A stretch of 64,000 nt of DNA from Rhodobiaceae bacterium. Its GTDB lineage: Bacteria > Pseudomonadota > Alphaproteobacteria > Parvibaculales > Parvibaculaceae. Location of the stretch: positions 55,844 through 119,843 of the forward strand of contig PAZY01000019.1 in NCBI GenBank assembly GCA_002715765.1. Reading direction: 5' to 3'. The first letter of the stretch is position 1; every line of letters begins with the position of its first letter. The notes beneath the pieces were generated by a model. That model was given only the letters and a program-made list of their open reading frames with translations, had not been told where the DNA came from and searched no databases. This document shows, in pieces, positions 1 to 64,000 of this stretch. A program made the position numbers and the translations under genes.

Positions 1-1
1 T

Positions 2-1219
2 ACCCCTTTAAACGAACATGATGACGGCACGCTCTACTTATCCGCCAAGCAGGCGGCAGCGGAGCTGGATGTCAGCCTCCCCACGCTTTATGCCTATGTG
101 AGCCGGGATCTGATCCGCTCTGAGCCAGTGCCACAGTCACGCGCGCGGCGTTACAGAGCGGAAGATGTTCGCGCCTTCAAAAAGCGACGAGCCGCCAAAA
201 CGGGGGACGGGAAACCGACACTCGATCATGCCCATGACGCCTTGCATTTCGGGCAGCCTATTCTCGATTCCTCCATCACCCTGATCGCTGACGGCCAGCT
301 CTACTACCGTGGTTCCGACGCTACGAAGCTCGCGGCACACGGCACGCTTGAGAGCGTCGCTACACTTTTGTGGGATTGCCCGACCGATCCGTTCAAGACA
401 GATGTCATGCCGCCGGCTATTGATGTGCTGCCCGCCGGTCTGCCCCCATTCGACAGATGCCTGGTTGCCTTGCCAATTGCTGCGACTGCAGACCAGACAC
501 TCTACAATACGACACCTGAAGGGCTGGCGGCGACGGGTGTCCGGATCCTGCGCCTTGTCGCCGCGACAATTGCGGATGCTCCCACATCCCCCGCCCCTGT
601 ACACAAGGTTCTGCAAAAAGCGTGGGGTAAAGACGACGAGACAGGAGAGGCTATTCGCGCCGCCCTCGTTCTGTGTGCTGATCATGAGCTCAATGCCTCC
701 GCCTTCACTGCCCGCTGCACGGCCGCGGCCGGATCTACGCTCTATGCCTGTGTCATTGCGGGGCTCGCTGCCTTGCAGGGGTCACGCCATGGTGGCATTT
801 CGCGGCGCACCGAGAACCTGTTGCGGGAGTTTTCAACCAGCCCGGACCCCGCAGAGGCGGTACGTCAACGCCTGCGTGACCAGGAGCCTATGCCGGGGTT
901 TTCCCACTGGCTCTATCCCGACGGCGACCCGCGTGCCAAAATGCTGATGCGATATCTGGCCGACCATCGACCGGAAACCGATGCCTTTACGCGGGTGAGC
1001 AAGGTAATTGACACCATGAAATCGGCGGCGGGAATCAAACCGAATGTCGACCTTGCACTCGCCGCTGTTGGCGCTACATATGACCTGCCACCCGGGGCGG
1101 CGCTCTCCCTCTTTGCACTGGGGCGGACAGCCGGGCTTGTCGCCCATGCCATCGAACAGCAACATCGCCCCGGGCTTATCCGACCGCGTGCGCGCTACAC
1201 AGGACCAACCCCCAAATGA
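2..1219 (+). CDS. Citrate synthase family protein with N-terminal helix-turn-helix (5' partial)
   Basis: The reading frame is open from base 2 with no in-frame start, so the true start lies left of the window; 405 residues are visible. Residues about 12-55 (YLSAKQAAAELDVS, then RRYRAEDVRAF) look like an excisionase/MerR-type helix-turn-helix. The rest is a citrate synthase fold: ADHELNASAFTAR, the active-site His region GSRHGGIS, GFSHWLYPDGDPRAK for the second His, PNVDLAL for the Asp, and GRTAGLVAHAIEQ near the end. The family condenses oxaloacetate with acetyl-CoA or propionyl-CoA. The HTH fusion suggests a divergent or specialised member rather than the TCA enzyme. The stop overlaps the next start (ATGA), so the two are translationally coupled. 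The exact substrate is unknown. Confidence 0.9.
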   Translation, partial: TPLNEHDDGTLYLSAKQAAAELDVSLPTLYAYVSRDLIRSEPVPQSRARRYRAEDVRAFKKRRAAKTGDGKPTLDHAHDALHFGQPILDSSITLIADGQLYYRGSDATKLAAHGTLESVATLLWDCPTDPFKTDVMPPAIDVLPAGLPPFDRCLVALPIAATADQTLYNTTPEGLAATGVRILRLVAATIADAPTSPAPVHKVLQKAWGKDDETGEAIRAALVLCADHELNASAFTARCTAAAGSTLYACVIAGLAALQGSRHGGISRRTENLLREFSTSPDPAEAVRQRLRDQEPMPGFSHWLYPDGDPRAKMLMRYLADHRPETDAFTRVSKVIDTMKSAAGIKPNVDLALAAVGATYDLPPGAALSLFALGRTAGLVAHAIEQQHRPGLIRPRARYTGPTPK

Positions 1220-1875
1220 GTCAGACTGTTGCTCTCGTCGCCGGTGCGACCGGCCTTGTTGGGACCCATCTTATTGATCAGCTCCTGCTGACCGAGCGCA
1301 TCGGGAAGGTGATTGCTCTCACGCGCGCACCCCTTACCCATCAGCGTGACAGACTTGAAAACCGGGTGGTCGACTTTGACCGGCTGGAAGAAGAGTTGGC
1401 GGCGCGACCTCTCCAGATTGACGAAGCCTATTGCGCGCTTGGCACAACCATAAAAAAGGCAGGCAGCCAGGCCGCTTTCCGCAAAGTTGATTTTGAGTAT
1501 GAAACGGCTTTCGCACGTGCCGCCCAGGCTGCCGGTGCGACCGGCTTTGCGCTTGTGTCTTCTGTGGGTGCGGACCCGAAATCAGGTCTTTTCTATACCC
1601 GCGTAAAAGGTGAAACGGAGCTGGCCGTTCGGGCTTTAGGCTTTCCCACCCTTCACATCTTCAGGCCGGGTGTTTTGCTTGGTACCCGGCAAGAAGCTCG
1701 CCCTGCAGAGCAACTGGCGGTCAAGCTTACGCCTTTGATTAATCTCGCCCTGCATGGCCCGCTGAAAAATTACCGGGGCATCCATGCCGCCCATGTCGCC
1801 CGCGCCATGGTCGCTGCTCTCGCGGAGACCTCATCCACACGCATCCACCATTACGCCGAGATCATGTCCGTCTAA
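1216..1875 (+). CDS. TIP30/HTATIP2-like NAD(P)-binding oxidoreductase
   Basis: 219 residues with a Rossmann fold. The dinucleotide-binding motif GATGLVG sits at residues about 10-16, CALGTTIKKAG follows in the middle, and FYTRVKGETE supplies the Tyr/Lys pair of short-chain dehydrogenases. FRPGVLLG near residue 150 is typical of the TIP30/YwnB-like atypical SDR group. There is no signal peptide, so it should be cytosolic. The start ATG overlaps the stop of the citrate synthase-like gene by four bases, so both come from one message. The substrate is not evident. The gene ends 7 bases before the convergent histidine kinase gene, with no clear terminator between them. Confidence 0.85.
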   Translation: MSQTVALVAGATGLVGTHLIDQLLLTERIGKVIALTRAPLTHQRDRLENRVVDFDRLEEELAARPLQIDEAYCALGTTIKKAGSQAAFRKVDFEYETAFARAAQAAGATGFALVSSVGADPKSGLFYTRVKGETELAVRALGFPTLHIFRPGVLLGTRQEARPAEQLAVKLTPLINLALHGPLKNYRGIHAAHVARAMVAALAETSSTRIHHYAEIMSV

Positions 1876-1882
1876 CATACGT

Positions 1883-3130
1883 TCAGGCGACAAAAATTGC
1901 GTTGACAGCTTCGGTGGCCGACCAGTCGTGGCACACCCGGTGAGCCGGTAGAAGTACAACCACACGTGTGCCACAACCAACTTCACTTGTGAGATAGAGC
2001 GTTCCCCCATACGCTTCTGTCATCGCGCGGGCCAGTGGCAGACCGAGCCCCGTCCCTGCTCTCGTGCGCGTGAGCGAACTCTCCACTTGCTCGAAAGGGT
2101 CAAACACTTTCTCGATCATGGATGGGTCGATACCGATCCCTGTATCTGTGATGACGAGCAACACATCACCATTTTCGTTTAACCTTGTATCCAAAGTTAC
2201 GGCTCCACCTGCCTCTGTAAATTTGATGGCATTGGACAGAATATTCAAAATGATCTGTTGAAAATGGCGTTCGCCCGCGCGCACCAGCGGCAAACCATGT
2301 TCTGGTATCTGAGATGAGAGGCTGATCTGCGCCTTTGCCGCCGCCTCGCGCATCATTCGCGTGACGCGGGAGAGCGTGATTTCCATGTCGAAAACATCTT
2401 CTGAAATTTCAAAATGACCGGCTTCGATTTTCGCCATATCGAGAATTTCGTTGATCATGCTGAGCAGGTGCTGTCCGCTTTGATAAATGTCTTCAACATA
2501 ATCGCGATAGTTGGGGGGAGACATTTCCCCATATGTCTCTTTCCTCACCAGATCTGCGAACCCCAGAATAGCATTGAGAGGTGTCCGCAATTCGTGGCTC
2601 ATGCTGGCCAGGAAATTTGTTTTGGCAACATTGGCCTGCTCAACGCGCTCAAGCGCCATGTCACGCTCCACCGCCCGGGTGGCCATCAGCTCTGCCACCG
2701 CTGACAATACATCCGCAAAATTGCCCGTGCCGACATAGCTGTCGCCGTCCATTACAATAAAGCCTTTGCGCATGCTATCGCGCCCTGCCGCGACCAGAAG
2801 GTGGTTCAGGGCTTCGCAACTTAACGACACCGGCACTTTAACCGGCGACTTGTCCATCAGTACGGTAATGGGTTTCTTGCCGTAAAGCTCTTTGCCATAC
2901 ATCACTGTGTAAGCGAGAATGAATTCCTGCCGGTTGACCAACCCGACAATTTTTTCAGCCTCGGCCTGTCCAGACCCGCTCACACAGACCGGCCAATCAT
3001 GCACATTCGGGGCGGCGATGAGGCGCCGAAAAACAGCCGCACAGCTTGTCGAGGACGAGATGGGTGTCACAGGATGAGCGATATCCGCCGCCGTTCTTCC
3101 CGGACATGCTTCAACAATTTCTGTATCCAC
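1883..3130 (-). CDS. Cytosolic sensor histidine kinase with N-terminal CBS-like region
   Basis: 415 residues from a GTG start at 3130, chosen because AGGAG lies 7 bases upstream; ATG 3136 and TTG 3148 are alternatives with poorer spacing. Residues about 40-140 (VGLVNRQEFILAYTVMYGKE ... KGFIVMDGDSYVGTG) resemble the CBS-pair input region seen in some alphaproteobacterial signalling proteins. A short helix leads to the HisKA domain with H179 in the H-box (MSHELRTPLNAILGFA). The HATPase_c domain follows, with N-box (LNILSNAIKF), DTGIGID and GTGLGLPLA. No membrane segment or receiver domain is present, so it probably phosphorylates a separate response regulator. No such partner is encoded nearby. 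The signal could be a nucleotide bound by the CBS-like region. Confidence 0.9.
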   Translation of the reverse strand: MDTEIVEACPGRTAADIAHPVTPISSSTSCAAVFRRLIAAPNVHDWPVCVSGSGQAEAEKIVGLVNRQEFILAYTVMYGKELYGKKPITVLMDKSPVKVPVSLSCEALNHLLVAAGRDSMRKGFIVMDGDSYVGTGNFADVLSAVAELMATRAVERDMALERVEQANVAKTNFLASMSHELRTPLNAILGFADLVRKETYGEMSPPNYRDYVEDIYQSGQHLLSMINEILDMAKIEAGHFEISEDVFDMEITLSRVTRMMREAAAKAQISLSSQIPEHGLPLVRAGERHFQQIILNILSNAIKFTEAGGAVTLDTRLNENGDVLLVITDTGIGIDPSMIEKVFDPFEQVESSLTRTRAGTGLGLPLARAMTEAYGGTLYLTSEVGCGTRVVVLLPAHRVCHDWSATEAVNAIFVA

Positions 3131-3348
3131 CCTCATACTCCTACTCAACCCGATCCGATAGCCGGATCAACAACCGCAGCGGCAGCACGCTTTCCCTGCT
3201 TTCTGCGTGCGATCTTTGCCTCACTCCCTTTCCGGCTTCTTAAATTTGCTAGACTCATTCGACACAATGCGAAAACTTCATAAATCCGTCACACTGGCGC
3301 AGCGCGCGCGACCCCTCACAAGCCAAAAGATATCCGGGAGCCATAGAC

Positions 3349-4575
3349 TTGACCCATAGACCCCACACCCAAGGGACTATTCTGAACTGGTACTTGCTCG
3401 GACAGGCAAGCTGGTTTGTCAGTCTTGGTCTGCAATTTGTGCTCTTTCCGCATCTTGTCGCAAACATTCTACATGCCGCACCGTTCTGGGTTGGTTTTGC
3501 GCAGATGAGTCTGTCCGCGCCCGCTATTTTGTTCATGCTTCTGGGCGGGGCCACAGCCGACCGGGGGGACCCGCGTACGATCCTCTTTCGGACTCATCTT
3601 TTTGCGGCTGTGCCACCACTTGTTCTTGCACAGGCACTGGGTGCCGACCTTCTGTCATTCTGGCTGCTGGTAATTTACGGCCTTTTCATGGGGACGACGA
3701 GCGCCTTCGCCATGCCGGCCCGCGATGCCTCGCTCAACCTCGTTGCTGCCGGAAATATTCAAAAGACGGTTACGCTCGCGATGGCTGTACAACAATGCGC
3801 GCAATTGCTGGGCATGATGGTTGCCCTTTCAGCTGCAGCTTTTGGTGTCCCGCTGCTGTTTGCGACACAATCGCTCATTATGTTGATTGGCGGGCTGGCC
3901 TCGCGCCAATTACCCAAGAAGCAGGCCGCCCCTCTTGACCATCCTCCGCGGCTTCAGGCCATGACGGAGGGTATTGCCTATATCCGCCGCTCAGACACGC
4001 TCTTTCCTGTTGTTGTCGCGATGTTTGCGGTAGGCGTGTTCTTCATTGGCGCGTTCCTGGTCATCCTGCCGCTGCTCGTGCGTGACTTCTATCAAGGTGG
4101 TGTTGTGGAGCTTGGCATCGCCAATATCTGCTTTTGGGGTGGGACGATCACCTCAACCGTTACACTGCTGCGGATTGGCCATGTCGCGCGGCGAGGGCGT
4201 GCCGTCATGTGTTCCTTGTCTGCCGGGGTGACGATCGTAGTCTGTTTTTCATTCGCCATGCCATTCTGGCTGTTTTGCGGGCTTTCCTTTGTCTGGGGGC
4301 TGGGGGCTGGCTGCACGATGACGCTTGCACGTACAATCGTGCAAACCGAAGCCGCTGAAACCTTACGCGGGCGGGCTCTTGCGATTTTTCAACTCGGGTT
4401 TGCCGGTGGTGCGCCCCTTGGCTCGCTCTTGATGGGGACACTGGCTGGCTTTTTCGGGACACATACAGCCATGCTGTTTCCCGCTTTTGGGATGACGGGG
4501 GTTTTGGCATGGCTTATGCTAAAATCAAACCTGTGGCATCTGCGCGCAACTCATCCGGTCGGCGCATCATCATAA
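3349..4575 (+). CDS. MFS transporter, EntS/MFS_3-like (copy 1 of 3)
   Basis: 408 residues, about 12 predicted membrane helices. The start is TTG with CGGGAG eight bases upstream. The loop 2-3 motif appears as GGATADRGDPR, and a signature AMPARDASLN in the middle of the N-terminal half recurs in the next two genes. The family (MFS_3, including the enterobactin exporter EntS) uses the proton gradient to export small molecules from the cytoplasm. It is the first of three adjacent same-strand paralogues, 13 bases before the next, so they are probably co-transcribed. The substrate cannot be read from the sequence. Confidence 0.9.
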   Translation: MTHRPHTQGTILNWYLLGQASWFVSLGLQFVLFPHLVANILHAAPFWVGFAQMSLSAPAILFMLLGGATADRGDPRTILFRTHLFAAVPPLVLAQALGADLLSFWLLVIYGLFMGTTSAFAMPARDASLNLVAAGNIQKTVTLAMAVQQCAQLLGMMVALSAAAFGVPLLFATQSLIMLIGGLASRQLPKKQAAPLDHPPRLQAMTEGIAYIRRSDTLFPVVVAMFAVGVFFIGAFLVILPLLVRDFYQGGVVELGIANICFWGGTITSTVTLLRIGHVARRGRAVMCSLSAGVTIVVCFSFAMPFWLFCGLSFVWGLGAGCTMTLARTIVQTEAAETLRGRALAIFQLGFAGGAPLGSLLMGTLAGFFGTHTAMLFPAFGMTGVLAWLMLKSNLWHLRATHPVGASS

Positions 4576-4588
4576 AAAGGCAAACAAG

Positions 4589-5821
4589 ATGCGACCCATG
4601 AACCTTTACATTGGCGGGCTGATCAGCTGGTTTGGAGCCATTGGCATTCAAACCGTTCTGTTCCCCTTTCTGGTTCTCACCAAATTGAACGCCGGGGCAC
4701 CGGAACTTGGCATTGCCATGATGGCTCTCTTTTTGCCGACCATGCTTCTGATCCTTGTCGGCGGTGCGGTGGCCGATCATATCTCCGGTCGTCGCATTCT
4801 TATCTTTGTTCATTTCGTCGCCGGTCTTCCGTCTCTTGGTCTGTTCGTCGCCTACTCGACCGACACGCTGACCTACCCTGTTCTGATTATCTACGCGCTG
4901 ACAATGGGTGTGATGGGGGCTTTCATCATTCCTGCACGGGACTCTCTTCTCACCCTGATTGCCTCCGGGCGGGTGCAGAAAGCCGTTATGGCCGTGACGG
5001 TTTTCCAGTTTGGCTCCCAGATACTCGGGTTCGGACTGGCAAGTCTTGAGGACCAGGTCGGGGTCGGCCTGATCTTCCTTTCGCAGACCGCTCTTTTGTG
5101 GCTGGGTGCGATGCTTGCCTTTCGCCTGCCTGATCATACGCCCGAAGGCGGCAAAGCTCCGTCTCTTAGCGGCATTGCGGAGGGTTTTTCAGAAGTGCGA
5201 CAGACCCCGCGACTACTGGCACCAACCCTTATCGTTCTGTGCGTCGGGGTTCTCTATTTTGGCACCAGTCAGGTTGTGCTGCCGATCATCATCAGCAATG
5301 TGTTTGACGGCGGCTCGGATGAGCTTGCCACCATGAATATCGCAATGATGTTGGGCATTGTATTCACTGCGATGATGATCGGCCGGTTTGGCCCGATTGA
5401 ACGCCAGGGGCGCGCGCTCATTCTGGCACTCGGGTATGGCACCTTCACCATGGCGTCTTTTTCTATTGCGCATTCTTTCCCGCTGTTTGTTGCTGTTGCC
5501 TTTCTATGGGGGTGCGGCGGCGGTGTCGCCATGACCATGAACCGGACCATCATTCAGGAATCCGCACCGCCCAGCCATAGAGGGCGGATCCTTGCGATTT
5601 TCCAGATGGGGGTTCTGGGTGGGGCTCCGATCGGTGCTTTCTTCTCCGGCTTTTATGTCGAATGGCTTGGACCACAAAATGCTGTGCTGATCCCGTCTGT
5701 TCTCATGATGGTGATGCTGCTGCTTGTGTGTGCATTTACTCCCATATGGAGCCTTGCCACGCTTGCCCCCCGCGCAGGCGATACAGGAAAACCCGACATG
5801 GCCCCCGGCACCGCCGACTGA
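4589..5821 (+). CDS. MFS transporter, EntS/MFS_3-like (copy 2 of 3)
   Basis: 410 residues with the same layout as its neighbours: SWFGAIGIQTVLFPFLV in the first helix, GGAVADHISGRR as the loop 2-3 motif, IIPARDSLLTLIASGRVQKA before helix 5, and GRILAIFQMGVLGGAPIGA in the C-terminal half. The ATG is preceded by AAAAGG. It is an inner-membrane exporter by family. It lies between two paralogues on the same strand with short gaps (13 and 68 bases), which points to tandem duplication within one operon. Copies 2 and 3 look closer to each other (IQTVLFP, ARDSLLT shared) than to copy 1; this is a judgement by eye. Confidence 0.9.
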   Translation: MRPMNLYIGGLISWFGAIGIQTVLFPFLVLTKLNAGAPELGIAMMALFLPTMLLILVGGAVADHISGRRILIFVHFVAGLPSLGLFVAYSTDTLTYPVLIIYALTMGVMGAFIIPARDSLLTLIASGRVQKAVMAVTVFQFGSQILGFGLASLEDQVGVGLIFLSQTALLWLGAMLAFRLPDHTPEGGKAPSLSGIAEGFSEVRQTPRLLAPTLIVLCVGVLYFGTSQVVLPIIISNVFDGGSDELATMNIAMMLGIVFTAMMIGRFGPIERQGRALILALGYGTFTMASFSIAHSFPLFVAVAFLWGCGGGVAMTMNRTIIQESAPPSHRGRILAIFQMGVLGGAPIGAFFSGFYVEWLGPQNAVLIPSVLMMVMLLLVCAFTPIWSLATLAPRAGDTGKPDMAPGTAD

Positions 5822-5851
5822 AACAACAGATAGTGGCAGCGCGCACGCATT

Positions 5852-5885
5852 GCCGGATAAAAAGAAAAGCCGGATAAAAGGAAAA
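5852..5885 (+). repeat. Tandem 17-bp duplication carrying the ribosome site of MFS copy 3
   Basis: Two adjacent 17-base copies, GCCGGATAAAAAGAAAA at 5852-5868 and GCCGGATAAAAGGAAAA at 5869-5885, differ at one base. The A-to-G change in the second copy creates AAAGGA, the likely Shine-Dalgarno sequence for the GTG start at 5890. Confidence 0.85.
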
Positions 5886-5889
5886 GAAT

Positions 5890-7152
5890 GTGGCTGGAAC
5901 TGTCGAAACCCAAGGAGAACTCCGCTGGTATATGGGTGGTGTTGCCAGCTACTTTTTTGGCAGTGGGATTCAGACTGTTCTTTTTCCCTGGCTACTGACT
6001 TTCTATCTGCACCAGCCCGCGAGCCGGGTCGGCATCGCACAAATGCTGGCCATGCTGCCTATGCTGGTGCTGGGTCTTTTTGGCGGCGCGAAGGCGGACC
6101 GTGCTGAACTCCGTGCCCACCTGATGCGTCTGCAACTGGCAAATGCGCTTGTTCCCGCCACACTGGCCGGTCTTTTTTTTACCGACCTGCTTACTTACGA
6201 GGCGCTCATTGCCTGCACGTTTCTGGGGAGTGCTATCGGTGCATTCACGATGCCTGCCCGGGACTCTCTTCTCACAAAGGTCGCAGCCCGCTCCCTTGCA
6301 GGGCGTATCCAGCAAGCCGTGACGATGGCCACGGGCATGCAGTTTCTCTCTCAGGTCGTCGGCCTTGTGGCGGGCGGGGCGGCCGTCGTGCTGGGGGCTG
6401 CACCCTTAATGATTTTTCACGCTGTCGCGCTTCTGCTCGCGGCATTCACGACCTACAAGCTCCCACCAGCGCCGGTTACACATTCGCACCAGGACAAGCC
6501 TCCCGTATCACGCATGGCACAGATCCGCGAAGGGTTTGACGTTGTCTGGCGGAGCGAAAGCATACGCCCGGTCGTCCTTCTCATGTTTCTGTCGGGCATT
6601 CTCTATATCGGCGTGTTTATGGTTCTGTTCCCGATCCTGATCCGTGATGTTTATGCGGGCAGTTCGCTCGAGCTCGCCTTTATCAATATCTGCTTCTTCG
6701 GCGGCATCGGTGTTTCCTCGATGGTCCAGAGCCGCCTGCGCCCCATCCGGCGGCAGGGGCGTGCCATCATGTGCGCAATGTGTATGGGCTCCATCACGAT
6801 GGTGTTCCTGCATTTCCACCCGCCATTGTGGGCCGTGTTCATGCTGGTCCTCGGCTGGGGGCTGAGTGCCGGTGTTTCCATGAGCCAGTCACGTGCCATC
6901 GTTCAGATGGGCGCCACTGACAGCCACCGGGCCCGGGTCCTCTCCGTCTTCCAACTTGGTTCTATGGGTGGAGGGCCAATCGGCGCACTGATGATCGGCT
7001 TTGTGATTACCAAACTGGGGCCGCTGAATGCGGTGCTTGTCCCATCATCATGCATGGTGGTTCTGTGGCTCAGCATTTTCTTCTTCACAAAACTCTGGCG
7101 TGTCGAAGTCAGCCACGGATCGGCATCGGGTCAGGCAGGGAAAACCGCCTGA
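5890..7152 (+). CDS. MFS transporter, EntS/MFS_3-like (copy 3 of 3)
   Basis: 420 residues. The GTG start at 5890 is supported by AAAGGA eight bases upstream. The protein repeats the family features: SYFFGSGIQTVLFPWLL, FGGAKADRAELR, TMPARDSLLTKVA, QGRAIMCAMCMGS and RARVLSVFQLGSMGGGPIGA. About 12 membrane helices are expected. It closes the three-gene tandem array, and its stop codon lies inside an inverted repeat that may end transcription. The C-terminal tail after the last helix is short and charged. Export of a small molecule is the family role; the substrate is unknown. Confidence 0.9.
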   Translation: MAGTVETQGELRWYMGGVASYFFGSGIQTVLFPWLLTFYLHQPASRVGIAQMLAMLPMLVLGLFGGAKADRAELRAHLMRLQLANALVPATLAGLFFTDLLTYEALIACTFLGSAIGAFTMPARDSLLTKVAARSLAGRIQQAVTMATGMQFLSQVVGLVAGGAAVVLGAAPLMIFHAVALLLAAFTTYKLPPAPVTHSHQDKPPVSRMAQIREGFDVVWRSESIRPVVLLMFLSGILYIGVFMVLFPILIRDVYAGSSLELAFINICFFGGIGVSSMVQSRLRPIRRQGRAIMCAMCMGSITMVFLHFHPPLWAVFMLVLGWGLSAGVSMSQSRAIVQMGATDSHRARVLSVFQLGSMGGGPIGALMIGFVITKLGPLNAVLVPSSCMVVLWLSIFFFTKLWRVEVSHGSASGQAGKTA

Positions 7153-7155
7153 CCC
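7128..7155 (+). terminator. Stem-loop at end of the MFS array
   Basis: GGGTCAGGC (7128-7136), a 10-base loop, then GCCTGACCC (7147-7155): a perfect 9-bp stem that includes the stop codon. No clear T-run follows, so it may be a weak terminator between convergent genes. Confidence 0.4.
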
Positions 7156-7173
7156 ACCGGGTTTCGGCAAGTC

Positions 7174-8079
7174 TTACTTGTATTCGCGCTCTTCCCACCA
7201 CGGGAAAAAGGACGGCATATCCTCTGACACTTTGCAGGGATAAGTTGCCGGACGCTTTTCAAGGAAGGACATGACACCTTCCTTGGCATCAGCAGAAGCC
7301 CCGCGCGAGAAGATCGAACGGCTGTCCATCTTGTGTGCTTCCATCGGATGGTCTGCACCCGCCATGCGCCAGAGCAATTGGCGTGTGAGTGCAATGGAAA
7401 CAGGTGCCGTATTGTCCGCGATCTCGCGTGCAATGGCACGCGCAGCTGGGAGCAATTCTTCCGGCTTGTAAAATTCACGCACCAGACCCCCGCGCAATGC
7501 TTCTGCCGCATCGAAAACCCGGCCGGAATAGGTCCACTCCAGGGCCTGAGAAATACCGACAACACGCGGCAGGAACCAGCTGGAACACGCCTCGGGCACG
7601 ATACCGCGGCGCGCAAAGACAAAGCCGAAGCGAGCATTCTCCGAGGCCAGACGAATGTCCATCGGCAATTGCATCGTTACACCGATACCAACAGCCGCCC
7701 CGTTGATAGCGCCGATAACCGGTTTCAGGCTTTCGTAAATACGCAGTGTGACGCGACCGCCGCCATCACGAACGGAGGCATGGCTCCAATCTATTTCACC
7801 CGACGATGTCTTGGCTGTCCCCGCCTTGTCCGGGCGATCATCGCGCGCTTCATAGTCGAATGTCTTCGCCCCGGCGGACAGGTCCGCGCCCGCGCAAAAT
7901 GCCTTTCCCTCTCCCGTTACGATAACGGCCCGAACCTCGTCATCGGCATCCGAGCGGTCAAAAGCGTCAATCAGTTCCGCCATCATCTCGCCCGTAAAGG
8001 CATTCATTTTCTCCGGGCGGTGCAACGTGATGGTGAGAATATTGTCCTCAACTTCATATTTGATGGTTTTGTAATCCAC
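7174..8079 (-). CDS. Enoyl-CoA hydratase/isomerase (crotonase family)
   Basis: 301 residues from GTG 8079, chosen because GGAGG lies five bases upstream; an in-frame ATG at 8139 has no such site. The crotonase fold shows LHRPEKMNAFT, the oxyanion-hole stretches GKAFCAGADLS and NGAAVGIGVTMQLPMDIRLA, and RGIVPEACSSW with the catalytic Glu position. The family hydrates or isomerises enoyl-CoA thioesters in fatty-acid beta-oxidation. At about 300 residues it is somewhat longer than the usual 260, with an insert after the first oxyanion loop (residues about 80-115). It is divergently transcribed from an acyl-CoA synthetase, so both may use the same fatty-acid-responsive control region. Confidence 0.9.
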   Translation of the reverse strand: MDYKTIKYEVEDNILTITLHRPEKMNAFTGEMMAELIDAFDRSDADDEVRAVIVTGEGKAFCAGADLSAGAKTFDYEARDDRPDKAGTAKTSSGEIDWSHASVRDGGGRVTLRIYESLKPVIGAINGAAVGIGVTMQLPMDIRLASENARFGFVFARRGIVPEACSSWFLPRVVGISQALEWTYSGRVFDAAEALRGGLVREFYKPEELLPAARAIAREIADNTAPVSIALTRQLLWRMAGADHPMEAHKMDSRSIFSRGASADAKEGVMSFLEKRPATYPCKVSEDMPSFFPWWEEREYK

Positions 8080-8224
8080 ATTTTCCTCCAATTTCTCAGG
8101 CGTGTTTGCGGGCGACTTCTCAAGAATTTCCCCGGGCATTTTCCGGCAGGTCTCGTTTCCCCTACGTCATTACTCTTTCAGGTTCGAGATTGAAAATTTC
8201 CTAGAAAACCGCGATGAAATTACG

Positions 8225-8240
8225 TTATGCCTTGGTATAA
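8225..8240. promoter_or_regulatory. Imperfect inverted repeat between divergent fatty-acid genes
   Basis: TTATGCC-TT-GGTATAA is a 7-bp-arm inverted repeat with one mismatch in the 255-base gap between the enoyl-CoA hydratase and acyl-CoA synthetase starts. It could be an operator for a TetR- or GntR-type fatty-acid regulator; this is inferred from symmetry and position only. Confidence 0.3.
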
Positions 8241-8334
8241 CAGGCTTCGCGGGAAGGCTGCACGAAGAAATGCATACCGCCAAAAAGCCCTGACTAAACA
8301 GGGCACACAAATAATCGATGGGAGAGAAGTTTCG

Positions 8335-9909
8335 ATGTTCCACCCCTGCCACCATGCCGCCAAAACACCGGACAAGCCCGCCTATATCATGTCCGCCACT
8401 GGCGAAGTTGTGACCTACAAGCAGCTTGAAGACCGTTCCAACCAAGCGGCACAATTGTTCCGTGCGGAAGGTCTGCAAGTTGGTGATGCCATCGCCATTT
8501 TTATGGAGAACAATGCACGGTTCCTGGAATTGTGCTGGGCTGCACAGCGGGCGGGCCTCTATTTTACGGCCATCTCATCACGCCTGACCGCGCCCGAAAT
8601 TGATTACATTGTCGAGGATTGCGGCGCAAAACTGTTCTTTACCTCTGAAGAACTCGCTCCGACTGCCAAAGAGCTTGTCGCGCGCGGGCTGCTGAAAAAC
8701 GTCAAAACCCGGTTCATGATCAATGGCAAAGAGGACGGCTACGAGTCCTACGAGGAGCGGCGCAACATGATGCCCGCGACACGCATTGCCGATGAGACCG
8801 CGGGCACGGACATGCTTTACTCATCCGGCACAACAGGCCGACCGAAAGGCATTCGCCGGAAACTCAGCGGTGCCCCAATTGATGCCGGCGAAGGGCTTTT
8901 GAACCTTGTCACCCTGCTATACGGGATGAACGAAGAGACCATGTATCTCTCCCCGGCACCACTCTACCACGCTGCACCGCTTCGCTATAACATGTCGGTT
9001 CAGCGAATTGGTGGCACATGCATCGTCATGGATCATTTTGACCCGGAAGGTGTGCTGGAGCTGATCGAAAAACACAAGATCACCCATTCGCAATGGGTGC
9101 CGACGATGTTTGTTCGTATGCTGAAGCTCCCCAAGGAAGTGCAGACGAAGCATGATCTTTCGTCGCACAAGGTTGCCATTCATGCGGCCGCCCCTTGTCC
9201 GATCCCGGTGAAGGAACAGATGATCGACTGGTGGGGATCGGTGATTTATGAATATTATGCGGGCTCTGAGGGCAATGGTTTCTGCCAACTGAACTCAACC
9301 GAGTGGCTGGAGCACAAGGGCTCTGTCGGCAAGCCTTTGCTTGGGTCCGTGCACATTTGTGGCGAAGATGGCGAAGAGGTCCCCGTGGGCGAGGCCGGCA
9401 CGATCTATTTCGCCCCGCAGGAAGAAGCCGATCCGGACGAATTGTTCGAATACCATAATGACCCCGAGAAGACGAAAGACTCCCGCCATCCATCCAAACG
9501 CGGCTGGAGCACACTCGGCGATGTTATTAGTGTGAATGAGGACGGCTATCTCTATCTGACGGACCGTAAGGCCTTTATGATTATTTCAGGCGGCGTGAAC
9601 ATTTACCCGCAAGAGGCTGAAAATCTTCTGATCACCCATCCGAAGGTTGCCGATGTGGCGGTAATCGGCGTGCCGCACGAAGACCTTGGCGAAGAAGTGA
9701 AGGCCGTTGTTCAGCCCTTGAACTGGAATGAGGCGGGCCCTGAGCTTGAGGCGGAGTTGCTGGAGTTCTGCCGGTCACAGCTTTCCAAGATCAAGTGCCC
9801 TCGTTCGGTCGATTTTGACGAAGAACTTCCCCGACACCCGACCGGCAAGCTATACAAGCGTCTTGTCCGGGATCGGTATTGGGGCAATCGTGACTCGAAA
9901 ATCGTCTGA
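8335..9909 (+). CDS. Acyl-CoA synthetase (AMP-dependent synthetase/ligase)
   Basis: 524 residues from ATG 8335, which has GGGAGAG eight bases upstream; an in-frame ATG at 8227 would add 36 unsupported residues. The adenylate-forming motifs are clear: YSSGTTGRPKG (phosphate loop, about residue 162), YYAGSEGNG, the hinge region YLTDRKAFMIISGGVNIYP, and PTGKLYKR with the C-terminal catalytic Lys. The family activates fatty or related carboxylic acids to CoA thioesters via an acyl-adenylate. It is divergent from an enoyl-CoA hydratase and followed by a ChaC-like gene that overlaps or abuts its end. The natural acid is not determinable from sequence. Confidence 0.92.
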   Translation: MFHPCHHAAKTPDKPAYIMSATGEVVTYKQLEDRSNQAAQLFRAEGLQVGDAIAIFMENNARFLELCWAAQRAGLYFTAISSRLTAPEIDYIVEDCGAKLFFTSEELAPTAKELVARGLLKNVKTRFMINGKEDGYESYEERRNMMPATRIADETAGTDMLYSSGTTGRPKGIRRKLSGAPIDAGEGLLNLVTLLYGMNEETMYLSPAPLYHAAPLRYNMSVQRIGGTCIVMDHFDPEGVLELIEKHKITHSQWVPTMFVRMLKLPKEVQTKHDLSSHKVAIHAAAPCPIPVKEQMIDWWGSVIYEYYAGSEGNGFCQLNSTEWLEHKGSVGKPLLGSVHICGEDGEEVPVGEAGTIYFAPQEEADPDELFEYHNDPEKTKDSRHPSKRGWSTLGDVISVNEDGYLYLTDRKAFMIISGGVNIYPQEAENLLITHPKVADVAVIGVPHEDLGEEVKAVVQPLNWNEAGPELEAELLEFCRSQLSKIKCPRSVDFDEELPRHPTGKLYKRLVRDRYWGNRDSKIV

Positions 9910-10624
9910 TCAGACAGAGAACGTGCGTCGACCGGCAGAACCTGCCGGCGACGGCCTGCTGAAGCGAGAACATATTACGCCCGAGCGGATTGCCGCTCTT
10001 GAAAAGCGGGCAGCGTCCCTGCCCGGCTATTCTCTAGTAACGCAGGAGGAGCGAGAGCGGTCTCGTCGCTCCTTCCTCGCCGCCCTCCCGGCGCGCCAAG
10101 ACCTTTGGGTCTTTGGCTATGGTTCCTTAATGTGGAACCCGGCGATCCATGTCACACAGTCTGAACAGGCGAAACTGCATGGATATCATCGGGCATTCTG
10201 TCTCCATCTGGTTATCGGACGTGGCACACCGGAGACGCCCGGCCTGATGCTGGGGCTGGACCGCGGCGGTTCGTGCATCGGGATTGCACATCGCATTCAA
10301 GCATCGAACATCGAGAGCGAGACCGAAATTCTCTGGCTCCGGGAGATGATCGGGACGGGGTATGTGCCACGACATGTCCAAATGACCATTCAGGGACAAC
10401 GTCAACAAGGACTTACCTTTGTGGCCAATCGGACCAGCCAGCGTTACGCCGGACGAATGGCTTTTGATGACGCCGTCGCCCGCATTGCTCAGGCAACTGG
10501 TGATATTGGCAGCAATCGCGACTATCTCTACCGGACCGTAGAAAAACTCAATGGCTTTGGGCTACGCACCGGCCCGCTGCACAAGCTGGAACAAGCGGTC
10601 CGCGCACGCGCAGGGGACGTTTGA
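9890..10624 (+). CDS. Gamma-glutamylcyclotransferase, ChaC family
   Basis: About 244 residues. The start is uncertain: GTG 9890, overlapping the synthetase stop by 20 bases, or GTG 9923. The ChaC substrate loop WVFGYGSLMWNP is present, followed by HRAFCL, GRGTPETPGLMLGLDRGG with the region around the catalytic Glu (ESETEILWLREM), and GSNRDYLYRTVEKL. ChaC enzymes cleave glutathione to 5-oxoproline and Cys-Gly in the cytosol, so the likely role is glutathione turnover. Position suggests co-transcription with the acyl-CoA synthetase, though the functions are not obviously linked. Confidence 0.88.
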   Translation: MTRKSSDQTENVRRPAEPAGDGLLKREHITPERIAALEKRAASLPGYSLVTQEERERSRRSFLAALPARQDLWVFGYGSLMWNPAIHVTQSEQAKLHGYHRAFCLHLVIGRGTPETPGLMLGLDRGGSCIGIAHRIQASNIESETEILWLREMIGTGYVPRHVQMTIQGQRQQGLTFVANRTSQRYAGRMAFDDAVARIAQATGDIGSNRDYLYRTVEKLNGFGLRTGPLHKLEQAVRARAGDV

Positions 10625-10709
10625 AGTTCATACGCTGTTTGTCTGCCAGCGCGCTTCGGTCTACACTCGCGCCCCGGCGGGGTACGTCACTGATACGAGG
10701 CTTTTTAGA

Positions 10710-11201
10710 ATGTTCAGACAGCGTTTTTCCATTTCATCTCTGGTTGTCGCAGCCAGCGTAAGCCTTTTCGCTCTTGTGGCCGGACCTTTGATGCCGGGCA
10801 CGGCCCATGCCGTGGAAACTCATTCGTCCGGGAAACAGTGCAACAACCGCCTGGGTGTCGGCGGCAAGTTCGAACGCGAATATTTCGTCTATTTCGAGCC
10901 GTCTTCCTCCGAGCTTGACGCGCACGACCTGTCTATCATCGAAGAAGTCTATGACCGCGCCACCGGTCAGCACGCTGGGCAAATCTGTCTGTTCGGAAAA
11001 GCCAGCAAGACCGGCAACCCTGCATCAAATGCCGCCCTTGCCCGCCGCCGCTCCGAAGCGGTTGCAGCCCGCCTGAGACGACATGGCTGGGACGGCAGCC
11101 GTATTGCGATTGAGCCGGAAGGGGAGACCTGGGGCTGGCTGGATGATCTCACCTGGGAAAACGAAGAAGATCGCCGGGTGCGAATCCGCCTGTCGCGCTG
11201 A
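10710..11201 (+). CDS. OmpA-family periplasmic/outer-membrane protein
   Basis: 163 residues. A signal peptide is visible at residues 1-34: basic start MFRQRF, hydrophobic core ASVSLFALVAG, and a predicted cleavage after GTAHA. The mature part is an OmpA C-terminal-like domain: YFEPSSSELDAHDLSIIEEV, ALARRRSEAVAARLRRHGWD, then ENEEDRRVRIRL, where the final Arg-rich stretch matches the peptidoglycan-binding helix of the family. The usual GHTD motif is replaced by LFGKAS, so canonical diaminopimelate binding is doubtful. ATG 10710 has GAGG about nine bases upstream. A strong terminator follows. Confidence 0.8.
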   Translation: MFRQRFSISSLVVAASVSLFALVAGPLMPGTAHAVETHSSGKQCNNRLGVGGKFEREYFVYFEPSSSELDAHDLSIIEEVYDRATGQHAGQICLFGKASKTGNPASNAALARRRSEAVAARLRRHGWDGSRIAIEPEGETWGWLDDLTWENEEDRRVRIRLSR

Positions 11202-11221
11202 AACCGGCCTGCTTTGAGCTG

Positions 11222-11250
11222 AAGGCATGGCCAACTGGCCATGCCTTTTT
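11222..11250 (+). terminator. Rho-independent terminator after OmpA-like gene
   Basis: AAGGCATGGCC (11222-11232), loop AACT, GGCCATGCCTT (11237-11247): a perfect 11-bp stem whose 3' arm runs into a T-run (TTTTT at 11246-11250). Confidence 0.9.
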
Positions 11251-11412
11251 GCTTTGATGTTCAAAAAAGCACAGAAAAGAGAAGATTTTTCGCCAATATC
11301 CGTTGGCGATTTGAAGGCCAGACCGTTACGTTTAGGCCAGTTTTTCAGAACCTTTCCACAATTCTATCCCGGAAACAGCCTGAATTGATAAACACTCTTA
11401 CGGAGGCAGAAA

Positions 11413-11865
11413 ATGCGCGTGTTTGAAAACATCGCTGAATATGCAGCAGAAGCCGGCAAAGAAATCGGCGTAAGCGACTGGATGACGCTCGACCAGGACC
11501 GGATCAACATGTTTGCTGAAGCAACAGGTGATCACCAGTGGATCCATATTGACCCCGAGCGGACCCAGAAGGAACTGGGCATGCCGACCATCGCGCATGG
11601 TTATCTCACGCTCTCTATCCTGCCGAAACTGATGAGCGAAATCAGCGGCGTGAAAAGTGTCACCCGTGGCATCAATTACGGCTCAAACTCGGTTCGCTTC
11701 ACAAACATGGTGCCAACAGGCTCACGGGTTCGTGGCCGTGTCACGCTCAAATCAGCTACGCCCAAAAGCGGCGGCATGCAGATTGTCAATGAAGTGACGG
11801 TCGAAATCGAAGGCCAGGAACGCCCTGCCCTCGTTGCCGAGACCATTACGCTTCTTTTCGAATAA
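11413..11865 (+). CDS. MaoC-family (R)-specific enoyl-CoA hydratase
   Basis: 150 residues, a single hot-dog domain. The hydratase-2 motif is visible as ATGDHQWIHIDPERTQ (Asp-x4-His) followed by IAHGYLTLS. The start ATG has a strong GGAGG site seven bases upstream. Single-domain MaoC proteins hydrate trans-2-enoyl-CoA to (R)-3-hydroxyacyl-CoA and often feed polyhydroxyalkanoate or beta-oxidation routes. The gene sits alone between two terminators. A 7-bp inverted repeat (TCGCCAA/TTGGCGA, 11290-11309) lies in its upstream gap and could be regulatory. Confidence 0.9.
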   Translation: MRVFENIAEYAAEAGKEIGVSDWMTLDQDRINMFAEATGDHQWIHIDPERTQKELGMPTIAHGYLTLSILPKLMSEISGVKSVTRGINYGSNSVRFTNMVPTGSRVRGRVTLKSATPKSGGMQIVNEVTVEIEGQERPALVAETITLLFE

Positions 11866-11885
11866 GCGTTCGCGCCCTATCTTTG

Positions 11886-11917
11886 ACACCTTCGGCGAAC
11901 CCCGCCGGAGGTGTTTT
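11886..11917 (+). terminator. Terminator after MaoC gene
   Basis: ACACCTTCGGCG (11886-11897), loop AACCC, CGCCGGAGGTGT (11903-11914): a 12-bp stem with one G-T wobble, running into TTTT. Confidence 0.85.
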
Positions 11918-11937
11918 CTATTTCAAACAGGACTTTC

Positions 11938-14034
11938 ATGCCCTTCTCACTGCCGCCACACGCGCCCGTCGCCGCCAAGAAACCTGTCACCGATACACGC
12001 CACGGCATTACCCGAACGGATGTGTATGACTGGCTGCGTGACCCCCATTGGCAGGAACTGATGAAGGACCCCACTGTTCTGCAACCCGACATCCGCGCCT
12101 ATCTGGAAGCTGAAAATGCTTATGCAGATCAGGCCATGCAGGCACTTGGCCCGCTTAGGGAGCAATTGTTTCAGGAGATCAAAGGCCGGATCAAGGAAGA
12201 TGACAGTTCCGTGCCCTCACCCCATGGGGACTGGCTCTACTACACACGTTACGAAACAGGCGCACAACATCCGCTGTTCTGCCGGAAACCCCGGCATGGG
12301 GGCGAGGAAACCATTATTCTGGACGGGAACAAGGAAGCCGAGCCACATGCCTACTTCAAGATAGGAGGGGCTGCACGGTCTCATGATGATCGTCTGTTTG
12401 CCTGGAGTGCCGATCTTAAAGGCTCCGAATATTTCGGCATTCGTGTCCGGGACATGACGAGCGGTAGCGAACTTGCCGATCTTGTGCCCGATACGAGCGG
12501 CGGCATTGTCTGGACGCTCGACAATCAGAGTTTCTACTATGTGAAGGTGGATGAAAACCACCGTCCCGCCCATGTCTTTCGCCATCGGCTGGGCACGGAT
12601 GCGCTGGAGGACGAGTGTGTCTACCATGAAAGTGATCCGAGCTTTTTCGTCAGCGTCGGCGCGACACAGAGCGGCCGGGATATTCTCATCAATGTCCACG
12701 ATCATCAGACCAGCGAAGTTCACCTGATAGATGCCGCAGACCCTGACGCGCACCCACGATTGGTTGAACCACGCCTGCCCGGCATTGAGTACGACCTGGA
12801 ACATGATGCAAGCGGTGATCGCTTTCTCATTGTGACCAATGCAGATGATGCCGAAGATTTCAAACTTGTTGAGGCGCCGGTTGCGACACCGGGACGGCGC
12901 TTCTGGCGGGATCTTGTCGCGCACCGGCCTGGCATTCTCGTCCTTGGCCAGATTGCCTTTCACGACTTCCACGTACGCTCGGAGCGCGAGGACGGTCTGA
13001 CACGCCTGATCGTCCGCCGGATGTCGGACGGACAGGAGCAACCCATCAGTTTTGACGAGACCGCTTATGATCTCTCTCTCATGGGCAGCCTGGAGTATGA
13101 AACGCATATCTGCCGGTTTTCCTATTCGTCCATGACAACACCTGAACAGGTGTTCGACTACGACATGGCAAGCGGCGAACGCACACTCCTGAAGGAACAG
13201 GAAGTCCCCAGCGGCCATGATGCATCGGACTACGTTACCGAGCGGGTGTTCGCTGTCGCGGCAGATGGGGAGCGGGTGCCTATCTCTCTTCTGTATCGCA
13301 AAGGCCTGCAAAAGGACGGAACCGCCCCCTGCCTGCTTTACGGCTACGGCTCCTATGGCATATCGATCCCGGCATCCTTCTCCGTCAGCCGGTTAAGCCT
13401 TGTGGATCGCGGCTTCGTTTATGCCATTGCGCACATTCGCGGCGGACAGGAACGCGGCTACCGCTGGTACACCCAGGGCCGCTTGCTCAACAAGATGAAC
13501 ACATTCACTGACTTTATTGCCGCCGGGGAGCATCTGGCAGAGGCTGGCTACACATCACGCGGAGAGATTACTGCGCATGGCGGAAGTGCTGGTGGCATGC
13601 TCATGGGGGCAGTGGCCAATCTCGCACCTTCGCTCTTCAAGGGTTTGATTGCCGAGGTTGCCTTTGTCGATGTGCTTAACACAATTCTGGATGAGACATT
13701 GCCGCTTACACCGCCGGAATGGCTGGAATGGGGCAACCCTATTGAGGACAAGGACGCCTACGAAATGATTGCGTCCTACTCGCCTTACGACAATGTACGC
13801 CGGCAGGCCTACCCTCACATATTCGCACTGGCAGGCCTGACTGACCCGCGTGTCACCTATTGGGAGCCGGCGAAATGGATTGCGAAACTTCGTGAATTCT
13901 CAACCAGTGACAATGCGCTTTTTCTGAAGACCAACATGTCCGCAGGCCATGGCGGGGCCTCCGGCCGTTTTGAACGACTGAAGGAAACCGCGATGGTTTA
14001 TGCATTTGCCCTGACTATCCACAGGCGGGCGTAA
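11938..14034 (+). CDS. ptrB: Oligopeptidase B (prolyl oligopeptidase family S9A)
   Basis: 698 residues from ATG 11938, with AGGA six bases upstream. The N-terminal beta-propeller begins DTRHGITRTDVYDWLRDPHW. The C-terminal alpha/beta-hydrolase carries the catalytic triad: Ser550 in HGGSAGGML, Asp636 in LTDPRV and His671 in SAGHGG. The stretches ERGYRWYTQGRLLNKMNTF and GNPIEDKDAYEMIASYSPYDNV are typical of oligopeptidase B. The enzyme cleaves short peptides after Arg/Lys in the cytosol. There is no signal peptide. It is monocistronic between a terminator and a convergent dioxygenase gene. Confidence 0.93.
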   Translation: MPFSLPPHAPVAAKKPVTDTRHGITRTDVYDWLRDPHWQELMKDPTVLQPDIRAYLEAENAYADQAMQALGPLREQLFQEIKGRIKEDDSSVPSPHGDWLYYTRYETGAQHPLFCRKPRHGGEETIILDGNKEAEPHAYFKIGGAARSHDDRLFAWSADLKGSEYFGIRVRDMTSGSELADLVPDTSGGIVWTLDNQSFYYVKVDENHRPAHVFRHRLGTDALEDECVYHESDPSFFVSVGATQSGRDILINVHDHQTSEVHLIDAADPDAHPRLVEPRLPGIEYDLEHDASGDRFLIVTNADDAEDFKLVEAPVATPGRRFWRDLVAHRPGILVLGQIAFHDFHVRSEREDGLTRLIVRRMSDGQEQPISFDETAYDLSLMGSLEYETHICRFSYSSMTTPEQVFDYDMASGERTLLKEQEVPSGHDASDYVTERVFAVAADGERVPISLLYRKGLQKDGTAPCLLYGYGSYGISIPASFSVSRLSLVDRGFVYAIAHIRGGQERGYRWYTQGRLLNKMNTFTDFIAAGEHLAEAGYTSRGEITAHGGSAGGMLMGAVANLAPSLFKGLIAEVAFVDVLNTILDETLPLTPPEWLEWGNPIEDKDAYEMIASYSPYDNVRRQAYPHIFALAGLTDPRVTYWEPAKWIAKLREFSTSDNALFLKTNMSAGHGGASGRFERLKETAMVYAFALTIHRRA

Positions 14035-14102
14035 CTCCGGCAGGCACTGCCCAACGCTCCAGCCTACCACCGGCTGACCAGTCCACGGCCGCCCGTCGGT
14101 TG

Positions 14103-14978
14103 TCAAACCGGTTTGTCACCGATGATCGTGACGCGCTCCATGCGTCGCAGCGCCGGCCAATAATCGGAGACGGCGTAATGTTGTGATGCCCGATTGTCCC
14201 AAAAGGCGATAGAGTTTTTCTGCCATCTGAAACGGCACTGGTATTCCGGTATTGCTGCCCGTGCATAGAGAAATTGCAGCAGCGCATCTGACTCTGCGCG
14301 ATCCATGCCCTTAATATATTGCGTGAAGGCCTTGTTTACATAGATGGATTTACGACCATTCTCCGGATGGGTACGGACAACCGGGTGCTCCGCCATCGGA
14401 TATTTCCTGTTGAACGCCTCAATCTCCTCGGGCGTGTGCCCTTTGTTCTTCAACATGGTACGGAAGTGCCCGAAATCGTGCACGGCGACGGCCCCGTCAA
14501 TCTTCTCTTTGATCTCATCGTCGAGATCATCATAGGCCGCTTCCATATTGGCAAAGAGAGTATCACCACCCATTGCGGGCACCTCAAGCGCCCTGAGGAT
14601 AGATCCGAGCGATGGTTCCAGACGCCAGGTCACATCAGAATGCCAGACATTCTCGCGGCCCTTGCTTTTCTCGTCATGGGTGATGGCCAGCACTTCTGGG
14701 TATCCCGGCTTGCAGGGCGCAAAGGGATGCACCTCCAGCTTGCCAAAATGGCGCGCGAACTCCAGATGCTGTTCAGTGGTCAGATCCTGATCCCGAAAGA
14801 AGAGTACTTTGCGCTCTACAAGCAAATCCTGAATGGCCCGCGCCATTTCGGCACCGATCGGCTTTCGCAGGTCGACGCCTGACAATGTCGCCCCGACAAG
14901 CGGACTCATGAATTCGACCTCAATACCGTTCAGCTTCATATCCTTTTCGATCGCAGATGTGCGGGCAGGTGCGTTCAC
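14103..14978 (-). CDS. TauD/TfdA-family Fe(II)/2-oxoglutarate dioxygenase
   Basis: 291 residues from GTG 14978, supported by AGGAGG seven bases upstream. The iron-binding triad is H113 and D115 in WHSDVTW plus H267 in WDNRASQHYA. GGDTLFANMEAAYDDL, VVRTHPENGRKSIYVN and the C-terminal RRMERVTI (2-oxoglutarate Arg) are family marks. The family oxidises sulfonates, aryloxyacetates, alkyl sulfates and similar compounds in the cytosol; the substrate here is not predictable. It is divergent from an IclR regulator, with an IclR-like palindrome in between, so induction by its substrate is likely. Confidence 0.9.
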   Translation of the reverse strand: MNAPARTSAIEKDMKLNGIEVEFMSPLVGATLSGVDLRKPIGAEMARAIQDLLVERKVLFFRDQDLTTEQHLEFARHFGKLEVHPFAPCKPGYPEVLAITHDEKSKGRENVWHSDVTWRLEPSLGSILRALEVPAMGGDTLFANMEAAYDDLDDEIKEKIDGAVAVHDFGHFRTMLKNKGHTPEEIEAFNRKYPMAEHPVVRTHPENGRKSIYVNKAFTQYIKGMDRAESDALLQFLYARAAIPEYQCRFRWQKNSIAFWDNRASQHYAVSDYWPALRRMERVTIIGDKPV

Positions 14979-15053
14979 GGTGTTTCCTCCTTTTGCCAAC
15001 CATGGGGGGAGTTTTGCGCGCGCCCTGTCTCCGCACCCGCAAATGATTTACTA

Positions 15054-15070
15054 ATTCCGCATTGTGGAAT
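15054..15070. promoter_or_regulatory. Putative IclR operator
   Basis: ATTCCGCA-T-TGTGGAAT: an inverted repeat with 8-bp arms and one mismatch, centred between the divergent dioxygenase and IclR genes and ending 11 bases before the iclR-type start. TTCCGC/GCGGAA-type palindromes are common for this family. The site could control both genes. Confidence 0.55.
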
Positions 15071-15081
15071 AATGTCGGCTC

Positions 15082-15837
15082 ATGACAGAACGCGCCATTG
15101 AATCTCTCTCGCGGGGCCTTGCCGTCATTGAGGCCTTGAACCGGCGCGCCTATACCACACTGTCTGAACTTCATGATGATACAGGCCTGCCGAAATCCAC
15201 GCTCGTGCGGCTTCTGGATACATTGATCGCGGCAGGTTATGCACGGCGGATCTCCCGGACGGCAGGTTATTGCCTGACGGACCGTGTCACCCTTTTGGCT
15301 GACGGTTTTCAGAGCAGCGACCGCATTGTGGAAGTTGCCCGCCCGCACCTCAAAAAGCTGACAGAGGACCATAAATGGCCCGTTGTCATTGCGACGCTGG
15401 ATGGTGATGCCATGCTGGCGCGCTACAGCACGCTTTCGCAAAGCCCTTTTGCGCTGGACCGGATTTATATCGGGCGGCGCATTGGGCTTCTTGTCTCGGC
15501 AATGGGGCGTGCGGTGCTTGCCTACTCAACACCAGAGACAAGGGCGCTGCTGCTGGCCGCCCTGCGCGGCACCGGCATGAAGATGGATCAACTTGCGCAC
15601 GATACAGCGTATGTTGACCAGCTGCTGGAAACCATTCGTCGCACTGGTTATGCACTCACGGACCTGACACCGCAGGACCGGGCATTCGGCATTGCCGTCC
15701 CTGTCATGAAACATGGCGAACCGCAGGCCGCGCTCGCCATGCGCTTTATCCGCACCGCAACAACGCCCGCAGCTGCGGGCGCTGAATTTGCCCCTATATT
15801 GCGCGAGGCCGCTGCACAGATTGCCGAAGCACTTTAG
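15082..15837 (+). CDS. IclR-family transcriptional regulator
   Basis: 251 residues. An N-terminal winged helix-turn-helix (SLSRGLAVIEALNRR, then TTLSELHDDTGLPKSTLVRLLDTLIAAGYARR) is followed by the IclR effector domain (AMGRAVLAYS, GYALTDLTPQDRAFGIAVPVM). It should act in the cytosol as a dimer. It is divergent from the TauD/TfdA dioxygenase gene and probably regulates it and itself. No clear Shine-Dalgarno sequence precedes the ATG. Its TAG stop overlaps the stop codon of the convergent glycosidase gene by two bases. Confidence 0.92.
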   Translation: MTERAIESLSRGLAVIEALNRRAYTTLSELHDDTGLPKSTLVRLLDTLIAAGYARRISRTAGYCLTDRVTLLADGFQSSDRIVEVARPHLKKLTEDHKWPVVIATLDGDAMLARYSTLSQSPFALDRIYIGRRIGLLVSAMGRAVLAYSTPETRALLLAALRGTGMKMDQLAHDTAYVDQLLETIRRTGYALTDLTPQDRAFGIAVPVMKHGEPQAALAMRFIRTATTPAAAGAEFAPILREAAAQIAEAL

Positions 15838-17822
15838 GCTGCTGTCTCTGCGTTAATTGGCGAGATACGGACACATACTTCATCCGGTCCATCTGCCAGA
15901 ATCGAGATCTTCTGCGTGCGTGCGTCATAAGCGGCTTCACCGCCCTCAACCTGCAGATTGTATCCATCAGGGTATTGCAACACAGGCACAAATATTGTTG
16001 CCTCGCCCTTCCCTTCCGGGGTGAAGCGGGTTTCAAACGCCCCGGTCGCCAGATCAAAATGCGTTTTGTTCAGCGTGCCGCGGCATGATTGCAAATAGGG
16101 TCGAACAAACCCTTTCAAGGCACGGCCACCGGAGTTGATATCATCCGGGTCTGTTTGCTGATCCCGGCTGAAGATCGACAGGTCTTCCTGGTTCCAGCCG
16201 TCACCAATTGCCAGATCGTTTGCGTTGGATGCGGTATAATTCCATTGGGTAGAGCTGAGGTGCAGAGCGTCGAGCGCATTGTAAAGAAACTCCAACGCCA
16301 TGACATGGGACTTCCACGGTTCCTCGGAACGGTCTCCGTTAGCCCAGGCTTCATAGGCGGCAGCGCCGTCCAGATCATACGGGATACCGCACTCACCAAT
16401 GAGCGTTGGTGCCCCCTCGCCATTGTTCAGCGTGCGCCCCGCATTCTGGACATTGGACAATTGCCTCTTGTAATGCGCTTCGATCTCGCTCCGCCCTTCC
16501 AGCACTTTGCCGGAGAAAGGGTTAACGGCGGTTGGGTACATGAAAAGTTTGGTCGACAGAACCGCAATGTCATACCAATGCGACGCATTGACCGTGCGCT
16601 CCGGTGTTGCTTCAGGAAACGCCCCGCCCAACAGGCCCGTAAATGGATCCAGCTCGGCAAAGACCAACCAGTCCGGCTCCACCGACCGGATGGCGGCGGC
16701 GACATCGTTGAAAAACGGCGCCATGTAGTCTTCTTCCAGGTCGACCCGCCGGCCATTCACGTTCTGAAAGAAATCTTCACGCAATGGTTCGACACCTTCA
16801 TTGGTCCGGCGGTAAGCACCTGCCTTTTCAAACGGGTCGTCCCGCCCCGGTAGCCAGCAATCCACCCGGGCCGAATTCACATTCCTGTGCTCTGTAACAA
16901 CGGACTGCATTTCCTCCAGCGAGAATGTCAGTTCGGGAATGGAGCGCGTTACACCACGCGCAACGGCCAACCCGTCCAGTGGAGACCAGGCCGGGCCGGG
17001 CACGGCAATACGCGGGTTTTCTTCTGTCTTTGCCACATGCTGATATGAAAGACGCTGCCCGATAAAACCGGTCCCCGGTTCATTCAATGTATCAAAACCA
17101 ATGACGTTGGTGAGATGCTTTACGCGTTTGGCGATTTCGACCAGGCATCCGCGATAATGAGATTGCAGATAGTCCTGTACGTTCTGCCCATCAATGATCA
17201 GGTCCGGCGCAAAGTCCCGCCCCCCGAAAAAGAGCGTCCACATGATCCCGTTGGCTGACATGCGATAATTCTGCGCCCAGGTCATGGTTGGATAATTATC
17301 TTCCTGACGACCACCGCGCGCGTAATCATACTTGTATTGCATAACGTGGGCGGCACCGGCTTCGTGGAATTTTGTATAATCGAGGCCGACTTTCTCAAAA
17401 ATCCATCCAGGCGCTCCGTCGCCACCTGTCATGCGGCTCCATACATCCTGATGAAAATCAACAAATACGTAGAGCCCGTGCTCACCTGCGAGCCGACACA
17501 GTTCCGCATAATAGTCGAGATATTCGGTATCATAGCGTCCAGGTCCCGCGTGCTCTACCGCTTCCCAAGTGGTGAGCAAGCGCAAACAGTTAAAACCCCA
17601 AGCCGTCAGGCGCGAGAAATGCTCATCTGCCTCTTCCAGCGGGAAGGGCCTGCCGATGAATGACACGGTTTCATGGTCGGCAAAATCTGTCGGGAAGTTC
17701 GTGCCGCCATTCGGATAAGGCATTTTGCAGTCGCCACCGAGATTGACGCCGCGCAGAATCACTTTCCGCCCCTCGGCATCCACAAACCAGTTCCCCTCAA
17801 TCCCGATACGCGGCAGTGTCAT
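15834..17822 (-). CDS. GH5 glycosidase, EGCrP/steryl-beta-glucosidase-like
   Basis: 662 residues from ATG 17822, with GGGGAG six bases upstream. The (beta/alpha)8 domain begins RKVILRGVNLGGDCK; then come RLLTTWEAVEHAGPGRYD, VFVDFHQDVWSRMTGG and WTLFFGGRDFAPDLIIDGQN. The acid/base is E248 in DTLNEPGTGF and the nucleophile E477 in IGECGIPYDLDG. A C-terminal beta domain (residues about 570-660) follows. The order of motifs matches fungal GH5_12 enzymes (glucosylceramidase EGCrP1, steryl-beta-glucosidase EGCrP2/Egh1). No signal peptide is visible, so it should be intracellular, as in the fungal enzymes. The likely substrate is a glucosylated lipid or sterol. Confidence 0.85.
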   Translation of the reverse strand: MTLPRIGIEGNWFVDAEGRKVILRGVNLGGDCKMPYPNGGTNFPTDFADHETVSFIGRPFPLEEADEHFSRLTAWGFNCLRLLTTWEAVEHAGPGRYDTEYLDYYAELCRLAGEHGLYVFVDFHQDVWSRMTGGDGAPGWIFEKVGLDYTKFHEAGAAHVMQYKYDYARGGRQEDNYPTMTWAQNYRMSANGIMWTLFFGGRDFAPDLIIDGQNVQDYLQSHYRGCLVEIAKRVKHLTNVIGFDTLNEPGTGFIGQRLSYQHVAKTEENPRIAVPGPAWSPLDGLAVARGVTRSIPELTFSLEEMQSVVTEHRNVNSARVDCWLPGRDDPFEKAGAYRRTNEGVEPLREDFFQNVNGRRVDLEEDYMAPFFNDVAAAIRSVEPDWLVFAELDPFTGLLGGAFPEATPERTVNASHWYDIAVLSTKLFMYPTAVNPFSGKVLEGRSEIEAHYKRQLSNVQNAGRTLNNGEGAPTLIGECGIPYDLDGAAAYEAWANGDRSEEPWKSHVMALEFLYNALDALHLSSTQWNYTASNANDLAIGDGWNQEDLSIFSRDQQTDPDDINSGGRALKGFVRPYLQSCRGTLNKTHFDLATGAFETRFTPEGKGEATIFVPVLQYPDGYNLQVEGGEAAYDARTQKISILADGPDEVCVRISPINAETAA

Positions 17823-18000
17823 CTTTTTCTCCCCTTTATTTCGATGCGCTATAAAACAGGAAAGCGCCTCCGACGGCAATGCTTGCACGCGCGCACGCCG
17901 TACCTCTGCAAATCACCCCTGAAGACCCGGGTCGCAGGCTTGTCATTCGGTGCATGGTCGCTCATTCTCTCCTCATCTGTCATTTGTGTAGGAAGCTCCC

Positions 18001-19056
18001 ATGTCCACAGTCTTGATCCCTCTCCCGCCACAACCTCAAGATATCGCGTGGCCCACCTCGGACTGGCCCACAGGAGAGCTGGAGGCCACGGTGGACAAGG
18101 TGCGGCTTCAAACGCTGGTCGATGCTGCTTTCAACACGGCCTCAACATCTCCGCTGGGGGAAACGCATGCCCTGCTGCTGGTCCAACGCGGGCGCATTGT
18201 GCAGGAACATTATCGACCTGACTTCGACAAACAAACCACCTTCCCATCCTGGTCGAAGGCCAAAAGCATCACGCATGCACTGATTGGCATTCTCGCCCGG
18301 GAGGGAAAAATAGATATTCATGCGCGCGCTGATGTACCCGAATGGACAGACCCCAATGACCCGCGTCACAACATCACACTGGATCAGTTGCTGCGGATGT
18401 CGAGCGGTCTTGCCTTTCGCGAAGACTACACGGCGGAAGCCCCGTCTGATGTGATTGAGATGCTGTGGGGTGATGGCAAGAAAGATGTCGCGCATTTTGC
18501 CGCCTCGTTCCCACTTGAACATGCGCCAGGTACGCACTGGGCCTATGCAAGCGGGACCACCAACATTGTTGCGCGTTGTGCAGCACGGGCGCTCGGCAAA
18601 AGCGGTTCAGCATTTCATGACTTTATGGTCGAAGAATTGTTTGCCCCGCTGGGTATGAAAAGCCCGGTCCCCAAGTTTGATGAAGCCGGAACATTTATCG
18701 GTTCCTCGTTCTGTTATGCCACCGCACGAGACTTTGCCCGGTTCGGCATGCTTTATCTCAGAGACGGTGTATGGGAAGGCAAGCGTATTCTGCCTGAAGG
18801 ATGGGTTGACTACGCCCGAACGCCAACACAACAGACCGCAAAGATGCTTACAGATGATGGGCCTTATGGGGCTCACTGGTGGCTGGAACGGGGTGGCCCC
18901 GGCAGCTTTTCCGCCAACGGGTTTGAAGGTCAATATACAATTGTCGTTCCTGACCTTGATCTCATACTGGTGCGCCATGGCAAGACGCCGCTGGATCTGG
19001 GCCAGAACGTAAAAGACTGGATGGCAGATGTGGTGGCATGCTTTCGCGTAAAATAG
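18001..19056 (+). CDS. Serine hydrolase, class C beta-lactamase/NylB-like
   Basis: 351 residues. The active-site SxxK is in WSKAKSITHALIG and the second motif is HWAYASGTTN (Y-x-S). RHNITLDQLLRMSSGLAF is a typical stretch of the class C beta-lactamase/esterase fold. The YASGTTN form resembles 6-aminohexanoate-dimer hydrolase relatives. There is no signal peptide, so it is unlikely to be a periplasmic beta-lactamase; an esterase or amidase role is more likely. ATG 18001 has AGGAAG six bases upstream. The gene is divergent from the GH5 glycosidase and followed by a second hydrolase of the same fold. Confidence 0.87.
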   Translation: MSTVLIPLPPQPQDIAWPTSDWPTGELEATVDKVRLQTLVDAAFNTASTSPLGETHALLLVQRGRIVQEHYRPDFDKQTTFPSWSKAKSITHALIGILAREGKIDIHARADVPEWTDPNDPRHNITLDQLLRMSSGLAFREDYTAEAPSDVIEMLWGDGKKDVAHFAASFPLEHAPGTHWAYASGTTNIVARCAARALGKSGSAFHDFMVEELFAPLGMKSPVPKFDEAGTFIGSSFCYATARDFARFGMLYLRDGVWEGKRILPEGWVDYARTPTQQTAKMLTDDGPYGAHWWLERGGPGSFSANGFEGQYTIVVPDLDLILVRHGKTPLDLGQNVKDWMADVVACFRVK

Positions 19057-19083
19057 CAGCTCTCGCAGGTTTTTCTTCCACTC

Positions 19084-19111
19084 ATGGCCTGATCGCTTAA
19101 GATCAGGCCAT
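19084..19111 (+). terminator. Stem-loop between the two serine hydrolases
   Basis: ATGGCCTGATC (19084-19094), loop GCTTAA, GATCAGGCCAT (19101-19111): a perfect 11-bp stem. The bases after it (TCGTATTTG) are only modestly T-rich, so termination may be partial. Confidence 0.55.
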
Positions 19112-19145
19112 TCGTATTTGTAGGCACATTTTGGGGGAGACAATC

Positions 19146-20390
19146 ATGAACGCAAAGACACCTTTTACGACGCCGGAGGATGTTGGCCTGAGTTCGACGC
19201 GGCTTGCCCGTCTTCCCGCTCATTTTGGGGAATATGTCAAACGCGGCAAACTGGCCGGCGTCTCCACCCTCGTATCCCGCGCAGGCAAGATTGCCCATTT
19301 TGAAACGGTGGGCGAACGTGATCGCGAAAACGGTCTTGCCATGGAGAAAGACACGATTTTCCGCATCTATTCCATGTCAAAACCAATCACCTCTGTCGCA
19401 TTGATGATGCTTTACGAGGAAGGCCGCTTTCAGCTGTCGCACGAAGTTGCACGCTACATCCCTTCTTTCGCCAACCTGAAAGTTTGGGATGGAGGCACGT
19501 CGGACGAATACAAGACCAAGCCTTGCGAGCGCCCCATGACCATTCGCGACCTCTTGACCCACACATCCGGCCTTACCTACGGCTTTATGCACGCCCACCC
19601 CGTGGACAAAATTTACCGCAAGCGCGGCATAGACGGCGCAGCGACCGCAAACGGCATGAACCTGGAAGTTTTCTGCGACGCGTTGTCCGAAATTCCCCTC
19701 CTCTTCTCACCCGGCACGCAATGGAGCTACTCGGTTGCAACCGACGTTTGCGGGCGGCTGGTTGAAATATTGTCGGGCCAGAGCCTTGATGTCTTTTTCC
19801 AATCGCGCATTTTTGATCCGCTGGGCATGGTTGATACCGGTTTTGTGGTGCCGAAAGACAAGCTCACCCGCTTCGCCGCAAATTATGAAAAAGACCCGCG
19901 AACACGCGAAGTCCGCCTGTTTGATACGAGCGACGAAACCTCAACCTATGCGTCTGCAAAACCGTTCCTGTCCGGCGGCGGCGGGCTTGTTTCCACCATG
20001 GTGGATTATTGGCGCTTCTGTCAGATGTTCCTGAATGGTGGCGAGCTGGAAGGTGTTCGTCTTCTGTCTCGGAAGACCGTTGATTATATGACACTCAACC
20101 ACCTGCCCGGCGGGAAGACAATGCCCGAGATGGACCAGTCGGCTTTCTCTGAAACAGGGTCAGAGGGCACGGGCTTTGGCCTCGGCTTTTCCGTCATCAT
20201 TGATGAGGCGGATGCGCAGGCTGTGACCTCTGCGGGCAATCATTCCTGGGGCGGTGCGGCATCCACCTATTTCTGGATTGACCCGGAAGAGGATTTGATC
20301 GGCATTTTGATGACCCAGCTCATGCCGTCACGCGCCTATCCGCTTCGCCCGCAAATGCAGCAGCTTGTCTACGGTGCGATCGAGGACTGA
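19146..20390 (+). CDS. Serine hydrolase, EstB-like beta-lactamase family esterase
   Basis: 414 residues from ATG 19146, with a strong GGGGGAGA about six bases upstream. SxxK is in RIYSMSKPITSVALMML; the Tyr motif is WSYSVATDVCGR; the third motif region is NHSWGGAASTYFWIDPEED. The order and spacing match EstB-type carboxylesterases, which hydrolyse short esters and rarely beta-lactams. No signal peptide is seen. It shares the fold but little obvious identity with the preceding gene, so it is probably not a recent duplicate. A DMT transporter begins 32 bases downstream and may be co-transcribed. Confidence 0.88.
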   Translation: MNAKTPFTTPEDVGLSSTRLARLPAHFGEYVKRGKLAGVSTLVSRAGKIAHFETVGERDRENGLAMEKDTIFRIYSMSKPITSVALMMLYEEGRFQLSHEVARYIPSFANLKVWDGGTSDEYKTKPCERPMTIRDLLTHTSGLTYGFMHAHPVDKIYRKRGIDGAATANGMNLEVFCDALSEIPLLFSPGTQWSYSVATDVCGRLVEILSGQSLDVFFQSRIFDPLGMVDTGFVVPKDKLTRFAANYEKDPRTREVRLFDTSDETSTYASAKPFLSGGGGLVSTMVDYWRFCQMFLNGGELEGVRLLSRKTVDYMTLNHLPGGKTMPEMDQSAFSETGSEGTGFGLGFSVIIDEADAQAVTSAGNHSWGGAASTYFWIDPEEDLIGILMTQLMPSRAYPLRPQMQQLVYGAIED

Positions 20391-20422
20391 TTTAACACGC
20401 AGATAAAGGATCAAGCGCTGCC

Positions 20423-21328
20423 ATGCCGCTTTGGATTCCCATCACCATCGCGGCTGCGTTCCTGCAAAACCTCCGCTCGGCCTTGCAGCGCCAACTTGCC
20501 CGCGACCTGACCGCAACCAGCGCCACCTATGTCCGGTTTCTTTTCGGGCTGCCTGTGGCCCTTGTCTACCTGGCTGTACTGGACGGCATTTTTGGCGATC
20601 CTCTTCCCGTGCCGCCGCCTGAATTTTACGTTTACGCGTTTGTCGGCGGTATCGCGCAGATTGTCGGCACGGTCCTTCTTGTTGCACTTTTCTCCCATCG
20701 GAATTTTGTCGTCGGCACAACTTATTCCAAAACAGAGACGGTACAGACAGCGCTATTCAGCATCGTGGTCTTGGGGGAAACGATCACGCTGGGTGCCGGG
20801 GTTGGCATTCTGATCAGCCTTTTGGGTGTCATGGCTATCTCCGTCGCGCGAACCAACCTGTCTCCCGCCGCGCTTGTCACCTCTCTCACCAGCCGCACCG
20901 CCATCATGGGGATCGGATCCGGTGCTGCCTACGGGGTGGCTGCGGTCTGCTACCGGGCAGGCTCATTGTCACTCGGCATGGACGGGTTTCTTGTGCCCGC
21001 GGCCTTTACACTTGCCATCGTGCTTTCCATTCAGACGGCCCTCATGACGGTCTGGCTTTTGTGGAAAGACCGCGTGTCACTCATAGCAACCCTGCGCAAT
21101 TGGCCTTCGTCGCTTGCTATCGGGGTCGCCGGTGCCCTTGGGTCTGTCGGGTGGTTCACCGCCATGACGTTGCAGAATGCCGCCTATGTGCGTGCCCTTG
21201 GGCAGGTCGAGCTTGTGTTCACCTTCCTCGTCTCATGGCTCTGGTTCAAGGAAGCATCGAATGGTCGTGAAATTTCCGGCGTCATTCTCATTGTGGGCGG
21301 GCTTGTTGTGCTGGTGTTGGGCGTATGA
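20423..21328 (+). CDS. DMT-superfamily (EamA) transporter
   Basis: 301 residues made of two EamA repeats and about ten membrane helices. The first repeat ends GVGILISLLGVMAISVAR and the second ends SGVILIVGGLVVLVLGV. TYSKTETVQTALFSIVVLGETIT is the typical conserved stretch before helix 5. It is an inner-membrane protein, and DMT family members mostly export metabolites or amino acids. It lies 32 bases after an esterase gene on the same strand. The substrate is unknown. Confidence 0.88.
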   Translation: MPLWIPITIAAAFLQNLRSALQRQLARDLTATSATYVRFLFGLPVALVYLAVLDGIFGDPLPVPPPEFYVYAFVGGIAQIVGTVLLVALFSHRNFVVGTTYSKTETVQTALFSIVVLGETITLGAGVGILISLLGVMAISVARTNLSPAALVTSLTSRTAIMGIGSGAAYGVAAVCYRAGSLSLGMDGFLVPAAFTLAIVLSIQTALMTVWLLWKDRVSLIATLRNWPSSLAIGVAGALGSVGWFTAMTLQNAAYVRALGQVELVFTFLVSWLWFKEASNGREISGVILIVGGLVVLVLGV

Positions 21329-21431
21329 GCCCCCAGACATGGACTTGCCCGCCTCCGGCTTCTCCGCGCAATAAAAATTCATACCTAAAGGTGGCCTGCT
21401 CCAGCTTATCGAAAGCTGGCTGCGTGTCAGA

Positions 21432-22304
21432 TTAAACCGGCACGTCACCTGCGATCGTTGTGCGATGCATGACGCGCAAATGACCGTCATAGCCGCCATC
21501 TGCCAGATGAAGGCAGCAGCGATTGTCCCACATGGTGAGCATGTTCCGGCTCCATTTGTGACGATAGACATATTTGTCCTGCACCATGTGAAGGTACAGC
21601 TCACCGAGCAATGGTTGTGCGTCCTCGGCTTCCATGCCTTCGATCCCGATCGTGTAGGTCGGGCTGATATAGAGTGCTTTGCGTCCCGTCACAGGATGGG
21701 TGCGAACGAGTGGGTGTGGTTGCGTGGTCTCTGCATCCTTGGAAGAGATGATTTCCATTGTCCGCTTTTCTTTTTCCTGCGCGAACACGCCTTTGGTGCC
21801 GTAAGGCAGAATTGCGCTGTGAACAGCCTTGAGACCTTCAAGCCTGGCTTTCATTTCGTCGGACAAATCCTCATAGGCGCGCGATCCATCCGCGTAGAGC
21901 GTGTCACCGCCCACTGGTGGTGTCACCTCTGAATGAAGGATGGTGGCGGCCGGTGGTGCCTCCTGAAAGCTCCAGTCTGAATGCCAGCCTGCGCCGAAAT
22001 TTGTGGCTTTCTCATCCGGTTCGCGCCGCAGCTCCAACACGTGTGGCCTTTCTTTCATCGGCTTGATGAAAGGGTCGTGACCAAACTCACCGAATTGCAG
22101 TGTAAAGGCCTCCAACTCATCAAGGGTCAAAGGTTGATCGGGAAAGTAGACAACCGAATGCGTCGCCCATGCGCGCTTCACTTCGTCCAGCGTGATCGGC
22201 GGGAGTGGTTTTGAGAGGTCAAGACCGCAAATACAGGCACCGAAACCTGACGGGTTCGGGCGGACCTCGATCGTTGCATAATCCGATTGAACAGCCTGTG
22301 ACAT
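21432..22304 (-). CDS. TauD/TfdA-family Fe(II)/2-oxoglutarate dioxygenase (second)
   Basis: 290 residues; the ATG has GGGGGAG close upstream. The iron ligands are H108 and D110 in WHSDWSF and H266 in WDNRCCLHLAD. VGGDTLYADGSRAYEDL, PLVRTHPVTGRKALYIS and VMHRTTI are family marks. It is only distantly similar to the dioxygenase at 14103-14978 and is longer between motifs. It is divergent from an AraC-type regulator, which suggests inducible expression. The substrate is unknown; candidates by family are sulfonates, aryloxyalkanoates and small carboxylates. Confidence 0.9.
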   Translation of the reverse strand: MSQAVQSDYATIEVRPNPSGFGACICGLDLSKPLPPITLDEVKRAWATHSVVYFPDQPLTLDELEAFTLQFGEFGHDPFIKPMKERPHVLELRREPDEKATNFGAGWHSDWSFQEAPPAATILHSEVTPPVGGDTLYADGSRAYEDLSDEMKARLEGLKAVHSAILPYGTKGVFAQEKEKRTMEIISSKDAETTQPHPLVRTHPVTGRKALYISPTYTIGIEGMEAEDAQPLLGELYLHMVQDKYVYRHKWSRNMLTMWDNRCCLHLADGGYDGHLRVMHRTTIAGDVPV

Positions 22305-22393
22305 GATCTCCCCCTCTTCTGTGATTTGAGAGCCTCAGTCTGACCGGAAACGCGAGCCCTCGTCACTGACAGGTTACGCCAGATAGATGACAT

Positions 22394-22413
22394 GACATGC
22401 CATTTTTCATGTC
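22394..22413. promoter_or_regulatory. Inverted repeat at the AraC gene start
   Basis: GACATG (22394-22399) and CATGTC (22408-22413) form a perfect inverted repeat with an 8-base spacer. It overlaps the first possible ATG (22397), which hints that translation starts later (22427-22439) and that this is an operator. Confidence 0.35.
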
Positions 22414-23455
22414 GTACCATATAGACATGATGCCGAGGATGAACCCCAGAACCATTTCGACCGGCTGGATGGACGCGGTCATCCGCGGGCTGGTTGCCCA
22501 TGGATTGCCGAGATCTCAACTCGCCGGCCCCCTTTCTCCCATAGGTGGTTCTGGCGGTTTACCGAGCCGACAGGTGGAAATGATAGAGGCGCGTCGTCTC
22601 TGGCACCGGGTTGCAGAACTCAGTGACGACCCGCTTCTGGGCCTCAAGGTCGGTTCAACATTGCCACCGCAGGCCATGAACATTGTGGGTCTTATCGCCA
22701 TGCATAGCCCGACCGTCGAAGAGGTCGGCATCAACACAGCCGCCTATCAGGGACTTGTCAGCAATAGCGGCTATTACGCGAGTGCCGTCGGTGCCAATGG
22801 CGTCAACATTACCTACGAAGCGCAGGACGCTCCCCTGGCGCGACACCCGATGCAGGTGGATTCCATTCTTGCGGCGACAATCCTTGTGTTACGCCATTGC
22901 GGGCTTTCAGACTTCGCACCCGATCTTGTACGCGTGACCGGCACTGCCAGAAACAAACTATCCGATTATGAACGGTTTTTCGGTTGTCCGATTGAAATGG
23001 GAAGCCCTCATCCCGGCTACACGCTCAGCCATGCAAAACTTGCCATCAAGCTGCCCAATGCGGATGCAGCATTGCTTGCCTACCTCAAAGCGCACGCGGA
23101 TGCGTTGCTGGCCGCGCAGATGACGCTTGATGAGATCAGTCTTGCTGTGCGGGCGGCAATAACCGCGCGGGCGCACCGCCCGGTCACTCTTAATGTCATC
23201 GCTGACGATCTGGGCCTGGGGCTTCGCACACTGCAACGACGGCTGGCAGATGCGGGAACCAGTTTTCGCACTCTTTATGACGATGCAAGGATGGAGGATG
23301 CGGCGCGCCTGCTTCGGCAGACGACACTTTCACCCGGTGAGATTGCGGACCGTCTTGGATATTCCGAACTCAGTTCCTTCTCGCGCGCCTTTTACGGCCG
23401 ATATGGTGTCCGCCCACACAAAGTGCGCAACAACACAAAAGAAAAAGGCCGCTGA
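22397..23455 (+). CDS. AraC-family regulator with arabinose-binding-like N-domain
   Basis: Up to 352 residues. ATGs at 22397, 22427, 22430 and 22439 are all possible, and no start has a clear ribosome site. The N-terminal half (LLGLKVGSTLPPQAMNIVGLIAMHSPTVEE) resembles the Arabinose_bd domain of OruR-type regulators. The C-terminal HTH has both helix-turn-helices: NVIADDLGLGLRTLQRRLADAGTSFR and EIADRLGYSELSSFSRAF with YGVRP. It is divergent from the second TauD/TfdA dioxygenase and probably controls it in response to its substrate. Confidence 0.9.
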   Translation: MPFFMSYHIDMMPRMNPRTISTGWMDAVIRGLVAHGLPRSQLAGPLSPIGGSGGLPSRQVEMIEARRLWHRVAELSDDPLLGLKVGSTLPPQAMNIVGLIAMHSPTVEEVGINTAAYQGLVSNSGYYASAVGANGVNITYEAQDAPLARHPMQVDSILAATILVLRHCGLSDFAPDLVRVTGTARNKLSDYERFFGCPIEMGSPHPGYTLSHAKLAIKLPNADAALLAYLKAHADALLAAQMTLDEISLAVRAAITARAHRPVTLNVIADDLGLGLRTLQRRLADAGTSFRTLYDDARMEDAARLLRQTTLSPGEIADRLGYSELSSFSRAFYGRYGVRPHKVRNNTKEKGR

Positions 23456-23469
23456 CGGGAGCGGCCTTT
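23444..23469. terminator. Bidirectional terminator between AraC and nitronate monooxygenase genes
   Basis: AAAGGCCGCT (23444-23453), loop GACGGG, AGCGGCCTTT (23460-23469). The perfect 10-bp stem is flanked by an A-run on the left and T's on the right, so it can stop both convergent genes. It contains the AraC gene's stop codon. Confidence 0.8.
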
Positions 23470-23489
23470 CCTTCATCTGTATCGCTTGT

Positions 23490-24572
<1,083 letters not shown>

Positions 24573-24678
24573 CTAGCTGCGATTTCCAGATTGGGATCGA
24601 GAACAAGGAAAACCGCTCACCTTTGCTGTTTTTCGCCGGAGAGTGCTTGAAAAGGCGTCGCGTCCAGCACACATTACC

Positions 24679-24692
24679 GTTCATAATTGAAC
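24679..24692. promoter_or_regulatory. GTTCA-TAAT-TGAAC inverted repeat before the LysR gene
   Basis: Perfect 5-bp arms GTTCA (24679-24683) and TGAAC (24688-24692) lie 15 bases before the LysR-type start. The same TGAAC unit recurs in the gap after this gene, so it may be the regulator's binding half-site. Confidence 0.4.
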
Positions 24693-24707
24693 ATCGAAAG
24701 ACCGACA

Positions 24708-25619
24708 ATGAACATTGGGGCTGACTGGAACCTGTTTCGAACCTTCCTCGCCGTGGCGGACGCCGGTTCACATTCTGCCGCCGGGCGGCGCCTGAAGCTC
24801 AGCCATGCCACGGTCGGGCGGCATATTGCGGAACTGGAACGGCATCTGGACCAGAAGCTCTTTGTCCGCGAGGCTGACGGGTACACGCTGACCCCTGCCG
24901 GGGAACATCTGAAACAGGAAGCCGATCAGATGGCATCGGCCGCGATGCGGGCGGAACGCATCGCCGCATCGGAAGGAACAAGCCCCCGGGGTGTTGTCCG
25001 GGTTTCGACCGCCGCGACGCTTGCCGGATACTGGCTGATGCCACACATGCAGGATTTTCACGCGGCCTATCCCGATATTGAGATCGAGTTCGTGACCGAC
25101 AGCTGGCCCGCCAGCGTGCGTCGCCGCGAAGCCGATATCGTGATCCGCCTGTATGGGCCGGGACAGGAAAATCTGGTCGGCAAAAAGATCAGCCGGGTTG
25201 GTGTCGCCTTCTATGCATCCAAAGACTATGCGGAAAAAAACGGCCTGCCCAATGCGCGGGAGGAATGGGCCACACATACCGTTATCGGCTTTTGTGGTGC
25301 CGCATCAGAAACAGAACTCTTTCGCTGGTCGAACCATGTGACGCGCGGTGCCCCTACCTGGCTTCGATGCTCGTCCACTGCGGATCAGTTGCGCGCCGTC
25401 CGTCAGGGCGTTGGCATTACGGTGCTGACTTGTATGATCGGCGATAAACATCCAGACCTTGTCCGCATCGCGCCGGAGAAACTGTTCAGTTCGACCGACC
25501 TTTGGCTGCTGGCCCATCCCGACCTGCGCCAGACCGAACCTGTTGCGACCGTTTTCGATTTCATCGCGAACCGTGGTCGCATGGACAGGGACGAGCTTCT
25601 GGGAAAAATCAGCGGCTAA
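24708..25619 (+). CDS. LysR-family transcriptional regulator
   Basis: 303 residues from ATG 24708; a TTG at 24687 is also in frame. The winged helix-turn-helix is NLFRTFLAVADAGSHSAAGRR, then LKLSHATVGRHIAELERHL. The periplasmic-binding-protein-like effector domain follows (RGVVRVSTAATLAGYWLMP through LLAHPDLRQTEP). It sits between two nitronate monooxygenase genes, divergent from one and co-directional with the other. TGAACA-type repeats occur on both sides, consistent with local control and autoregulation. Confidence 0.9.
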   Translation: MNIGADWNLFRTFLAVADAGSHSAAGRRLKLSHATVGRHIAELERHLDQKLFVREADGYTLTPAGEHLKQEADQMASAAMRAERIAASEGTSPRGVVRVSTAATLAGYWLMPHMQDFHAAYPDIEIEFVTDSWPASVRRREADIVIRLYGPGQENLVGKKISRVGVAFYASKDYAEKNGLPNAREEWATHTVIGFCGAASETELFRWSNHVTRGAPTWLRCSSTADQLRAVRQGVGITVLTCMIGDKHPDLVRIAPEKLFSSTDLWLLAHPDLRQTEPVATVFDFIANRGRMDRDELLGKISG

Positions 25620-25627
25620 CCTCTACG

Positions 25628-25677
25628 TTGAACAGCCCCAAGCCCCTTGCTGAACATATTTGAACAGACATAAACAG
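25628..25677 (+). repeat. Helically phased TGAACA repeats
   Basis: TTGAACAG (25628), CTGAACAT (25650), TTGAACAG (25660) and ATAAACAG (25670) are direct repeats whose starts are 22, 10 and 10 bases apart, so all lie on nearly the same face of the helix. A further TTGAAC lies at 25717-25722. They precede the second nitronate monooxygenase gene and are likely regulator-binding half-sites. Confidence 0.6.
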
Positions 25678-25732
25678 AGGCACCGCTCTATATTCCCTTT
25701 CAACACTTTCCTTTCGTTGAACGGAGACCTTG

Positions 25733-26704
25733 ATGTCACTACCGCCTATTCTCCAGAACTCGCTGGAGCTGCCTGTTGTCGGCTCACCCTTGTTTATTGT
25801 GTCCGGCCCTGAGCTTGTCATTGCACAATGCAAAGCCGGGATTGTCGGGTCTTTTCCAGCGCTGAACGCCCGCCCCGAGCCTGTGCTTGAGGAGTGGATT
25901 GTCCGGATTAAAACCGAGCTTGCCGAATATCAGGCTGCCAACCCGGACAAGAAAGTAGCTCCGTTCGCTGTCAACCAGATCTGCCATGCATCCAACAACC
26001 GGCTGATGCACGATATGGAGGTCTGTGTGAAGCACGAGGTGCCGATTATCATCACCTCGCTGCGCCCACCGGCAGAGATTGTTGAAGCGGCGCATTCTTA
26101 TGGCGGGCTTGTCTTCCACGACGTCATCAATGTGAAGCATGCCAAAAAAGCGGCGGAACAGGGTGTTGATGGCCTCATCCTGGTGTGCGCCGGTGCCGGT
26201 GGTCATGCCGGTACGCTTTCGCCGTTCGCGCTCGTGCGCGAAGTAAAAGAATGGTTTGACGGCACAATCCTGCTGTCGGGCGCTATTGGTGATGGTTTCT
26301 CCGTTGCCTCCGCGTTGGCGCTGGGTGCCGACCTTGCCTATATCGGCTCCCGCTTCATCGCCACGGAAGAAGCCAATGCTGACGCTGCCTACAAGGAAGC
26401 GTTGGTCAAATATGCCGCTGACGACATTATCTACTCCAACCTCTTCACTGGTGTGCACGGCAACTATCTTGCCCCCTCCATCCGGGAGTCAGGTCTCGAT
26501 CCTGACAACCTGCCGGTCGCCGACAAATCCAAAATGAATTTCGGTTCGGGCGGCAATATGAAGCAGAAAGCCTGGAAAGATATCTGGGGTTGCGGCCAGG
26601 GCATTGGCCTGATTGAGGACTCCCCGCCCGTTGCCGAGCTGGTTGGCCGCATGAAAGCCGAGTTTGACGAGGCAAAGGCCCAGTTTGTTAAAAAGGCCGG
26701 CTAA
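25733..26704 (+). CDS. Nitronate monooxygenase family flavoprotein (second)
   Basis: 323 residues from ATG 25733, with GGAGA six bases upstream. The TIM-barrel features are GSPLFIVSGPELVIAQCKAG, FAVNQICHASNNRL, LVCAGAGGHAGTLSPFAL with the conserved His, and LLSGAIGDGFSVASALALGADLAYIGSRF for FMN phosphate. It is a different subgroup from the gene at 23490-24488: the first has GHPGED and this one GGHAGT. The phased TGAACA repeats and the LysR gene upstream suggest shared regulation. The substrate is unknown; nitronate oxidation is the family's best-known activity. Confidence 0.88.
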   Translation: MSLPPILQNSLELPVVGSPLFIVSGPELVIAQCKAGIVGSFPALNARPEPVLEEWIVRIKTELAEYQAANPDKKVAPFAVNQICHASNNRLMHDMEVCVKHEVPIIITSLRPPAEIVEAAHSYGGLVFHDVINVKHAKKAAEQGVDGLILVCAGAGGHAGTLSPFALVREVKEWFDGTILLSGAIGDGFSVASALALGADLAYIGSRFIATEEANADAAYKEALVKYAADDIIYSNLFTGVHGNYLAPSIRESGLDPDNLPVADKSKMNFGSGGNMKQKAWKDIWGCGQGIGLIEDSPPVAELVGRMKAEFDEAKAQFVKKAG

Positions 26705-26746
26705 ACCCGCGCTTTAACAGGTTCTAAACCCGCGCTTTAACAGGTT
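26701..26746 (+). repeat. Exact 23-bp tandem duplication at a gene end
   Basis: Bases 26701-26723 are repeated exactly at 26724-26746; each copy contains CGCGCTTTAACAGGTT. The first copy includes the stop codon of the nitronate monooxygenase gene. The duplication lies directly before a strong terminator and looks recent because the copies are identical. Confidence 0.9.
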
Positions 26747-26750
26747 AATG

Positions 26751-26780
26751 AGGGCCGCACTTCGTCGCGGCCCTTTTTTT
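26751..26780 (+). terminator. Rho-independent terminator after second nitronate monooxygenase
   Basis: AGGGCCGC (26751-26758), an 8-base loop, GCGGCCCT (26767-26774), then a run of seven T's. Confidence 0.92.
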
Positions 26781-26972
26781 GGGCTTCTTTTGGGCTCCGG
26801 GCGGGCCTGCCTAAAAAAGCGCCTTCACAGCTCACATTAATTTGTCGCACAACATTGCTTGCCGGAATGCGGGCTGAATGCTACAGACCCCTGAAGACCT
26901 GCCGCCCCTTCTGGCGGTGCCGCGTAAAGTGAGTGCCCTCTCAGGTGCTTTTCTGAATGGATTGGGCACAAC

Positions 26973-27989
26973 TTGGATCGTTCACCTTCCACGCCTCAAG
27001 AGCGGTCTACGCAGGATTGGCTGCTCGCTCTCGCACCCTACCGCACACCCAGCCACAAGCGTAGTTTTCTGGAACTGCTTGTTACTGGCGGCCTTTTTGT
27101 CTCTCTCTGGATTGCCGCCTGGTGGTCTTTGTCTGTCAGCTATTGGCTGGCGCTGGCGTTCTGCGTGCCAGCCGGCGTCTTTCTGATGCGCTTGTTCATG
27201 ATCCAGCATGATTGTGGTCACGGGGCGTTTTTCCGTACCAAGTCGCTGAATGACTGGGTTGGGCGCACCCTCGGCGTTCTGACCCTTACACCTTATGACG
27301 TATGGCGGAAAAGCCACGCTATTCATCATGGAACCTCCGGCAATCTGGACAAGCGCGGTACCGGGGACATTGACACACTTACAGTACAGGAACATGCCGA
27401 GCTTCGTGGCTGGCGGCGTCTTGCCTACCGGCTCTATCGCTCATCCCTTGTCATGTTCGGGATCGGTCCCGCCTACATATTCTTTATCCGAAACCGGCTG
27501 CCGCTCGGGTTTATGCGCTCCGGATCCCGCTTCTGGATCAGCGCCATGGGAACCAACGTCACGACAGTGCTTGGCATTGGCGTGATGATTTACCTGCTGG
27601 GTCTCACCCCCTTTTTGCAGATATATGTGCCCACGACACTCCTGGCCGCGACGATCGGGATCTGGCTGTTTTTTATCCAACACCAGTTTGAAGATACATA
27701 TTGGGCCCGTAATGAAGACTGGTCGCTAAAAGATGCAGCCTTCGGCGGCAGTTCCCATTTCGACCTGCCACAACCCTTTCGCTGGATGACGGCCAATATT
27801 GGTATTCATCACGTCCATCACCTCTCCGCCCGGATCCCCTACTACCGTCTGAGCCAGGTGTTGCGGGACTATCCTGAGTTGGCGTCGGTCAAACGTCTGA
27901 CTTTCCGGCAGAGTTTTGCGACATTAAAACTTGGATTGTGGGACGAACGTGCAAAGAAGCTTGTCAGCTTTTCGACCAGGCACCATTAA
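26973..27989 (+). CDS. Membrane fatty-acid desaturase
   Basis: 338 residues from TTG 26973; the frame is closed by a stop at 26925 and no better start is seen. The three His boxes of the integral-membrane di-iron desaturases are present: HDCGH (79-83), HAIHH (115-119) and HHVHH (279-283). Several hydrophobic helices flank them. The spacing matches acyl-lipid (omega-6/delta-12-like) desaturases, which insert double bonds in membrane-lipid acyl chains using O2. It stands alone, ending 26 bases before a convergent diguanylate cyclase gene, with a 16-bp palindrome between. Regiospecificity cannot be read from sequence. Confidence 0.9.
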   Translation: MDRSPSTPQERSTQDWLLALAPYRTPSHKRSFLELLVTGGLFVSLWIAAWWSLSVSYWLALAFCVPAGVFLMRLFMIQHDCGHGAFFRTKSLNDWVGRTLGVLTLTPYDVWRKSHAIHHGTSGNLDKRGTGDIDTLTVQEHAELRGWRRLAYRLYRSSLVMFGIGPAYIFFIRNRLPLGFMRSGSRFWISAMGTNVTTVLGIGVMIYLLGLTPFLQIYVPTTLLAATIGIWLFFIQHQFEDTYWARNEDWSLKDAAFGGSSHFDLPQPFRWMTANIGIHHVHHLSARIPYYRLSQVLRDYPELASVKRLTFRQSFATLKLGLWDERAKKLVSFSTRHH

Positions 27990-28015
27990 GCCTTCAGGCC
28001 AGCCTTGCGCAAGGC

Positions 28016-30136
28016 TCAGGACGCTATCGCCGTCTCGTCTGCTTCCGCGTGAGGTGCCCGGTTCGACGCGGTAAGCACCCGGTCATCAACCAGCGCCTTG
28101 GCCCCATACATGGCTTCGTCAGCGCGGTGCACCAATCCCTGAAGGCTTTTTCCGTGTAGCGGATAACATGCAATACCGATACTTGCAGAGACACTGATCA
28201 TCGTTCCATCGCCCAGATCAATTGGATCCTCCAAGACCCGCACGAGCCGCCTTGCAAACAGCTCCGCACCGTTCGCATCGTCTAGTCGATTAAGAACGAG
28301 CTGGAATTCGTCTCCCCCGACCCGAGCCGCATAGTCACCTTCGCGCAGCTCTGCCTTGATGCGCTTTGCCGTTTCCCGCAACACCAGATCACCAGCCGCA
28401 TGACCGTACTGGTCATTGATCGGCTTGAAGCCATCCATGTCCATCGACAAGACAGCCATTGCCTGTCGGTTTTCGGCAGCGTCGCTCAACATCTTCGGTC
28501 CTGCCTCTTCCGCTGCTTTGCGATTGGGCAAGCCTGTCAGCCAATCTGTCCGCGCTTCAATTTCCTTAGCGCGCGATGACTTTTCCTCCCTCGTCACATC
28601 GTCTGCGGAAAGAAGTATCAAATTTGAAACTTCCCGTTCCACGCGCACGCGGATATGACGATCGTCTGAGGTATCGAGTGTAAAAGACGTGGTTTCACCC
28701 ACCGACAGGTCGTCGGTCATTTCAATATAGAAATTCGCAAGATCCGCGGGCACACCGGAACCGAAATCACCACGGGTTGCCAGATACAGCAGAAGCTCAT
28801 CTTTGCTTTTGGACCCCTTGAACCAGGATCTCGGCATATCAATAATTTCCGGCATACGAGCGTTGGAGAACGCCATCGCCCCACCGGCAGAGAACGCTAT
28901 AATCCCGTTTGGAAGACGGTCCAATATTCGTCTCTGCTGCGCAGACATCATGCGTTCTTCACGCAGCACGTTGCCCACATCTTCCAGATAATTCGCACAG
29001 GTTTCAAACTCGTCCAGCAATGGATGCGACTTCCGCAAGCTCACCGCATGCTGAATATCGTCATCATCCGCGAGAATAGCATCCCGCCGCTGCGATACTT
29101 CTTCCAGCGACCGCTGCAACATCTTGCGCAGGAAGATACTCGTCGAGAGAAAGATAAAAACAAAAATAGCCAGCAGAGGAACACTTCCCCAGATGATAAT
29201 GCTTTCCATTTCCTGCATGGAAACCAGGTTCTGCTTCCCCTGATTTTCGATACGGGCAAGCTCTGAACTGATCAGGGTCGAGAACGCACCGAGTGCCGGT
29301 CTGTCATCGATCGTCACACGACGATCGATCTCACGAACAGATAAACCCTCAACCTGCAATTCCGCGATTTTGTCCATCGCACGCAGATATTCATCAAGCG
29401 TCAGCCCGATCAGCGTCAGTGCCTCTTTCTGCGCCCCGCCCGAGGAGACTGTGTCCAACTGTGCCAACAGGGTTTTTGCACGCACGACCATCTCGGTTGC
29501 GTGTTCACGTTCCTCTGCGACACCTGTTACCAGAAATTTTTTGTAGTGATGGATAAATCCGTCCATCCCCACCATTCTCCAAAGATCCCGCAACTGAGCC
29601 CAGTAAGCACTCCCGATGCCGGAAGGCAGCTCGAATGTTGCCGATCTTTCAAGGCTGGCGAGCGACCTGGCAATTCGCTCCAGGTCAAAGGGCGCATTTG
29701 CCAGAATTTCCTCTGCATCATCACCCGCTTTCACCCGTGCCTGTAAGTCCCGCAGGCTCAGCCGCGCGCGGGTCAGCTCGTCCTTCAGAAACGTAATGGT
29801 GATACGCTCCAGTTCCGAGGGATGCAGTGCCTGGTACTGGTCGATCGACGAGAGTGCGGCCACAATGTCGCGATCTGTGGCCAACGCGTATTCGTCTCCA
29901 CCACGCAGGGCCAGATTATAGAGATTGTGGACAAGCCCTCCATATCCCAGCGCGCGACTGACAGAGTTCAAGGATGCGTGCCGTCCTTCGCGCGCGGCGA
30001 GATATTCCTGCCAGGTTTCGCGATGACCACCGGACATGGATACCGCGATAGCCATGATAATGGTCAACGACGCTGCAAGCGTCGTCATGATCCCGATATG
30101 GCGGAGGAGGAGGAATTTGATGGACTTACCGAACAT
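28016..30136 (-). CDS. Membrane diguanylate cyclase with extracytoplasmic sensor domain
   Basis: 706 residues; the ATG has a GGGGGG site about seven bases upstream. One helix (residues about 13-33) leads to a mostly helical extracytoplasmic region (about 35-305, containing RALGYGGLVHNLYNLALRGG, a stretch typical of alphaproteobacterial GGDEF sensors). A second helix follows at about 312-332. A PAS-like region occupies about 390-515. The GGDEF domain has its active motif at 607-611 and an intact I-site RxxD at 598-601, so product inhibition is expected. It makes cyclic di-GMP from GTP. It is divergent from a globin-coupled diguanylate cyclase. Confidence 0.92.
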   Translation of the reverse strand: MFGKSIKFLLLRHIGIMTTLAASLTIIMAIAVSMSGGHRETWQEYLAAREGRHASLNSVSRALGYGGLVHNLYNLALRGGDEYALATDRDIVAALSSIDQYQALHPSELERITITFLKDELTRARLSLRDLQARVKAGDDAEEILANAPFDLERIARSLASLERSATFELPSGIGSAYWAQLRDLWRMVGMDGFIHHYKKFLVTGVAEEREHATEMVVRAKTLLAQLDTVSSGGAQKEALTLIGLTLDEYLRAMDKIAELQVEGLSVREIDRRVTIDDRPALGAFSTLISSELARIENQGKQNLVSMQEMESIIIWGSVPLLAIFVFIFLSTSIFLRKMLQRSLEEVSQRRDAILADDDDIQHAVSLRKSHPLLDEFETCANYLEDVGNVLREERMMSAQQRRILDRLPNGIIAFSAGGAMAFSNARMPEIIDMPRSWFKGSKSKDELLLYLATRGDFGSGVPADLANFYIEMTDDLSVGETTSFTLDTSDDRHIRVRVEREVSNLILLSADDVTREEKSSRAKEIEARTDWLTGLPNRKAAEEAGPKMLSDAAENRQAMAVLSMDMDGFKPINDQYGHAAGDLVLRETAKRIKAELREGDYAARVGGDEFQLVLNRLDDANGAELFARRLVRVLEDPIDLGDGTMISVSASIGIACYPLHGKSLQGLVHRADEAMYGAKALVDDRVLTASNRAPHAEADETAIAS

Positions 30137-30571
30137 TCTTATCCCCCCTTTCCCGCAAGAAAACTAGGCCAGATTTCCACATGCCAGCATGATGCAATGG
30201 AAGACTTAATCTTTCCTCTAGATCAGATGGCTAGTGCAGGGCCTGTTGAATGGTTGGGCTGTCTAAACGTCTGTCCCCAGGCTGAACATCTGATATGACA
30301 TTTCAAAACTCCTGAGTTTCGCAGCTTTTCCGACGCAGCAACCGTCTGGGTACGTCTGTTTTGGCGGTAAGACCTAGTTAACCACCGATCTGAAAAGAGC
30401 GTTTGGTGGTCTTTGGTCTTTCCACACATGCTGTTTCCCACGCAACGGTGGCGCTCGTTAATCCATATAGAAAAGAAGCTAAAAATACATATTTGGTTCT
30501 AAATTAGCTATTTCTTTATCAGGGACATGTAACGCTCATTTGACTGGAAACAATGATGTCGAAAGCACGTC
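30137..30571. other. Intergenic region between divergent diguanylate cyclases
   Basis: 435 bases without a credible gene. The right half is AT-rich (about 30470-30530) and probably holds the promoter of the globin-coupled cyclase. I see no c-di-GMP riboswitch features, no convincing terminator and no long repeat. Confidence 0.7.
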
Positions 30572-31780
30572 ATGAACAAGATTGAGCAGTCTCTACTGGA
30601 ACAGATGAAGTTTTCTGATTTTGAAATCAGCAAGCGCAAAGTTCTTTTTGATCTCACCGAAACCGATTTCGATCTTTTGAGATCCTGTCGCCTGGCGGTC
30701 GTTGAGAGACTTGATTGGGCGATCGATGAATTTTATGCCCGACAGCTCAACAACCCGGAAATAGCCTTGATCATCGGCGATTCCGACACGCTGGGCCGAC
30801 TGAAGAATTCAATGCGGGGTTACATTGTCGAGATTTTCGAAGGTAATTACGATGAGGCTTATGTAAATTCGCGACTTCGTGTTGGGAAGGTTCATTGGCG
30901 GATCGGGGTCACACCAAAGTACTTCTTATCCGCGCTTCGCCTTCTCTATGGTGTTCTTTGTACCATTATTGAAGAGAGCTCGGACGGACGGGAAGAGGTT
31001 GCGGCAAAGGAAGCCACCTTACTGAAAATGCTGTTCTTCGATTCCCAGCTCGTGTTCGACACGTATATATTTGCGCTTCAATCTGAAGTGATGGCTGCAC
31101 AAGACGAGACATCGGAATATGCTGACAGTCTTGAAAAGATTGTCGCAACCCGGACCCAACAATTGCGCACCCTTGCGTTGACTGATGAACTTACCGGGGT
31201 GAATAACAAACGCGCATTCTACGAGCACGCCAAGCGGGAACTGAGCAACGCACAACGTCATCACCTTCCGCTATCGCTGATCTATGTCGATGTGAATGAG
31301 TTCAAACAACTCAACGATACACTTGGCCACAGCGCAGGCGATAATTTGCTGACCACACTGACAAAAAACCTCAGTATTGCTACACGGGACTCCGACATCC
31401 TCTGTCGCCTCGGCGGTGACGAATTCTGCGTCCTGCTTCCAGACACCAACCGCGAGGGAACGGCTGCCGTTGCCGACCGATTTGCCTCACTTATGGCAGC
31501 AGACCCGGCAGCAATTGTCGGGGCGAGCGTTGGTATTGCAACAACTGGACCCGTCATTTTTCTTCAGATTGATGATCTGCTGCACAAAGCGGATTTGAGC
31601 ATGTATCAGGCCAAGGCAAAAATACGGGGGCAGGATACAGGCACCATCAGCGTTGACTATGGCGAGGCGGTACCAAGCGCTACCTCGTCAGCGGAGCATA
31701 TAGACAATCCGAACACCGCTGACGAATTCCCGGAAGAGAGAGACACAAATCATTTGGCGAGCGGAAAAAAACGCGCCTAG
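30572..31780 (+). CDS. Globin-coupled diguanylate cyclase (oxygen sensor)
   Basis: 402 residues. Residues about 15-170 form a sensor-globin (protoglobin-type) domain: EFYARQLNNPEI, then RVGKVHWRIGVTPKYF, where H108 is the likely haem-iron ligand. A helical linker (about 180-205, SEYADSLEKIVATRTQQL) joins it to the GGDEF domain with active motif GGDEF at 281-285 and I-site RDSD at 272-275. The architecture matches DosC/YddV-type enzymes, which make cyclic di-GMP under control of O2 bound to haem. It is soluble and cytosolic. The C-terminal tail of about 45 residues is hydrophilic and probably disordered. The ribosome site is weak. Confidence 0.92.
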   Translation: MNKIEQSLLEQMKFSDFEISKRKVLFDLTETDFDLLRSCRLAVVERLDWAIDEFYARQLNNPEIALIIGDSDTLGRLKNSMRGYIVEIFEGNYDEAYVNSRLRVGKVHWRIGVTPKYFLSALRLLYGVLCTIIEESSDGREEVAAKEATLLKMLFFDSQLVFDTYIFALQSEVMAAQDETSEYADSLEKIVATRTQQLRTLALTDELTGVNNKRAFYEHAKRELSNAQRHHLPLSLIYVDVNEFKQLNDTLGHSAGDNLLTTLTKNLSIATRDSDILCRLGGDEFCVLLPDTNREGTAAVADRFASLMAADPAAIVGASVGIATTGPVIFLQIDDLLHKADLSMYQAKAKIRGQDTGTISVDYGEAVPSATSSAEHIDNPNTADEFPEERDTNHLASGKKRA

Positions 31781-32041
31781 TGTCAGGCATGTTTTCCAAT
31801 GCCTCGTTTGACTATTGCGTTTGAAAAAACCCCATCCCGTCGAGGGTTGCCCCGGGTGGCTCGATTTCCCAATGGAAATGTGGCTTGCCTGCCGTGAAGG
31901 CTGAAAAACAGCCTGCATGCCCGTCTGCTGGTGGACCATCTGGCGGCCAATCTGGCCCATTACGTCACGGAAAACAAGCCGTAGCCCCCGCACGCCCCAA
32001 ATGCTATAGAGCCCGGAAACCACTCATCGGGAGAAAAGCTC

Positions 32042-33262
32042 ATGTCACAGGCCGCTTCATCTGACACTCAGCCCGCCGCCAACCCCAAACTGCCTCCTTT
32101 CAACTGGGAAGATGCGCTTGGGCTTGACGACCAACTGACCGAAGAAGAACGCCTGGTGCGCGACGCCTCCCGCGCCTATGCACAAGACAAGCTGATGCCC
32201 CGCATCATTGAAGCCAACCGGCAGGAAATCTTTCACCGCGAGATCATGAACGAGATGGGCGAGCAAGGTTTGCTCGGCAGCACAATCCCGGAGAAGTACG
32301 GCTGTGCCGGTCTCAACTATGTTTCCTACGGTCTGGTTGCGCGGGAAGTAGAGCGGGTAGACAGCGGCTATCGTTCGGCGATGAGCGTGCAGTCCAGCCT
32401 CGTCATGCACCCGATCTATGCTTATGGCTCTGAAGAGCAGCGGATGAAATATCTGCCAAAGCTTGCCACGGGCGAATGGGTCGGCTGTTTCGGTCTGACC
32501 GAACCGGACCACGGGTCGGACCCGGGCTCGATGAAAACCCGGGCGAAAAAAGTGGACGGCGGATACTCGCTTTCCGGCTCCAAGCTCTGGATCACCAATG
32601 CCCCCATTGCGGACCTTGCCGTCGTCTGGGCCAAGACAGAAGACGATGTGATCCGCGGCTTCATCGTTGAGCGTGGCTTCAAAGGTTTTGAGACACCGAA
32701 GATTGAGGGCAAAATGTCCCTGCGTGCCTCCATCACCGGTGGTATCTCTCTTGACGAGGTTTTTGTGCCCGAAGCCAACCTGCTGCCAAATGTACGGGGT
32801 CTGGCCGGTCCGTTTGGTTGCCTCAACCGCGCCCGTTACGGCATTGCCTGGGGCGCGCTCGGTGCGGCCGAATTCTGCTGGCATGCCGCGCGCACCTATA
32901 CGCTGGACCGCAAACAGTTCGGGCGCCCGCTTGCGGCGAACCAGCTGATCCAGAAGAAGCTTGCCGACATGCAGACGGAAATCACGCTCGGACTACACGC
33001 CTGTCTGCGCCTGGGGCGGATGTTTGACGCAAATGAAGCCGCACCCGAAGCTATTTCCATGATGAAGCGCAACAATTGCGGGAAGGCGCTCGACATTGCC
33101 CGCATGGCGCGGGACATGCACGGCGGGAACGGGATCTCGGACGAATATCACGTGATCCGCCACGCGATGAACCTTGAGACGGTCAACACTTATGAAGGCA
33201 CGCATGACATTCATGCGTTGATCCTTGGTCGCGCCCAAACCGGCATTCAGGCATTCTTTTGA
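32042..33262 (+). CDS. gcdH: Glutaryl-CoA dehydrogenase
   Basis: 406 residues; the ATG has GGGAG eight bases upstream. The acyl-CoA dehydrogenase fold shows [18 protein letters not shown] (FAD binding) and [18 protein letters not shown] with catalytic Glu385. [18 protein letters not shown] contains the Arg that binds the glutaryl carboxylate and separates this enzyme from other acyl-CoA dehydrogenases. It oxidises and decarboxylates glutaryl-CoA to crotonyl-CoA in lysine and tryptophan catabolism, passing electrons to ETF. Its stop overlaps the next gene's TTG start. Upstream (31864-31879) ATTTCC-CAAT-GGAAAT is a perfect inverted repeat that may be an operator. Confidence 0.94.
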
Positions 33263-33972
33263 GTGCTTTGTCGGTCCCCGTTACCGTGGCGCGCCACAAG
33301 GGCCACGGTCAGATTTCCGGTCAATATGATGTCGCAGTGGTGATTGACGTCATCCGCGCTTTCACCTTTGCCAAGACGGCCTTTGATAACGGGGCTGAGC
33401 GCATCCTCCTTGCTGAAACCATATCGGATGCACGGGCACTGGCCGCCCGGCATCCGGATGCCCTCCTGGCGGGGGAAGTGGATGCGCTCCCGATTGACGG
33501 GTTTGATTTTGGCAATTCTCCCGCCCAGATTGCCGGGCTTGCCCTCGACGGGCGAACAATCATCCACCGCACGTCCAACGGGACGCGCATGGCCATTGCC
33601 GCACTGGATCATGCATCACATGTTCTGGTGACGGGCCTGAGCAATGTGCGGGCCAGTGCTACGCGCTTTTCCCAGCTTGCCGCAGCGGGCGCACGATCGC
33701 TGCTCCTGGTGGCAACCCACCCGACCGGCGACGAGGATGTCGCCTGTGGAGATCATCTTCTGGCATTGCTCCATCTGCCGGACGGCGTTTCCGAAGAGGA
33801 AGCCCTTGCCCGGACACGCCGCGCCGAAGCGGCCCAGAAGTTTCTGGACCCCGCACAGCCTGACTTCCCGTCCGCGGATATGGAGCATGTGCTTTCCTTC
33901 CATGAGCCCACCTTTTTCATGGCCGTTTCGCTCCTTGACGGGATTGCCACGGTCAGAAAAGTACCGCTCTAA
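33259..33972 (+). CDS. 2-phosphosulfolactate phosphatase family protein (ComB-like)
   Basis: 237 residues. The start TTG overlaps the gcdH stop (TTGA). Family motifs are [20 protein letters not shown] near the start, [20 protein letters not shown] and [14 protein letters not shown] in the middle, and [15 protein letters not shown] near the end. ComB removes phosphate from 2-phosphosulfolactate in methanogen coenzyme M synthesis; in bacteria the family often has an unassigned or sulfolactate-related role. No other coenzyme M gene is present here, so the function is open. Coupling to gcdH suggests co-expression. Confidence 0.82.
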
Positions 33973-34123
33973 CTTCCCCCGCTCCCAAACGCCCTCTACA
34001 CTAGAACAGCGACTCAGGCGTCTGTCGGCTTTTCCACATGCAATTGGCATGGAAAATGTCCAACCGGCGCCCTTTCTGCCTCTGAAGAGGTAGAGAACCG
34101 TTCGGCCCACAAGCAGGCCGGAC

Positions 34124-34129
34124 TATAAT
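34124..34129 (+). promoter_or_regulatory. Likely -10 element of the ABC exporter operon
   Basis: A perfect TATAAT lies 15 bases before the ATG at 34145. The matching -35 (TTCGGC, 17 bases upstream) is poor. If used, the leader would be very short. Confidence 0.4.
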
Positions 34130-34144
34130 AACAAGGGCCTATTT

Positions 34145-35968
34145 ATGCAGACGCGCAAACCGCCCACGCACCCTCTTTGGCGGCTTCTTCCTCTTATTCA
34201 GGTGCATGCTTCCAAGTTTTGGGGCGGCATGTCGCTGATTATTCTCGGGCGGCTTCTGGAGGCGGGGATGCCCCTGCTTTTGGGGACCGCCATCGACTCG
34301 CTCAATCGTGGTGTCCCCAATCTGCTCTGGCCCGCCGTCGCTATCCTGATCCTGATGTGTGCCCGCTACACCTCATTCAGTTTCGGCCGGCGCTTTGTGC
34401 GCCAGGTTGGTGTGGAAGTTGCCTTCGATCTTCGCCAGAAACTCTATTGGCATCTGCAACTTCAAGGCCCCCGGTTTTTCGCGCGTTTTACAACCGGCGA
34501 CCTGATGGCACGCGCCATCAACGACCTTCAACTGATCCGTATGATGATCGGCCTGGGCTCGCGGCTGCTGTTTGTGCTTGGCGCCTCGGGCATTATTGCT
34601 TTCGGGGTTATGCTGACCCTGTCATACAAGCTTTCACTGATGTTGTTGCCGCTTATGCCGGTTATCGGCTTTTTCGGCTGGTTGATTGCCCGGCAGATAT
34701 TCGTGCAGTCAACGCTGGTACAGGAAGGGTTTTCAGAACTCTCCGCCCAGGTGCAGGAAAACCTGAACGGCATTCGCACGATCCAGACCCATTCGCAGGA
34801 AGAACGTGAGATCGCCCGCCTTGAAGCCAAAAGCGGGGATTATGCAGATACGTTTCTTCGTCTGATGTTTCACAATTCCGCGCTCACCTCCACCATGCTG
34901 GTGATGACGGGGGCCGCTACGCTGATCATCGTGGGCTATGGCGGGTCTTTGGTGATGAGCGGCGAAGTGACAATCGGCACGTTCACCGCCTTCCTGTTTT
35001 ATCTCGGCATGATGTTATCCCCGGTCAAGGAAGGCGGGGTTATGGTGACCCTCTTTCAACGGGCGGCATCAGCAACGGAACGTATTTATGAAATTCTCGA
35101 TCACGAACCGGAAATACGGGATGCGGATGACGCCGCCCCTCTTGATGCGGTGGGTGGGGAAATCATGATTAAAGACCTCTCCTATCAACATGCCGGCCAG
35201 AAGAAGACCACACAGAACTGGCCTGCCCTGAACAATGTTTCCATGACCATCAAGCGAGGGCAGACAGTGGCCGTTCTGGGGCGCATCGGCTCCGGGAAAT
35301 CGACCCTGCTCCGCCTGTTGGTGCGACTACTCGACCCGGCTCCGGGCACCGTCTATCTCGACGGACGTGATATCCGGATGCTTCCGCTTTCGCAGGTCCG
35401 GCAGGAAATCGCCTTTGTCCCCCAGGACCCGTTCCTGTTTGCAGACGAGCTGGGGCAGAACATCACTTACGACAATCCAGACCGGAGCAATGAAGAGGTT
35501 TGGAACGCTGCAAAAATCGCGGATCTGGGAGAAACGATCAACACATTCCCCTCCAAGCTTGAAACCGAGGTCGGGGAACGAGGTGTGACATTGTCGGGCG
35601 GGCAAAAACAACGCACCAGTCTTGCGCGTGGGCTTATTCGTGGTGCCCCCGTGCTTTTGCTTGATGATTGTTTTTCCGCGGTCGATACCGAGACCGAGGA
35701 AAAGATCCTCTCGCGTCTGCGGTCGTTGCGGGACGGTCTGACAACGGTGCTTGTATCTCACCGGGTTTCAACGGCGCAACACGCCGACCGCATTGTCATG
35801 CTGGACCGGGGGGAGATTGTAGAGAGCGGCACCCATGCCGAGCTTATGGCTGCCGGCGGTGCCTATGCCGAGCTTGCCCGCCTGCAAAGCCGGCGTGACG
35901 CGTTGAAGTCCGATCTGGAGGCACAGAACGCTGTGCCCGGCGAGAACCTGCCGGAGGACGCATCATGA
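34145..35968 (+). CDS. ABC exporter half-transporter A (MdlA-like, degenerate catalytic site)
   Basis: 607 residues: an N-terminal six-helix membrane domain (about 20-310), then an ATPase domain. Walker A is GRIGSGKST (about 379-387), the signature LSGGQ is canonical (about 483-487), and the switch His is in VLVSHRV. The Walker B end reads LLLDD (507-508), with Asp in place of the catalytic Glu, as in MdlA and TM287. The partner gene overlaps by four bases (ATGA). The pair should form a heterodimeric inner-membrane exporter for lipids or drugs. Confidence 0.92.
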   Translation: MQTRKPPTHPLWRLLPLIQVHASKFWGGMSLIILGRLLEAGMPLLLGTAIDSLNRGVPNLLWPAVAILILMCARYTSFSFGRRFVRQVGVEVAFDLRQKLYWHLQLQGPRFFARFTTGDLMARAINDLQLIRMMIGLGSRLLFVLGASGIIAFGVMLTLSYKLSLMLLPLMPVIGFFGWLIARQIFVQSTLVQEGFSELSAQVQENLNGIRTIQTHSQEEREIARLEAKSGDYADTFLRLMFHNSALTSTMLVMTGAATLIIVGYGGSLVMSGEVTIGTFTAFLFYLGMMLSPVKEGGVMVTLFQRAASATERIYEILDHEPEIRDADDAAPLDAVGGEIMIKDLSYQHAGQKKTTQNWPALNNVSMTIKRGQTVAVLGRIGSGKSTLLRLLVRLLDPAPGTVYLDGRDIRMLPLSQVRQEIAFVPQDPFLFADELGQNITYDNPDRSNEEVWNAAKIADLGETINTFPSKLETEVGERGVTLSGGQKQRTSLARGLIRGAPVLLLDDCFSAVDTETEEKILSRLRSLRDGLTTVLVSHRVSTAQHADRIVMLDRGEIVESGTHAELMAAGGAYAELARLQSRRDALKSDLEAQNAVPGENLPEDAS

Positions 35969-37842
35969 GCGACGTGAGAGCGCCGGAAAAAGATTATTCG
36001 GTCTTCGACAATGACATTGAAGGCAAGCGGTTTGATACCGCCTTGTTGCGCCGCCTGCTGAGCTGGCTTCGCCCCTACAGAGGCCGGGCATTTTTCGCGC
36101 TCTGCGCTGTCCTGATCGGTGCGACAGCGACGGTCCTTGCTCCGGTTATTATTACACGTGTCGTTGTGGATGGCTTACTGCTTGTCGCGGATACCACACC
36201 CGGAGATATCGAAGCACCGGACATGGGACAAAAGGCGCTCGTTGCCTGGGTTTCCAGCTTTGGTGCGCTCGACATGCTGATTGCCGCCTGCGTCGTCTAT
36301 GCCGGATGGACATTGATGGCGGGGCTTTTCAGCCATCTGTTTCGTATTCTGCTCGCCCGGGCCGTGCTGAGCGGACTGAAGGATTTGCGGCGCGATGTCT
36401 TTGCCCATCTGGAGCGTTTACCCGCAACCTTCTATGACCGTGTGGCGGTTGGCCGCGTGATGACCCGCGTGACCAACGATATCGAGACCCTGTTTGAACT
36501 TCTGTCGGGGTTTGGTGTTTTGCTGGGGGAGTTTGTCCCCTTCCTGGTTGCGATGTCGATCATGCTATCGATCAATCCGGAACTGACGGGCATTCTCCTG
36601 ATCCTGATGCCGATCGCGGCGGCGGCGACATTCGTGTTTCGATTGGCCAGCCGGAAAGTCTATCGGGACATCCGCTCCAGCCTCTCCCGTCTCAACGAGA
36701 ACCTGCAGGAAAACCTTTCGGGCATGGAGGTTGTCCAACTTTATCAGCGCGAAGAGATCAACTTCCAACGCTACTCGGACATCAACTCCACCAACAGGCA
36801 CCAGGAAAACCTCGCTGTCAAAATCGAGAGCTATTATGGCCCGGCAATGGACAGTCTGATTTTCATGGCGATGGCGTCCATCATCTGGTTTGGCGGGGCA
36901 CAGGTGATCGGGGCGGACGTTACGCTTGGCAGTATTATTCTGTTTGCCAGTTTTACTGAAATGCTGTTTCGCCCGATTGTTGCCATGGGCGAGCAATGGA
37001 ATGTTGTCTTTCGCGCCATGGCAAGCTGTGAACGTATCTTTCAGGCGCTGGACTGGAAGGAAGCGCTGATCGAACCGGCGGCACCCAAACCACTTCCGGC
37101 CCCGCTGAGGGGTGAAGTCCGGTTTGAACATCTCGACTTTCAGTACCGTCCCTCCCATCCGATTTTGCGGGATGTCAGCTTCACCATACAACCCGGGAAA
37201 CGTGTTGCGATTGTCGGCCCGACAGGGTCGGGCAAAACGACGCTTATCCGGCTGCTTTGTCGCTTCTACGACGTAGCGCCTGGTAGCATCTTCATCGACG
37301 GCACGGACATTATGGATGTGATGCCGGGTGACGTACGGCGACGGGTCGGTGTTGTCCTGCAGGACTTCCACATATTTTCAGGTACGGTGCTCGATAACAT
37401 TATTCTGGGTGACCCGAATGTCTCCCGCGAGGATGCGATCCAGGCCGCCCGGACGGTGAATGCGCATCCGTTTATCGAGCGGTTGCCCCAGGGGTACGAC
37501 ACACCACTGGTGGAACGCGGGCGTAACCTAAGCCACGGGCAAAGACAGCTTCTCGCCTTTGCACGGGTTTTGGCCATGAACCCGGACATTCTTATTCTGG
37601 ATGAAGCAACGGCAAGTGTGGATACAGAAACCGAACTTGTTATTCAGGATGCGCTACGCAAACTGACCGCCGGTCGGACATCCATCATCATCGCCCATCG
37701 CTTGCAGACCATTCGCGAGGCTGACACGATTATCGTACTCGCGCATGGTGAGCTTCGTGAAATGGGGTCTCATGACGCGTTGATGAAAGCCCGTGGCCTC
37801 TATGCCACGCTTTACGAGTTGCAGGTGCAAGACGCCCATTAG
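35965..37842 (+). CDS. ABC exporter half-transporter B (MdlB-like, catalytic)
   Basis: 625 residues, a six-helix membrane domain then ATPase. Walker A GPTGSGKTT (about 418-426), Walker B ILILDEATASVD with catalytic Glu547, and the switch His in IIAHRLQT are all canonical. The signature is LSHGQ (522-526) instead of LSGGQ. With the first subunit's LSGGQ, this subunit's Walker motifs make the one active site. This subunit's altered signature pairs with the degenerate motifs of the first. The loop between helices 1 and 2 carries an extra 15-20 residues (TTPGDIEAPDMGQKA). Convergent with the glycan operon, 16 bases apart. Confidence 0.92.
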   Translation: MSDVRAPEKDYSVFDNDIEGKRFDTALLRRLLSWLRPYRGRAFFALCAVLIGATATVLAPVIITRVVVDGLLLVADTTPGDIEAPDMGQKALVAWVSSFGALDMLIAACVVYAGWTLMAGLFSHLFRILLARAVLSGLKDLRRDVFAHLERLPATFYDRVAVGRVMTRVTNDIETLFELLSGFGVLLGEFVPFLVAMSIMLSINPELTGILLILMPIAAAATFVFRLASRKVYRDIRSSLSRLNENLQENLSGMEVVQLYQREEINFQRYSDINSTNRHQENLAVKIESYYGPAMDSLIFMAMASIIWFGGAQVIGADVTLGSIILFASFTEMLFRPIVAMGEQWNVVFRAMASCERIFQALDWKEALIEPAAPKPLPAPLRGEVRFEHLDFQYRPSHPILRDVSFTIQPGKRVAIVGPTGSGKTTLIRLLCRFYDVAPGSIFIDGTDIMDVMPGDVRRRVGVVLQDFHIFSGTVLDNIILGDPNVSREDAIQAARTVNAHPFIERLPQGYDTPLVERGRNLSHGQRQLLAFARVLAMNPDILILDEATASVDTETELVIQDALRKLTAGRTSIIIAHRLQTIREADTIIVLAHGELREMGSHDALMKARGLYATLYELQVQDAH

Positions 37843-37858
37843 GTCGCGCCCCTGCAGA

Positions 37859-38995
37859 TCAAGCGGTTAGTGTGCTGATGATCTGCCTGATTACGCGCTC
37901 CTGATCCTCCGCACGCATGGACGAACCGGACGGCAAGCAGAGCCCCGTTGCAAACAGGTGGTCAGAAACACTGGTCGCGCCATGGGCCGCGGTGTTGAAA
38001 ACCGGCTGCTCATGCATCGGCTTCCATACGGGCCGACATTCGATATTGTTTTTTTCGGCTGCGGCAATCACTTCCATGGGTGATTTTGCAACCGTTTCCG
38101 GGTCCAGCGTCAGAACACTCAACCAGCGATTGGCCGTGCCGTAATCTGCCTCAGGCATCATGTCCACACCTTCAAGATCTGCGAAGGCCTGGGCGTAGGT
38201 ATCAAAAATCTCACGCCGCCGCGCCACACGTTCGGCCAAAACCTCAAGCTGACCCACACCAACTGCCGCGCACAGGCTTGGCATACGGTAATTGTAACCG
38301 GTTTCTGCATGCTCGTAGTGAGGTACGGGCTGTCTGGCTTGCTGGGAGAGATATCGTGCCCGCGCAATCAGCTCCTCATCGTCGCTCGCCAGCATACCGC
38401 CTCCTGCTGTCGTGATGATCTTGTTGCCATTGAAGGAATAGACTGCCATGCGGGCCCCTTTCCCCGCATGTCTGTCCTTGTACCGTGCGCCAACCGACTC
38501 TGCGGCATCAACCACGACCGGAATGTCGTAAGCATCGCAGGTGGTAACGATCCGATCCAGGTCGCAGGACTGCCCGTACAGATCCACAGGGATGACAACT
38601 TTCGGCAAACGCCCTTCCTTATCGGCTTTACCAAGCTCATCTTTCAGAAGATCGGGGTCAAGCGTCCATGTGTTGGCGGCGACATCCAGAAAACGGGGTA
38701 CGGCACCGCGATACAGGATAGGTGAGACCCCGCCGATGAAAGTGAGATTTGCGACCCAGACCTCATCTCCCGTGGTGACCCCCAACATACGCAGAGCGAT
38801 ATCCATGGCGCCCGTTCCGCTGGACAGGGCTGCGGCTGATTTGTGGCCCGTCAACGCACAAAACTCGTTCTCGAAGCGGGTAATCATGGGGCCCGCCGGC
38901 GCAATGAAATTGCTGTCGAAAACCTCTCCCACGAGGTCGCGTTCGCGGCCTGACATATGAGGCGGTGAGAGGAAAATACGCTCTGGATCACTCAT
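37859..38995 (-). CDS. pglE: DegT/DnrJ aminotransferase, PglE-like (bacillosamine pathway)
   Basis: 378 residues. It begins RIFLSPPHMSGRE and has SNFIAPAGPM, DAAESVGA, and the PLP-binding Lys192 in SFNGNKIITTAGGG. HYEHAETGYNYRMPSLCAAVG and RPVWKPMHEQPVF follow the PglE pattern closely. PglE transfers an amino group from glutamate to UDP-4-keto-6-deoxy-GlcNAc to give the 4-amino sugar, which PglD then acetylates. The pglD- and pglC-like genes lie directly upstream on the same strand, making a pglC-pglD-pglE order. An alternative is GDP-perosamine synthase, because gmd is close, but the motifs fit PglE better. Confidence 0.85.
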   Translation of the reverse strand: MSDPERIFLSPPHMSGRERDLVGEVFDSNFIAPAGPMITRFENEFCALTGHKSAAALSSGTGAMDIALRMLGVTTGDEVWVANLTFIGGVSPILYRGAVPRFLDVAANTWTLDPDLLKDELGKADKEGRLPKVVIPVDLYGQSCDLDRIVTTCDAYDIPVVVDAAESVGARYKDRHAGKGARMAVYSFNGNKIITTAGGGMLASDDEELIARARYLSQQARQPVPHYEHAETGYNYRMPSLCAAVGVGQLEVLAERVARRREIFDTYAQAFADLEGVDMMPEADYGTANRWLSVLTLDPETVAKSPMEVIAAAEKNNIECRPVWKPMHEQPVFNTAAHGATSVSDHLFATGLCLPSGSSMRAEDQERVIRQIISTLTA

Positions 38996-39071
38996 CTTTT
39001 TCTTGCCTTTTTCCTTACCCAGGGTAGCCCCAAGGCGGCACTGAAACCGGTTTGCCCCGCTTCGTCAATCC

Positions 39072-39692
39072 TTACCCGGCATTGCCGGTGGAACGGGCGG
39101 GGACGCCGACCCAGGTCTCCCCGTGCGGGATATCGCGCAGAACAACCGCCCCCGCACCGACTGTCACATCGTCCCCGATCCTCACACCCGGACCGATACT
39201 CGCACCGATCCCGATAAAGGAGCGTGCGCCAACCGTCACGCCACCCGCCAGGTGAGCCCCCGGCGCGATGTGGGCAAAGTCACCGATCCGACAATCGTGG
39301 TCGATCGAACAGGCCGTATTGGCGATGGCATGTGCCCCCAAGCACGTGTCCGGCTGGATCACAACCCCGGCACAAACCAATGTGCCGGCTGCAAGGGCGA
39401 CGGTGGCGTGGACGTGTGCTGCGGGATGCCGCGCAACAGCCCAGTTTGCCCGCCGTGCCGCCACGCGTTCGCGTATTTTGTTGCTGCCAATAGCAATAAA
39501 GGCGCTACGTGTTTCACTATTCCACCAGTCTTCGGGCGGGGTGACACCAATGATTTCGTGGCCAAGCAGCCTGAGCCCCTGTTTTGCGGGATCATCATCA
39601 TAGAGACCTGCGATCGCCTTGCCGTCTGCCGCCAGTGTTGCAAGCGCGACCTTGGCGTGCCCGCCGCCGCCCAATATCCAGATACCGGTCAT
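39072..39692 (-). CDS. pglD: PglD-like sugar N-acetyltransferase
   Basis: 206 residues with GAGGAGG before the ATG. The N-terminal Rossmann-like part carries WILGGGGHAKV and binds the nucleotide sugar. The C-terminal left-handed beta-helix (about 90-200) has hexapeptide repeats and the catalytic His region ACSIDHDCRIGDFAHIAPGA. PglD acetylates the 4-amino group of UDP-4-amino-4,6-dideoxy-GlcNAc to give UDP-diNAc-bacillosamine. The start overlaps the stop of the upstream sugar transferase by four bases. A perosamine N-acetyltransferase would look similar. Confidence 0.87.
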   Translation of the reverse strand: MTGIWILGGGGHAKVALATLAADGKAIAGLYDDDPAKQGLRLLGHEIIGVTPPEDWWNSETRSAFIAIGSNKIRERVAARRANWAVARHPAAHVHATVALAAGTLVCAGVVIQPDTCLGAHAIANTACSIDHDCRIGDFAHIAPGAHLAGGVTVGARSFIGIGASIGPGVRIGDDVTVGAGAVVLRDIPHGETWVGVPARSTGNAG

Positions 39693-40372
39693 ATTGCCTC
39701 CTCGCTTGCGCTCTCCTGCCTGTCTGGCAACCGCCCCCGCGTTGTCCCCGCCTTTACCATCTCGTCGAAGCGCGGCATGGTTTCATGCCCCTCGGCGTTC
39801 ACCCCATCGCGACGCAGTACAGTCCAGGCTGTTCTGGCAAGAATTTTCATATCTCCCCAGAACGATAATGTATCAACATATTCCACATCATGGCGGAAAC
39901 GCGCCTCCCAGGTCTGGGCATTGCGCCCGCTGACCTGAGCGAGCCCCGTCAGCCCCGGTAGCACCTCGTGCCGACGCGCCTGCTCCGGCAGATAGTACGG
40001 CAAGTAAGCCGGCAGGAGTGGCCGTGGTCCCACGAAGCTCATCTCACCTTTTAAAATATTCCAGAGTTCAGGCAGTTCGTCGAGACTGGTCGCACGCAAG
40101 AAGCGTCCGGCCCGCGTCAGACGCGCCGCGTCGGGCAGAAGTTCTCCATCCTCTCCCCGTTCATTGGTCATGGTACGGAATTTCACCAGCCCGAACAGCG
40201 CACCGTTCAAGCCCGGGCGCACCTGACGGAAAAAAACGGGCCGCCCCATCGACAAATAGACCCATATGGCCAGGATACAGATTGGCAGGGCCGCAACCAA
40301 CAAGAGAACGGTGGCAAGCGCGACATCAAACGTCTTTTTCCAAAGCGGTATTGTCCGGCCTTGCCCGCTCAT
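39689..40372 (-). CDS. pglC: Initiating phosphoglycosyl transferase, PglC-like
   Basis: 227 residues from ATG 40372; the frame extends to 40450 but without family similarity. One N-terminal re-entrant hydrophobic segment (about 10-35, [20 protein letters not shown]) anchors the catalytic domain with [37 protein letters not shown] and [12 protein letters not shown]. The DE pair in SLDELPEL is the catalytic Asp-Glu of monotopic phosphoglycosyl transferases. PglC moves phospho-bacillosamine onto undecaprenyl phosphate at the inner membrane and so primes glycan assembly. It overlaps pglD by four bases. The C-terminal tail (about 195-227) is longer than in PglC. Confidence 0.87.
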
Positions 40373-40460
40373 GGTTGTGTCACCCTTCACTGTGCCCAAA
40401 CTGTGCGCCCCCAATCCCCTTGTCGGCGCCACACGCTCTGTGAAAATCACATGCCTGCAG

Positions 40461-41513
<1,053 letters not shown>

Positions 41514-41624
41514 TCAAATTTCCGCCCGTCCATGCGCGCGGTGTTCACGTCTTAGCATGAGAAATCGGCGCGCAATAGCCGGAATTAGGCCTGTCGCAAC
41601 AGGTTAGTCGGCGCCCCAAAAGAG

Positions 41625-42854
41625 CTAGACCTGATTTGCGGATGCGCCCTCAGCCCCTGAACCTGCCCCGCGGGCGACAAGGATTGTCAGCGCTGCCGCA
41701 CCAAACACGGCGTTGACCCACCAGCTCTGCCAGAGCCCGTGAGAAACGGACAGGATAAACAGGAAGGCGGTCAGGCCCGCATAGAGCGCCGGCCGTGTCT
41801 GCGGGCTGAAATGCCTGACGCCGCGCACCAGAGCCACCCATGCGGCAGCCGCAAGACCTGCACCGATCACCCCAAATTCCAGCCAGACTTGTAAAATACC
41901 ATTGTGAGGGTGTGGGATATTGATCCCGCTGACATATTTGAACTCGAATGCCCAGTCCTCTACCACCCTGCTGGCCTCCAGACCAAAGCCCCATAGGGGT
42001 GATTGCAGAATTTTGTGCGTCACGGCGTACCAGATATCAAGGCGTGCACCGACGGACCCCGCACCATAGTCAAATGTGCGCTCCACGTCGAACATTTCCA
42101 CCACCAGGACAAGGGCTGGCATTGTGAAAATCAGAACACAGCCCCCCACAAGTACCGCCCAGCCGGCAAACCTCGCGCTCATCTGCGCCAGTGCCCAAGT
42201 GAGTGCCCAGAGCAGAATTCCGATGGAGGCTGTTTGGCTTGTGGTGAAAGGCAGGCTCACCATCAACACCACCACAAAAAGCAGGGCGGCACTTCTATTG
42301 AAGACGCTGTTCAAACTCAAAAAAACAGCGGTCAGACTGAGTAGAAGAATGGCGCTTGGGCGATTTACGGATACGGCCTTCTCGACGCTGGTATAGTCGG
42401 GATTTAAAAGTGCAAAGACGCCGCCATCCGTTGCCATGTGAAACCAGAGCGCGGCCAGCGCGATACCAGATCCAGCTACAAGCGCCCATTCGACATTCTT
42501 TACTGACGATTGCAGCCCCATCCCGTTCAGCCGTATGGCCAGCGAAAGGCCTATGGGCAGAAACATAACCAATTTCTCAATACGTTCCCCTGCTCCCTCG
42601 CTATTGAGCGACCACAGAAGACTGAGAAGGGCCAGCCCCAGAAAGATTAAAAATCCGATCCAGACAGGTGAACGATAGTCCTGAAGCGACCTCTTCTCCC
42701 AACCGGTTCCCAGCAAAAGCAGAACAGCAAACAGAGGTACAATAAGAGCTGCGCTCCGGGGGACAAGAAACCCTATCCATGGAAAAAGAAAAGCGAGACA
42801 CGCAACACCTGTTACAATATAGGCCTTGTCACGCTGATGAGCTGCGTTCGTCAT
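41625..42854 (-). CDS. O-antigen ligase/polymerase family membrane protein
   Basis: 409 residues with about 10-12 membrane helices. The large extracytoplasmic loop carries SVGARLDIWYAVTHKILQSP followed by GFGLEAS and HPHNGILQVWLEFGVIG, the conserved signature of the O-antigen ligase (WaaL)/Wzy-like family. It acts on undecaprenyl-linked glycans at the periplasmic side of the inner membrane, either polymerising repeats or transferring them to lipid A core or protein. Sequence alone does not separate these. It lies downstream of the amidotransferase and upstream of gmd. Confidence 0.85.
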   Translation of the reverse strand: MTNAAHQRDKAYIVTGVACLAFLFPWIGFLVPRSAALIVPLFAVLLLLGTGWEKRSLQDYRSPVWIGFLIFLGLALLSLLWSLNSEGAGERIEKLVMFLPIGLSLAIRLNGMGLQSSVKNVEWALVAGSGIALAALWFHMATDGGVFALLNPDYTSVEKAVSVNRPSAILLLSLTAVFLSLNSVFNRSAALLFVVVLMVSLPFTTSQTASIGILLWALTWALAQMSARFAGWAVLVGGCVLIFTMPALVLVVEMFDVERTFDYGAGSVGARLDIWYAVTHKILQSPLWGFGLEASRVVEDWAFEFKYVSGINIPHPHNGILQVWLEFGVIGAGLAAAAWVALVRGVRHFSPQTRPALYAGLTAFLFILSVSHGLWQSWWVNAVFGAAALTILVARGAGSGAEGASANQV

Positions 42855-42889
42855 TTTCTAAAATCCACCACGCCATGTATTATGTGCTC

Positions 42890-44794
42890 TTACATAGAGA
42901 CTTTGAATAATCGTGCCCAGATTCCCAAGCTCACAATACGCCATGGCACAAAGTTAAACGGCATCCGCCCGTCCAGCATGTCTTTTGTGAGCGCCAGTGT
43001 TCCCTCACGGTTCAACAGGTCGGGGAACATGGATAAAGTGTCTTCAACCCCCCGCAAGACATCGTTGCGCATAACCGTTTTGAACCAGACCTCCTCGGGT
43101 GTTGCAAAACCCAGTTTGTCGTGTCGGTTCAATATCTCCCCCGGCAGCGTATTGCGCATGGCGACCCGAAGAATACGTTTTGTTTCTGCACCCTTGATCT
43201 TGTGTGCAGACCCCAACCCGATATTCAACTCCACAAGCCTGTGATCAAGGAAAGGCACCCGCGACTCGATACTGTGTGCCATGCTGTTCCGGTCTTCCCA
43301 ATGCAGAAGCATCTGAAGGTTCAGGCTGTCTGTCAGCGCGGCGCTAAGATTTCCTATGCTGTTTACGTCGGAGAGACCATTTTCCTGCAACGCCTGTGAG
43401 AAGCCGCTCACCTTCCTGTTCAGACCATGGAAAACCGGGGCATCAAGCCAGTTGTGTTGGACAACCTGCTGGCGCAACCTTAACGCGGCACCACGAATAA
43501 CGGGAGGCAACAAAGGCAGCAAGGTTGTCATCATCTGTTGCTTGATCGATATTCCATGCAACTTCTGACGCTCTCTAAAGAGCTTCATGAGTTCAAGATA
43601 CTGACGGCGTGACCACAGTTCAGCTGAATACTGGCCAAATGCCCCGTGATAGCCGGCCATCTGCTCGTCGGCACCCTGCCCATCCAGCATCACCTTGATG
43701 CCAAGACGCTTGGCTTCCTGGAATACGCTCCATTGCGCGTAAATGCTGGTACTGCCGTACGGTTCATCCTGATGCCAGGTGATCTTTTCCGCATCACCAA
43801 AGGCCTGCTCGGGAGACGGAAATACATAGTGCGACGATGCGCGCGTGTGGTCGTTGACAACAGAAATGTACTTCCGCTCATCCACTGAAGCTTCGTCAAA
43901 ACATGCACTGATTGTATTCAGATTATCGCCGGCACCATTGGATTCGAGTTCCTGCCTCATCAGGCAGACAATTGCCGAGCTGTCGAGACCGCCTGAAAGG
44001 CATGACCCGATCGGCACATCGGAGCGGAGATGCAGGCGGATGGAATCTTCCATCAGTTCATAGAAGCGGTCGGCTGCCTCCGCTTCACTCAACACCAGCG
44101 AGCCGACTTCCGGTAAACGATACCAGCGTCGTATCGGAAGTGGTTCGCCCGGCGACCATTGCCCGAAATCAAGCTCGAAGGCTTCTCCACGACGTACCTG
44201 TTGTATGCCGACAAACATGGTGTCGCTTGAGTGGTTCAAAAGACCTTCCGACAGAAAATCAATCGCGCGTGCGGCATTCAACCGCCTCTCACCGCCCGGC
44301 AAGTCTAGGAGCTGTTTGATCTCCGATCCAATTGCCAACCCCGCCGGGCTATTAACATAATAGAGAGGTTTGATGCCGAACCGGTCCCGCGCCACGAATA
44401 TCGTCTGTGCCTGAACATCCCAGATCACAAAGGCAAACATGCCCAAAAGACGGTCCAGGCAGGCGCTACCCCATTCGGCATAGGCGGCGACCAATACTTC
44501 CGTATCGGAGTGGGTGGTAAACACATGCCCTCTGCCCGCGAGCTGTTCTTTCAACTCAACGTAATTATATATCTCTCCATTAAACACGAGATGATAGCGA
44601 TTGCCGGCATAGACAAATGGCTGTGCCGCCGCTTCCGACGTATCAATGATGGCGAGACGCTTGTGGCCCAGGGCAAGTTTGCCCAACTGCGTGTCCCATT
44701 CCTTCCAGCCGTCACCGTCCGGTCCGCGATGCTCGATGATGTCGATGCGTGATCGATCGACGACCAGCCCCACAGAAAAGAAAATTCCACACAT
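42890..44794 (-). CDS. Asparagine-synthetase-like amidotransferase (glycan locus, copy 1)
   Basis: 634 residues. The class II glutamine amidotransferase domain starts MCGIFFSVG with nucleophile Cys2, then GHKRLAIID and YNYVELKEQL. The synthetase domain has the PPi loop LSGGLDSS (267-273 for SGGLDSS), GQGADEQMAGYHG and SRVPFLDHRLVELN. In glycan loci these proteins usually amidate uronic acids (WbpS-type), using glutamine and ATP, rather than making asparagine. A CgeB-like transferase lies 9 bases upstream, and a paralogue of this pair occurs at 53923-58601. Confidence 0.88.
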   Translation of the reverse strand: MCGIFFSVGLVVDRSRIDIIEHRGPDGDGWKEWDTQLGKLALGHKRLAIIDTSEAAAQPFVYAGNRYHLVFNGEIYNYVELKEQLAGRGHVFTTHSDTEVLVAAYAEWGSACLDRLLGMFAFVIWDVQAQTIFVARDRFGIKPLYYVNSPAGLAIGSEIKQLLDLPGGERRLNAARAIDFLSEGLLNHSSDTMFVGIQQVRRGEAFELDFGQWSPGEPLPIRRWYRLPEVGSLVLSEAEAADRFYELMEDSIRLHLRSDVPIGSCLSGGLDSSAIVCLMRQELESNGAGDNLNTISACFDEASVDERKYISVVNDHTRASSHYVFPSPEQAFGDAEKITWHQDEPYGSTSIYAQWSVFQEAKRLGIKVMLDGQGADEQMAGYHGAFGQYSAELWSRRQYLELMKLFRERQKLHGISIKQQMMTTLLPLLPPVIRGAALRLRQQVVQHNWLDAPVFHGLNRKVSGFSQALQENGLSDVNSIGNLSAALTDSLNLQMLLHWEDRNSMAHSIESRVPFLDHRLVELNIGLGSAHKIKGAETKRILRVAMRNTLPGEILNRHDKLGFATPEEVWFKTVMRNDVLRGVEDTLSMFPDLLNREGTLALTKDMLDGRMPFNFVPWRIVSLGIWARLFKVSM

Positions 44795-44803
44795 TGCCGC
44801 GAC

Positions 44804-46540
44804 CTAGGAAATATTCATTCGAGACGCCAACTGCACTCGATTTTGATGTACCAACTGAATCTCAGCCTGCGCAGACGCTACAATATCTCTAATTTTCGAG
44901 AGCTCCTCTTCATTTTCCTTAACAAGCTCGGTAATACCCTCCAAAAAAGCAAAATACTCTGCTACTTTAGCGTGTGCTCTTTCAAGGTTCTGTCGTTGCA
45001 TAGCAAGATAGGCAACATCTTCCAGAGGATGCTTCGATACACCTACAGCGGCTTTTATCAACCCCCAATGCCAGTAAGTGATTACCTTCAATTTCCTGAA
45101 CTCGCCCGAACCGCCAGATAGAACAGCAAGCGCCTGAAGCCATGTACGCCATACAATGCCCCCGACTAGCCGGACCCATCTTTTTGATGATTGTCGAATC
45201 TTTTGCCACTTAGAAAACCCCGTAGCTTTAACAACATCATTTAGGAGTGCCTCATATCGAGCTATGGCATTCTCGAGCTCAGGAATAAATGTAAGCACCA
45301 TCACTTCTAATTCGGCTTCAATAAGAGCTCGTGTGTAGTGCTTTGGTAGATCCGTTGGAAATTGTCGCGTTACACGGTCATTTAGAGAACTTGGCCTTGA
45401 AGGTGCGGCTATTCGCACTTTCGGCTTTGCAGCACACTTAGTACCGATTTTCTCCACCTGTTTCAGTACTTTAGCTACAAAATTTTTGTAGTCATAATCA
45501 CCAGATTCGATAAGGGCTTTATGGGCATTTGTTGCAATCTTTTCCAGATACTCAGTGTCGCTCAGATAACTTATGACTTCATCAATATTGGAGAAATCCT
45601 TTTTCAAAGGCACATAATGACGATTAGGTTGTATGGCTCCAGAGTACCTGCCTTCGAACAAAACCATCGGCGTATAATTCATCGCACATTCGAAGACTCG
45701 TGGAGAGATCTGGCCGATGTCAAACTTACTCTCTATCTCGGACAGCTCTTGCAGGTACTTCCGCGCGTTTTTGTCACTACATGTGATACCTTTAAACCGC
45801 TCATCGAGCTCCCCCGTAAAGTCGAAAACATTCGACCCGGACTCGCTACCCAACATCACCCGACACGAGCGAAGAAATTCCGTCCATTTGTCGCCGTAAA
45901 TACGGTGACTCTCTTCCATCTCAATATCAGCGCGAATGCCACGGTCCGTACATTCTTTCTTCATCCTCCGCCCGATTTCGAACTTCTCGAAGCCTAGCTT
46001 CCCGTATCGCATTGCGATACTTCGCCCTCGATAGCCAACCATTATGGGGCGATTATGAAGAGGCAGCCTTTCATCCAACCGAAGTGTATCCGCGGGCACA
46101 TAGCCTGTAAGAACTGTAACAAATGTTACATTGGGAAACTCTGACTTGGGGTACACAAGTTCGATCTGATCAGGAGGAATACATGTTAGGACGATATCAA
46201 ATCCTAGGTCCTTAATGGCAGCCTTCAACTCGTTTGTACGATCGTATTCGTCCTGAACAGAAAGAATTTTAATTCCCTGAAAAGCGCGCACGGCTCTTTT
46301 GTAATCCTCACTCACATACCCTTCGAAGCAAAGCCTCGCACAGTAGTTGTGTAACAATACATCATATTCGTCCAGGCTGTCGCCCACGAGATAGTCATGT
46401 GGTCTGTTCTGCACTGAAGCAACATTCGTTACGTGAATGAAGTTGACATCGCCCGGCCAAAACTTCTTGAAGGACATTAGGTATTCAAATGTAGTTGAGA
46501 CATACGTAGAATGTCGGCAATACGCTATGATCAGATTCAT
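44804..46540 (-). CDS. CgeB-like glycosyltransferase with coiled-coil tail (copy 1)
   Basis: 578 residues. The N-terminal third (DYLVGDSLDEYDVLLHNY, ILSVQDEYDRTNEL) and middle (MVGYRGRSIAMRYGKLG, RIYGDKWTEFLRSCRVMLG) lead to a GT-B C-domain of the Glyco_trans_1_2/CgeB type: ISPRVFECAMNYTPMVLFEG, then NRHYVPLKKDFSNIDEVI. Residues about 400-578 form an extra tail ending in a probable coiled coil. The closest relative here is the protein at 56691-58601. Base composition is clearly AT-richer than the flanks, suggesting acquisition. It is 9 bases from an amidotransferase gene. Donor and acceptor are unknown. Confidence 0.75.
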   Translation of the reverse strand: MNLIIAYCRHSTYVSTTFEYLMSFKKFWPGDVNFIHVTNVASVQNRPHDYLVGDSLDEYDVLLHNYCARLCFEGYVSEDYKRAVRAFQGIKILSVQDEYDRTNELKAAIKDLGFDIVLTCIPPDQIELVYPKSEFPNVTFVTVLTGYVPADTLRLDERLPLHNRPIMVGYRGRSIAMRYGKLGFEKFEIGRRMKKECTDRGIRADIEMEESHRIYGDKWTEFLRSCRVMLGSESGSNVFDFTGELDERFKGITCSDKNARKYLQELSEIESKFDIGQISPRVFECAMNYTPMVLFEGRYSGAIQPNRHYVPLKKDFSNIDEVISYLSDTEYLEKIATNAHKALIESGDYDYKNFVAKVLKQVEKIGTKCAAKPKVRIAAPSRPSSLNDRVTRQFPTDLPKHYTRALIEAELEVMVLTFIPELENAIARYEALLNDVVKATGFSKWQKIRQSSKRWVRLVGGIVWRTWLQALAVLSGGSGEFRKLKVITYWHWGLIKAAVGVSKHPLEDVAYLAMQRQNLERAHAKVAEYFAFLEGITELVKENEEELSKIRDIVASAQAEIQLVHQNRVQLASRMNIS

Positions 46541-46544
46541 TCAG

Positions 46545-47870
46545 TCAACTCTTCGCCTTTTTCGTGATCATCTTTACGACCGCTTGTACAAACTTTCGGC
46601 TCTCGCTCTCCCAGCATAAATCTTCTGCTGCCGCCAAAGACTTTCTCTTATATTGATAAATTTCTTCGGGCGTAAGTTTACCAATCGTCGTTGCAATGCC
46701 TTGTGCAGTCTCGTCCTCAAAAACCTTTCCCACGTTGTAGTGTTCCACAATCGCTTTCATTTCGGGGAGCGCAGAAACACAAACGCACAGGCCGGCACCA
46801 ATATACTCAAAAAGTTTATTTGGCAGCGCAAACTGGTTGTGACGAGAATGCCCAGGAAGAGAGAAAAGTCCTATATCGAAAACTGCCGCTTGGGCCACCA
46901 GATCCGTCATCGGAACAGGCGGGATGAGAGCAACACGGTCCGCCAAACCGGCCTGTGTCACCTGCCTGTTCAGCTCTTCTGCATAACTTGGGTCAGCAGG
47001 CCCTCTGATCGACAAATGATAACCATCGCCCAGAAGTCTCATAGCCTCTATCGACACTTCCAGCCCTCGTCCTGGAGCCACGACACCATGATACAATATC
47101 TTTATAGGCCGCTCGACGGGGCGTGCGGTAACATCCACACGCTTGGGCGTATTGCGCACAACCATCGGCTTTGAAGGAAGGTCATAAAGCACCGCCAGTG
47201 CGGACGCGATCCCGTCAGACACCGTGCTGACCACAACCGTCTCATCCGATTTAAGTGCTTCCTTTTCGATTTCCTGGACGAGCGGCTTCCGCAGCAATCT
47301 CCACAGCAGTTTCTGGTCGTACTCGTCGACTGCAAATTCGTGGGTATCATATAAGATGGCACCACCATTCTCGCGGGCCAGTCGCAGGGCGATCGGCAAT
47401 GTATTCCAGTCATTAGCCACCCAGACATCGGCTTTCACCAGCCTGGCGCGTTCGTACAATGTGGCAGCAACAGGCAGCACACGCCAATAAACGCTATTGT
47501 GGGTTGATGGGCGGATCAAAACGAGTGCATGTAACAGGGCAAATTTGATGATAGCGATTGCGCGGAAAACAATTCTGATAACTGTACGCACATACTTGCC
47601 TCCCCCTCCGACCCGAACGCCGTCACCCGCTTCGGGCAGAACGACACGCACCGCTTTGTAGAGCAGGCTCCGTTGCACCTCTCCAAGGGGACTCGCTTCC
47701 CCCTTTTCTTCCTTTAACCACTCAGGCGATGTGTCCCGCCCGCCAGGAAGCCCGATACCAACGACGTTCCATCCTTGTTCGGACAGTACGTCGCCCTGTC
47801 GACGGACTCGCGGATCATCAGGGATCGTATTGTAGACAAGCAGACAAGCCGTTAGTTGTTTAGAAGTCAT
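46545..47870 (-). CDS. Glycosyltransferase family 4-like protein
   Basis: 441 residues, two Rossmann-like domains. The N-domain has VYNTIPDDPRVRRQGDVLSEQGWNVV and DVWVANDWNTLPIALRLA, ILYDTHEF. The C-domain carries ILYHGVVAPGRGLEVSIEAM, then LPNKLFEYIGAGLCVCVSALPEM with the nucleotide-sugar-binding Glu. A hydrophobic stretch near residues 100-125 may dip into the membrane. It is the first gene of the minus-strand glycan unit, 4 bases before the CgeB-like gene. The sugar is unknown. Confidence 0.87.
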   Translation of the reverse strand: MTSKQLTACLLVYNTIPDDPRVRRQGDVLSEQGWNVVGIGLPGGRDTSPEWLKEEKGEASPLGEVQRSLLYKAVRVVLPEAGDGVRVGGGGKYVRTVIRIVFRAIAIIKFALLHALVLIRPSTHNSVYWRVLPVAATLYERARLVKADVWVANDWNTLPIALRLARENGGAILYDTHEFAVDEYDQKLLWRLLRKPLVQEIEKEALKSDETVVVSTVSDGIASALAVLYDLPSKPMVVRNTPKRVDVTARPVERPIKILYHGVVAPGRGLEVSIEAMRLLGDGYHLSIRGPADPSYAEELNRQVTQAGLADRVALIPPVPMTDLVAQAAVFDIGLFSLPGHSRHNQFALPNKLFEYIGAGLCVCVSALPEMKAIVEHYNVGKVFEDETAQGIATTIGKLTPEEIYQYKRKSLAAAEDLCWESESRKFVQAVVKMITKKAKS

Positions 47871-47890
47871 ATTCAGCGCCGGTTCGCGTT

Positions 47891-47902
47891 CCGTATATAC
47901 GG
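47891..47902. promoter_or_regulatory. 12-bp perfect palindrome before the glycan unit
   Basis: CCGTATATACGG, 20 bases upstream of the GT4 gene start. It is perfectly symmetric and lies where a repressor or activator would act on the minus-strand unit. Confidence 0.4.
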
Positions 47903-47964
47903 TTAGATAGATGTATCAGGTATACGCCGCCATTGAAGGTGGATGAAATGGCTACGGAGCGCTG

Positions 47965-47997
47965 ACAACTGAAAAGTTGTGCCCCACTTAGGGTGGG
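47965..47997. other. Two adjacent stem-loops in the divergent glycan gap
   Basis: ACAACT-GAAA-AGTTGT (47965-47980) has a GNRA-type loop; CCCAC-TTAGG-GTGGG (47983-47997) follows at once. A third, GCCTG-CA-CAGGC, lies at 48066-48077. They could be part of a structured leader or attenuator for either divergent unit. Confidence 0.35.
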
Positions 47998-48121
47998 AAA
48001 GCAACCCGAAGGTCGATGGTAAAAAACAGGGCTTATCCCCCCTCATCCGCCCATAAATTCCACTTGCCTGCACAGGCTTAGTTCACTAGGTTTCCCTCAG
48101 AAAACTCAAACTCTACACCAA

Positions 48122-49111
48122 ATGGCGGGGTCAAACGTGGATATTAGAGGCAAGCGTGTTGTTGTTGTTGGGGGCGCGGGTCTCATTGGTTCACATACCG
48201 TCGACGCACTTCTTAAAGAAGATGTGGGCGAAATTTGCATTTATGACAATTTCGCGCGCGGGACAGAAGCTAACCTGGCGAATGCCTTTAAAGATTCTCG
48301 CGTGAAGATTTTTGAAGCGGGCGGAGATATATGCCAGACAGACGTTCTGGATGCCGCCATGAAAGGTTCAGATTGCGTCTTCCACTTCGCCGCGCTTTGG
48401 CTGTTGCAATGTCATGATTTTCCCCGCGCGGCATTTGATGTAAACATTCGAGGCACTTTTAATGTGCTGGAAGCTTGCGTTAAAAACAATGTCGGCAGGC
48501 TCGTCTACTCCTCATCCGCCTCGGTCTACGGGGACGCGGAAGAAGAGCCTATTACCGAGACCCACCCATTTAACAACAAGAACTTCTATGGCGCGACGAA
48601 GATTGCCGGTGAAGCCATGGCAACGGCATTTCACCATCGATATGACCTTCCCGTTGTCGGCTTGCGCTACATGAATGTTTATGGACCGCGGCAAGACTAT
48701 CAAGGTGCCTACATTGCCGTTATCATGAAAATGCTTGACGCTATCGATGCGGGCCAGGGCCCTACAATTCAAGGTGATGGCAGTGAGGCTTTTGACTTCG
48801 TCTCCGTCCTGGACTGTGCTCAGGCAAACGTCTGCGCTATGAAAGCTGATGCTGTCGGTCGCTATTACAATGTCGGGACGGGCGTAAAAACCTCCCTGCG
48901 TGAGCTGGCCGAAAATATCCTGAACATTACCGGATGCAACAAAGAGATCACATATGTTGCCCGCAGTCAGGCTACCCTCGTCCGAAACCGCGTTGGTAGC
49001 CCTGATCGGGCACGCGAAGAGATCGGCTTCTCGGCTAAAGTCTCTCTTGCTGATGGTTTACGTGCACTCATTGAGTGGCGCGACGCACATAAGGCGCAAG
49101 TGGCAAGCTAA
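48122..49111 (+). CDS. NAD-dependent nucleotide-sugar epimerase/dehydratase
   Basis: 329 residues, extended SDR. NAD binding is GGAGLIGSHTVDALL; the Asp for ribose is in IYDNFARG; catalytic Ser/Tyr/Lys are in YSSSASVYG and FYGATKIAGE; RYMNVYGPRQDY is typical. It most resembles UDP-glucose 4-epimerase-like and WbpP-like proteins, so it probably interconverts nucleotide sugars in the cytosol. The start could also be GTG 48137. It stands alone on the plus strand, divergent from the minus-strand glycan unit and convergent with the methyltransferase gene. Confidence 0.87.
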   Translation: MAGSNVDIRGKRVVVVGGAGLIGSHTVDALLKEDVGEICIYDNFARGTEANLANAFKDSRVKIFEAGGDICQTDVLDAAMKGSDCVFHFAALWLLQCHDFPRAAFDVNIRGTFNVLEACVKNNVGRLVYSSSASVYGDAEEEPITETHPFNNKNFYGATKIAGEAMATAFHHRYDLPVVGLRYMNVYGPRQDYQGAYIAVIMKMLDAIDAGQGPTIQGDGSEAFDFVSVLDCAQANVCAMKADAVGRYYNVGTGVKTSLRELAENILNITGCNKEITYVARSQATLVRNRVGSPDRAREEIGFSAKVSLADGLRALIEWRDAHKAQVAS

Positions 49112-49133
49112 ACCCTACTCTCCGTCAGCCTCA

Positions 49134-49928
49134 CTAGAGTGGTTTTCTGTAAGCGGAAAACATGCCGAAAGTCAGATATTTGGCGGGCAGGCTGCCCCAG
49201 AACAACCGCTCGAGAGCAACGTAGCTACGAACAAGGGACATCGGTCCCTTGTCCAAGGCAGGAAAGGCTTCAGGGCATCCCCAAAGAACGTATGCCAACA
49301 TGCTTGGGTAAATTTCCTTCACAGTTTCCATACCGGCGGACGTGAAAATTTCCCTTAGTTCTGCGGTCGTAAAGCCACGTTCGGTCTCAAAGTCGAAGCT
49401 ATCATTGCGCTTGTAAATTGCTTCCCGCACCAATCTGAAGACAGGATTGTTGTGGACCGGCTCACTAAGTACAAAGATGCCGCCGGGCGCGAGTGACGCC
49501 GAGAGTTTTGCGACCACACTCTCTGCATGCTCCGCCACATGATGAAGAGCACCAACCAGCATGATGAGATCAAACTGAGCGTCAGCTTCGAATTTGGTTA
49601 CGTCCTGCTCCCAGATGTTCGCTTCGGGAAACCGCCCACGTGCAGTCGCAACCATTGCCGGTGAATAATCAAACCCCGCATAATCAACCTGATAACCCAA
49701 CTGATCCTCAATGATCATGCGCCCGTCGCATGCACCACACATCGGCTCCAGCATTCTGATGGGGCGGTCTTGGGGTAATGAGGCGACAAGATCGTCAGAC
49801 AAGAGTGCCCGCCACATCTCATTCTTCAGGTAAATGTGCCGAGGGCTCTCGCGCGCTTTCAAATATTGCTCAGCTTGCGTTTCAAAATGCTCACGTTGTT
49901 GCTGAATTCCATCCATGAAAACGTCCAT
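49134..49928 (-). CDS. SAM-dependent methyltransferase
   Basis: 264 residues. The class I methyltransferase motif I is MLEPMCGACDG, and post-I is GFDYSPAMVATARGRFP. FDLIMLVGALHHVAEH gives motif II-III, then LSASLAPGGIFVLSEP. The C-terminal part (about 170-264) is a substrate-binding cap of unknown specificity. It is a cytosolic enzyme transferring methyl from SAM, here probably to a sugar or lipid-linked glycan given its neighbours. It lies 13 bases downstream of a polytopic membrane protein gene and in one unit with it. Confidence 0.85.
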   Translation of the reverse strand: MDVFMDGIQQQREHFETQAEQYLKARESPRHIYLKNEMWRALLSDDLVASLPQDRPIRMLEPMCGACDGRMIIEDQLGYQVDYAGFDYSPAMVATARGRFPEANIWEQDVTKFEADAQFDLIMLVGALHHVAEHAESVVAKLSASLAPGGIFVLSEPVHNNPVFRLVREAIYKRNDSFDFETERGFTTAELREIFTSAGMETVKEIYPSMLAYVLWGCPEAFPALDKGPMSLVRSYVALERLFWGSLPAKYLTFGMFSAYRKPL

Positions 49929-49941
49929 GTTCCAAGTATTG

Positions 49942-51348
49942 TTAAAATAACTGCGCGATCAAAGCGACCAAGTTGCGGATAGGGTTAGGATACGTCCCCA
50001 TCTGCATGGTTGCCACATAAATCCCCAACGCGGAGCGTACGGAAAAGCCTACCCATATGAGGTAAGTCCAAGCGATGGCGACGAAAGCAAGCGCAGCTTT
50101 TTTCCTCAAGCCAACTAGCCAGTCGACAGCAAGAGCAACCAGTCCTACTGTTCCTATAACATTGACCCAGACCTGATACCCAAGGTAGGGCATTGAATGC
50201 ATAGGACGGTACTTGACGAGGGAGTGTGTACTTGCCCCAAACAGCACCATGGCAACGCAGAACAACATGACCCAGATGCGCCAGTCCGTCCTTCCCTCCC
50301 ATGCTTTTAACCACGCATAGACCGCGAGCACGAGCAAAAGCGCGAACACGATGCCTGCATAAAACCTCCACAGGAATATGTGGTTTGCGTATGTCAGGAA
50401 TTGCATCTGCGGATGATATCCATGCTGCTGAGCCACAAGCCAGTCCGGCCCCATACGCATGAGCGAAGATGACGACACGAGCTCCGGCGGCAAAACCAAA
50501 GATGCAGCGGTAAAGGAAAAGGCGATCACTTTGGTGACATAGTCATCCCATATCGGGGATAGAAAGCCGTAGAAAAAGACGAGATCCGTCTCTGTCCCCG
50601 CCCCGCTGCCAAACCCCCAGCTCACCTTCGCGATGACGTAAACGACCGTGAGCCCGATGATGAATCCAACCAGTCGCATAAAGCGTGCGGCCGTCTCATA
50701 ATCTACATTCCGCCGTAACGCCATCCACACGGGCAGTGCCACCAGAACCATGACGACAACAACGTCGATCCAGGTTTCATAACCGAGAACAAACAGAACG
50801 GTCGCAATGCCAAAATAGACAAAATCCCGGCGGCGCGTGTGACCCCGGATCAACGCGATCGAAGCATCAATAAACAGCAGGAAATAGGACATCAACAGCC
50901 CATGAGCTGTGGTGCCATGCACAGAATAAACATGGTAGTTGAACGGTACGGTAAAAAACAGCAGAGCTACCGTAGCGGCGAAAACAATGGAGCCCGACAT
51001 CCGCAACGCGACAACAAAGCCGACGACAATCAGTACAGACTGACTGAAAATCAGCACGATGGCAGGATGCAGCACCTGCTGTACGAGCGCGCCGAGCACA
51101 ACCGACGTCGACGCCCATGTTCCATATACTTCGCGCTGCGGTAGCAGATACTCCCACCAGCTTTTCGCATAATAATCTTTGGATATACCGAGGTTGGTAA
51201 AATGATCGGTAATAGAGAACCCATTCTCCAGCACAACGATGTTGAAGCAGTTAACCCCCAGCAACATCGCCAGAAACAGCACGATTCCAGGAAGACGTAC
51301 CTGATACGGACCTATTGGCCAGTGGTGCTTTTGCATACTCAGATTCAT
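49942..51348 (-). CDS. Polytopic membrane protein of unknown function
   Basis: 468 residues from ATG 51348, whose TGATG overlaps the stop of the upstream gene; GTG 51351 is an alternative. About 10-11 membrane helices with a long extracytoplasmic loop between helices 1 and 2 (NGFSITDHFTNLGISKDYYA through LPQREVYGTWAS). The layout (short cytosolic N-terminus, charged first loop, many helices) resembles GT-C-fold glycosyltransferases and GtrII-like glucosyltransferases, but no decisive motif is seen. It is coupled to a membrane-anchored protein and followed by a methyltransferase, all inside the glycan locus. Confidence 0.7.
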   Translation of the reverse strand: MNLSMQKHHWPIGPYQVRLPGIVLFLAMLLGVNCFNIVVLENGFSITDHFTNLGISKDYYAKSWWEYLLPQREVYGTWASTSVVLGALVQQVLHPAIVLIFSQSVLIVVGFVVALRMSGSIVFAATVALLFFTVPFNYHVYSVHGTTAHGLLMSYFLLFIDASIALIRGHTRRRDFVYFGIATVLFVLGYETWIDVVVVMVLVALPVWMALRRNVDYETAARFMRLVGFIIGLTVVYVIAKVSWGFGSGAGTETDLVFFYGFLSPIWDDYVTKVIAFSFTAASLVLPPELVSSSSLMRMGPDWLVAQQHGYHPQMQFLTYANHIFLWRFYAGIVFALLLVLAVYAWLKAWEGRTDWRIWVMLFCVAMVLFGASTHSLVKYRPMHSMPYLGYQVWVNVIGTVGLVALAVDWLVGLRKKAALAFVAIAWTYLIWVGFSVRSALGIYVATMQMGTYPNPIRNLVALIAQLF

Positions 51349-51965
51349 CACTGCGTCCCTTCCGCAAAAACACTCAGCTGTTCAACCCAGGCAACGCGAC
51401 CTCCCGGTGCCTCTGCCTCTACCCCGCTGTTCAACAGAAGTTCCACATAAGCCTTTTCGCCTGTACCGATGACTTCAATACGTTGCTCTCTCCCCTGACC
51501 TTCGATGTCAGTCTGAAAAAGAACCCCGCCTGCGTCGTCCTTAACCCGTATTTGCAGCGAGACGTCATCCAAAGCGGTAATCTGGTGCCGCACTTCGAAC
51601 GGTCTTCCGGCTTCGGGGATAAACGAAGGGGACCGCCAGAGCGCACCTGAGGACCAGGCCCCACTCAACTCGACAAAAAAGCCTCGTGACGGGTGCCTGG
51701 GCATCGACACACCAACGACAAGCGCTTCGACATTCCCGGAGAGCGTCGAATAATAAATTCGCCCTGCCTGCAAATTTTGCAGAGCCACCATTTCAGCTTC
51801 ACGGCGATCCCAATCGGCCAAAATGTCCTTAATCACCGCGCGCGAAGGGCGCTGAATGGATTGAAAATTATCAGGCACCGTCATTATCGCCAATGTAGTG
51901 CCAACAACCAGCGCTACCGCAAAAACAGCTCCCAGCCCCAAAACATCAGTCCGAACAAGCCTCAT
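51348..51965 (-). CDS. Membrane-anchored extracytoplasmic protein of unknown function
   Basis: 205 residues from ATG 51965, chosen because a GGGGGGG stretch lies just upstream. One N-terminal hydrophobic segment (about 7-31, VLGLGAVFAVALVVGTTLAIM) is an anchor or uncleaved signal. The rest is rich in beta-strand-like alternation (ALVVGVSMPRHPSRGFFVEL, DVSLQIRVKDDAGG) and may form a beta-sandwich, as in carbohydrate-binding folds. I recognise no family. Its stop overlaps the start of the polytopic membrane protein, so the two likely work together. Confidence 0.7.
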   Translation of the reverse strand: MRLVRTDVLGLGAVFAVALVVGTTLAIMTVPDNFQSIQRPSRAVIKDILADWDRREAEMVALQNLQAGRIYYSTLSGNVEALVVGVSMPRHPSRGFFVELSGAWSSGALWRSPSFIPEAGRPFEVRHQITALDDVSLQIRVKDDAGGVLFQTDIEGQGREQRIEVIGTGEKAYVELLLNSGVEAEAPGGRVAWVEQLSVFAEGTQ

Positions 51966-52126
51966 CGCCCCCCCTTTTTGTAGCCTTACAGCATACCGAC
52001 ACTGAAACCCATTGCCCCGCCATACCCCAGCCAGTACAATAGCAAATAACACTCTTCTTTTGCTGTCCGTTGGATGGATACACTTTTTTCGTCAGAGCAC
52101 AAACATCATTTCAGCGGTCAAGTATA

Positions 52127-52855
52127 ATGCCAAGTCCTACTTATAGTATTGTCATCCCCTGCTTTAACGAAGGGGTATCCCTGGAAAGTGTCGTTACAGA
52201 CATTATCTCAACCTTCGATGCCTCGGAGTTTGCGGGAGATTACGAGCTTATTGTTGTTGATGACGGTAGCTCGGACAACAGTTGGGATGTCATCGAAACA
52301 CTGACGTCGACACACCCTCATGTTCATGGTGTCCGCCGGAAGGCGAACGGTGGAATGTGGCGGGCCATTCCGTCCGGATTTGCGAAGATTTCGGGCCAGT
52401 TCATGTCGTACCTTCCGGCAGATGGTGAAATCACCGCAACAGAATCCCTGAAACTTATGCGTCTCTCATCGGAAGCGGACATTGTTATTAGCGAACGTAT
52501 TTCTACAGATAACAACGTCAAGAAATCCGTGCGCCCCTGGTATCGGGAGTTTTTGTCTTGGGGTCAGCGCAGTCTGACAAGAATTCTGCTCGGCTGTGAT
52601 ATATCCAAGGCCGAAGGGATATTTCTGATCCGCTGGAGTGTTTTTGCTCCTTACGCAACCGCCCCCCGGGATGACAACGTGCTTTTTCTGGAGCTCCTCG
52701 CTCGTGGCCTGACCGGTCAATACCGTGTTGCGGCCACAACGATGAACTATACGCTGCGACGCAGCGGGCGGACCAAGACTGTAAATCTGCCCCACATACT
52801 GGGGACTTTTTTTGATCTTATCCGCTTGCGCTACCGCCTTCTCAAACAGCGGTAG
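52127..52855 (+). CDS. GT2 family glycosyltransferase, polyprenyl-phosphate type
   Basis: 242 residues from ATG 52127. The GT-A fold shows YSIVIPCFNEGVSLESVV, LIVVDDGSSDNSWDVI and, in place of the usual DxD-containing LDADG, YLPADGEI. It resembles the dolichyl/undecaprenyl-phosphate transferases (DPM1, ArnC) but lacks their C-terminal membrane helices. It would transfer a sugar from a nucleotide donor to a lipid phosphate or lipid-linked glycan at the inner leaflet. Its stop codon overlaps the next gene's GTG by one base (TAGTG). It is the first gene of the plus-strand glycan unit. Confidence 0.87.
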   Translation: MPSPTYSIVIPCFNEGVSLESVVTDIISTFDASEFAGDYELIVVDDGSSDNSWDVIETLTSTHPHVHGVRRKANGGMWRAIPSGFAKISGQFMSYLPADGEITATESLKLMRLSSEADIVISERISTDNNVKKSVRPWYREFLSWGQRSLTRILLGCDISKAEGIFLIRWSVFAPYATAPRDDNVLFLELLARGLTGQYRVAATTMNYTLRRSGRTKTVNLPHILGTFFDLIRLRYRLLKQR

Positions 52856-53835
52856 TGGCTTACAACATGCTTACCCAAACATTGAGACTTGCGCGGCGCT
52901 GGATTCCACCAATCGTCGGCCTCGTTCTGCTAATTGTTCTCTTCGTTCGGAGTGATACGCAGACAGTCTTTGATCTTCTGTGGAATGCTGACAAAGTGCT
53001 GCTGTCTGTGGCCGTTCTCCTGTCAATCGCAAATCTGACGCTTGGTGTATTCCGCTGGAAGACACTATTGCGGCATCTGAACGTCAACGTTTCTACCATC
53101 ACACTGCTCAGGTTTGTTACCGAGGCTATCGCGATCAACCTATTCATTCCCAGCGGCCTTGCAGGAGAGTTCGCACGAGCCTTCAACCTGCATAAAAACC
53201 ATAGCGACGGTGGTGCCGCGTACAGCTCGGTCATCACAGATAAGCTGCTGGGCCTGATCGCGTTTCTGCTACTTGCTATTGCTGCAATTGCATTCGAGTG
53301 GTCACGATTGGAAAACTCCGGGGTGGTTCTCCCTATTTCAATCGTCGGCTTCATCCTGATAACAGGAACAGCCGTTCTCTACAGTCGGCGATTGTCCGCC
53401 CTGCTCGACAAAGCTTTAGCGGTTGTTCCGCAATTGTCGCGCATCTGGACTCCCTTATCTGTCAGCCTGCAGAAGTTCCGGGAAGCACCATTTTTGATCT
53501 GCTACACCTTGTTCATGGCCTTTGCGGCGCATTTTGCGCAAATCCTGTGCACGTGGGTTATAGGCCTCTCTCTCGGCATTGAAATTGGGCTCATGCCCTA
53601 CTTCCTATACGTTCCAATTATTGCCCTGGTCGCGGCACTGCCCATCTCCAACTCCGGTCTTGGTGTACGAGAATCAAGCTTCGTCTTTCTTCTGGCGCTG
53701 GTTGGTGTGTCTGCGGAATCAGCGCTGGCTTTATCTCTTATCTTTACTTGCCTGGCGCTCATCATTCCAGGCACGGTCGGGCTTGCGCTTTTAGCCCTTG
53801 GCCCCAGTCTCAAAGCAGATCCGCCAGCGAACTAA
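52855..53835 (+). CDS. Flippase-like membrane protein (LPG synthase transmembrane family)
   Basis: 326 residues, about eight membrane helices. GVFRWKTLLRHLNVN, FIPSGLAGEFARAFNLHKN and ISNSGLGVRESSFVFLL are typical of the UPF0104/lysyl-phosphatidylglycerol synthase transmembrane region. Stand-alone members next to GT2 genes are often thought to translocate polyprenyl-linked sugars; direct proof is lacking for most. The start is GTG 52855 overlapping the GT2 stop; ATG 52867 is an alternative. The gap to the next gene is 87 bases without a clear terminator. Confidence 0.85.
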   Translation: MAYNMLTQTLRLARRWIPPIVGLVLLIVLFVRSDTQTVFDLLWNADKVLLSVAVLLSIANLTLGVFRWKTLLRHLNVNVSTITLLRFVTEAIAINLFIPSGLAGEFARAFNLHKNHSDGGAAYSSVITDKLLGLIAFLLLAIAAIAFEWSRLENSGVVLPISIVGFILITGTAVLYSRRLSALLDKALAVVPQLSRIWTPLSVSLQKFREAPFLICYTLFMAFAAHFAQILCTWVIGLSLGIEIGLMPYFLYVPIIALVAALPISNSGLGVRESSFVFLLALVGVSAESALALSLIFTCLALIIPGTVGLALLALGPSLKADPPAN

Positions 53836-53922
53836 AGTCATATTTTTCATCAGGTGGGCCGAAAAGCCTTTAGTTACTCCTGAAAACTGCTAGTTTTGCG
53901 CCATCAAGCTGAAGGGGAAAGT

Positions 53923-55791
53923 ATGTGCGGCGTCGCTGGTTATTTTAATCTGGATGGCCATCCAGCCGATGACACTGCCATTGCCGGCATGGTCAAAGCC
54001 ATTAACCACAGAGGTCCCGATTCACAGGGTCAGTGCGTTGAGGGAGCCCTTGCCCTCGGACACACACGGTTATCCATTATTGACCTAACCGACCAAGCCA
54101 GACAGCCAATGGAGAGTCAGGATGGCCGGTATGTTGTTTCCTATAATGGGGAAATCTACAATTTCCGAGAACTGCGTTCAGAGCTCGAGGCCGCCGGTGA
54201 AAAATTCCGCTCACACTCCGATACTGAAGTTCTTCTGGTCAGCATTAAGGTTTGGGGTGTCCGCGCGCTCAACCGATTCAACGGTATGTTTGCCTTTGCG
54301 CTGTGGGACCGGTGGGAAAAAAAGCTGACCTTGGCGAGAGACCGTTACGGGATCAAACCTCTCTACTACACATTCGTTGGCAAGACGCTTATTTTCGGGT
54401 CTGAAATCAAGGCACTACTTGCGCATCCACAGGTAGGCACCTCGCTCAATCCGCACGGCTTGGCCGAATACCTTTCCTTCCAGAACTTCTTCTCCAAAAA
54501 CACTCTTTTCAAAAACATCCACCTGTTCCCCCGAGCGTCATATGCAGAATTTCGGATCGGCAATGACCCCGTCGTCCGGAAACAGCAGTACTGGGATTAT
54601 CAGTTTGAGGAACCAGGCCACATTCACTCTGACAGTCAGTATGAGGAAGAAGGCCGACACCTCTTAGAGCAGGCGGTAAAACGCCAATTGGTTTCAGATG
54701 TCTCCATTGGTTCCTATCTTTCGGGTGGTATGGATTCCGGTGCGATCACATCCATCGCGGCTCGCAGCTTACCGCATATGCACACCTTTACATGCGGGTT
54801 CGATCTGAGTTCAGCGTCGGGGATGGAACTCTATTTTGACGAGCGCGATGCAGCCGAGCGAATGTCCTACCTGTGCAAAACAGAGCACTATGAAGTCGTT
54901 CTCAAAGCCGGCGACATGGAGCGGGCCTTACCCCGACTTGCTTACCATCTGGAAGAACCGCGGGTCGGACAATCTTATCCAAACTACTACGCGGCGCGGC
55001 TTGCTTCGAAATTCGGAAAAGTAGTCCTGTCGGGCGCAGGAGGTGACGAAATCTTTGGCGGATACCCATGGCGCTATCACCGTGCACTCACAACGCCAAC
55101 AACCTCGTTTACAGATGACTATTATTCGTTCTGGCAGCGTCTTGTTCCGACCGAACAGTTTGACAGCCTGCTCTCGCCAATCAAGTCTGACATCCGCGAT
55201 TATTCGGCTCGCGAAACCTTTTCCTCGGTTTTTCCATCTCAGGTTGCTTCCAGTCACTCAACAACGGATGCAATCAACGCCTGCCTGTACTTTGAGGCAT
55301 CGACCTTTCTACAAGGCCTTCTCATCGTGGAAGACAAGATAAGCATGTCGCACGGCCTCGAAACGCGGGTCCCGTTTCTCGACAACGACCTTGTCGACTT
55401 TGCGATGAAGATTCCCATTCACATGAAGATCCGGCACCTCAAAGATACGACACGCCTAGACGAAAACGAAATTGCGAAAGGCAGCAAACACTTCCAAAGA
55501 ACAAAAGACGGGAAAGTCCTTCTGCGGAATGTTGCATCAAGCTTTCTACCCAAAGAATTTGCCAAAAGAGAGAAGCAAGGCTTTTCCGCGCCAGATGCCA
55601 GCTGGTTCAAGGGTGAAAGTATAGACTTTGTACGGAATACGATCCTCGACCAGGACGCCAAGATTTTTGAATTCCTTGACTACAAGACGACCTCCACGCT
55701 CGTCGAATCTCATCTAAGTGGACAGCAGAACAGGCGCCTTCTTATATGGTCGCTTCTTAACCTGGAAGCTTGGTGTGAACAGTTTCTCTGA
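53923..55791 (+). CDS. Asparagine-synthetase-like amidotransferase (glycan locus, copy 2)
   Basis: 622 residues from ATG 53923, so that Cys2 is the N-terminal nucleophile (MCGVAGYF) once Met is removed; AAGGGG lies upstream. The glutaminase domain has LGHTRLSIIDLT and YNGEIYNFRELR. The synthetase domain has LSGGMDSG (267-273 for SGGMDSG), GAGGDEIFGGYPWRY, and TRVPFLDNDLVDFAM. Like copy 1 it probably amidates a uronic acid or other sugar carboxylate. The two copies differ substantially (for example SGGLDSS versus SGGMDSG), so they may act on different sugars. Confidence 0.88.
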   Translation: MCGVAGYFNLDGHPADDTAIAGMVKAINHRGPDSQGQCVEGALALGHTRLSIIDLTDQARQPMESQDGRYVVSYNGEIYNFRELRSELEAAGEKFRSHSDTEVLLVSIKVWGVRALNRFNGMFAFALWDRWEKKLTLARDRYGIKPLYYTFVGKTLIFGSEIKALLAHPQVGTSLNPHGLAEYLSFQNFFSKNTLFKNIHLFPRASYAEFRIGNDPVVRKQQYWDYQFEEPGHIHSDSQYEEEGRHLLEQAVKRQLVSDVSIGSYLSGGMDSGAITSIAARSLPHMHTFTCGFDLSSASGMELYFDERDAAERMSYLCKTEHYEVVLKAGDMERALPRLAYHLEEPRVGQSYPNYYAARLASKFGKVVLSGAGGDEIFGGYPWRYHRALTTPTTSFTDDYYSFWQRLVPTEQFDSLLSPIKSDIRDYSARETFSSVFPSQVASSHSTTDAINACLYFEASTFLQGLLIVEDKISMSHGLETRVPFLDNDLVDFAMKIPIHMKIRHLKDTTRLDENEIAKGSKHFQRTKDGKVLLRNVASSFLPKEFAKREKQGFSAPDASWFKGESIDFVRNTILDQDAKIFEFLDYKTTSTLVESHLSGQQNRRLLIWSLLNLEAWCEQFL

Positions 55792-55809
55792 GAGCCTACA
55801 GGAAAAGCA

Positions 55810-56694
55810 ATGCGAATTCTAATCACCGGCCTCTCCGGCTTTCTGGGACAGAAGTTACTCTCAAAGTTACCTGCTGACTGGGAGGTGGTCGCCCTTTCCC
55901 GCAGCACATTAGCGGCGCCACCAGTAGTTACACAAATCAAGATGGATCTTACAGACGCGGACGCCTATCGCTCTCTGCCCAGTCAGATTGACGCCGTACT
56001 TTCCCTCGCACAGTCACGTGCCTACAGTGTCTTTCCGGGGCAGACCGGTGATGTCTATGATGTTAACGTCACAGCCAGCGTGCGGCTGGGCGACTACGCG
56101 GCGCGGGCCAACGCCAAATCCTTTACGTTCTTTTCAACCGGCAGCGTCTACGAACCCTACACAAAGCCCTTGCGCGAAACCGATATGGAGCTTGCACCAC
56201 GATCACTCAACGGTGTTTCGAAACTCGCCGCGGAGCGTGCACTCAGCCTGTACCGTGACATTTTTCCGGTATGCTGCCTTCGGCCATTTTTCCCCTTTGG
56301 GCCTCATCAAACGCGTAGCATCGTTCCAACACTTTTCGAGCGCATCAACACGGGAACCGCTGTTCAGCTTGACGGAAAGGACGGCCTGACGTTTTCACCC
56401 GTGTATGTCGATGATCTAATCAATATAACAGTCCGCGCAATTGAAGATCATTGGCGTGGGGCGGTGAATGTGGCGGGTCTGCAAACCGTAACTGTACGCG
56501 AACTCTCCGAAGCCATTGCGCGGGCACTGGGTGTTGAACCTGTTTTTTCACAGTCTTCGTCCAGCGCATTGTCCCTTCTACCTGAAACAGATCACCTCTA
56601 TTCTTTGTATTCGCCCGCATCCATGACAAATTTCGACGATGCGCTTTCGCAAACCATCGCTTCTTTCAGAAATAGAAAAGCTCCTTCAATATGA
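55810..56694 (+). CDS. NAD-dependent epimerase/dehydratase-like protein, catalytic Tyr replaced
   Basis: 294 residues; the ATG has AGGAAA upstream. NAD-binding motif GLSGFLGQKLL, FFSTGSVYEPYT for the Ser/Thr, and RPFFPFGPHQ fit the extended SDR family. The active-site YxxxK is NGVSK: Asn134 stands where Tyr is expected, while Lys138 is kept. It may use another residue as base or act as a non-catalytic or binding protein. The stop overlaps the start of the CgeB-like gene by four bases, and an amidotransferase precedes it by 18 bases. Confidence 0.83.
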   Translation: MRILITGLSGFLGQKLLSKLPADWEVVALSRSTLAAPPVVTQIKMDLTDADAYRSLPSQIDAVLSLAQSRAYSVFPGQTGDVYDVNVTASVRLGDYAARANAKSFTFFSTGSVYEPYTKPLRETDMELAPRSLNGVSKLAAERALSLYRDIFPVCCLRPFFPFGPHQTRSIVPTLFERINTGTAVQLDGKDGLTFSPVYVDDLINITVRAIEDHWRGAVNVAGLQTVTVRELSEAIARALGVEPVFSQSSSSALSLLPETDHLYSLYSPASMTNFDDALSQTIASFRNRKAPSI

Positions 56695-58601
56695 CACAGA
56701 AAAACATCCTATTTCTTTCGAGCGCTACCAACAGCGTCGCGGCGACTTCTCATCTGGAGCACCTTGCTACGTTCAAGCAATACTCCAAGCATAATTTTTT
56801 CTACCACAATTTTGTTTATTCGATTGAGCCTGACTTTGACTTCACTCCATTCGATGTCGTCGTCATCGCGCACAATTTCTGGCCCGAAATACTGAGCGAA
56901 GCTCAACGCGCTGCGATACGTAACTGTTCCGCTCTGAAAATTCAGTTCCTACAGGATGAATATCAGTATGTGAGAACGATAAATGGATACCTGGAAGAGA
57001 TGGGTATCAACATCATGTTTACCTGCGTCGCAGAGGCTGACTTCGATACTTTTTATCCGCGCTCGATCATGAAGTCACTGATGAGCGTCGAGCCCAACCT
57101 GACGGGTTACGTTTCAGACAGACTTAGTGATCCAAAGAACTTCTACACGGGTCCGCGGTCAACCGATGTTGGATATCGTTCAAGAGTCAGCCCCTTTTTC
57201 CTCGGTGAGATCGGCTACGAAAAATACGCGATTGCCGAGAAATTCAAGACTGTTTCCGAACAGTCAGGCCTAACGTACAATATTTCCGTCAAAGAAGAAG
57301 ACCGCATCTATGGTTCGGATTGGATAAAATTCCTACAGTCGACCCGCGTACAACTGGGAACGCCAAGCGGCGCGAGCGTCGTCGATATGGACGGTTCGAT
57401 TGTTCAGGCAGAGCTCGACTTCCGGCATGAGCACCCTCACGCACCTTTCTCTGAATTCAGTGATAAACACCTTAAGGATGTCGATGGGAAACTCGTCATC
57501 GATACGGTCTCCCCTCGTTTCTTCGAATATGCCGCAACGGGTTCCGCCATGGTGCTACTCGAGGGGCACTATGGTGGCATTCTGGTGCCGGACCAGCATT
57601 ACATTCCCTTGCGGAAAGACTATTCAAACATTGACGATGTCATCCAAAAAATTTCAGACACATCATATTGCAAAGCGCTGGCGGACCGCGCCCATGATGA
57701 TCTCATCAAGAGTAAACGCTATTCCTATGAGAATTTCGTGGTCCGGTTTGACGGCGTTGTCGATCGCTATGCCACAAAAGCGGCCAGCGCCACTCCGCCA
57801 AGCCAGAAGGCGTTCAATGCACAATTGATCGAAACCCACGATCAGGCACTTTTCTTTACGGAGGATGGCTGGTCGGTGGCCAACACCCCGACGGGCAAAC
57901 ACATTAAGGAGCAGCAGTCCCGCGCCAAAACCCTTCGCGCGATGCCGCTCATCGGCCCTTCACTGCGCCGCACCGGCGGAGATACGGTCGCCGTTTTCAA
58001 GCATGTTAAACTGGCGTTTCGATTGCTACGACACTTGCCGGAGTATCGCTCCCTTGGTCTTCTGTGGTTTTGGAACAGAAAGCCCCTCGGCAATCAGGAT
58101 ATTGTTGCGTTCAGCCGCGATCTTGTGAAGCTGGGCATCATACAGTCGGGGCAAGCGGGTTTCACTTATACCGGCAAACCGTTTCACACCCGGGCGAAAG
58201 TCGATCCGGAAAATGGCAAACTTATTCTTTCCAGCTTCGAAGCAGAACCGTCCGCTATTTGCGTGATGACAGAGTCTATTGGTGACAGCGACATGCACCC
58301 GCCGGACTTCTGGCTTGATGTCCTGCAACAATTTCGATCCGGGACGCTCGACGGTGTATATTGGGACATGAGCAGTATTTTTCCGCTCCTGCAATTTGGC
58401 GTCGCCACGATTGTCCCCTTTACAGCTCACGGTGAAGGACTTGAACTGCGTTCGTCACCTGACCAGTACTTCCATTTTCCTGCTCTGGATGCGCTGCTGA
58501 AGCTCGACCCTGAATCTGTTCTTTACGCCATTCGTTTGGCATTGAGTGCGTCATTCGGACCGGACCAGAACGCACTTATTTCCGCGTTTGAACAAGGCTG
58601 A
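56691..58601 (+). CDS. CgeB-like glycosyltransferase with C-terminal extension (copy 2)
   Basis: 636 residues. Residues about 1-370 parallel the protein at 44804-46540: FLQDEYQYVRTINGYLEEMG, VGYRSRVSPFFLGEIG, RIYGSDWIKFLQSTRVQLG and VSPRFFEYAATGSAMVLLEG, HYIPLRKDYSNIDDVI. The C-terminal GT-B domain is of the Glyco_trans_1_2 type. Residues about 380-636 form an extra region without a recognised motif. It starts inside the upstream gene's stop (ATGA) and is 3 bases before the deacylase gene. Sugar specificity is unknown. Confidence 0.77.
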   Translation: MTQKNILFLSSATNSVAATSHLEHLATFKQYSKHNFFYHNFVYSIEPDFDFTPFDVVVIAHNFWPEILSEAQRAAIRNCSALKIQFLQDEYQYVRTINGYLEEMGINIMFTCVAEADFDTFYPRSIMKSLMSVEPNLTGYVSDRLSDPKNFYTGPRSTDVGYRSRVSPFFLGEIGYEKYAIAEKFKTVSEQSGLTYNISVKEEDRIYGSDWIKFLQSTRVQLGTPSGASVVDMDGSIVQAELDFRHEHPHAPFSEFSDKHLKDVDGKLVIDTVSPRFFEYAATGSAMVLLEGHYGGILVPDQHYIPLRKDYSNIDDVIQKISDTSYCKALADRAHDDLIKSKRYSYENFVVRFDGVVDRYATKAASATPPSQKAFNAQLIETHDQALFFTEDGWSVANTPTGKHIKEQQSRAKTLRAMPLIGPSLRRTGGDTVAVFKHVKLAFRLLRHLPEYRSLGLLWFWNRKPLGNQDIVAFSRDLVKLGIIQSGQAGFTYTGKPFHTRAKVDPENGKLILSSFEAEPSAICVMTESIGDSDMHPPDFWLDVLQQFRSGTLDGVYWDMSSIFPLLQFGVATIVPFTAHGEGLELRSSPDQYFHFPALDALLKLDPESVLYAIRLALSASFGPDQNALISAFEQG

Positions 58602-58604
58602 CCG

Positions 58605-59348
58605 ATGCACAAAGATGCCGTTATGCTGACATTCGATGTTGACTGGGCACCTGACTGGATGGTCGCCGAGGTTGCTAACCTGTTGACCAACCGCGGCGTG
58701 GCTGCGACATGGTTTATCACTCATGAGAGCCCCGTTCTGGAGGATCTGAAGTCGGAAAAGCTGTTTGAGCTGGGTTGGCATCCTAACTTTTTTCCCGGTA
58801 GCAGCCATGGAGAAAATGTCGAGGACGTTCTTGAGTTCTGCCGAAACCTCGTTCCCGAAGGGCGCAGCGTTCGAGCACACTCATTGTTCCAGTCCGAACG
58901 GCACCTGCAAACGCTGGTCACGAACTTCGATATCCGAAATGACTGCTCCGTATACCTGCCTACGAGGGAAGTACTGGGCCCTCATCAAGTTCGTTATGAA
59001 GAAGAGGGACGCCCCCTCAGACGCCTCCCCCATTTTTTTCAAGACAATATGAACATTCTCGGCGACCGGCGTTGGGATGCTGAAGATGCCTGGTTCCACC
59101 GAAAAGGCGCGAAGACCTTCTGCCTGCATCCAATTCATATATGTCTGAACACCAACCGGATGGAGCAATATGAGAAACTCAAAGCTCTTGGGCCGCTACC
59201 ATCCATCACACGGACGGCCCTCTCGGACATAGACCGGGATGGCACTGGTACACGCAGCCTGTTTCTGGGATTATTGGAAACCTATGATCATCGCTTGTTT
59301 TCGCAAGTCGATGCCTACTGTGAGGCAGTCTTTGGAGGTCATCCGTGA
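58605..59348 (+). CDS. NodB-type polysaccharide deacetylase/deacylase
   Basis: 247 residues. Family marks are VMLTFDVDWAPDWM (catalytic and metal Asp), GVAATWFITHESPV, GWHPNFFPGSSHGE and FCLHPIHICLN (C-terminal His). Proteins of this family remove N-acyl groups from sugars; ArnD, a relative, removes formyl from a lipid-linked amino sugar. No signal peptide is present, so the enzyme should work in the cytosol. Its stop overlaps the GTG start of the formyltransferase gene (GTGA), which ties the two functions closely. Confidence 0.8.
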   Translation: MHKDAVMLTFDVDWAPDWMVAEVANLLTNRGVAATWFITHESPVLEDLKSEKLFELGWHPNFFPGSSHGENVEDVLEFCRNLVPEGRSVRAHSLFQSERHLQTLVTNFDIRNDCSVYLPTREVLGPHQVRYEEEGRPLRRLPHFFQDNMNILGDRRWDAEDAWFHRKGAKTFCLHPIHICLNTNRMEQYEKLKALGPLPSITRTALSDIDRDGTGTRSLFLGLLETYDHRLFSQVDAYCEAVFGGHP

Positions 59349-60280
59349 GCGCACCATTGCGAGTTGCGGTGCTTGGTCGAACAGAGATGCTGCTTGCCGC
59401 CGCGAAAGAAATTTCAACGAACGGACATACGATTGCACTCGTCGCCACGTCCGCTGGATCAGATAACTATCTCGCTGGACCAAGCGATTTTGAGCAACTA
59501 GCCCAAGACCATAATGCTGCTTTCATCCGCGGAACAAAGTTAGATTCCGAACCGGCGACATCCCTCCTGCGGGAGATAAAGTGCGACGTCGCTATCTCGA
59601 TAAATTGGCCCGGGCTACTCCCGGCATCAGTGAGAGAGAATTTTCGCTTCGGCATATTCAATGCACACCCCGGAGACCTTCCTCGATACAAGGGAAATGC
59701 CTGCCCCAACTGGGCCATCCTGAATGATGAACCTCATATCGGCCTTTGCATTCATCAAATGGTGGATGAACTGGATGCCGGCCCCGTCGCTGCCCGCTCC
59801 AAGCTTCCGTTGTCAGATAGTGTCGACGTCGAGATGGTCTATGGATGGCTACGCGAGGAAGTACCAGCTCTCTTTGGCGCGCTGATCAACCAGCTGTCAG
59901 ATGGCACTTTGTCTCTTACTCCACAACCAACAGATGTAAATCTTTCCCTGCGCTGTTTCCCGCGGCGGCCTGAAGATTCCCGTATTGACTGGAATATGCC
60001 AAGTGTATCTGTCATGCGTCTTATTCGCGCTTCGACACGGCCCTTTTCGGGAGCGACATGTTTTCTGGATAATACGCGTATTCAGATATGGCGGGCGCAG
60101 CCATACACGTGGCCTACACCTTATCTCGCCATGCCGGGGCAGGTTCTGGGAAGAATAGAGGGGGACCCCATTATTGAAACCGGGGAAAACCCCATTCGTA
60201 TTCTCGAGGCGACTCTCTTTGAGAATCAGGAAAGTGCCATCCCCCTCATATTGAGCAGTCTTCGAAATCGGCTGACCTAG
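59345..60280 (+). CDS. Sugar N-formyltransferase (methionyl-tRNA formyltransferase-like)
   Basis: 311 residues, GTG start coupled to the deacylase. The catalytic triad of 10-formyl-THF transferases is present: N106 and H108 in FNAHPGDLPRYKGN and D144 in VDELDAGPV. The C-terminal domain contains SRIDWNMPSVSVMRLIRA, PFSGATCF, as in Fmt and ArnA. In a glycan locus it most likely formylates an amino sugar on a nucleotide or lipid carrier, using 10-formyltetrahydrofolate. It is not the initiator-tRNA enzyme, judging from context. It ends the plus-strand unit, 27 bases before a convergent gene. Confidence 0.88.
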   Translation: MSAPLRVAVLGRTEMLLAAAKEISTNGHTIALVATSAGSDNYLAGPSDFEQLAQDHNAAFIRGTKLDSEPATSLLREIKCDVAISINWPGLLPASVRENFRFGIFNAHPGDLPRYKGNACPNWAILNDEPHIGLCIHQMVDELDAGPVAARSKLPLSDSVDVEMVYGWLREEVPALFGALINQLSDGTLSLTPQPTDVNLSLRCFPRRPEDSRIDWNMPSVSVMRLIRASTRPFSGATCFLDNTRIQIWRAQPYTWPTPYLAMPGQVLGRIEGDPIIETGENPIRILEATLFENQESAIPLILSSLRNRLT

Positions 60281-60307
60281 CATGCGCCGGCCAGCGCTTC
60301 CAGGTTC

Positions 60308-61966
60308 CTAGTGAAGCACGCCCTCTTCATGGTAAGCGGAGGGGTGATCCAACGGAAATTTTCCGGCCATCAATCGATCGTAAACCTTTTCAAAACGGGC
60401 TGCACATGCCTCCGCCGAGTGCCATTTGACCGCATATGCGCGACTGGCTTCACCGATCTGTTTCCTGGCTTCAGGGTTTTCAATCAGGTATTTCAGACGA
60501 TCGTAAACTGTCGTCGGGCTTGCGTCGATCAACGGGCATTCATCAAGCGATTCTGATCTGCCTACAGATGATGGCTGCTCTCTCACCAGCCGTGTAATGG
60601 TCGGCTTGCCTAACATCATACATTCGCGCGAACTCGCGCCGTAACGACCATACACAATCTGGTCCACAACTATATCTGCCTGAACCTGGTAGTATTTCAT
60701 ATCAGCGCTGTGTACATCGTGCACAAATACCAGCTTCACCGGGTACCCCTCACTTTTCAGACGATCGATTGCCTGAAGAACCGCTGGCGTACCTTTGATG
60801 TTCCGGTCGTTTACATTCCGGGTTTTATAATTTCCAACCGAATGGAATATCAGGATTTCTCCTTCCTTCTTTTCAAAGCGCATATGTTGAGGCACCTCCA
60901 GGTCGGGGTGCCACAATTCATGGTCCAAACAGAAGGTGAGCGGCTCTCTGAAAGCACGCTTGGTCTTGCGAGAAGCATTGACGACCCAGTCGCCTTCAAT
61001 AGCGTACAGGTCTGCAAGTGCTCCATACATCTCGCCAATAGCAAGATTCTTTGGATCAGAACAAACGACCGGATTGTTTTGCCATGCGCACGCGTTGCAT
61101 ACGCCATTCGTATATTCATTAAACTCGGTCTGCCCGGTACCCGTCAGGCAACCGCTCATCGAAACACCGAGCTTTATCCCCTTGCTTCGAAGGTAAATGA
61201 AATCCCACGGAACCGCATCTCTTGCAGACGTTTGATAACACTCTTCAAACAAGCTCGTCAGATTTTCGTTGTGCCAGAACAACATTTTTATATTGTCCTC
61301 TATATATTTTAATAGAGAGATTGAGTTCCTTCTACTTTCCATCAACTCACCACTCCAGATATTCACGTCCTCCCCGTGGTAATACTGCCGACTAGGGCTA
61401 TCAGGCGGCTCGGACGCTACTGAAAGTGCATTCCATCCTCTCTTACGCAACGCAGCCGCAAGATAGTAGTGGTGGTAGTACGAGTAATGCAGAAACACCA
61501 CCGAACGTTGACCAGGTTTTGTTTTGGGCAATGCATCATATAGCTCCTCATGATATGGGTGCTGTTCGAAGTAGCGGCTTCTTTTGAAAACACGAAGCCT
61601 TTCCACAACGGATTTCCGATGCCCAAAGTGCTGATGCACTCCTTTTCGAAGATCCAACGTTGCAAGACTTTTCCATCTACGTCGCAATACGGCTTGTACA
61701 TATGACGGAAGAAACGGCAGAATGAATGCAGCACCAAACCTCATATAGTTCTTCAGCACCACCTCCGGAAATAGTCCAGCTGTTTTCTTGAAATAACTCT
61801 CAAATGCATATGGTGGACACACAGCGTATCGATCAACAAACCTTTGCTGAGCCCAAACGATAATAGGATGTAGAAAAGCCGGACTTGCAATTGCAAGCTT
61901 GCGTACCCAAAGCTTCGCCTTGCGTGGAAGATACTCTGGCGGCACTGGTGTTGCCTTAGTCCGCAA
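60308..61966 (-). CDS. Glycosyltransferase-like protein (GT-B C-domain)
   Basis: About 552 residues from TTG 61966, favoured because AGGGAG lies eight bases upstream; ATG 62002 would overlap the upstream gene by 47 bases and has no ribosome site. The N-terminal 150 residues are basic and unassigned. SVVFLHYSYYHHYYLAAALRK begins the first Rossmann-like domain. GYPVKLVFVHDVHS, VVDQIVYGRYGASSRECMMLGKP and the end AYAVKWHSAEACAARFEKVY match the C-domain of GT4-like transferases. A Cys-containing stretch (SGCLTGTGQTEF, NGVCNACAW, VCSDP) in the middle could bind a metal. AT-rich codon use suggests acquisition. Confidence 0.72.
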   Translation of the reverse strand: MRTKATPVPPEYLPRKAKLWVRKLAIASPAFLHPIIVWAQQRFVDRYAVCPPYAFESYFKKTAGLFPEVVLKNYMRFGAAFILPFLPSYVQAVLRRRWKSLATLDLRKGVHQHFGHRKSVVERLRVFKRSRYFEQHPYHEELYDALPKTKPGQRSVVFLHYSYYHHYYLAAALRKRGWNALSVASEPPDSPSRQYYHGEDVNIWSGELMESRRNSISLLKYIEDNIKMLFWHNENLTSLFEECYQTSARDAVPWDFIYLRSKGIKLGVSMSGCLTGTGQTEFNEYTNGVCNACAWQNNPVVCSDPKNLAIGEMYGALADLYAIEGDWVVNASRKTKRAFREPLTFCLDHELWHPDLEVPQHMRFEKKEGEILIFHSVGNYKTRNVNDRNIKGTPAVLQAIDRLKSEGYPVKLVFVHDVHSADMKYYQVQADIVVDQIVYGRYGASSRECMMLGKPTITRLVREQPSSVGRSESLDECPLIDASPTTVYDRLKYLIENPEARKQIGEASRAYAVKWHSAEACAARFEKVYDRLMAGKFPLDHPSAYHEEGVLH

Positions 61967-63377
61967 TATTCTGTCTCCCTGACTTTTCAAGATGCGCGTC
62001 ATATTGCGCCATCACGGCCCGTGCCCTTCCCATAACTGCTCGCTCAATTCGCTGGCGCGGAGGCATAGCCTCCGGCAGCCACCACCCGGGATGTGTAAGG
62101 ATCTGAAGATTGCGCCCCTCGCCAGACTCTATAACGTCCAGAATCCTCTTGTGACGCCAGTGTCCGTTTGAATCAGAACAATATTCATAGCTTTCCTTAA
62201 GCGGCGCGCCGTAGGCATTGACCAATCCACCAATCTCCGGGGCATCAAATGCCATCATGTTTCCGGCCGTCGGGTCATGAAAGCTGACAGCCTTCAGTTC
62301 AACGCCGACATTATCTTCAACAATCTGCTTTTCCACGGACACTCGGGCGTTAAGGTCCGCTGCCGTCCATTCAATGTCATAAAATCCTGCATCAAAATGA
62401 AGGCCAATATCATGCCCTCCACTAACAATTTCCTTGAGGATATTGACGCTCTCCTTTTCGAGCGTGTTGTAGAATGGCAGTCGCAAGCCAACGAAGTATG
62501 TGGCTTTTACTCCCTCTTCTGTCTCTATCTGAGAAAGCCGCAAACTTCTGTGCAGGGAGTAGTCGATGTCATGGCGCCACAGAACATGGGGTCCTTCTGA
62601 TCGATCCCGGTAAGAAGAAAATTCATATCCTCTGGATAGCGCAGCCCGTATCATTCCACGATAAGAATCTTCGGTAAAATCAACCCAGGCTTCACTTGCC
62701 TGACCAGCATGTTCATCTACTTCTGATAATGCGAAGGTCCGCCCCCCCACATCCATACGCAGGTTGGTATATCCCTCGCTTCTCGTCGCCCTGATCCGTT
62801 TCTCCACTTCCCGCTCATCCATCAACGGATGAATGCGACATAGCTCAACAAAATCGCGTCTTGTTGATTTCCTACCAGCCCATTTCAGGTTCGCGGCCGG
62901 CTCCAAATTGCCTGTCTTCGGCCACTCCGTAACGACGCACTGGTACAAATCCTGGCCACATTTTTCCCCAAGCTGTCTTAACTCACCGGGTGTTACATCC
63001 GGGCCAACAGGGCATAATTTTTCCCGTAAAATCGTCCCCGCATCAACACGCGGTGTCATAAGATGAGCGGTTGCCCCATACTCTTCTGTACCATTGTAAC
63101 AAGCAAAATGATGAGGATCTCTTCCAGGGAAGTCCTTGCTCGCAGGATGAATATTAATTGCTCTGCCTTGCAATGCATCAAGAATGGATGCAGGAACGAT
63201 TACACCGGTACAGAAGGAAACCAGAAGTGTCGAACTCCAATCCGCGGCATCAAAGGTCATCAGTTCCTCTAGCGTCGAAACTGTTGAAATCTTTCGGAAC
63301 CCTCCGCCTTCGCGGGCCGTTTTTGCAAGCTGCGGCAACAATGATGGGTCGCTAAGAATAGTCAAATCCCAGTTCAC
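61956..63377 (-). CDS. Formyltransferase - polysaccharide deacetylase fusion
   Basis: 473 residues from GTG 63377, which overlaps the WbqC-family stop (GTGA). Residues about 1-185 are formyltransferase-like with N75 and H77 in INIHPASKDFPGRDPH and D112 in TPRVDAGTI. Residues about 260-470 are a NodB-type deacylase of the WbmS-like group: RHDIDYSLHRSLRLSQIET (268-286) and GGHDIGLHFDAG, AVSFHDPT, LTHPGWW. Both active-site sets look intact. The order is opposite to the separate deacylase-formyltransferase gene pair at 58605-60280. Likely role: exchange or transient protection of N-acyl groups on an amino sugar. Confidence 0.82.
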   Translation of the reverse strand: MNWDLTILSDPSLLPQLAKTAREGGGFRKISTVSTLEELMTFDAADWSSTLLVSFCTGVIVPASILDALQGRAINIHPASKDFPGRDPHHFACYNGTEEYGATAHLMTPRVDAGTILREKLCPVGPDVTPGELRQLGEKCGQDLYQCVVTEWPKTGNLEPAANLKWAGRKSTRRDFVELCRIHPLMDEREVEKRIRATRSEGYTNLRMDVGGRTFALSEVDEHAGQASEAWVDFTEDSYRGMIRAALSRGYEFSSYRDRSEGPHVLWRHDIDYSLHRSLRLSQIETEEGVKATYFVGLRLPFYNTLEKESVNILKEIVSGGHDIGLHFDAGFYDIEWTAADLNARVSVEKQIVEDNVGVELKAVSFHDPTAGNMMAFDAPEIGGLVNAYGAPLKESYEYCSDSNGHWRHKRILDVIESGEGRNLQILTHPGWWLPEAMPPRQRIERAVMGRARAVMAQYDAHLEKSGRQNIAD

Positions 63378-64000
63378 ACCAGCCCCCAATCTGTCGTCTT
63401 CCAGTCTTCTACCAATAGAAGATAGTCCATTATCGAGAGCCCTGGTACAAATGTAGCAAGGTCCGCATATGGTCGAGGTCTAAAATTCTGATAGACCAGT
63501 TCTATTCCTGCCGCCTCGAATGCATCATCATCCTGATAGCCCCCCGCACCGCCACCGCAGAGATATGTATCTGCGCCTACGGCCCGACATACATCAATTA
63601 ACAGGTTTGTGCTGGAAGTGTCTAAACTCAGGTCTGCCTGCGAAACGAAATGTGTTTTTAGCTGAAGCGTTTCACTTATCCGCATGATTGCATTTTTGTT
63701 GAAATCAGAAATGCCTTCCGCTTCATAACGGATCAGCGGCTCCAGAACCGCCTGGGCGGCCTCAAAATTGTCTGCTGTGTGGTAGGATTCTTCCAAACTC
63801 CGCAGCAGACGCCCCCGCCAATCCGTCTCATTGGAAATCTGGACTTCGCTTATTTTTGTTCCCAGAGGCGCTTTTTTGACAGGACAAGACACCCATTTGG
63901 CATCGCCGCCAAGGTTCATCTTCACCCTGTTGCTCATCGACGCCATGCTCTTGCTACCTGAGCGCGGATAAGCCACATCATCTAGAAATACGAAGACGTC
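63374..64000 (-). CDS. WbqC-family protein (5' partial)
   Basis: 208 residues visible. The frame is open to the right edge, reading DVFVFLDDVAYPRSGSKSM, so the true start lies beyond base 64000 and roughly the first 20-30 residues are missing. KMNLGGDAKWVSCPVKK, then LIDVCRAVGADTYLCGGGAGGYQDD and LSIMDYLLLVED near the end match the WbqC family (about 230 residues). WbqC proteins occur in many O-antigen and capsule loci; their biochemical role is not settled, with acyl or amino-acid modification of sugars suggested by context. It is coupled to the formyltransferase-deacylase fusion. Confidence 0.85.
   Translation of the reverse strand, partial: DVFVFLDDVAYPRSGSKSMASMSNRVKMNLGGDAKWVSCPVKKAPLGTKISEVQISNETDWRGRLLRSLEESYHTADNFEAAQAVLEPLIRYEAEGISDFNKNAIMRISETLQLKTHFVSQADLSLDTSSTNLLIDVCRAVGADTYLCGGGAGGYQDDDAFEAAGIELVYQNFRPRPYADLATFVPGLSIMDYLLLVEDWKTTDWGLV

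Follow-up and report, generated by a model that had tools for sequence, protein, structure and literature searches.

Gene content of the locus

The window analyzed here is a stretch of 64,000 nucleotides that encodes a predicted formyltransferase and a predicted NodB-type deacylase twice, once as a coupled gene pair (58605-60280, forward strand) and once, in the reverse order, as a single fused protein (61956-63377, reverse strand). The initial annotation had described both arrangements within an O-antigen locus, in agreement with our domain assignments from Pfam and AlphaFold/Foldseek, and an ORF check confirmed its coordinates for the pair, the GTGA overlap and the fused gene.

The first gene of the pair (58605-59348, forward strand) encodes a WbmS-family NodB-like deacylase of 247 residues. 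It belongs to the WbmS-like family PF22537 (182.1 bits, cut-off 27; E-value 1.3e-53) and matches WbmS of PDB entry 3hft, which bears the name deacetylase, with an E-value of 2e-34. Its score against the CE4 family PF01522 is 18.1 bits, below the cut-off of 23.1, and a PF01522 profile search of the genome recovered none of the deacylases described here. The second gene (59345-60280, forward strand) shares the GTGA at the end of the first ORF and is translationally coupled to it. Its product is an ArnA/Fmt-like formyltransferase of 311 residues with both an N-domain (PF00551, 58.4 bits, cut-off 26.1, E-value 1e-15) and a C-domain (PF02911, E-value 4e-14), and ArnA chains are its closest solved structures (E-values of about 1e-19 to 3e-21). 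Neither a signal peptide nor a transmembrane segment was found in the WbmS homologue or in this lone formyltransferase. A formyltransferase adjoins WbmS in 10 of 13 WbmS loci. On plasmid 2 of Lawsonia intracellularis (locus L173), a WbmS homologue (31%) adjoins asnB, DegT and radical SAM genes, and no annotated formyltransferase lies nearby.

Three forward-strand genes precede wbmS: an asparagine-synthase-like amidotransferase (53896-55791; TIGR01536, 450 bits), a short-chain dehydrogenase/epimerase (55810-56694; PF01370) and a large glycosyltransferase-like protein of 636 residues (56691-58601; weak PF13524 match; 56% identical to its homologue in a genome of the same genus). On the reverse strand, a GT4-like glycosyltransferase (60308-62002; weak PF00534 match) follows the fused gene, and a WbqC-family gene that runs past the window end (63374-64000; PF08889, 148.9 bits) lies upstream of the fused gene and is coupled to it. 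Among the 80 deacylase loci described below, homologues of the amidotransferase, the dehydrogenase and the GT4-like protein occur in 48, 17 and 35, respectively, and WbqC is present in 44 of 79-80.

Past the window, the contig encodes Wzt, Wzm, an asparagine synthase, three short-chain dehydrogenases (SDRs), a DegT aminotransferase, a fused WlbA-WlbB-like protein, a nucleotide-sugar dehydrogenase and WecB. Two of the SDRs match WbmH (2q1w, E-value 8e-157) and WbmF (2pzj, E-value 4e-142), and the third is WbmG-like. As judged from WbmF, WbmH, the WbmG-like protein, Wzm/Wzt, the Wlb enzymes and the asparagine synthases, the predicted O-antigen cluster is of the Bordetella wbm type. The likeness to the Bordetella wbm locus, drawn from PDB sequences rather than gene by gene, covers the WbmS homologue (3hft), the WbmF, WbmH and WbmG-like SDRs and the amidotransferases, whereas the fused formyltransferase-deacylase sets the window apart. 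The Bordetella wbm locus was not among the matches when 268 genomes around an Alcaligenaceae MAG were searched with PF22537. Synteny with the same-genus genome (G003) extends over the locus at least from window position 37859 on, with identities of 50% and 55% for the coupled pair and 53% for the fused protein. Such conservation of the whole locus and of the fused protein indicates that the latter is under selection and is not an assembly artefact.

The fused formyltransferase-deacylase protein

The fused protein has 473 residues, and the GTG start codon of its gene overlaps the WbqC stop codon as GTGA. Its formyltransferase domain covers about residues 1-205 (62763-63377, reverse strand). Residues 62-149 match PF00551, the sole Pfam family matched there, with 48.8 bits (cut-off 26.1), which places the N-terminal half inside the formyltransferase family as originally annotated, and the catalytic triad N75/H77/D112 is kept in the fused proteins and the split partners. 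The best Foldseek matches of the whole model are the sugar N-formyltransferases 6v2t, 4q12 and 6v33, and ArnA is also matched. The only hydrophobic window of the protein (residue 48) falls inside this folded domain. NCBIfam contains no equivalog above cut-off for the 58605, 59345 or fused protein.

The C-terminal deacylase domain (residues 228-473; 61959-62696, reverse strand) was placed in the NodB/CE4 fold by structure prediction and comparison. No significant Pfam or NCBIfam match was obtained for this half even with lax limits; it matched neither PF22537 nor PF01522 and by profile belongs to neither family. Profile-profile comparison aligned it with the WbmS family over motifs 1-2 only (probability 62%), the first motif being D-x-D in both, and sequence profiles of its family gave only marginal matches in the PDB. 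AlphaFold, supplied with an alignment of 41 relatives, modeled the whole protein with a pLDDT of 92.4 and the C-terminal domain alone with a pLDDT of 93.8 and a pTM of 0.91. Foldseek matched this domain to CE4/NodB structures with a probability of 1.00 (best E-value 7.4e-6; ArnD 8t0j, 1.7e-4). Because the TM-scores are modest (0.4-0.5), the domain is a distant member of the NodB/CE4 fold.

The motifs R-H-D-x-D (268-272), GLHFD (325-329), H367, D402 and H429 are kept in nearly all relatives. The metal-site Asp/His stretches noted by the initial annotation are accordingly present in the fused domain, but its metal triad is incomplete: Asp272 and His327 are found, but the HxxxH motif of CE4 enzymes is without its second His, both here and in WbmS-type relatives. 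The domain shares its fold and the Asp and His motif residues with CE4/NodB polysaccharide deacetylases and differs from them in the missing second metal His, the lack of a Pfam match, a predicted cytoplasmic location and linkage to nucleotide-sugar genes. Its catalytic competence is therefore putative.

Distribution of the fusion and of the deacylase family

A scan of genome contigs with a single-protein query returned nothing, and an alignment-based query was used instead. In GTDB species genomes, this query found 299 relatives of the deacylase half, the best 80 of which were analyzed. Ten full fusions in other genomes (L081-L090) are among these best 80, nine in alphaproteobacteria, including Hyphobacterium and Bradyrhizobium, and one in a Rickettsiella MAG. 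Across a set of 385 alphaproteobacterial genomes, the fused form occurs in this genus only, and the halves are separate elsewhere. Four of the best 80 relatives have the formyltransferase as a split neighbor (Polaromonas L103, Sedimenticola L104 and Bacteroidia L116 and L125), and the split order, deacylase then formyltransferase, is the reverse of that in the fusion. Polaromonas carries both pairs side by side in the order WbmS, formyltransferase, deacylase, formyltransferase, WbqC, glycosyltransferase and Wzt, which indicates that the two-pair layout recurs. On a tree built by a quick method, with many open forks, the fusion must have been gained or lost four times, and strongly supported branches force at least two of these events.

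The deacylase-half family, for which neither Pfam nor NCBIfam has a model, extends to Bacteroidota, Legionella, Lachnospiraceae, Actinomycetota and Nitrososphaerota, and to haloarchaea as plasmid matches. A homologue of the formyltransferase half is found on a plasmid of Vibrio anguillarum serovar O2. The suggestion that the arrangement is new goes too far. The coupled pair falls within the WbmS family of Bordetella, and ten other genomes share the fused order, but our literature search, which is no proof of absence, turned up neither an account of a fused formyltransferase-deacylase nor one of the biochemistry of WbmS. The fused architecture is, as far as this search shows, an undescribed variant of known component parts.

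Exchange of the acyltransferase partner

Which enzymes accompany the deacylase where the formyltransferase is missing? In 39 loci, WbqC and the deacylase are encoded on the same strand no more than 3 kb apart. The slot between the two holds a formyltransferase in 19 of these loci, as part of the same chain in 9 (L089 included, although its N-terminus was missed in the ORF call), as a separate gene in 8 and alongside a GNAT acyltransferase in 2; a GNAT acyltransferase alone occupies it in 10, and nothing was recognized in the remainder. A tree of 29 tips requires at least ten changes of partner type, and formyltransferase/GNAT swaps are seen between deacylases that are 64-79% identical, the closest being the Bacteroidota deacylases of L116 (formyltransferase) and L123 (GNAT) at 79%. 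In Bradyrhizobium/Methylobacteriaceae (L093 and L095), a GNAT protein stands in place of the fused formyltransferase domain, yet in the tree their deacylases cluster with those of the fused proteins (99% SH-aLRT). A hexapeptide acyltransferase is encoded within 2.3 kb of the deacylase in about 20 further loci. A GNAT or hexapeptide acyltransferase neighbors the deacylase as often as a formyltransferase does. On a Sphingomonas plasmid (L027:5233-9568), a deacylase homologue is located among amidotransferase/HisH/HisF acetamidino-modification genes, a context that suggests another N-substituent partner.

Proposed function and alternative explanations

We propose, with a probability of roughly 0.5 and on the basis of gene content, domains, catalytic residues, operon conservation and partner exchange, that the locus contains two cytoplasmic modules that exchange the N-acyl group of an amino-sugar uronate of the wbm-type O antigen. 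The NodB-type deacylase would strip an N-acyl group, most likely N-acetyl, from the amino sugar, and the formyltransferase would then place a formyl group from 10-formyl-tetrahydrofolate (formyl-THF) on the freed amine. WbmS and the 59345 formyltransferase would perform these steps as coupled gene products, and the 61956-63377 protein would act as a fused two-step enzyme. The substrate is likely to be a nucleotide- or lipid-linked 2,3-diamino-uronic acid (amide) or its chain cap, and the modification would precede Wzm/Wzt export. Formyl-THF is cytoplasmic, and together with the lack of signal peptides and transmembrane segments in WbmS and the lone formyltransferase, this argues for a cytoplasmic step. 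The occurrence of both split adjacent pairs and fused proteins points to joint action of the two activities.

Several described structures are consistent with N-formylation in such a setting. In Bordetella, WbmF, WbmG and WbmH are the proposed route to UDP-L-GalNAc3NAcA (PMC2279256), and the end of the O chain is formylated (PMC7504554, citing Preston 2006). The V. anguillarum O2 antigen carries an N-formyl-alanyl group (PMC10059132), and P. aeruginosa O6 has GalN(formyl)A, an N-formyl surface sugar (PMC10609480). The enzymology behind the O6 residue was not found described in our literature search.

Sugar N-formyltransferases, including WbkC, VioF, Rv3404c, WbtJ and PseJ, share the fold and Asn/His/Asp triad of the fused N-terminal domain and place permanent N-formyl groups on surface sugars. 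Their substrates are amines installed by aminotransferases, and they are not known to carry a deacylase domain. Some observations speak against the proposed exchange. The product of WlbA/C has a free 3-amine until WlbB acts, and formylation at that position would need no deacylase. Moreover, 22 of 79 loci show no recognized formyltransferase or hexapeptide gene within 2.3 kb of the deacylase, although some of the 22 have a GNAT protein. Alternatively, the transferase and the deacylase of a module could each use its own amine of a sugar that carries several: the transferase would acylate an aminotransferase-made amine, and the deacylase would unmask another that is left free or modified by other enzymes. 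We regard this explanation as unlikely on balance, yet it deserves serious weight. A dehydratase/SDR and a DegT aminotransferase that could supply a fresh amine lie near the deacylase in 47-48 of 80 loci, and formyltransferase/GNAT exchange fits it equally well. A swap on the same amine would even be futile if acetyl is what the GNAT partner transfers, so that in those operons the two enzymes may use different amines. However, fusion and repeated adjacency favor consecutive steps, and the only aminotransferases seen in the window are a WlbC-type enzyme and a PglE-like enzyme at 37859-38995.

The other scheme that the initial annotation had offered was a transient formyl group as in the Arn (L-Ara4N) pathway, in which the formyltransferase tags a nucleotide amino sugar, a GT2 enzyme loads the tagged sugar onto undecaprenyl phosphate, the formyl group is taken off by the deacylase and a flippase exports the product. 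Both systems draw on the ArnA formyltransferase family and the NodB fold of ArnD; ArnA is the nearest solved structure to the 59345 enzyme, ArnD (8t0j) is a fold match of the deacylase, and GT2 (52070) and flippase-like (52855) genes were confirmed in the window by Pfam/NCBIfam and are syntenic in the same-genus genome. Nevertheless, homologues of the GT2 gene occur in 3 and those of the flippase gene in 1 of 80 deacylase loci (lower bounds, given an E-value limit of 1e-5 and 8-kb flanks), and we rejected the two genes as module components on this basis. The GT2 protein scores 46.3 bits against the NCBIfam ArnC model (cut-off 529), the formyltransferase scores 105.5 against the ArnA equivalog (cut-off 777), and by sequence both deacylases fall outside the ArnD family, with no NCBIfam ArnD match. 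The Arn pathway uses separate enzymes, whereas the module of the window has an exchangeable transferase, whose place is taken in many loci by a GNAT or hexapeptide acyltransferase, and no linkage to GT2 or flippase genes. Such exchangeability argues against a dedicated deformylase and for a module that deacylates and then re-acylates. Of the two schemes offered, the Arn-like one thus appears quite improbable, and replacement of N-acetyl by N-formyl on a surface glycan would be the better. Only slightly less improbable is that the fused C-terminal domain is a NodB-fold protein with a role in binding, scaffolding or a different hydrolysis. The missing second His of HxxxH, the absence of the family from curated libraries and the existence of CE4 pseudoenzymes, with BA3943 among the fold matches, are in line with such a role, but D270, D272, H327, D329, H367 and H429 are kept across phyla, and WbmS-type relatives also lack that His and have a PDB entry that is named a deacetylase.

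More tentatively than the proposed exchange at this locus, a single polypeptide may combine N-deacetylase and N-formyltransferase activities and represent a widespread, modular family that pairs one shared type of deacylase with interchangeable formyl-, GNAT and hexapeptide acyltransferases to diversify O-antigen N-acylation. The fused enzyme would offer a testable bacterial route for replacing N-acetyl with N-formyl on surface sugars, an antigenic modification. The partner exchange suggests a possible general rule whereby one deacylase family, present in many phyla and absent from Pfam, works with swappable acyltransferases that set the N-acyl pattern of the O antigen.

Other features of the locus

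The block at 49942-53835, syntenic in the same-genus genome, encodes a polytopic membrane protein of 469 residues without a Pfam match, a 234-residue protein with a single transmembrane segment, the GT2 protein and the flippase, which is of the LPG-synthase-TM type. It is possibly a separate branch for undecaprenyl-phosphate-linked or other lipid-linked sugars. The genes at 37859-40450 encode the PglE-like aminotransferase, a PglD/NeuD-like acetyltransferase and an initiating sugar phosphotransferase, and likely provide a diacetyl-bacillosamine start of the glycan. Just past the window (contig positions of about 124736-125677), the WbmG-like SDR gene has an in-frame stop after codon 68 and is either a pseudogene, possibly reflecting O-antigen loss, or the result of a sequencing error; its same-genus homologue is open.
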